DNA of 22,319 bases. Origin: a virus. Each line of letters opens with the position of its first letter. The stretch's first letter is position 1. The position numbers were made by a program, and so were the translations under genes. Positions 1 to 22,319 of this stretch are shown here, piece by piece. The notes below the pieces were generated by a model, which saw nothing but the letters and a program-made list of their open reading frames with translations, was not told the origin of the DNA and did no database searches. The stretch covers positions 1 to 22,319 of the IMG/VR virus record IMGVR_UViG_3300047550_002552. The stretch is one strand, 5' to 3'.

Positions 1-93
1 GATGGCCCTGAAGATGGAGTGCAGCTCGTCCGCGCCAGTGATCTGGTGGCTTGGGCAGCTGCCATTGGCAAGCGTTACGAGGTTGAAGAATGA
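1..93 (+). CDS. C-terminal fragment of a small unknown phage protein
   Basis: The window opens inside a reading frame that runs from base 1 to a TGA at 91-93, giving 30 residues that start DGPEDGVQLV and end KRYEVEE. The start lies off the left edge, so length and function cannot be judged. Its stop overlaps the next start in an ATGA arrangement (ATG 90-92), which argues that it is a real, translationally coupled gene in the same operon. The tail is acidic, and no motif is recognisable. Confidence 0.6.
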   Translation, partial: DGPEDGVQLVRASDLVAWAAAIGKRYEVEE

Positions 94-446
94 CTGCCAT
101 CACCCCACCGCCGGAGCTGGTGCAGCAGTGGATGGAAGAGCTATACGGCGGTCCAGTTTCTGTGATTAGCCCGTTTGATCAACGCGTCCTTATAGCTGTC
201 GCCCAATGGGGCGCTGACCAACAACTTGCAGAAGATGCAAAGTGGCTGGATCATAATGCTCTGAATGAACCGCATCTGCGGATTACTCCAGTGGGTGAAT
301 CGTTAAAAGAAGCAATGCGCCCCAAGCCGCCGAGCTTGAAGGAGCAGGCGTTAGAGGCGTTAGCTCACATTCTCAATAACAGCTCTACTCAACTTGGTGC
401 AGACACCATCCGCCGCGCCCTTGAACAACTCCCCGATAACGAGTAG
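90..446 (+). CDS. Hypothetical protein, 118 aa, cyanophage-style
   Basis: Function unknown. The protein is soluble, starts MTAITPPPELVQQW, has a middle segment VAQWGADQQLAEDAKWL, and ends in a helical segment that includes IRRALEQLPDNE. I recall proteins of this style (PPPELVQQW at the start, RRALEQL at the end) in Synechococcus phage genomes, where they are uncharacterised. That is memory, not a search. The start is the ATG inside the upstream stop (ATGA), so it is probably coupled to the preceding gene. There is no membrane segment, signal peptide or catalytic motif. It belongs to the run of short accessory genes at the left end of the plus-strand arm. Confidence 0.75.
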   Translation: MTAITPPPELVQQWMEELYGGPVSVISPFDQRVLIAVAQWGADQQLAEDAKWLDHNALNEPHLRITPVGESLKEAMRPKPPSLKEQALEALAHILNNSSTQLGADTIRRALEQLPDNE

Positions 447-460
447 TCGCTTCTACTTCT

Positions 461-694
461 ATGTCTGAACTTTCACCACAAGCCTGGGCTGTACTAAATG
501 CAGCCTATCAAGCACCTGACGATGGAAACGCCACTCGCCAATCCGTTGCCGCCGCTCTGCGAGCTGCTGCAGATCAAGTGCTGCCGGAAGTCGTAAACGC
601 TGTTGGAGATGAGCATGATGACGCTCGCCGTGACCAGTGGGTTCGCATCCGGTGCAAATTCCTTGCCATCGCTGATGAGCTTGAAGCCCAGTAG
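461..694 (+). CDS. Hypothetical small protein, 77 aa, ALRAAADQV family (copy 1)
   Basis: Function unknown. It starts MSELSPQAWAVLNAAYQAP, has a central helix with AAALRAAADQVLP, and ends LAIADELEAQ. The same three blocks (LSPxAxAVL, AAALRAAAD, IADEL) recur in the gene at 868-1068, so the two are paralogues within 400 bp. The composition is all-helical and Ala-rich, with a mixed-charge middle (GDEHDDARRDQ). It is 14 bp from the preceding stop with no clear Shine-Dalgarno sequence. I remember this family from cyanophages and related metagenomic phages, always as hypothetical. Confidence 0.75.
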   Translation: MSELSPQAWAVLNAAYQAPDDGNATRQSVAAALRAAADQVLPEVVNAVGDEHDDARRDQWVRIRCKFLAIADELEAQ

Positions 695-706
695 TCCATC
701 CCACTA

Positions 707-871
707 ATGATTCTCTCTGACCGCGCAATTATTGCTGCCATCGTTGAAAACATCATCACACTCTGCGTCTTTGCGCTAGTCGTGATTTTTGCTCCAGGGG
801 CGTGGAAGTGGGCCGGGGTCGCCTGCCTGCTCAATATCAACAGCATCAGGATCAAGAAGGATGCGCAATGA
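707..871 (+). CDS. Small membrane protein, 54 aa
   Basis: A short gene from ATG 707 to TGA 869-871. The product begins MILSDRAIIAAIVENIITL and continues with a hydrophobic stretch (about residues 8-42, interrupted by PGAWKWAG) that could form one or two membrane helices. It ends basic (RIKKDAQ). Two facts support it: it fills the gap between the two ALRAAAD paralogues, and its stop overlaps the next start as ATGA at 868-871. I recall similar short cyanophage proteins with a leading ILxDRAIIA and LLNINS near the end. The role is unknown. A membrane-perturbing or superinfection role is only a guess. Confidence 0.65.
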   Translation: MILSDRAIIAAIVENIITLCVFALVVIFAPGAWKWAGVACLLNINSIRIKKDAQ

Positions 872-1068
872 CTAAACAACTTTCACCCGCTGCTCAGGCA
901 GTACTGGATGCCTTCCACGATGTCATACCCGACACTTCCATTGCTGACGTGCTTGCTATTGCCGCCGCCCTTCGTGCTGCTGCGGATGAAGTGTGTCTTC
1001 GATGGGCTGAACAGCAACACCCGGCAGATGTCTTAAACAACATCGCCGATGAGCTTGACCCACAATAG
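868..1068 (+). CDS. Hypothetical small protein, 66 aa, ALRAAADQV family (copy 2)
   Basis: Paralogue of 461-694: it starts MTKQLSPAAQAVLDAFH, has AAALRAAADEV in the middle, and ends NIADELDPQ. The longer in-frame version from base 802 would run through the upstream membrane-protein gene. I chose ATG 868 because AAGGA at 857-861 lies 6 nt upstream and because of the ATGA overlap with the previous stop. Function unknown. Divergence between the copies is concentrated between the conserved blocks, so the duplication is not recent. Confidence 0.75.
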   Translation: MTKQLSPAAQAVLDAFHDVIPDTSIADVLAIAAALRAAADEVCLRWAEQQHPADVLNNIADELDPQ

Positions 1069-1082
1069 TCAGACCCACTTCC

Positions 1083-1250
1083 ATGACCGAGTTCCCTTTT
1101 ATCTACATCTGCAGCCACGCCGGCAAGATTGGCAGTTTCCGTTGGGTCAATGCGGATACGCGCTACCCCGCGTCCCAACGCGGCTACTGGGGCCGCTGCG
1201 GTCTAGTCAACCTTCCGGGATCTCCAGATAGTTCACCGCCGCTTCCTTGA
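1083..1250 (+). CDS. Hypothetical protein, 55 aa
   Basis: A short frame from ATG 1083 to TGA 1248-1250. The product reads MTEFPFIYICSHAGKIG at the start, has an aromatic/basic middle (YPASQRGYWGRCG), and ends Pro-rich (SPDSSPPLP). It sits 14 bp after the previous stop and 3 bp before the next start, the tight spacing of this operon, and no other frame fills the gap convincingly. A competing frame at 1049-1231 overlaps the preceding gene and has poor composition. Function unknown. The two Cys residues are too few for a zinc site. Confidence 0.55.
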   Translation: MTEFPFIYICSHAGKIGSFRWVNADTRYPASQRGYWGRCGLVNLPGSPDSSPPLP

Positions 1251-1253
1251 ACC

Positions 1254-1487
1254 ATGAACGATTACGACGACCTCATCAACCGCCTCCGCAACGCCTACAA
1301 GTGCTGCAAGGACTGCGGCACCAGATATGGCGTTTATAGCGTTGGGTGCAGCAGTAGCTGGATCGGCAAATGCGACATATGCGATGCCGAGACTTATGTC
1401 ACGGAAACGCGAGACTACGCTTATCTGATCACAGGTATTCGCCGTGTGGAGGCTGCTCGCAAAAGCGCTGGGGGAGCGCGCCAGTAA
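1254..1487 (+). CDS. Small zinc-ribbon-like protein, 77 aa
   Basis: The N-terminal helix (MNDYDDLINRLRNAY) is followed by a Cys cluster: C17, C18, C21, C32, C40 and C43, in the pattern CCKDCG...C...CDIC. Two CxxC knuckles about 20 residues apart are typical of a zinc ribbon. This is followed by a conserved-looking TETRDYAYLI segment. Such proteins are common in phages as small DNA- or protein-binding accessories, but there is no specific function to assign. It is the last gene of the first plus-strand run and ends 13 bp before the end of the minus-strand helix-turn-helix gene. Confidence 0.75.
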   Translation: MNDYDDLINRLRNAYKCCKDCGTRYGVYSVGCSSSWIGKCDICDAETYVTETRDYAYLITGIRRVEAARKSAGGARQ

Positions 1488-1500
1488 GTGCGACCGCGAG

Positions 1501-1710
1501 TCAGATCGGGTTGCCCTGATCCGGCTCGCAATCCTTACCAGCTACCTGATTACGAATTGTTTCATCATTGCGGGTGTCATTCGACACTGGGGGTCGGAGC
1601 GTCCGAAGCACCCGGCTGTAAGGCACTTGGAGTGCGCGCGCGATGGCGGCAGCCTTCATGCCGCCACGGTGCATGAAGAAGATCAGCTCGCGATCGAAGG
1701 GGTCGGCCAT
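1501..1710 (-). CDS. Small helix-turn-helix DNA-binding protein, 69 aa
   Basis: Read on minus from the ATG at 1710-1708. The product starts MADPFDRELIFFMHRGG, then has a good helix-turn-helix at about residues 17-39 (GMKAAAIARALQVPYSRVLRTL): AAxIARAL is the first helix, QVP the turn, and YSRVLRTL the recognition helix. This resembles the Hin/resolvase-type and sigma-region-4-type folds. The C-terminal 30 residues are polar and probably flexible. The frame can be extended to 1848, but that would cross the divergent plus gene, and MADPF is the natural start. It is one of very few minus genes in the early arm. A transcriptional regulator role is inference. Confidence 0.7.
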   Translation of the reverse strand: MADPFDRELIFFMHRGGMKAAAIARALQVPYSRVLRTLRPPVSNDTRNDETIRNQVAGKDCEPDQGNPI

Positions 1711-1742
1711 GGGGCTAGACAATTCGTGTAGGGCTATGGTAG

Positions 1743-1769
1743 CCTTTATAAGTACCTTTATCCACTTAT
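1743..1769. promoter_or_regulatory. Candidate operator/promoter between divergent genes
   Basis: The 57-bp gap between the minus HTH gene (start 1710) and the plus gene at 1768 is AT-rich. It carries an inverted repeat, ATAAGT at 1748-1753 and ACTTAT at 1764-1769, with arm centres 16 bp apart. The right arm runs into the ATG of the plus gene. It also contains a direct repeat, CCTTTAT at 1743-1749 and 1755-1761, 12 bp apart. Symmetric half-sites between divergent genes, one encoding a DNA-binding protein, are typical of an autoregulated switch. No convincing -35/-10 pair was found on either strand. Confidence 0.35.
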
Positions 1770-1932
1770 GACTCCAGAAGAATTTCGGGACGCGCTGGTC
1801 CCCATCCGAGACCAGCTTGATCAGGTGCTCGGCAAGATTTATTGGCAAGACGGCATGGCGGAGTCATTCCTCGCGCTTCGTCATTCACTTGAAAACCTAA
1901 AGCTCGCTCGCGACTTATCTCATCGTGTCTGA
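1768..1932 (+). CDS. Hypothetical protein, 54 aa
   Basis: A short frame from ATG 1768 to TGA 1930-1932. It encodes a wholly helical, charged product starting MTPEEFRDALVPIRDQLDQV and ending ENLKLARDLSHRV. The heptad-like spacing of Leu/Ile suggests a helical hairpin or coiled coil. It overlaps the nuclease gene by 8 nt (GTG at 1925), so the two are probably coupled. I recall this kind of short protein directly upstream of phage PD-(D/E)XK nucleases but know no function. It lies divergent from the HTH gene, so it would be the first gene under any control from that intergenic region. Confidence 0.65.
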   Translation: MTPEEFRDALVPIRDQLDQVLGKIYWQDGMAESFLALRHSLENLKLARDLSHRV

Positions 1933-2761
1933 TTACCACTCACATCCGGCGCTGTCAGCGTCGAAACTCAAGACGATCATCAGCGGCACCCCGCGTGACT
2001 ACTGGGCCAAGCATGTTGATCCAGACCGCAAGCCATTCCTGCCTACGGACGCAATGCGTCAGGGCAGCCTGGTGGATTGTTTAATTACGGAGCCTGCCGA
2101 GTACTCGAAGCGGTATCTCGTTGCGCCTCAGTGCGATCGGCGAACCAAGGAAGGAAAAGCGATCTGGGCCGAGTTTCAAGCCGAAGCGGCCGGTCGCGAT
2201 GTGATCACTCGCGACTGGGAAGACAACGCGCTTCGGATTGTGGAAGCGTTGATGCGCGATCCAGATGCAGCGCCACTACTAAGGGACGGTCAAGGTCAGG
2301 ATCCACATTTCTGGCACGACAACCTGATGGAAGTCGACTGCCGGTATAAACCAGACGTGGAGCATCCAGATCGCGGCATTCTCGTGGACCTTAAAAAGGC
2401 ACGGTCTGCAAGTCCCCGGATGTTTGCGGCGCAGTCGTATTCACTGGCGTATGACCTGCAGATGGCGCATTACAGCGCCGGCTGGACGGATCGTTATGGC
2501 GTGCCACCTCATACCTGCGTTCTGATCGCGTATGAGTGGCAGTGGCCGCATAACATCAGCGTCAATGTGCTGTCACCTGACCTAATTGAGGAGGGTCACC
2601 GCAGGCGCGAGGAAGCGATCGTTGCGGTGAAGCGCTGCATGGAATCTGACCTGTGGCCATCGTGGGGCACGATTGAGATGGATGCACCACGTTGGGCACA
2701 TGCGGATGATCCTGCAAATGCGACCGATGCTGATGACCTTGAACTGGAGGGCCTGGAATGA
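1925..2761 (+). CDS. PD-(D/E)XK exonuclease, RecE/exonuclease VIII-like (DUF3799-type)
   Basis: 278 aa from a GTG start. Phage RecE-like nucleases resect double-strand ends 5' to 3' to give 3' single strands for annealing recombination. Visible features are the N-terminal SASKLKTI segment typical of the family, GSLVD at 47-51 (most members have His where D51 is here), the catalytic core KPD (142-144) followed by VDLKKA with D155 and K157, and a later YDLQMAHY block with Q179. These are the D...DxK...Q elements of the fold. The ATGA overlap with the next gene and the SSB two genes further on support a recombination/replication role. Substrate polarity is inferred from the family. Confidence 0.85.
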   Translation: MSDYHSHPALSASKLKTIISGTPRDYWAKHVDPDRKPFLPTDAMRQGSLVDCLITEPAEYSKRYLVAPQCDRRTKEGKAIWAEFQAEAAGRDVITRDWEDNALRIVEALMRDPDAAPLLRDGQGQDPHFWHDNLMEVDCRYKPDVEHPDRGILVDLKKARSASPRMFAAQSYSLAYDLQMAHYSAGWTDRYGVPPHTCVLIAYEWQWPHNISVNVLSPDLIEEGHRRREEAIVAVKRCMESDLWPSWGTIEMDAPRWAHADDPANATDADDLELEGLE

Positions 2762-3306
2762 ATTTCGATGAGCTGTATCCCGGTCGCTTTTTGAAAGCTG
2801 GCCTGATCCCAAACGGGAAGGCGAATTACACGATCAAGACTGTCGCCAAGGAGCAGATTGAGGGTGAACGCGGCCTTGAAGACAAGGTTGTGATGGGGTT
2901 TGAGGAAACCGCATTGCAGCTTGTACTCCCCAAGGTCAATGCCGTTGCGATCCGCGCAATGTTTGGCAGCGACGTGCAGCAGTGGATCGGCAAGCGCGTA
3001 ACGCTGTATGCGACGACGGACATCATGCCGTTCCCAAAGCGCAGGAATGAGCCTTGCATTCGCGTGTTTGGCAGCCCCGACATTCGCGAGCAGGTGGTTT
3101 GCGAGTGGCAGCCACCAAAGCGTCGAAAGCTGGTGCAAACGCTGCAACCGACTGGCTATTACGTAACAGCGTGGAATGCGATTCAGCAAGCTACACCAGA
3201 TCAGATGCCAGCAATGCGCAAGCGAGTTGATCAGCTCACCGGACAGGGCGAGCTAACGGCTGAAGAGGCAGCGCAATTGGTTGCTGCAATTGAAGCAAGA
3301 GTGTAG
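2758..3306 (+). CDS. Conserved phage protein, 182 aa, linked to the recombination nuclease
   Basis: No function known to me. It starts MNFDELYPGRFLKAG, continues with a beta-rich domain (residues 20-110) and a block IRAMFGSDVQQWIGKRVTLY, and ends with a helical tail (RVDQLTGQGELTAEEAAQLVAAIEARV region). Proteins with LYPxRFLKA near the start and a W-x-GKRVTLY block are common next to phage recombinases or SSB. The beta-strand-rich middle could be an OB-like fold, which is only inference. GGAGG at 2746-2750, 7 nt before the ATG, is a strong Shine-Dalgarno sequence, and ATGA coupling to the nuclease suggests matched expression. Candidate roles are nuclease partner or annealing accessory. Confidence 0.75.
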   Translation: MNFDELYPGRFLKAGLIPNGKANYTIKTVAKEQIEGERGLEDKVVMGFEETALQLVLPKVNAVAIRAMFGSDVQQWIGKRVTLYATTDIMPFPKRRNEPCIRVFGSPDIREQVVCEWQPPKRRKLVQTLQPTGYYVTAWNAIQQATPDQMPAMRKRVDQLTGQGELTAEEAAQLVAAIEARV

Positions 3307-3337
3307 TCTGTTTATCGAGTTCGTTTTATTTTGTGTT

Positions 3338-3676
3338 ATGGCGGAGTTCGAAAAGGTGTCAATCGAAGAAGCATGCAGTCGCATTGCGCGTCGCAGCAAG
3401 ACCACCCCATTGCGCGACGAGATTCTCTCGATGCAGGCAGGTGACGCCATCTCCGTTTCGTTCTATAATTCGGAAACGGGCGATGGGTACAAGCCGACCA
3501 CGGTCGCCCAGGTCGTCAGCCAGATGTCGAAAGACGGTGAGCTGCGATATTCGATGCGCAAAAACACAGACGGCGACGGCTGTTATGTGATGTGCATCGC
3601 CAAAACCCCTGAGGATGCATTGCGTCCGAAGCGCGGTCGGAAGCCCAAGAATCAAGCCGTGTCTGCGGCCGATTAA
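3338..3676 (+). CDS. Hypothetical protein, 112 aa, with AT-hook-like basic tail
   Basis: I chose ATG 3338 (MAEFEKVSIEEACSRI) over an upstream in-frame start at 3281, because the extension would overlap the preceding gene and has unlikely composition. The body is a small alpha/beta domain (about residues 1-90). The tail RPKRGRKPKNQ resembles an AT-hook (a GRP/GRK core flanked by Lys/Arg), a minor-groove DNA-binding element. It lies between the recombination block and SSB, so a DNA-associated role is plausible. No enzymatic motif is seen. Confidence 0.7.
   Translation: MAEFEKVSIEEACSRIARRSKTTPLRDEILSMQAGDAISVSFYNSETGDGYKPTTVAQVVSQMSKDGELRYSMRKNTDGDGCYVMCIAKTPEDALRPKRGRKPKNQAVSAAD
3441..3469 (+). 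promoter_or_regulatory. Possible sigma70-type promoter inside the 112-aa gene
   Basis: GTGACG at 3441-3446 and a perfect TATAAT at 3464-3469 are separated by 17 bp. The -35 matches TTGACA at 4 of 6 positions. It lies within coding sequence, about 220 bp upstream of ssb, and could give extra ssb transcription. One such match in 22 kb can occur by chance, and nothing else supports it. Confidence 0.25.
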
Positions 3677-3688
3677 TCGACTATCACC

Positions 3689-4180
3689 ATGAACGAAATT
3701 ATCGCCACTGTGCTTCGAGCCAGTGTTCATCGCTTTATTGGCCGCTTGGGCCGCGACCCCGAAATTCGATACTTCGAATCGGGTAATTGCGTCGCAAACG
3801 CCACCATGGCTATTAACAAGCCTGGCGCCAAGAAGGATGACGGTCAAGAGCCTGACTGGTTCAAGGTCGAGATCTGGGGTGAAGCGGCTTCTCAATTCGC
3901 GGATCAGTGCAAGAAAGGGGCACTGATTGATGTGACTGGTCGAGTGAAGACAGATCGCTGGACTGATCGCAACACTGGCGAGCAAAAAACTCAGCTTGTC
4001 GTCACGGCAGAAATGTGGAGCATCGTGCCCACGCAAGCGAAGCCCGCGCCTTCTGCGGCTTCTGCACCCGCTCCCGCCCCTGTAGCCGCACCTCCCGCTG
4101 TGATGCAACAGGCTGCGCAACAGATCGCGACTGCATTTAACGGTGCAGTGTCGACCATTGAGGACGATATTCCGTTCTGA
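3689..4180 (+). CDS. ssb: Single-stranded DNA-binding protein
   Basis: 163 aa. It binds and protects single-stranded DNA at phage replication and recombination intermediates. The OB-fold spans about residues 10-113: HRFIGRLGRDPEIRY, then the DWFKVEIWG strand pair, KGALIDVTGRV and TQLVVTAEMW, all standard SSB landmarks. It is followed by a Pro/Ala linker (about 117-137) and the acidic tip EDDIPF (158-163) that recruits partner proteins. The length matches bacterial SSB. The SSB in the same transcription unit as the RecE-like nuclease fits a recombination module. A strong hairpin follows the stop by 7 nt, so this is probably the end of a transcript segment. Confidence 0.95.
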   Translation: MNEIIATVLRASVHRFIGRLGRDPEIRYFESGNCVANATMAINKPGAKKDDGQEPDWFKVEIWGEAASQFADQCKKGALIDVTGRVKTDRWTDRNTGEQKTQLVVTAEMWSIVPTQAKPAPSAASAPAPAPVAAPPAVMQQAAQQIATAFNGAVSTIEDDIPF

Positions 4181-4187
4181 TCAATCC

Positions 4188-4213
4188 GGGGCAGCTTCGG
4201 CTGCCCCTTACTT
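4188..4213 (+). terminator. Hairpin terminator after ssb
   Basis: A perfect 8-bp stem, GGGGCAGC (4188-4195) and GCTGCCCC (4200-4207), encloses the very stable TTCG tetraloop. It is followed by TTACTT, a weak T-rich stretch. It sits between the ssb stop and the next ATG at 4223. The stem is strong, but the T-tract is short, so termination may be partial and the hairpin may also stabilise the 3' end of the upstream mRNA. Confidence 0.7.
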
Positions 4214-4222
4214 CCCGAAATT

Positions 4223-4651
4223 ATGGAATTTACCTTCAACAGCAAATCTCTAGAGCGTCAAGTAGCGCTACACGAAATTCATCAGTTATCGGTTGCCGAT
4301 GCTCGAAAGCTGCACGCAGAGCTGGTGATCGCGGTCCAAGCAATGGACGATAAGGTCAATGAAGCGCAAGTAATGGCGCAAGCATCAGGAATTCCAGCTG
4401 ATAAGGACTGGATCCACCGCGTCAAGAAGAAGCGCCGCATCTGCGTTGCATTTGCCACGCAGGTCAAACAGGTAATGGAGTCTTCTGCCCCAGCACCTCA
4501 GGCGCAGTCACCGAGTTTTGTGACGGTTTATCAGCAGAGGCTGGACGAGCTTTTACTGGAAGAGCTTGGCCAGACCGTTTTTGACGAGATCAAGGCCGAA
4601 GCGAGGGATCTCGCGCTTGCAGATCTTCAAGTGCCAGCTCAAGGCGCATAA
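4223..4651 (+). CDS. Hypothetical protein, 142 aa
   Basis: Function unknown. The N-terminal half is helical and charged (LSVADARKLHAELVIAVQAMDDKVNEAQ), then comes a basic segment, HRVKKKRRICVAF, near residues 65-77. A Ser/Pro/Ala linker around 87-97 (SSAPAPQAQSPS) leads to a C-terminal helix with LDELLLEELGQTVFDEIKAEAR. The two-domain layout with a basic patch could suit a nucleic-acid or protein adaptor. It is the first gene after the ssb hairpin and has no clear Shine-Dalgarno sequence. Its 3' end overlaps a minus-strand frame at 4590-4793. Confidence 0.7.
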   Translation: MEFTFNSKSLERQVALHEIHQLSVADARKLHAELVIAVQAMDDKVNEAQVMAQASGIPADKDWIHRVKKKRRICVAFATQVKQVMESSAPAPQAQSPSFVTVYQQRLDELLLEELGQTVFDEIKAEARDLALADLQVPAQGA

Positions 4652-4793
4652 TTTCCCAGACTGCTTGCTGCAGCAAGTCTTGGTACATCACGCAGGAGCG
4701 ATAGAGGCTAGCCTCGCGCTCCGTCATCGACCGAGCAGCCAGTTCGTGCTGCAACTCCTGCTCGGGCGAAATGTTACTTCTAATCCATTCCAT
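4590..4793 (-). CDS. Probable small minus-strand protein, 67 aa
   Basis: The 150-bp gap between the 142-aa gene and the next plus gene is filled by a minus frame starting MEWIRSNISPEQELQHELAA. It is helical throughout (MTEREASLYRSCVMYQDLL, then WEIMRLELALEDLQARD). Composition is natural, and no plus frame in the gap is convincing. It overlaps the end of the convergent 142-aa gene by 62 bp, which lowers confidence. Heptad-like Leu spacing suggests a coiled coil. No function is recognised. With the HTH gene it would be one of two isolated minus genes in the early arm. Confidence 0.5.
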   Translation of the reverse strand: MEWIRSNISPEQELQHELAARSMTEREASLYRSCVMYQDLLQQAVWEIMRLELALEDLQARDPSLRP

Positions 4794-4801
4794 TTTTCAT
4801 C

Positions 4802-5014
4802 ATGCACTGGATCGAGGAAGATGCTGGCAAAACACAGCATGGAGAAGGAATTAGCAGAGCGCCAGTGGGCGCAAAAACAAAAATGTTCCTTTTAACGGTA
4901 AAGCAACCAGGTGCAAAGCCAATGAAATTCAGCATTCCCGCAGAATCACCGGCACGCGCCAAACAATATGCAATTGCGCGTTGGCCGATGGCGCAGGTGG
5001 AGGTGGTGAAATGA
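4802..5014 (+). CDS. Hypothetical protein, 70 aa
   Basis: Starts MHWIEEDAGKTQHGEG. The better-conserved-looking part is the C-terminal 43 residues, MFLLTVKQPGAKPMKFSIPA followed by ESPARAKQYAIARWPMAQVE. This reads as a small beta-beta-alpha domain, and an alternative start at that internal ATG is possible. The stop overlaps the thyX start as ATGA at 5011-5014, so translation of the two is probably coupled. Function unknown. Confidence 0.6.
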   Translation: MHWIEEDAGKTQHGEGISRAPVGAKTKMFLLTVKQPGAKPMKFSIPAESPARAKQYAIARWPMAQVEVVK

Positions 5015-5637
5015 GCCGCGTGAGCTTGGTGCATTGCACATCAGACGCAGAGAAGCTGATCGTGCGTATGGCGCGAGTGTCAAATCCATCGAATCAGGAC
5101 AACGACGAGACAGCGCCCCGGCTGCTGCGCTACCTGATCAAGCACTCGCACTGGAGCCCCTTTCAAATGGCGACGATGTGCGTACAGATCGACACTGAAC
5201 GCGATATTGCTGCTCAGATTTTGCGTCATTCTTCGTTTGCATTTCAAGAGTTCAGCACCCGCTACGCCAAGACTGACATCGCCGATCCACCACACCAGCG
5301 ATTGCAGGACCACAAAAATCGGCAAAACAGCATTGATGAGCTGGAGTCATACATGCAGAACTACTGGGCAGAGCGGACTAGTGATGTAATTGCTCGATCG
5401 TTCAGTCTTTACGAGCAAATGCTTGAAGAAGGGCTTGCCAAGGAAACAGCACGTCGGATTCTGCCGCTTTGTACGCCAACCACGCTTTATATGTGCGGCT
5501 CGCTGCGTTCATGGCTGCATTACATCGAGCTGCGTTCGGCACACGGCACCCAGCTGGAGCACCAAGAGATCGCGCTTGCTTGTCGCGACATTTTTACTGA
5601 GCAGTTTCCGGTTATCGCGGAGGCAGCCTTTGCATAG
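5011..5637 (+). CDS. thyX: Flavin-dependent thymidylate synthase ThyX
   Basis: 208 aa. ThyX makes dTMP from dUMP using FAD, NADPH and methylene-tetrahydrofolate. Landmarks are HWSPFQM (47-53), the signature region RHSSFAFQEFSTRY (72-85), and RSWLHYIELR (166-175) followed by QLEHQEIA. The canonical signature begins RHR. Here the third residue is Ser (S74), while E80, S82 and R84 are kept. The FQEFS-x-RY core is the form I remember from cyanobacteria and cyanophages. I chose ATG 5011 (ATGA overlap with the upstream stop) over an upstream TTG that adds MADGAGGGGE. With Dcd and the dNMP kinase it forms a dTTP supply route. Confidence 0.93.
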   Translation: MSRVSLVHCTSDAEKLIVRMARVSNPSNQDNDETAPRLLRYLIKHSHWSPFQMATMCVQIDTERDIAAQILRHSSFAFQEFSTRYAKTDIADPPHQRLQDHKNRQNSIDELESYMQNYWAERTSDVIARSFSLYEQMLEEGLAKETARRILPLCTPTTLYMCGSLRSWLHYIELRSAHGTQLEHQEIALACRDIFTEQFPVIAEAAFA

Positions 5638-5923
5638 CTGCACTCACGAATACGTCACGATCGAGTCCAGGCCGACACCTGATGGTATCCGCAGGCGCAA
5701 GCGCTGCAAGCACTGCCACACCAGGATCACAACTCATGAAGTGTCAGCTGACTTTTACGAAACCGCTAAGCAGAATCAGGCGATAGTCGACAAGATGCGC
5801 GCTTTGCTGCCAAGTGAAGTTTTATGCAAGACCTGCATACACAACACTGGTACTGCTTGCAACTTCGACTTGCCTGAGTACAACACCAATGACTCTTACG
5901 ATTGTAATTTGTTTTGTAATTAG
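5630..5923 (+). CDS. Zinc-binding protein, 97 aa: NrdR-like ribbon plus Cys-rich tail module
   Basis: The start is TTG 5630, supported by GCGGAGG at 5617-5623, 6 nt upstream, and an 8-nt overlap with thyX. The N-terminal half has CTH (4-6), then IESRPTPDGIRRRKRC and CKHCHTRITTHEV (C26, C29). This echoes the zinc ribbon of NrdR (R-R-R-x-C-x2-C-x2-R-x-TT-x-E), although the ATP-cone is absent. The C-terminal 32 residues form the Cys-rich module shared with 5927-6214 and 7299-7604: CKTCIH (66-71), C77, FDLPE, DCNLF (91-95). Two zinc sites are likely. DNA binding is inference from the ribbon. Confidence 0.75.
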   Translation: MHSCTHEYVTIESRPTPDGIRRRKRCKHCHTRITTHEVSADFYETAKQNQAIVDKMRALLPSEVLCKTCIHNTGTACNFDLPEYNTNDSYDCNLFCN

Positions 5924-5926
5924 CTT

Positions 5927-6214
5927 ATGGCTCACTCCAAAAACGCCCGGCCGTGTATAACTTGCGGCCGCATGACCACCAGCCTTCTGCAATGCCCGGC
6001 TTGCTACAAGCAAACCGATGCAGGCAAAGCAGAAGCAAAGCTGAAAAATCGGTTACAGAAGTATAAACCTGTACATAATGGCGGCCCATGTGCGACATGC
6101 TTGCACTGGATTGGTCGCTGCGGTCTCGGTCTGCCGGAAGGCGGATCAAAATATGCTTGCGACTGCTCACTGCTTTTACTTCAAAACGAATTATGCGCAG
6201 CCACCCATTCCTAA
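5927..6214 (+). CDS. Double zinc-ribbon protein, 95 aa, with Cys-rich tail module
   Basis: The N-terminal ribbon has C10, C13, C23 and C26 (CITCG...CPACYK). A basic helical linker rich in Lys (about 31-49) leads to the shared module CATCLHW (55-61), C65, GLGLPEG, DCSLL (79-83), then a short tail ending ATHS. It starts 3 nt after the previous stop. The two adjacent genes share only the C-terminal module, and their N-terminal domains differ. Function unknown. The Cys/His spacing suggests metal binding rather than disulfides in a cytoplasmic phage protein. Confidence 0.75.
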   Translation: MAHSKNARPCITCGRMTTSLLQCPACYKQTDAGKAEAKLKNRLQKYKPVHNGGPCATCLHWIGRCGLGLPEGGSKYACDCSLLLLQNELCAATHS

Positions 6215-6426
6215 ATCCAATCGAGGCGGCTCTTATCCGTTGGATTAGCCGTTCCCCTCGGGTCGGCATGATTGTGGTCAAGGAGCACAGCTCTCTTGTG
6301 ACTTGGATTATCCGCGATCAATCTGATCCTCTCGCGGCCGATACCGAGCCAGAAGATGAAGACTTCCCAGAGCCGCCATCGATGCAGCTCGAGCGGCTTT
6401 ACCATGCACCCGACGCTCAGCGTTAG
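6193..6426 (+). CDS. Hypothetical protein, 77 aa, acidic tail
   Basis: I chose ATG 6193 (MRSHPFLNPIEAALIRWISR), which overlaps the previous gene by 22 nt. The upstream in-frame ATG at 6088 would overlap by over 120 nt. The sequence looks like a compact domain with a strand pair (GMIVVKEHSSLVTWII) followed by an acidic linker (AADTEPEDEDFPEPP). Function unknown. No Shine-Dalgarno sequence was seen. Confidence 0.6.
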   Translation: MRSHPFLNPIEAALIRWISRSPRVGMIVVKEHSSLVTWIIRDQSDPLAADTEPEDEDFPEPPSMQLERLYHAPDAQR

Positions 6427-6477
6427 GTTTTCATGTACCTGCCCAGCGCAGGGGTAGGGTCTTTTGGCGTCCACCCC

Positions 6478-6615
6478 ATGATTTGGGGTATTGAAACCTA
6501 TTTCAAACCTTGGTTTTTTGATGGAAAAGTCGTTCATTGGGGGCCCACGTCCCCTGACCACCGAGATGCTTTGCGAACCGCTCAAGCCATGGCAAGTGGA
6601 AACTGGCAAAGCTGA
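6478..6615 (+). CDS. Doubtful small frame, 45 aa
   Basis: A frame from ATG 6478 (extendable to 6433) encodes MIWGIETYFKPWFFDGK and ends DALRTAQAMASGNWQS. It reads quite naturally and would fill the 94-bp gap before the 79-aa gene. However, it overlaps that gene by about 95 nt in another frame and contains an imperfect hairpin. Only one of the two frames is likely to be translated in the overlap, and I favour the 79-aa gene. It is kept because the residue pattern is better than random. Confidence 0.3.
   Translation: MIWGIETYFKPWFFDGKVVHWGPTSPDHRDALRTAQAMASGNWQS
6487..6520 (+). promoter_or_regulatory. Imperfect hairpin followed by T-run
   Basis: GGTATTGAAA (6487-6496), a CCTA loop, and TTTCAAACC (6501-6509) form an AT-rich imperfect stem, followed by TTGGTTTTTTG. 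It ends just before ATG 6521. The shape is that of a weak intrinsic terminator or attenuator ahead of the last nucleotide-metabolism genes, or an operator dyad. The stem is only moderately stable. Confidence 0.35.
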
Positions 6616-6760
6616 ATTTCTTGACTACCTTTACGAGCTATATGACCGTGCAAACGCCGAACCTGGCGTGCGCGGCACATATACCGGTCTGTGGGATCGA
6701 TTCAAGTCTGATACCGCAGAGATTATGCGGGCCGGTCACATAACAAGCGGTGCTCTTTAA
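6521..6760 (+). CDS. Hypothetical protein, 79 aa
   Basis: Starts MEKSFIGGPRPLTTEMLCEP, followed by helices WQVETGKAEFLDYLYELYDRA and GTYTGLWDRFKSDTAEI. I favour ATG 6521. An in-frame TTG at 6491 and an ATG at 6566 are alternatives. The stop overlaps the kinase start as TAATG, so the two are probably coupled. Aromatic-rich amphipathic helices suggest a small folded domain, with no recognised function. Confidence 0.65.
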   Translation: MEKSFIGGPRPLTTEMLCEPLKPWQVETGKAEFLDYLYELYDRANAEPGVRGTYTGLWDRFKSDTAEIMRAGHITSGAL

Positions 6761-7296
6761 TGCAAAAAATTATTGGTCTTTACAGCCCGGCACCGCAATC
6801 GGGCAAATCAACTGTTGCGAGCGAACTTGAGCAGCGCGGTTACGTGATCGTGCCATTTGCTGAAACGCTCAAGCTAATGCTGATTCCAATGTTGGAGTCA
6901 CTTGGCTATGACCGACAAGGCGCAAATTATCTGGTACATCAAGCCAAACAGGTTGTTGTCGGCGATGCTGGCGTCAGCGTGCGGCATATGTTGCAGACGT
7001 TGGGCACAGAATGGGGCCGTAGCTGCATTCATCCAGAAATTTGGGTGCGCTGCTGGAAAGGTCGCGCTCAACAGTATTCGGCTGTTGTAGCTGATGACGT
7101 GCGCTTCCCCAACGAAGCCGCAATGATCAAGCTGCTTGGTGGCGAAATGTGGCGCATTGAACGACCCGGTGTACCGCGCGAACACGGTCACGCCAGCGAA
7201 GGGAGTCTTGATGGCTACGACGGCTTTGATCGCTTTATCACAAATGATGGGACAATTGATGACTTGATCTCTAAACTCCGGGAAATACCCGTGTAA
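6760..7296 (+). CDS. Deoxynucleoside monophosphate kinase
   Basis: 178 aa. Phage dNMP kinases (T4 gp1-like, P-loop family) phosphorylate dNMPs to dNDPs. The P-loop is at SPAPQSGKST (9-18). The first Gly of the classic GxxxxGK[ST] is Pro here. It is followed by VPFAETLK (31-38), the family-typical SVRHMLQTLGTEWGR (about 73-87) and VVADDVRFPNEA (about 108-119), then WRIERPG. The C-terminal FITNDGTIDDL is also typical. The start overlaps the previous stop (TAATG). It would act on the dTMP made by ThyX. Regeneration of all four dNDPs is family knowledge, not shown here. Confidence 0.88.
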   Translation: MQKIIGLYSPAPQSGKSTVASELEQRGYVIVPFAETLKLMLIPMLESLGYDRQGANYLVHQAKQVVVGDAGVSVRHMLQTLGTEWGRSCIHPEIWVRCWKGRAQQYSAVVADDVRFPNEAAMIKLLGGEMWRIERPGVPREHGHASEGSLDGYDGFDRFITNDGTIDDLISKLREIPV

Positions 7297-7298
7297 AA

Positions 7299-7604
7299 AT
7301 GGCGAGTTTGCGTTATCACGCCGGTCGGATGGTGCTTTACGAGGCGCCACCCGGCTGGCGGGTACGCATTAAGACCAAGACAGGCAAGGTTGACTTGCCG
7401 CTTGAATCGGCTGCCTTGGACGATGCGGTATCAGAAGCCGAGCAACTTTATGCCGATGCTCGTGCGATTGACGACAGCCATCCGTATTGTCAGCAGTGCA
7501 TTCACTGGAGGGCAGTTGCGGCAAAATGTGACTTAGGGTTTCCTGAAGGGAGAGCGTCCGGTGGCCGATTCGCACGAGACTGCAGTGCCTTCCGGGGCAA
7601 TTGA
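7299..7604 (+). CDS. Hypothetical protein, 101 aa, with Cys-rich tail module
   Basis: The N-terminal domain (1-60) is beta-rich then helical: YHAGRMVLYEAPPGWRVRIK, then LESAALDDAVSEAEQLYADA. It is unlike the N-termini of the other module carriers. The tail has CQQCIHW (64-70), C77, DLGFPEG and DCSAF (94-98), matching the modules at 5630-5923 and 5927-6214. It starts 2 nt after the kinase stop, so it is probably co-translated with it. The function is unknown, and metal binding by the tail is inferred from the invariant Cys/His spacing. Confidence 0.75.
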   Translation: MASLRYHAGRMVLYEAPPGWRVRIKTKTGKVDLPLESAALDDAVSEAEQLYADARAIDDSHPYCQQCIHWRAVAAKCDLGFPEGRASGGRFARDCSAFRGN

Positions 7605-7764
7605 CTGCGGGGACGGTTTTTATATTGAAATGGGCGAAGAACCGCATCTTGGCGAAGTGCGCTATGCGGCCTGTATGCCAGGTGGAGCTATCTGTCGCTA
7701 TTCCAATGATCTATGGCAGGCGCAAATTTATATTGAGCACTTGAAGGGCAACCCACCCCGGTAA
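7561..7764 (+). CDS. Hypothetical protein, 67 aa, last plus gene of the early arm
   Basis: The start is GTG 7561, supported by AAGGGAGAG at 7546-7554, 6 nt upstream. It overlaps the previous gene by 44 nt. An internal ATG at 7630 would remove the overlap. The product has CGDGFYIEMGEEPHLGEVRY and AICRYSNDLWQAQIYIEHL, an alpha/beta pattern with no known function. Its 3' end overlaps the convergent minus-strand HNH gene by 77 bp. Confidence 0.55.
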   Translation: MADSHETAVPSGAIDCGDGFYIEMGEEPHLGEVRYAACMPGGAICRYSNDLWQAQIYIEHLKGNPPR

Positions 7765-8053
7765 TCCATTCATAAACCTGTTGCGCACGATGCCAGTCCC
7801 AATGATGCTGCATTGTCCACCATGTCCAAAGTGACATGTGACCTTTAGAAGCATTACAGGAAAGGCAGGCGGGCACACAATTCTCAGGAATCGTGAGTCC
7901 GCCTTTTGCTTTTGGTTTTACGTGATCAATTGTTGTGGCATGACGACCACAATAAGCGCAACTGTCATGCCATGCTTCAAAGATTGAAGCGCGAAATCGT
8001 TGTTTAGTGACCTTTTTGCTAACCAGTTCGACGCCATCGATCTGGTGCATCAT
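7688..8053 (-). CDS. HNH endonuclease, 121 aa
   Basis: Classic HNH core with a structural zinc site: CAYCG (C32, C35), TIDHVKPKAKGG (D43, H44), PENCVPACLSCNASKG (N58, C63, C66, N67). The D-H dyad and later Asn residues coordinate the catalytic metal in this family. The N-terminal basic segment (VSKKVTKQRFRASIF) and the Trp-rich C-terminus (LWTWWTMQHHWDWH) are typical of small phage HNH proteins. The start is one of two adjacent ATGs (8053 or 8050). It lies 31 bp after dcd on the same strand. A free-standing homing endonuclease or a packaging-associated nuclease are both possible. The distance from packaging genes favours the former. Confidence 0.88.
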   Translation of the reverse strand: MMHQIDGVELVSKKVTKQRFRASIFEAWHDSCAYCGRHATTIDHVKPKAKGGLTIPENCVPACLSCNASKGHMSLWTWWTMQHHWDWHRAQQVYEWITGVGCPSSAQYKFAPAIDHWNSDR

Positions 8054-8073
8054 GGGAGCTAGGTCGGGCTCCC
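8054..8073 (-). promoter_or_regulatory. Hairpin abutting the HNH start codon
   Basis: Read on minus, GGGAGC, an 8-nt loop and GCTCCC form a perfect 6-bp stem that ends directly at the ATG of the HNH gene, with the dcd stop 11 bp upstream. The only Shine-Dalgarno-like bases (GGGAG) lie in the 5' arm. The hairpin could end the dcd transcript or control translation of the endonuclease. There is no T-tract after the stem. Confidence 0.45.
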
Positions 8074-8084
8074 TTATACGGTAG

Positions 8085-8609
8085 CTAGGACTGCTGCTCC
8101 CAGCTTGGCATCACGCGAGGTTGTTTGTTGTAATGTCCCACTTCTGCGTAGTCGATATCAGGGATCCCGGCGGTTATGACAAAAATCATCTGACCAATTT
8201 TCAGGCCAGGATATAGCGGAAGGGAATGGTAACGTCGACCATTGGTTAGCTCTAAAGTTAGCTTACTTCCACACCACTGGGGATCTGCAAATCCTGCGTG
8301 AAAATGTTCATAGCCTTCACGCGCACGACTAGATTTAAGGCAAAACATTCCGCATACATCATTTGGCATGTTGAATGTTTCGCGGGTCTCCGCTAACACA
8401 AACTCGCCCGGCGCCAGCCAGTAAGGATTCTCAGCGCTGCAGTGAGCAATCGATTGAAGCTGCAGCTCTGACGTGTGCTCCACCTCCACCATGATGTTGT
8501 CACCGAGTCTGAGATCAAGCGACGCAGGGTTTAGCAGTTCAGGCTCGAATGGCTCGATCATCCGCTCCTCTTCGATGAGGCGCTGGATTTCGGTGTCGTG
8601 GAGGATCAT
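8085..8609 (-). CDS. dcd: dCTP deaminase
   Basis: 174 aa from ATG 8609. A TTG two codons upstream is a less likely start. It deaminates dCTP to dUTP, feeding dUMP to ThyX. The dUTPase/dCTP deaminase trimer-fold landmarks are NPASLDLRLGD (27-37), LAPGEFVLAETRE (65-77), LKSSRAREG (91-99), HAGFADPQWCGSKLTLELTN (104-123, with E120 at the catalytic Glu position), LYPGLKIGQMIF (132-143), and a C-terminal GHYNKQPRVMPS that closes the active site. The usual Thr/Gly pattern around the DPxW loop fits a deaminase rather than a dUTPase. A bifunctional enzyme cannot be excluded. It is separated from thyX by about 2.5 kb and lies on the opposite strand. Confidence 0.92.
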   Translation of the reverse strand: MILHDTEIQRLIEEERMIEPFEPELLNPASLDLRLGDNIMVEVEHTSELQLQSIAHCSAENPYWLAPGEFVLAETRETFNMPNDVCGMFCLKSSRAREGYEHFHAGFADPQWCGSKLTLELTNGRRYHSLPLYPGLKIGQMIFVITAGIPDIDYAEVGHYNKQPRVMPSWEQQS

Positions 8610-8630
8610 CGGCAAGTGCTAGCGCGAATT

Positions 8631-8682
8631 CAGCTTAAGCTGTTAAGATTTTGGTGCTTCAGCGGGTTGCAGCCCCTGAAGC
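8631..8682. repeat. Palindrome plus bulged hairpin upstream of dcd
   Basis: Two inverted repeats lie between the dcd start (8609) and the plus-strand HNH gene (8709). CAGCTTAAGCTG at 8631-8642 is a perfect 12-bp palindrome. The second is a long stem: GCTTCAG (8656-8662), a bulged C, GGG, a TTGCAG loop, CCC, and CTGAAGC (8676-8682). Neither is followed by a T-run on either strand. Possible roles are an operator for dcd, a processed or protective 5' leader, or a bidirectional transcription block where the two arms meet. Confidence 0.5.
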
Positions 8683-8708
8683 GTGACCAACTCACGAGCA
8701 CTGAGCTG

Positions 8709-9206
8709 ATGACCAGCATTATAGAACAGTGGAAACCAGTGCCCGGCTACGAAGGGCTGTATGAGGTTTCGGACCAAGGTAAAGTCAAAAGCTTGCGAAG
8801 CGGAAAGCTAATGAAATTATCGGTTGCAAATACCGGCTACATGCAGTTGCAGTTAAGCGATAAACATAGGCGCAGCGTTTGTCACGTTCATCGATTAGTG
8901 CTTGAGGCTTTTGTTGGACCTGCTCCAATCGGAATGGAAGGGTGTCACGCTAATGGTATTAGAACTGATAATCGACTGTCCAATCTTCGATGGGACACTA
9001 GAAAGGGAAATATGGCCGATGCTCGCAAGCACGGCCGAACCAACAGAGGCGAACGCAGTCCATCGGCAAAATTGACGCGAGAACAGGTGCTTGCTATCCG
9101 CGCTGCCATCGGAACTCAACGCGAAATTGCGTCTAGGTTTGGCATATCACGCGAACAGGCGCGTGATATACGTTCTGGCAAACGTTGGGGATGGCTTCAG
9201 GCGTAG
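8709..9206 (+). CDS. HNH homing endonuclease with NUMOD4 domain
   Basis: 165 aa from ATG 8709 (MTSIIEQWKPVPGYEG). Domains in order are NUMOD4 at about 5-31 (EQWKPVPGYEGLYEVSDQG), an I-HmuI-type HNH_3 core at about 66-110 (HRLVLEAFVG, then CHANGIRTDNRLSNLRWDT and KGNMADARKHG), and a C-terminal helix-turn-helix-like region (TREQVLAIRAAIGTQREIA, then SRFGISREQARDI). This is the standard layout of phage free-standing or intron-encoded homing enzymes. It is the only plus gene to the right of 7.8 kb and is inserted between dcd and the lysin. It converges on the lysin with a 10-bp overlap, which suggests insertion by homing. Confidence 0.9.
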   Translation: MTSIIEQWKPVPGYEGLYEVSDQGKVKSLRSGKLMKLSVANTGYMQLQLSDKHRRSVCHVHRLVLEAFVGPAPIGMEGCHANGIRTDNRLSNLRWDTRKGNMADARKHGRTNRGERSPSAKLTREQVLAIRAAIGTQREIASRFGISREQARDIRSGKRWGWLQA

Positions 9207-10273
9207 TCCCATCTGCGTCGCAGGCCATCAGCGCGGCGGCCTAGATGGATGAACCTTGGCGCGGCATAGCCGAGACTGAATGGCCATTCACGATCACACC
9301 ATCGCTGGACGGCCATCATGTCCGCGCCATCAATCCAAAAATCAATAGCGCCTTCATTTGGCTTGGAATACAAGTGCTCTGAACTGCTCGCTCCATTCAC
9401 CATCCGATTGACAGCCGGAGGCCTAAAGCCACTTGTGATCACAACAGGCTTGCTGCCGAACGCCGAACGAGCACGCTCAAGAAAAGCCGCCAGCTCCGCC
9501 GCTGTATCTACCTGATGCTGCGCCACGAACCGCCGCTCTTCACGCCCAAGAGCGAATTCACCCAGCGTGACGTGCGGCGTTAACCGAGCACTGAACGGCG
9601 ATTTCGGCGTCAGCTTGGCCGGATCCTGCTGAATTTCGAGCTGCTTCGGCAGGCTTTCACGCCAAAGCACTCCTTCTGCGCGGCGCCTACGCAGCAGGCC
9701 AGCTTCAACGTTGGTGCCAGGATTTCTATAAAGCTCAAGCGCAGCCGGCACTGCATTCCAATCGCGTTCGCGCAGGCGCTTGCTGATGGTTTCGAAACCG
9801 GTAGCGCCGTAGAAGCCGCTGCCTAAATTGTAAGAAAATGAAATAAGAGCAGATTGCTGTCCGTCTGTCATCTCGGACCAGAACGGTACAGTGCTGGCGA
9901 GTTTGGCCGCGATCTGGTCGACCTCAGTTCGCATGAACATATCGGCCTCGATCACGGTGATCTTGTCACCGCAACTGACAGAGCGACCACCGGGATAGCG
10001 CGTGGTACCGTAACCGATTGTGTATGGCTCTGCGCCGGACAACGGATCTGGGTAGGCGGTGAGGTGACAGCCCTCGAATTCTTTGATCAGTTTGAAAGCG
10101 GGGGCGTAATCGCCTTGCTTGCCGCCTTGACTCCAGGTTTTGAACCAGGCTTGATCGCGACCGAGAATGTGAGGGTTGGCCTTGTTAATTGCTTCCTCAA
10201 GCTCAGACACTGCCGCCATTTGATGCGGCGTACCGTGCTTGTAATACTTGAACAGATCCGATAGCTTGATCAT
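9197..10273 (-). CDS. Two-domain endolysin: GH24 muramidase plus M15 peptidase
   Basis: 358 aa. After an N-terminal helical segment of about 58 residues (no signal peptide) comes a T4/P22-type lysozyme domain (about 60-205). The catalytic triad pattern is E67 (FEG), D76 (YPD) and T85 (YTIGYGTT), with a later SFSYNLGSG block. The C-terminal domain (about 232-358) is an M15-type zinc peptidase: SGFRPPAVNRMV (281-292), SSSEH (H300), AIDFW (D311), FIHLG (H343), the usual H-D-H zinc ligands. Together they would cut glycan and peptide bonds of peptidoglycan at lysis. The ATGA overlap with the small membrane protein gene upstream supports a lysis cassette. Confidence 0.92.
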   Translation of the reverse strand: MIKLSDLFKYYKHGTPHQMAAVSELEEAINKANPHILGRDQAWFKTWSQGGKQGDYAPAFKLIKEFEGCHLTAYPDPLSGAEPYTIGYGTTRYPGGRSVSCGDKITVIEADMFMRTEVDQIAAKLASTVPFWSEMTDGQQSALISFSYNLGSGFYGATGFETISKRLRERDWNAVPAALELYRNPGTNVEAGLLRRRRAEGVLWRESLPKQLEIQQDPAKLTPKSPFSARLTPHVTLGEFALGREERRFVAQHQVDTAAELAAFLERARSAFGSKPVVITSGFRPPAVNRMVNGASSSEHLYSKPNEGAIDFWIDGADMMAVQRWCDREWPFSLGYAAPRFIHLGRRADGLRRRWDYA

Positions 10274-10455
10274 CGCTTGACGAATGGAGTGATCACACCG
10301 GCAAGGATCTCAATGGCTCTGTAGATCTTGACGACTGCCTTTGATGCAGCAGTCAGCGCTGCGTCATCTTTTGGCGTAGGCGTCAGGTTGACCACGATCA
10401 ATGCAACACCGTGGATGGCAACTGCCAAGGCGATGTAATCAGTGACGCGATCCAT
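10270..10455 (-). CDS. Small membrane protein, 61 aa, candidate holin
   Basis: Start ATG 10455. A TTG three codons upstream would overlap the previous gene. A hydrophobic helix spans about residues 7-24 (YIALAVAIHGVALIVVNL). It is followed by TPTPKDD, an amphipathic helix, and a second mildly hydrophobic segment ending IEILAGVITPFVKR. Location directly upstream of the lysin with an ATGA overlap, small size and a basic C-terminus fit a holin or holin-associated protein. There is no sequence-family assignment, and the role is inferred from position. Confidence 0.65.
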   Translation of the reverse strand: MDRVTDYIALAVAIHGVALIVVNLTPTPKDDAALTAASKAVVKIYRAIEILAGVITPFVKR

Positions 10456-10457
10456 GG

Positions 10458-10709
10458 CTAGCAAGACGGCGGGCGTACTTCCAGCTTAGAGACCCTTTGC
10501 TCAACCGTATTAAGGCGAGAGAAAAACTCTTTTCTGTCTTCCTTAATATCTGAATGCAATACTTCTAATTGTGTTGCAATATGTTCAACGGCGCTCGTAA
10601 GGCGAATCACCGCATCACGAGCTTCGTCTGACTTGCGACTGAACCCCGCTGCTCCCATCGCAGCAACGGTAATAGACGCGCCGGCCACTGCGGCTATGAC
10701 TTCGATCAT
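10458..10709 (-). CDS. Small membrane-anchored coiled-coil protein, 83 aa
   Basis: The N-terminal hydrophobic helix (about residues 3-22, IEVIAAVAGASITVAAMGAA) is followed by a basic FSRKSDEAR and a long heptad-patterned region (about 32-78, with IATQLEVLHSDIKEDRKEF and LNTVEQRVSKLEV). This architecture recalls phage XhlA-like or other lysis-accessory membrane proteins, but there is no diagnostic motif. It lies 2 bp upstream of the holin candidate. It could be a holin partner or an antiholin. Confidence 0.65.
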   Translation of the reverse strand: MIEVIAAVAGASITVAAMGAAGFSRKSDEARDAVIRLTSAVEHIATQLEVLHSDIKEDRKEFFSRLNTVEQRVSKLEVRPPSC

Positions 10710-10733
10710 GGCAGCAACGGCTACTTCAATAGC

Positions 10734-10868
10734 TTAGCGACCTTGCCCTTTACGCAACTTTCGCGTACCACGAGGCTTACTGCGCTTGCCATTGCCTTGG
10801 CGCGTGAGCTTAGGTTTGCCAGCTTGATGCTCGATGCGCCCAGTGCCGGTCTTTGCTTTGACGGTCAT
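10734..10868 (-). CDS. Short basic protein, 44 aa, cyanophage-style
   Basis: Read from the ATG at 10868-10866 to a TAA at 10736-10734. The product starts MTVKAKTGTGRIEHQAGKPK, continues TRQGNGKRSKPRGTRK, and ends RKGQGR. It contains 16 Lys/Arg in 44 residues and no acidic stretch. I recall very similar short peptides (KAKTGxGRIEHQ...TRQG...GQGR) in cyanophage genomes, which is part of the argument for host. The ATG overlaps the previous stop (ATGA). Function unknown. Binding to nucleic acid or to an acidic protein surface is only inferred from charge. Confidence 0.75.
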   Translation of the reverse strand: MTVKAKTGTGRIEHQAGKPKLTRQGNGKRSKPRGTRKLRKGQGR

Positions 10869-11143
10869 CAGCAGTCCACCGCGTCGCTGTATTCAAGGTG
10901 CGTCTTGAGCCACGCATAGCCAATCGCCAGTGGATTGTCACCGGGCTGTAGCTCGCTGGTAGGCGCAAACATGGTGCGATCAAACACGGGGCTTGCGTTC
11001 TCATTGCGGGCATCAGCGTTCGCGTAATGCGAAATCTGAATCAGCGTTTGCTCCTTATCGCAACGCATCAGCGTGATACGGGCGTAGGTGTCGGCCATGG
11101 GGATGCCGATGTTGGTTTGAGCGAGCGAGGTTGTTAGTGCCAT
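10868..11143 (-). CDS. Small tail-associated protein, 91 aa, unknown
   Basis: Starts MALTTSLAQTNIGIPMADTYAR. A beta-rich first half (ITLMRCDKEQTLIQISHYA) leads to a helical end (NPLAIGYAWLKTHLEYSDAVDC). Coupled by ATGA to the genes on both sides within the fibre cluster. The position between fibre genes and the lysis cassette suggests a structural or assembly role. No family is recognised. The C-terminal Cys is unusual but unexplained. Confidence 0.65.
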   Translation of the reverse strand: MALTTSLAQTNIGIPMADTYARITLMRCDKEQTLIQISHYANADARNENASPVFDRTMFAPTSELQPGDNPLAIGYAWLKTHLEYSDAVDC

Positions 11144-11373
11144 CAGTTTTGCTGCTGGAGTAGGGCAACTAATGCTGCCTTTTGCTCTGGCGTAAGACTA
11201 GCCAGTGGATCTTCAGGCGCTTCAGGTTGTGGCTCTACATAGATCGGATGCAGATTGTCAGGATCTGCGATGGCTGTGCAGCCCTTAGGTGGCTGCCAGT
11301 CGGATTCGCCATCCCACAGGATGCGATTGATACAGATACCTTCTGCGTTGAGGATTGCGTATTGCATGGTCAT
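11143..11373 (-). CDS. Small fibre-cluster protein, 76 aa
   Basis: I chose ATG 11373 (MTMQYAILNAEGICINRILW). GGAG lies about 9 nt upstream. The longer TTG start would overlap the previous gene. The beta-hairpin-like N-terminus ends near HPIYVEPQ. A Pro/Glu linker (PQPEAPEDP) leads to the helix SLTPEQKAALVALLQQQ. This fold pattern (strand pair with DWQPPKG, linker, short C-terminal helix) is frequent next to phage tail fibres and may be an assembly or capping protein. The 77-aa gene at 15189-15422 has the same layout but different sequence. Confidence 0.65.
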   Translation of the reverse strand: MTMQYAILNAEGICINRILWDGESDWQPPKGCTAIADPDNLHPIYVEPQPEAPEDPLASLTPEQKAALVALLQQQN

Positions 11374-11375
11374 GG

Positions 11376-12314
11376 TTACCAACTCCAAATGCGGACGACG
11401 CCAGCGCCGCCATTACCGCCGTAATTATTAAAGCCACTGCTATTTGTTCCGGCGGTGCCACCGCCGCCGCCACCACCGGGAAACGCCCCGCTTCCTCCGG
11501 GGCGACCAGAATCACTTGCTTGACCACCACCACCGCCATCGCCGGGATTTACTCCGTCTGATCCGCTTCCAGTGCCTAGCGGTCCGCTATTTGAATTAGA
11601 TCCACCCAGTCCTCCTCCTCCAACTTGAGTGCGAGAGGTGCCACTGTTCAGCCATTCCGAGAATCCCTGTCCGCCGTCGCCGCCGTCGAAGGCAAAGTTG
11701 GACGAGTTAATACCCCCACCAGCACCACCGCCGCCAGGGCCGAAAGCAGATCTATAGCCAGGGTTTACTGTGTTTGAGGTAGATGAACCTCCTGCTGCGC
11801 CCCATATTCCGCCGGAAATATCACCTATATTGTGGCCGTAGTAAGGCAGCCCTAAAGAAGAAATGCTTTGTCCTTGAACACCACCAATGCCACCTAAGCC
11901 ACCAACAGAAATGAGGTGATTTCCGAAAGACGAAGACCCTCCATTTCCGCCTGCTGTGCCATTTGTATTGTCTGCAAAAGTCGGAGGCGCTCCAAAGCCC
12001 ATAGCGCCGACTGTGATAGTTACAGTCGAGCCAACAAAACTTGCTGGCAACCAACGGTAAGTAACTTTTCCGCTAGATCCGCCGCCTCCGCCGCATCTAA
12101 ATGTGCCACTAGCTCCCCGGCGACCACCACCGCCACCGCCACCGCCGCCAATACACTCGACATAAATAAACGTCACGCCAGCGGGTTTCGTCCAGGTGCC
12201 GCTGCTGGTGAACTCTTGGTAGTTGGCGGCGCTGGTTGCGACGTAATTTGGAAGGTTTAGCGTTCCACCAGTCGCTGTGATGGTGTCGGTGGCGTGGTTG
12301 ATATTGACAGACAT
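11376..12314 (-). CDS. Glycine-rich tail adhesin, 312 aa
   Basis: The short N-terminal adaptor (MSVNINHATDTITATGGTLNLPNY) is followed by the common phage motif FTSSGTWTKPAGVTFIYVECIGG. From residue 55 on it is a glycine-rich domain (runs of 4-9 Gly, repeated GGxG and GGAGG) ending GGAGVVRIWSW. Such domains form polyglycine-type sandwiches at the tips of phage adhesins (T4-like gp38 type) and contact the host surface. ATGA coupling to the upstream YadA-like fibre suggests the two act together. Receptor binding is inferred. The ligand is unknown. Confidence 0.8.
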   Translation of the reverse strand: MSVNINHATDTITATGGTLNLPNYVATSAANYQEFTSSGTWTKPAGVTFIYVECIGGGGGGGGGRRGASGTFRCGGGGGSSGKVTYRWLPASFVGSTVTITVGAMGFGAPPTFADNTNGTAGGNGGSSSFGNHLISVGGLGGIGGVQGQSISSLGLPYYGHNIGDISGGIWGAAGGSSTSNTVNPGYRSAFGPGGGGAGGGINSSNFAFDGGDGGQGFSEWLNSGTSRTQVGGGGLGGSNSNSGPLGTGSGSDGVNPGDGGGGGQASDSGRPGGSGAFPGGGGGGGTAGTNSSGFNNYGGNGGAGVVRIWSW

Positions 12315-13732
12315 CAGTAGGTCATCTCCGTGGTTTCAATTTTGGCTACGGTGCGAATGGTCGTGGCAGCAGCTCCAGTAAATGTAACGGCGATGCCGCC
12401 GTTTGTTGTGTCGGCAGTGATGGCGATTGTCCAGGCGGCTGCGCCTGCATCTTGAGCGATGGTGTTAATGATCACGGTGCCGACAATGGCTGTAGACGCT
12501 GCGTTTGCACCGCGCTTGATTGCGCCTTCAAATGTCCATGCTTTGGAATTGCCGCCGCCAGTAACGCCTGAAATCGCGCTGCCACGGAAGTAGTAGGCAC
12601 TGTTATTCGGCAGGATGACTTGGTTGGTGGTTGTGCCCGGTTGGTTATTGCTAGCGAGAACCGTTGCGGTAGCATCAGTGGTTTGGCGGGCTAGGAGCAG
12701 AAGCGCGGATTGTGTAGATCCAGCCGCACTAGATACTGGCTGGTTACATGCAGGAAAAACGTGATAGCCAACAATACTTCTTGTGTTGCCACTAGCCCCA
12801 CCCATCACTGCCGAATAACTTCCTGATGCAGTGTGTACTCCACCTCCTCCAATAAAAGTAGAACGACCAGAAGCCGTATTGCTTTCCCCACTTGCTACAC
12901 ACGCATTCGCCCCACTCGCCGTATTGCTATTACCCCCACACACCACAGCGTGCGTGTTGGTTTGGGCGGTGTTGCTCTGGCCTCCGCCGACGAAGCTGTA
13001 GTTGGTGGAGGCGGTGTTGGTGTTACCTCCGCCAATAAAAGCAGAGTTACCAGATACCGTGTTGTCACTCCCCCCGCAGACCGCAGCGTAAGTGCCAGTT
13101 TGGGCGCGGTTGCTCTGGCCGCCGCCTACAAAAGAAAGAGAAGATGATGCCGTGTTGGTATCTCCACCTACGACAACAGATTGTGATGCACTGGCAGTAT
13201 TGTTGGCTCCGCCTACAATAATAGAGTTTGAGCCAGATGCCGTGTTGCGATAGCCACCGGCAATAATCGAGTTATTTCCACTTGCTACCTGCGATGCACT
13301 ATTGCGATTTTTTTGCAAATCCGTCGCATAAGTTCCCCGCTTATTTCCACCTACTGCTGTCCCATCCGGCACCTGCGCGAGCGTTGCACCTGTGCCCTTA
13401 GCAACCAGCGCCACGTCAATGTTGGCAAAGCTGGCGTCAGTAGCCGTTAGCGCATCGACGGGAACTGTGGCATTAGGGCTGGCAGTTTCCTCGCTCTCGA
13501 CAAAATGTGTCAGCCCGCCGCCACCACCTGCTGTTGCCCACGACAGCACACCAGATCCATTGGTGCTCAGCACTTGACCGCTGGTGCCATCAGCAGACGG
13601 CAGTGTCCAGATGCGGTTGGTAGTGATGGTGGCAGGAGCCTTGAAGCCGACATAAGCAGACGAGTCCGCATCAGCCAGCCGCAGCTCGCGTTGCGCGTTG
13701 AGCGTTATGTCGGTTTCAAAAGCCCGTGCCAT
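12314..13732 (-). CDS. Tail fibre with YadA-head-like repeats, 472 aa
   Basis: The N-terminal adaptor (MARAFETDITLNAQRELRLA, then SSAYVGFKAPATITTNRIWTLPSADG and QVLSTNGSGVLSW) is of a type common in aquatic phage fibres. Residues 150-317 hold about eleven 14-16-residue units of the form ASGxNSxxxGGxxNT, the signature of trimeric YadA-head left-handed beta-rolls. The C-terminal 155 residues include NNQPGTTTNQVILPNNSAYY, a compact beta-rich domain. The protein is probably a trimeric fibre of the tail tip. Two repeat units carry Cys (VCGG), which is unusual. Confidence 0.85.
   Translation of the reverse strand: MARAFETDITLNAQRELRLADADSSAYVGFKAPATITTNRIWTLPSADGTSGQVLSTNGSGVLSWATAGGGGGLTHFVESEETASPNATVPVDALTATDASFANIDVALVAKGTGATLAQVPDGTAVGGNKRGTYATDLQKNRNSASQVASGNNSIIAGGYRNTASGSNSIIVGGANNTASASQSVVVGGDTNTASSSLSFVGGGQSNRAQTGTYAAVCGGSDNTVSGNSAFIGGGNTNTASTNYSFVGGGQSNTAQTNTHAVVCGGNSNTASGANACVASGESNTASGRSTFIGGGGVHTASGSYSAVMGGASGNTRSIVGYHVFPACNQPVSSAAGSTQSALLLLARQTTDATATVLASNNQPGTTTNQVILPNNSAYYFRGSAISGVTGGGNSKAWTFEGAIKRGANAASTAIVGTVIINTIAQDAGAAAWTIAITADTTNGGIAVTFTGAAATTIRTVAKIETTEMTY
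12782..13285 (-). repeat. Tandem 14-16-codon repeats within the fibre gene
   Basis: About eleven imperfect units of 42-48 bp encode ASGNNSIIAGGYRNT, ASGSNSIIVGGANNT and similar. They are degenerate at DNA level but keep the protein pattern. One pair is closely alike, the SFVGGGQSN units at about residues 200 and 247, each followed by AQT...VCGG, suggesting a two-unit (about 45-50-residue) duplication. Such arrays can change copy number by recombination and so alter fibre length. Confidence 0.75.
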
Positions 13733-14523
13733 CAGCCGATCACCACCACGCGGTAGGCATTAACGCCAGGCGCTGTTGCAAACACCAGCGTTGCAGTGGT
13801 TGTGGTGGGGCGATACACATCCACTTCAACGTCGTCGTAGTTGCCGGAGTTGGGGAACACGCGGATGATCACGTCGCGGGTGTTCAAGCTATGCGTGATC
13901 GTATAGCTGGTGGCGCTGCCGTCGCCCACGTTGGTGCTGTACTTTTTGATCCGCCCGGACCACGTAGCCAGCTTCAGCGGCGTGACGATGCGAAGGTCGT
14001 CGGTGCCAGCATCAACTTCGGCCTGCGTGGCAATCTCGGCAATACCAGGAGTCGTCTCGCTAGCGGCAGGTGCTGCAGCGGCGAACGATGTCCAGACGAC
14101 ATTGCTGCTGTCGATCGTGCCGTTGACCTGCGTCTGACGCCAGGTGGTGCCAGCGTCGGTGCCTTCCTCGACGGTGATGATCGCCTGCTCAAGCTCGGCA
14201 AAGGTGCTGGCATCAAGCGAGCGGGTCATGGCGACTGCAGCGCCATTCCACACATAAATGCCGTTCTGGCTTTGCGTGGATTGGTTGCGCACCAGCACCC
14301 GATCTTGGGATGCCATGGTCACGCCATCAATCGTGGCGCCAGGGCTGGTCAGGTTGATGCTGCTTTGCGTGCCAACGCGAGCGCTGTCCTTCCATGCCAG
14401 GCCCTCAACAGCAGAGTCCACATAGGACTTGGGCACTGCATCGCCCGATGCAGTTGGCGTCGGGACATTGATGACCTTTGAGACGCTTTGCAGGTCAAGG
14501 TCAGTAAAAAACTTGCGAGCCAT
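13732..14523 (-). CDS. Tail fibre protein, 263 aa
   Basis: The N-terminus MARKFFTDLDLQSVSKVIN resembles the MARAFETDITL start of the next fibre. It is followed by ASGDAVPKSYVDSAVEGLAW, which is typical of phage fibres. Then GATIDGVTMASQDRVLVRNQ and NGIYVWNG form a beta-rich domain, a fibre-repeat-like segment has ETTPGIAEIATQAEVDAGTD, and the C-terminal domain with YTITHSLNTRDVIIRVF ends NAYRVVVIG. ATGA coupling to the downstream fibre. Probably a structural link or side fibre of the tail tip. Confidence 0.8.
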   Translation of the reverse strand: MARKFFTDLDLQSVSKVINVPTPTASGDAVPKSYVDSAVEGLAWKDSARVGTQSSINLTSPGATIDGVTMASQDRVLVRNQSTQSQNGIYVWNGAAVAMTRSLDASTFAELEQAIITVEEGTDAGTTWRQTQVNGTIDSSNVVWTSFAAAAPAASETTPGIAEIATQAEVDAGTDDLRIVTPLKLATWSGRIKKYSTNVGDGSATSYTITHSLNTRDVIIRVFPNSGNYDDVEVDVYRPTTTTATLVFATAPGVNAYRVVVIG

Positions 14524-14524
14524 G

Positions 14525-14851
14525 TCAGATCAGGCGAGCGAGGCCAGCGGATGCTGGGTTCAGTGTAACAACGGTTTGGTTGTCGCTTGGGTGCGAAACA
14601 TCACCGTCAATCTCTTGGCTGCCGCTGTCAAGTAATTCAACAGATGGTTTATAGCCAAGATTGTGATTTATGGTCCATGTTGTTGCTGGCGCAGTTTGCT
14701 GATAGACAAACGCAGTACCACCGGCTGGTCCTTGCGGACCCTCCGTGACTGCAGTAACCGTGCTGGTAACGGGTACGGTGACAACAGTGCTGCTGCCGTT
14801 TTCAGTGACGGTGACCGTGTTAGTTACAGAACTGACATTGACTGTCGTCAT
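14525..14851 (-). CDS. Small fibre-tip-like protein, 108 aa
   Basis: Thr/Val-rich N-terminus (MTTVNVSSVTNTVTVTENG, strands in alternation), a single collagen-like GPQGPAG at about 38-44, then a beta domain with TTWTINHNLGYKPSVELLD and ending VTLNPASAGLARLI. The NHNLG-x-KP motif is frequent in C-terminal domains of phage fibres. Here it stands as a separate short protein, so it may add a tip to a neighbouring fibre. It is coupled to the upstream gene by ATGA. Confidence 0.75.
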   Translation of the reverse strand: MTTVNVSSVTNTVTVTENGSSTVVTVPVTSTVTAVTEGPQGPAGGTAFVYQQTAPATTWTINHNLGYKPSVELLDSGSQEIDGDVSHPSDNQTVVTLNPASAGLARLI

Positions 14852-15186
14852 GCGGTGTAGCCCTCGCTGACGTAGATAATGCCTTCGAGGTAATACTCCT
14901 TCAGGCCACTTGGATTAGTCAGCAATACGTCGTAATACGCCTCATTGGGCAGCGTTGCGGTCTGGTCATCAGTTAGCGCAATGGCAACTGTTCCAGTGCT
15001 GCGGTTGGTGTAGGTAACGGTGAAGTCGCCGTATTTGGTGGTGCGGCCTTGATTCCAAGCTTGAGCGGCAACGGTCCAGCCGGTCAAGTTGATGGCAGCA
15101 TCGGTGCTGTCCTTGAACTGCAGCGTGATGCTGTAATCCGCCCGGCGCTGCAGGCTGATGTTGTAGGTGCCGGGTGAAATTGCCAT
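14848..15186 (-). CDS. Structural protein, 112 aa, baseplate-upper/Ig-like
   Basis: All-beta protein starting MAISPGTYNISLQRRADYSI, then FKDSTDAAINLTGWTVAAQA, a strand pair with FTVTYTNRSTGTVAIALTD, and ending YYLEGIIYVSEGYTA. This is the pattern of BppU N-terminal-like or Ig-like tail-tip proteins found near siphovirus tip and fibre genes (family-level knowledge, not a search). It lies 2 bp from the next gene. Probably a tail-tip attachment module. No catalytic motif. Confidence 0.75.
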   Translation of the reverse strand: MAISPGTYNISLQRRADYSITLQFKDSTDAAINLTGWTVAAQAWNQGRTTKYGDFTVTYTNRSTGTVAIALTDDQTATLPNEAYYDVLLTNPSGLKEYYLEGIIYVSEGYTA

Positions 15187-15188
15187 GA

Positions 15189-15422
15189 TCAGCTCAGGCC
15201 AAACAGCTCTTTCAATTCTGCAACCGTCAAGCCAGCAGCTTCCAGCTTCTGCTCAGTGGTGAGTACTGGGGTGGGTTCAGGTTCAGGGGCGGGCAAGGGG
15301 GTGTTGCCTTCAGCGAGCCACGCCTGGTAGGCGGCGTAGTCGGTGTTGGCGGGGTCGGGTGAGATCCACAGCTCGTCGGAAAGACGAAGGATCATGTTGC
15401 TGTGCGTCAGTTGGTAGGACAT
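15189..15422 (-). CDS. Small fibre-cluster protein, 77 aa
   Basis: Starts MSYQLTHSNMILRLSDELWI. A helical centre (DYAAYQAWLAEGNTP), a Pro/Glu linker (PAPEPEPTPVL) and a C-terminal helix TTEQKLEAAGLTVAELKELF follow. Many phage tail accessory proteins have such a strand, linker and helix layout, and the helix end resembles SAP-like motifs. It is packed between the 498-aa fibre and the Ig-like protein. Unknown function, possibly an assembly factor. Confidence 0.65.
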   Translation of the reverse strand: MSYQLTHSNMILRLSDELWISPDPANTDYAAYQAWLAEGNTPLPAPEPEPTPVLTTEQKLEAAGLTVAELKELFGLS

Positions 15423-15425
15423 GGA

Positions 15426-16922
15426 TCAAAGCTCCGCAGACCAAGTGAGAGATCCTGTGGCCAAGAAGTAATAAGCGTCCAAATTGGCCGTATTGCTTAA
15501 AGCAATCAAAGTTAAGTGTCGTCTTGTTGTTGTGGCATTTGAGAACGCACTGGAGTTGGCAGAGCTAAAAGTTGCTCCTGTGGCTGAAAAATTAGGGGCA
15601 ATTCTCATGAGCACAGGAAACTCGTGAACAATAGGATGATATGTTGTTGCCGAAACTGTTCCAGCCCTTCCGTAAAAATCATTGCTTTGGCTGGTTTGAT
15701 AGTAATACCTCTGACACAACGCCAGCTCCTGTCCGTAGCTCCTGCGCTCAAACGGAGTGGCTACGGTGCCGGCTTCGAGTTGGACTCCGGTGATGTAGAA
15801 GGTGGCTCCGTTGGTGCCGACAACGCTGGTGGCTCCAGCTACCGATAATGCGCTACCGCTGCCCCAAGTATTTGCAGTCGCGTTAAACGTCGAGCCAATA
15901 CCAAGGGAGAACCAAACTCCAAAAGCAGCACTGTTGTCAGTAGCAAAAGTTCCAGTTGTTGGACCTGGAATAGTTATGCTCTTTGTTTCCCACGTATCTG
16001 CAGCGTTGATCGTATAAGTTGCTGGATACGCTGCATCATTTGCTCCTGAACGAATAGCGACGACAAATGTGCCTGTAAGGCTGGAGCGCACTCTAAACGA
16101 GAGAGTTGCAGCTTGAGCGCTGGCAGTGCCCCATCCAAGGTCAGAAAAGTTGTAACCTTCTATTGGTTGAAGCAGCGCGAAAAAATCTCCAGCTGCAAGC
16201 GAATATGCTGACAGTGAAGTAGCAAGTTGACTGTTTGTGAAACCAGATGGTGCAACAGTTGAGCGCTGCACACTGTATTTGCTTGACTGCGATACGGCGC
16301 AATACCAACGATCCAGTCCGTAGATTGCAGACGTAGGCGTCACACTCGCCCCAGCATTGCGCTGATCAATCCGCATATCACCGTTGATGATGCGGTTGCG
16401 AGTGCCAGCAAGCGGCCCGCCGTTGAGGTTCTTGACCTGCACCTGATCAGTGCCAGCGTCAATCTTGAACAGGTTCGGCTCGGTGTCGCCTTCAATTCTG
16501 AGGTCAACGTCAGCGCCGCCATCGTTGAATACCACCTCAGTGGCACCGTTGAAGTTGACGCGCTGAACGCCAGCGGTGGCAATGGCTACTTGATCGGTGC
16601 CGGGGCTGTAGAGACCGGTATCGGTGCCGCTGTCCTTGAAATACAGCGACGGTGCAGCAGCGGTGCCGTTCTCCAGTGCGATCGTTGTCCACTCGCCATC
16701 GAGCTGATACAGCGTGATCCAGCCGCTGTTAGCTGCGTTGCGGATCTTGTAGAGGCCAGTTGCCGTGTCCGCCCACGTCATGTAGGCGACGGTTTCAGGC
16801 GGTGCAGTGGCGCTGCTGTTTTGCGAAAACAGTGCCAGCAGTGCGTCGTTCAGGTCAGCGCGTACAGCCGAACCACTGCCGTTTGGGATTATGTCCGTGC
16901 CCGTCCAGTCGTACGTGGCCAT
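15426..16922 (-). CDS. Large tail fibre/receptor-binding protein, 498 aa
   Basis: The N-terminus MATYDWTGTDIIPNGSGSAVR is an adaptor of the kind seen in aquatic phage fibres. The next section has LYFKDSGTDTGLYSPGTDQV and NRIINGDMRIDQRNAG (about 176-191), the latter followed by LDRWYCAVS. This marks a widespread phage C-terminal domain with a jelly-roll, carbohydrate-binding character. Late strands include GVQLEAGTVATPFERRS, often found in the same domain. First gene after the J-like tip protein, so it is the leading candidate for the main receptor binder. Host receptor unknown. Confidence 0.82.
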   Translation of the reverse strand: MATYDWTGTDIIPNGSGSAVRADLNDALLALFSQNSSATAPPETVAYMTWADTATGLYKIRNAANSGWITLYQLDGEWTTIALENGTAAAPSLYFKDSGTDTGLYSPGTDQVAIATAGVQRVNFNGATEVVFNDGGADVDLRIEGDTEPNLFKIDAGTDQVQVKNLNGGPLAGTRNRIINGDMRIDQRNAGASVTPTSAIYGLDRWYCAVSQSSKYSVQRSTVAPSGFTNSQLATSLSAYSLAAGDFFALLQPIEGYNFSDLGWGTASAQAATLSFRVRSSLTGTFVVAIRSGANDAAYPATYTINAADTWETKSITIPGPTTGTFATDNSAAFGVWFSLGIGSTFNATANTWGSGSALSVAGATSVVGTNGATFYITGVQLEAGTVATPFERRSYGQELALCQRYYYQTSQSNDFYGRAGTVSATTYHPIVHEFPVLMRIAPNFSATGATFSSANSSAFSNATTTRRHLTLIALSNTANLDAYYFLATGSLTWSAEL

Positions 16923-16925
16923 GGA

Positions 16926-19900
16926 TTATGCGCCTTTACCGTATCCTACCGCTGACCACGCAAACAGGCGATCAACTGCAGTGCCACTGCTATTGCGGAA
17001 GGTCACATCAAAACCGCTGCTGCTTACGTTGGTCACGTTGAAGTAGTCGCCGGATTGCAGGTTTTGAGCGGTGATGCCGATGGACGGCAAGATGCTGTTG
17101 ACGCCTCCGAGTGCCGCCGTTCCGGTCCAGAACGGATTGGCAAACGCAACGCTCTTGGTGCCAGCACCGCTTGATTCGGCCACCACTGAGCTTTCAATGC
17201 GCCGCTGAAACGATGCTTTGTAGCCCAGCTCATAACAGGCAAACGCCTGCGACAACGTAAAGGCTGAGGCATCCAGCTTGAACTGGAAGGCTCGCGCAGT
17301 GAAGGTGCCGTTGCCAAATTCTTGATAATCACTCCACGCTGGTGATCCAGTGGGGTTGTCGTCGGTTGTACGTACGCAGACCTTGGAATTCACCTGATCA
17401 GCCACTGCACCTTCAAAGTCAACCCATGTGTCGATCAGGTCGGTGCGTTCATCAATCAGATCAGATGGGTAGAAGCCGCCAGCAACAAGATGACGCCGCA
17501 AGTCCAGTGAATACTTAGCGCCAAGATCTAGCACTTCATTGAATACATATGTGCCGGTCTCTGCAATGTCACCGTAATAGTCGAGATCAACTAATAGATC
17601 AAAGTCTGTAATCGTGTCGAATAAGCCTGTGCCGCCCAGCGTGATGGCGTCATATTCGACGCTATAAAACAGGTTGGTGAACTCACCTTGAAACGGTGGA
17701 TCTGTTGTGTCTTCGCGTTTGCTTTGAACCAAAAAGGCGCTAAGTGGATCGGGCAGGTCAACAACAACACTGGCTTCAGCGATGCTTTGCTTGCCGCTGC
17801 TGTCTTCAAACTTGACGAGGTATTCACCCTCGACCATTGGCACGATCGCCTCAGTGCTGTAGCCAGGCACTGCAGGGATAAGATCCTGCGAATTAGTCCA
17901 TGTACCAGTGCCGTCTGTGATGCTGGTGTGGCGGATGTGAACGCGACCGCCGATCTTCACGTCAAGATCAGTCGAGGCATCCCAACGCAAGCGTGCAGAG
18001 TTGGCACTGATTTGCTCAATCGTTAGATTCTGCACATTGGCAGGCTCGACTAGCTTGCCGCGTGCTGATACATCCAGACGCGCTGGTTGCGCTGATGGCC
18101 GCAAGCCTGGATTAACGCCATAGATCAATACTTCATAGTCGCCAGGTGTGGTGTCATAGATGACGTATTCCTGTGTTGTGACGTAATTCTGCGCCCAGTT
18201 GCCATCTGCTCTTCGCCATTGCACAAGGTATTGCACTGCGTTGGTGCGTCCGTCTTCATCAATGGACGCGAGCCAGTTGATGATGAGCTTGGATAGCACT
18301 TGCCCAGCTTCCTCGTACAACACCTCTTGGAATGTCGGCGCACGTGGTGTACTGGCCGGCTTGTTCAGATCAGTGATGTCGCGTTCTTCTAGTGCTGTGC
18401 CGCGTTCGATGTAGTCGTACTTGCTGGCGTTATAAGCAATAGCGCTGATGGCGTAGTTGCTGCCGTCTTGCTCTTGAACGGTGAGCACACGCCACGTTGA
18501 TGTTTGGATGGCGCTGGTTTGATAAATCCAGACGCTGTTAGCGTTGGGGGCTGTCGAAAATGCCGACGACACAGTGATCACATCACCGGCAATGGTTGTG
18601 ATGGAACGTGTCTGGACGCTGCCATCAGGCATGATCACCGACAACTCAGCACCTGCTGCTGTCAGCCCGGTAGCGTCATCCACCGTGATGGCTGTGGTCG
18701 TTGCAGCGGAGATGCGGCCACCGCGTCGTGCGCCAGCTCGTACGGGATCGGCTACCTCGATGATTTGCCCAGGCCGCACCAGCACGCCAGCATCAATCGA
18801 GGCAGTGAAGCTGATGATTTCGCTCTCGTAGCGTTCTGAGTACAGCAGCCATTCGCCGATGCGATACGCCTGTCCGCGACTGGTGCAGGCGAAGGCGCTG
18901 ATTTCAGTTTTGACGACGCCGTATTTCTGGATGGCTTCTGCGTCCTCAACAACCTCGTAGGCAATGTCGCGGCTGTTGAGATCGAGGTAACTTACAACGC
19001 AAACCGTAGGGCGAGTCTTGCGGCTGCCGCCTTGATAGCTGAAACCCTCCTCAGTGACATTCGCCAGCGTGAACAGATAGGCGGTATCAGCGGGCTTGTC
19101 TTGACTGATTGTCAGTGCGCCAGTGCTCCAGTACGGCATACAGCGCATAACGCTGCACATGTCGTTGATCAGTTTGTAAGCATCTTCTGCGGTCTGGATG
19201 TTGACATTGCAGGAGAAGCGCGGCTCTTGCCCGCCGAAGCCGTCAGGTACTAGCTCGGAGCAATACTGACTGGCGGCGTAAAAGGCGAACTTATCAAGCT
19301 GCGCAGCTTTGATGTGATCACCAAAGCCATAGCGCGTTGATGTCAGCAAGTCCCACAAGATCCATGCCGGGTCGCTGCACCATTGCGCTGCACCAAACGT
19401 GCCGTTCCAGATGCCGACGTAGATCAGCCTGCCGGTGACGCTATCAACGGTGGCATTATTTGGGATGCGTACCTTGATGCCACGGATTAGGTAAGACCGT
19501 GATGGGATGCGGTTGAACTGCTCGGCGTCAATGCGCGTCCAAACCAGGGCACTGTTGGGGTAGCGCAGTTTGGCGTAAATGATCTCGGTATAGCTGGTCC
19601 AGTTGAAGGCGTTGACTACTTTGGGATCAGTGCTATCTGGCCGGTCGCGTTCGATCTTGATGTCGATCGGATACGTGCTGGCAAGGTTGATGAGGTAGTC
19701 ACGCTGATAGGCGTCGCCAGTGCGTCCGCTGATGGTGTCGGTAACGGCCAAGTTGTAGCCGCCGCCGTTGTACTGCACGTAAATGCGCAGGCCCACTTGC
19801 GAGCCAAGCACATCGCCTTCATTGGTGAAGGTTTGCAGTTGCGGCACTGTGATCGTGATGCGTGCGGCATTAACGCTGGTGTCAGTGATAGATCGAACAA

Positions 19901-20243
19901 CAGGTGATGCGTATTGCACTTCAACGCCTACCGCCTTTTCGTCCTCTACGTCAGATGTGCCAGGGATGTACGTCTGATTCTGCGTACCGTTGCGCGTGGC
20001 AATAGAGACGTTCTGGAAGTTGTATGTACCGTCTGCATTTTGCAGTGGCGTGTTATCAATGAAAATAGATTGATAGCCGTTCTTCAGTCCTTCAATCTCG
20101 CCTTCGCTAATCAGATCGAGGACTTGCGCGTATTGCTTGGAATTAAGGCTGTCGGTTTCAGTTGTAGGCGTGCGTGGTGCGGGTTGCGATTGCGCACCAC
20201 CGCCTTTACCACCGCCGCCACCAGCGCCGTAGATGCGTGCCAT
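16926..20243 (-). CDS. Tail tip/host specificity protein, lambda gpJ-like
   Basis: 1105 aa, close to lambda J (about 1130). The Gly-rich start (IYGAGGGGGKGGG) leads to the family mark SKQYAQVLDLISEGEIEGL (about 35-53), then a long beta-rich body typical of the tail-hub part (SYLIRGIKVRIPNNA, then WCSDPAWILWDLLTSTRYGFG). FN3-like repeats occur at about 640-830, and a C-terminal region of about 270 residues resembles receptor-facing ends. In lambda, J forms the central tip fibre and determines host. Coupled by ATGA to the gpI-like gene. The N-terminal two thirds are secure. Domain borders towards the C-terminus are approximate. Confidence 0.95.
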   Translation of the reverse strand: MARIYGAGGGGGKGGGAQSQPAPRTPTTETDSLNSKQYAQVLDLISEGEIEGLKNGYQSIFIDNTPLQNADGTYNFQNVSIATRNGTQNQTYIPGTSDVEDEKAVGVEVQYASPVVRSITDTSVNAARITITVPQLQTFTNEGDVLGSQVGLRIYVQYNGGGYNLAVTDTISGRTGDAYQRDYLINLASTYPIDIKIERDRPDSTDPKVVNAFNWTSYTEIIYAKLRYPNSALVWTRIDAEQFNRIPSRSYLIRGIKVRIPNNATVDSVTGRLIYVGIWNGTFGAAQWCSDPAWILWDLLTSTRYGFGDHIKAAQLDKFAFYAASQYCSELVPDGFGGQEPRFSCNVNIQTAEDAYKLINDMCSVMRCMPYWSTGALTISQDKPADTAYLFTLANVTEEGFSYQGGSRKTRPTVCVVSYLDLNSRDIAYEVVEDAEAIQKYGVVKTEISAFACTSRGQAYRIGEWLLYSERYESEIISFTASIDAGVLVRPGQIIEVADPVRAGARRGGRISAATTTAITVDDATGLTAAGAELSVIMPDGSVQTRSITTIAGDVITVSSAFSTAPNANSVWIYQTSAIQTSTWRVLTVQEQDGSNYAISAIAYNASKYDYIERGTALEERDITDLNKPASTPRAPTFQEVLYEEAGQVLSKLIINWLASIDEDGRTNAVQYLVQWRRADGNWAQNYVTTQEYVIYDTTPGDYEVLIYGVNPGLRPSAQPARLDVSARGKLVEPANVQNLTIEQISANSARLRWDASTDLDVKIGGRVHIRHTSITDGTGTWTNSQDLIPAVPGYSTEAIVPMVEGEYLVKFEDSSGKQSIAEASVVVDLPDPLSAFLVQSKREDTTDPPFQGEFTNLFYSVEYDAITLGGTGLFDTITDFDLLVDLDYYGDIAETGTYVFNEVLDLGAKYSLDLRRHLVAGGFYPSDLIDERTDLIDTWVDFEGAVADQVNSKVCVRTTDDNPTGSPAWSDYQEFGNGTFTARAFQFKLDASAFTLSQAFACYELGYKASFQRRIESSVVAESSGAGTKSVAFANPFWTGTAALGGVNSILPSIGITAQNLQSGDYFNVTNVSSSGFDVTFRNSSGTAVDRLFAWSAVGYGKGA

Positions 20244-20845
20244 CAGCCGTACACCTCTACGGTGTCAATACCGGCCGAGATGGTGACAGAGCCAACCAAG
20301 GTCTCGCCATAGACGATTGGCACGGGTGTGCCTTGCCTGCTGGTGTTTTGGATGCCGCTGAAGCTGTAGCTTTTGCGGGGATCGTTGTTGTCTTGTGGTG
20401 TGCCGGGTTGGTTGATCTTTGGTGTGGGAGTGAGCAGTCCAGCGACGCCGCCGAGCACAAGGCTCACGCCAATACCAGCCAGAACAGTGCTGACTGCGAC
20501 AGGCGCAGCAAGACCAAGCAATCCGATAGTTGCACCGCCAGTGAAAAATGCACCGGCAATCAATGCAGCCCCAATCAAAATACGCCCCACATTGCCACCA
20601 GCACCCACTAGCACCGGCACGATCTTGATCTCTTGCTGCCCCGCTGGATCATGCAGCTCATCCATGGTTAGTGCATATTTCCCCACACTGACGCGGTAGT
20701 GCTGATCCGCCATGTGCTTTTCAAGCTGCGGGAAGTTCACCACTAGAAACCGCACCGCCTCAGCGGCGTTGGCAACGTCCGCCTCAAACACACGCTGGCC
20801 AAGGAACTTGGCAAGTCGTCCATATACCCGGATCTTCCGCAGCAT
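20243..20845 (-). CDS. Tail assembly protein, lambda gpI-like
   Basis: 200 aa. The N-terminal ubiquitin-like part (MLRKIRVYGRLAKFLGQRVF, then AVRFLVVNFPQLEKHM) is followed by a hydrophobic Ala/Gly-rich region (about 80-140, VGRILIGAALIAGAFFTGGA and VAVSTVLAGIGVSLVLGGVAG) and a C-terminal strand block including TPVPIVYGETLVGSVTI. This is the usual gpI family layout between gpK and gpJ. In lambda it is needed for tip assembly but not found in the mature tail. The order K, I, J on minus is as in lambda. Confidence 0.9.
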   Translation of the reverse strand: MLRKIRVYGRLAKFLGQRVFEADVANAAEAVRFLVVNFPQLEKHMADQHYRVSVGKYALTMDELHDPAGQQEIKIVPVLVGAGGNVGRILIGAALIAGAFFTGGATIGLLGLAAPVAVSTVLAGIGVSLVLGGVAGLLTPTPKINQPGTPQDNNDPRKSYSFSGIQNTSRQGTPVPIVYGETLVGSVTISAGIDTVEVYG

Positions 20846-20853
20846 GATGCGAC

Positions 20854-21579
20854 TCAGCCTCCACCCATGGTAACGAAGTCGGGATGGCGCAGCCTATGGC
20901 CAGTGCATTTCTGAAGCCAGCCGCCACCGCCGTACAGATCACGACTGCTGAGTCGTCCGCGCAAGTGGTGAAGCACCATTCCGTCACCGATGTAGACGCC
21001 GCAGTGGTTCAAGCCGCTGCCTGAAATGTTCATCAGCAGGAAGTCGCCTTTTTGCAGCTCTTGCTCCTCTTCCAGCTCGCGAAAGCCAGCCTCGCGCCAG
21101 CAGTCATCGAACATTGGCGCCGCTTCAAACTGCTCTGGTGTTAGCGGTCGCTCCCAGTCGCGTAGGTGTAATCCGTGCTCGGCGTACCAATCACGCGCCA
21201 GCGTCCAGCAGTCGCTGATGCCCCAGGTCCATTGCCTGCCGATGAGTGGAGCGCGGTAGCCGCTTGGTTGGCATTCGCCCCATCCGCCGGTCTTTGGATT
21301 CCAGATGTACCACGGTAGACCGCTTGCCTCGCAGGCCATTAGATCCGGCTGGCTTGGCGTTGGTGGCGTGCTTGGATGCGAGTGGAACACCGCGACGATT
21401 TCGCCGGCATCTTCGGCGGCTGCGTAGTCGGCAGGATCGAGGATGAACTGATCGCTGCCGCTGCTGAGGTTGCGACATGGCCAGTAGCGTTCGCGGCCTT
21501 TGACCACCACCACAAGCCCGCACGCCTCACGCGGTATATCACCACGTGCATGATCCATTGCGGCGTGCTTCCAGGTCAT
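20854..21579 (-). CDS. Tail tip peptidase, lambda gpK-like: JAMM plus NlpC/P60
   Basis: 241 aa with two domains. The N-terminal JAB/MPN+ metalloprotease (about 1-100) has E18 (PREACGL), [14 protein letters not shown] with H66, H68, S76 and D79, the complete JAMM set. The C-terminal NlpC/P60 domain (about 115-235) has D123-C124 (SDCW), H192 ([10 protein letters not shown]) and a following Leu-His-His. Both active sites look intact, which fits cell-wall crossing at infection and possible processing of tail parts. The ATGA overlap with gpL and the 8-bp gap to gpI keep lambda gene order. Confidence 0.94.
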
Positions 21580-22253
21580 CCGCTAAAGGCTCCGATGCCG
21601 GGGTAGCTGCCAAATGGCAGTTCAGCCGTAGCGCCAAAGTGCGCTTTGCAGTCAGTCAGTGTTTTGAGGCAGGTCGGCAGCCCGCCGCTGTAGCCACATT
21701 CGGTTGACTTGTATACCCACTGGCAGATGTTGGCGATGCATTGCCGTTTAGGTGCGCTGACGCCAGCAAGGTCAAAAGCGGCCGCAAGCTCAAACTCGAC
21801 TACCTCGCGGTTTTCGATGGTTTTGCGATCGACGTAGTAGATCTCACGCGGAAACTCCGCCGTAGGGTCGGGACTGTAGGGGCTAGTGCCACCAGGGAAG
21901 TTTGCTGCGTCGATATAGCGTGCCAGCGTGCGGATGCGCGTAAATTTGGCACCCTCCAGTCCATCCGGCAGTGTCAACAGCAGGGCCGTGATGGTGCTGA
22001 GGATGTTGCTGACGCGGATCTTGGGACGTGGGAGCTGACCATTGCCGCTGTATTCAAACCCATCAGCCTCGACGGGAAAACGCTGATAGTTGTTGCCGTT
22101 CCACACCACCTCGCCATTGTTGTTGAGGCTGGTGCCAGCGTGGAAACGGTAGGTGTCGTTTGCGCCGTGTTGGGCAGTATTCAGCTCCAGCTCGAACAGC
22201 TCGATGACCGCGCCGGGGGCTATCTCCTGTAGGGCTGAGACGGGTACGGTCAT
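21576..22253 (-). CDS. Minor tail protein, lambda gpL-like with Fe-S Cys set
   Basis: 225 aa. The N-terminal beta domain (IELFELELN, then [20 protein letters not shown]) is followed by [20 protein letters not shown]. The C-terminal domain has Cys at 172, 177, 186, 195 and 202 ([20 protein letters not shown], then CLKTLTDC). Lambda gpL-related proteins bind an iron-sulfur cluster with conserved Cys in this region (established for the family). Four of the five residues here could be the ligands. gpL belongs to the tail-tip hub. Its ATGA coupling to gpM and gpK matches lambda order. Confidence 0.93.
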
Positions 22254-22319
22254 GGCTCGAACACCCTTCGCAGCGTCATTTGAAGATCGTTATTATTGTG
22301 ATTATTATACGTTGTACTC
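22250..22319 (-). CDS. C-terminal fragment of minor tail protein, gpM-like
   Basis: A minus frame enters at the right edge and ends at TGA 22252-22250, overlapping the gpL start as ATGA. The 22 visible residues contain [20 protein letters not shown], a C-terminus of the kind seen in gpM-family tail-tip proteins. Position directly upstream of gpL is as in lambda. Only the last fifth or so of such a protein is in the window, so identity rests on the ending and gene order. Confidence 0.7.
   Translation of the reverse strand, partial: STTYNNHNNNDLQMTLRRVFEP

Follow-up and report, generated by a model that had tools for sequence, protein, structure and literature searches.

The window, that is, the whole stretch of DNA analysed (22,319 bases; positions 1 to 22,319 of IMG/VR record IMGVR_UViG_3300047550_002552), encodes three small proteins, P1, P2 and P3, that carry one homologous C-terminal domain of about 37 residues with four cysteines. 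This defines an unnamed domain that is present in hundreds of environmental phage contigs, and its profile is a means to annotate many "hypothetical" proteins. It is tentatively proposed, at somewhat less than an even chance, that the tail would be a metal-binding extension carried by small phage proteins that are directed at DNA or transcription and encoded beside dNTP-synthesis genes, with P1 binding DNA in the manner of the bacterial repressor NrdR but free of nucleotide control.

The left part of the window contains, on the plus strand from 5' to 3', thyX, P1, P2, two small ORFs, the deoxynucleoside monophosphate (dNMP) kinase gene and P3 (Table 1). The P1 start is the TTG at 5630, which is preceded by GGAGG and overlaps the end of thyX, whose stop codon lies at 5635-5637. 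Minus-strand HNH and dCTP deaminase genes lie to the right of P3 and are followed by a tail-gene region. The location beside nucleotide-synthesis genes, put forward in an earlier reading of the sequence alone, is borne out by thyX, dNMP kinase and dCTP deaminase as neighbours. Upstream of thyX, the plus strand appears to carry recombination-like genes and an SSB gene. At the DNA level, phage isolates match the window closely only over about 85 bases of a tail fibre gene, in Synechococcus phages; the host of the virus is likely to be cyanobacterial.

Table 1. Positions of the genes and module copies discussed in the text (window coordinates).
Feature	Position	Strand	Evidence and remarks
thyX, flavin-dependent thymidylate synthase	5011..5637	+	PF02511, E 4e-42; overlaps P1 start
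P1, 97 aa: NrdR-type zinc ribbon, helical linker, C-terminal four-Cys module	5630..5923	+	PF22811 and TIGR00244
Module copy in P1, CKTCIHNTGTACNFDLPEYNTNDSYDCNLFC	5825..5917 (approximate limits)	+	pattern and profile
P2, 95 aa: CxxC/CxxC ribbon and four-Cys module	5927..6214	+	ORF, profile of module
Module copy in P2, CATCLHWIGRCGLGLPEGGSKYACDCSLL	6089..6175 (approximate limits)	+	pattern and profile
dNMP kinase, directly 5' of P3	6760..7296	+	PF21448, E 1e-12; phrog_139, E 2e-39
P3, 101 aa: bbba head (residues 1-58, confident model) and four-Cys module	7299..7604	+	AlphaFold model, profile
Module copy in P3, CQQCIHWRAVAAKCDLGFPEGRASGGRFARDCSAF	7488..7592 (approximate limits)	+	pattern and profile
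dCTP deaminase-like gene	8085..8615	-	PF22769, E 3e-30; homologues adjoin P1 in other contigs

The sequence-only reading had noticed a single Cys-rich pattern at the C-termini of three proteins; the ORFs lie where it placed them and their tails align, with C, C, H, C, P, E, D and C invariant across P1, P2 and P3. The pattern as first written holds in general, except in the spacing to the third Cys, which should read x(3-6) instead of x(4-7) because P2 has x(3) (CATCLHWIGRC). With relatives included, the module reads C-x2-C-x-[HYF]-[WN]-x(3-6)-C-x-[LIFM]-x-[LFVY]-P-[ED]-x(8-11)-C-x2-[FYLM]. Four Cys are found in every profile match (132 unique modules) in the order C-x2(3)-C ... C ... C, CxxxC occurring in a few. 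P-[ED] comes after the third Cys, and the fourth Cys is usually followed by an aromatic residue or Leu/Met. The second residue after CxxC is H, Y or F, with W next in most copies, and relatives often have E, S, K or G in place of the D that precedes the last Cys. Because these H and D positions vary, the constant core consists of the four Cys and P-[ED]. The His of C-x2-C-x-H was considered as a metal ligand and discarded, since Y or F takes its place in relatives; it is probably not a ligand.

The shared pattern reflects common descent rather than chance. For each family, a profile built solely from its own tails was used to search every ORF in the fetched loci. That of P1 found 58/58 P2 tails (E 5e-10 to 1e-6) and 82/82 P3 tails (E 2e-11 to 4e-6), its best module-less ORF scoring an E of 0.066. 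All P3 tails were likewise recovered by the P2-only profile (E 6e-4 or better), and the P3-only profile is more restricted: some P1 tails, the window's own included, escape it. A loosened pattern gave no match in 26,286 module-less ORFs (1.73 million residues) and none in 75,200 shuffled sequences. The dN/dS values of P1, P2 and P3 are about 0.05 to 0.2, so all three are under purifying selection; within P3 the value for the module (0.11) is no higher than that for the head (0.15). Cross-family recovery, the absence of control matches and this constraint establish the module as real and homologous, and the idea of one small module reused on different heads is therefore upheld. No named family had been recognized for it at the outset, and its profile indeed gave only noise with Pfam, NCBIfam, PHROGs and the sequences in PDB; neither the module nor its fusion to an NrdR-like ribbon turned up in a literature search of limited extent.

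Copies of the module are spread over hundreds of viral contigs, and an isolated phage of Synechococcus, S-LBS1, has it as well. Viral contigs yielded 232 related stretches when scanned with P3 (80 were fetched for analysis) and 116 confirmed ones when scanned with P1-type tails. S-LBS1 has one copy only, in SLBS1_A39 (ATS93211.1), which is labelled a hypothetical protein. When bacterial genomes were scanned with the P3 family, the lone match (L114) was a short frame inside longer ORFs, lacked the P3 head and was dismissed as chance; matches to Mycobacterium tape measure proteins, Icarian and SSB proteins had E values of 6 or more and were treated likewise. A tree of 81 modules clusters by head, with the P2 tails in one clade, the P3 tails beside it and the P1 tails broadest; built on 35 columns and with many open forks, it shows clustering and not the order of events.

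P3-bearing contigs keep the order thyX-P1-P2-(two ORFs)-dNMP kinase-P3-(ORF)-HNH-DCD, thyX being replaced or undetected in some. In the contigs without P3, P1 lies within 1.8 kb of a same-strand dCTP deaminase gene in 43 of 60 cases (a raw count over related and partly redundant contigs), mostly with the deaminase gene about 240-580 bases upstream or directly downstream; two different gene orders occur. Several of the remaining contigs have DNA polymerase A or terminase genes near P1. Among the window's closest relatives (L003-L030), the P1 slot is often filled by a ribbon protein without the module. Since such proteins can fill the slot, the module is an add-on open to gain or loss and is not needed there. 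Stand-alone NrdR-type ribbons without the module are also present in other Synechococcus phages, and a gene called NrdR is known from a freshwater cyanophage, but the profile detects no module in it.

These module-less proteins in the P1 slot would be in keeping with a tail that is an ordinary structural zinc knuckle, serving only to stabilise short proteins and tied to no shared partner or signal, and zinc ribbons are frequent in small phage proteins. We consider this explanation rather unlikely: the P3 module is constrained no less than its head, and the conservation of P-[ED] and W besides the Cys residues suggests more than a metal site. Gene context also bears on a docking function, in which the tail would be a common handle bringing P1, P2 and P3 to one partner, either host RNA polymerase (RNAP) or a nucleotide-synthesis assembly with ThyX and the kinase. 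One module on three proteins encoded together fits this idea, as does the joint occurrence of P2 and P3 copies in most P3-bearing contigs, but the trio is evidently not required, given the single copy in S-LBS1 and the many contigs in which P1 alone carries the module. Docking is an unlikely explanation, yet one with a further point in its favour from the P3 head (see below).

The N-terminal domains had been described as otherwise different, which agrees with our analysis: the ribbon of P1 is of the NrdR type, that of P2 is a CxxC/CxxC ribbon of another kind, and P3 has a ribbon-free domain modelled as bbba. Residues 4-37 of P1 match the Pfam family PF22811 above its cut-off (E 1e-6). Against TIGR00244 (NrdR) the match (E 4e-6) is confined to residues 4-41 and positions 6-46 of the 147 in the profile, and scores 26.8 bits versus a cut-off of 124.65. 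It ends at the ribbon, and the Pfam scan detected no ATP-cone in P1. The first ligand pair of the ribbon is probably C-x-H in the window copy. In Streptomyces NrdR, R12, R26-29 and R37 contact the DNA backbone and D15 and R17 are close to the bases (PMC9110341). In the 7p37 alignment, P1 has E15, R17, R26-28, K29 and R37, with D15 replaced by E and R29 by K relative to NrdR; it retains E-S-R, RRRK and the R before x-T-T, i.e. most of the NrdR DNA-contact residues, and relatives such as L159 carry D-S-R together with RRRK. Many P1 relatives possess, between ribbon and module, a helix-turn-helix that resembles that of phage HNH endonucleases.

For the CxxC/CxxC ribbon of P2, no family rose above noise in Pfam, PHROGs or NCBIfam. 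The P3 head (residues 1-58) gives a confident AlphaFold model of bbba type. Among solved structures it comes closest to 3rmp_C, the arm-binding domain from a P4-like integrase, with AP2 folds next; the Z score of 5.5 over 52 residues is too low to tell a sure relationship from a merely common arrangement of a three-stranded sheet packed on a helix. The head also resembles the bba core of the RNAP-binding protein Gp2 of phage T7, which would suit a docking function. The window's P3 matches phrog_1307 (T7 Gp2) weakly (E 0.03) and has no Pfam match, while 26 of 34 P3 family members match phrog_1307 (best E 7.7e-5); against the Gp2 Pfam family the relatives reach 0.002 at best, under the Pfam cut-off, and hhalign aligns the P3 head to Gp2 with a probability of 90 percent over 40 columns. 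The strand by which Gp2 contacts RNAP bears R56 and R58 (PMC3778932), but the alignment ends before this third strand, which is absent from the aligned part of P3. We keep the similarity of P3 to the Gp2 family as a weak resemblance. Taken together, the few head types (the NrdR contact set, the helix-turn-helix and the integrase-arm/AP2- or Gp2-like fold) suggest DNA or transcription as a common theme.

The four invariant Cys in every profile match make metal binding by the module a well-supported prediction; the metal would most likely be zinc, with a [4Fe-4S] cluster possible. AlphaFold gave no confident fold for the module alone (51 sequences; pLDDT 49), and the tail is unfolded in the model of full P3. 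The Cys order is the same as that in the HiPIP-like small subunits of glycyl radical enzymes (CX2CXnCXnC; PMC12358834), and an aromatic residue stands after CxxC and, usually, after the last Cys of the module, both of which would be in keeping with a HiPIP-like [4Fe-4S] domain that makes DNA binding by the heads responsive to redox state or oxygen. We regard such a sensor as improbable: the module has no profile match to HiPIP or related PDB chains or to Pfam families, and CX2CXnCXnC does not fix the metal, as one protein of this kind held a single Fe in a rubredoxin-like fold (PMC12358834).

We therefore return to the tentatively favoured reading, in which a compact four-Cys domain would be appended to a few small head types acting on DNA or transcription, in a group of cyanophage-like tailed phages with the genes placed beside those for dNTP synthesis. 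P1 would most likely bind DNA via its NrdR-type ribbon, judged by the contact residues it retains, and would do so independently of ATP/dATP sensing because it has no ATP-cone. NrdR is present in Synechococcus elongatus, and host nrd promoters, with their NrdR boxes, are therefore a possible and plausible target; in the window itself, a search for the NrdR-box consensus that allowed up to 3 mismatches found no box-like site. By occupying or competing for these boxes, P1 could uncouple expression of ribonucleotide reductase (RNR) from the repressor. The module may stand in for the ATP-cone by providing a stabilising or protein-protein contact, and P2 and P3 would be companion proteins, directed to nucleic acid or RNAP, with the same module. 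A stronger version, in which P1 as an ATP-cone-less NrdR mimic occupies host NrdR boxes at any dATP level and takes over RNR control while the shared module couples the trio to a common partner, seems very doubtful to us. With a sensor-less NrdR-type head, and with thyX and the genes for dNMP kinase and dCTP deaminase as neighbours, P1 may control genes for DNA building blocks, a possible phage bypass of the nucleotide-sensing control of DNA precursor synthesis.

Among known systems, the HiPIP-like small subunits (HPAD gamma, BSS beta and MASS beta) share with the module their small size besides the Cys order (PMC12358834), whereas the inter-Cys loops of the module are shorter than those of MASS beta. 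The arm-binding domain of P4-like integrases and the AP2 domain resemble the P3 head in its modelled bbba arrangement, but sequence identity to the former is 17 percent and P3 has no recombinase domain. T7 Gp2 (PF16857), an RNA polymerase inhibitor, aligns with the bba core of the P3 head; P3 differs by an extra N-terminal strand and by the module. NrdR (TIGR00244; PF22811) is related to P1 through a ribbon with the DNA-contact positions E/D-S-R, RRRR/K and R-x-T-T; P1 differs in its apparent C-x-H ligand pair and in having, instead of the ATP-cone, the four-Cys module, often together with a helix-turn-helix. SLBS1_A39 of S-LBS1 combines ribbon, helix-turn-helix and module in a single protein, and is distinguished from the window's proteins by the lone copy and by P-D for P-E and F-W for H-W.

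The P3 family (bbba head followed by the four-Cys C-terminal module) has a distant branch in L145, L147 and L149, related loci whose diverged P3-like heads lack the RYHAGR motif; each protein carries its own module and adjoins P1, the NrdR-type ribbon protein with the module. A family A DNA polymerase gene lies just downstream of P1, or of P1 and the CxxC/CxxC ribbon protein P2, in L138, L139 and L159. In the window's closest relatives (L003-L030), the P1 slot, the gap between thyX and P2, is often occupied by a ribbon protein of another kind that lacks the module.

Examples from related loci and further genes of the window
Feature	Locus	Position	Strand	Sequence begins
Diverged P3-like protein with module	L149	3097-3510		
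Module-less ribbon protein in P1 slot	L021	3343-3639		VRCPSCDHYEMRVTHTARDTAESITRHRKCLKCGYKTFTVEVELPQG
Further small CxxC/CxxC protein, without module	Window	1254-1487	+	
Probable HNH endonuclease	Window	8598-9206	+	
Tail protein	Window	12314-13732	-	

The C-terminal helix-turn-helix of the probable HNH endonuclease, whose gene is flanked by two minus-strand genes, resembles that inserted in P1 relatives. The tail protein contains numerous NTASGxxS-type repeats, similar to adhesin head repeats.

NrdR-type ribbons with neither ATP-cone nor module are encoded by three other Synechococcus phages: S-CRES2 (L206; the ribbon lacks a gene annotation there), Ssp-JY39 (L207) and S-SRP02 (L208).
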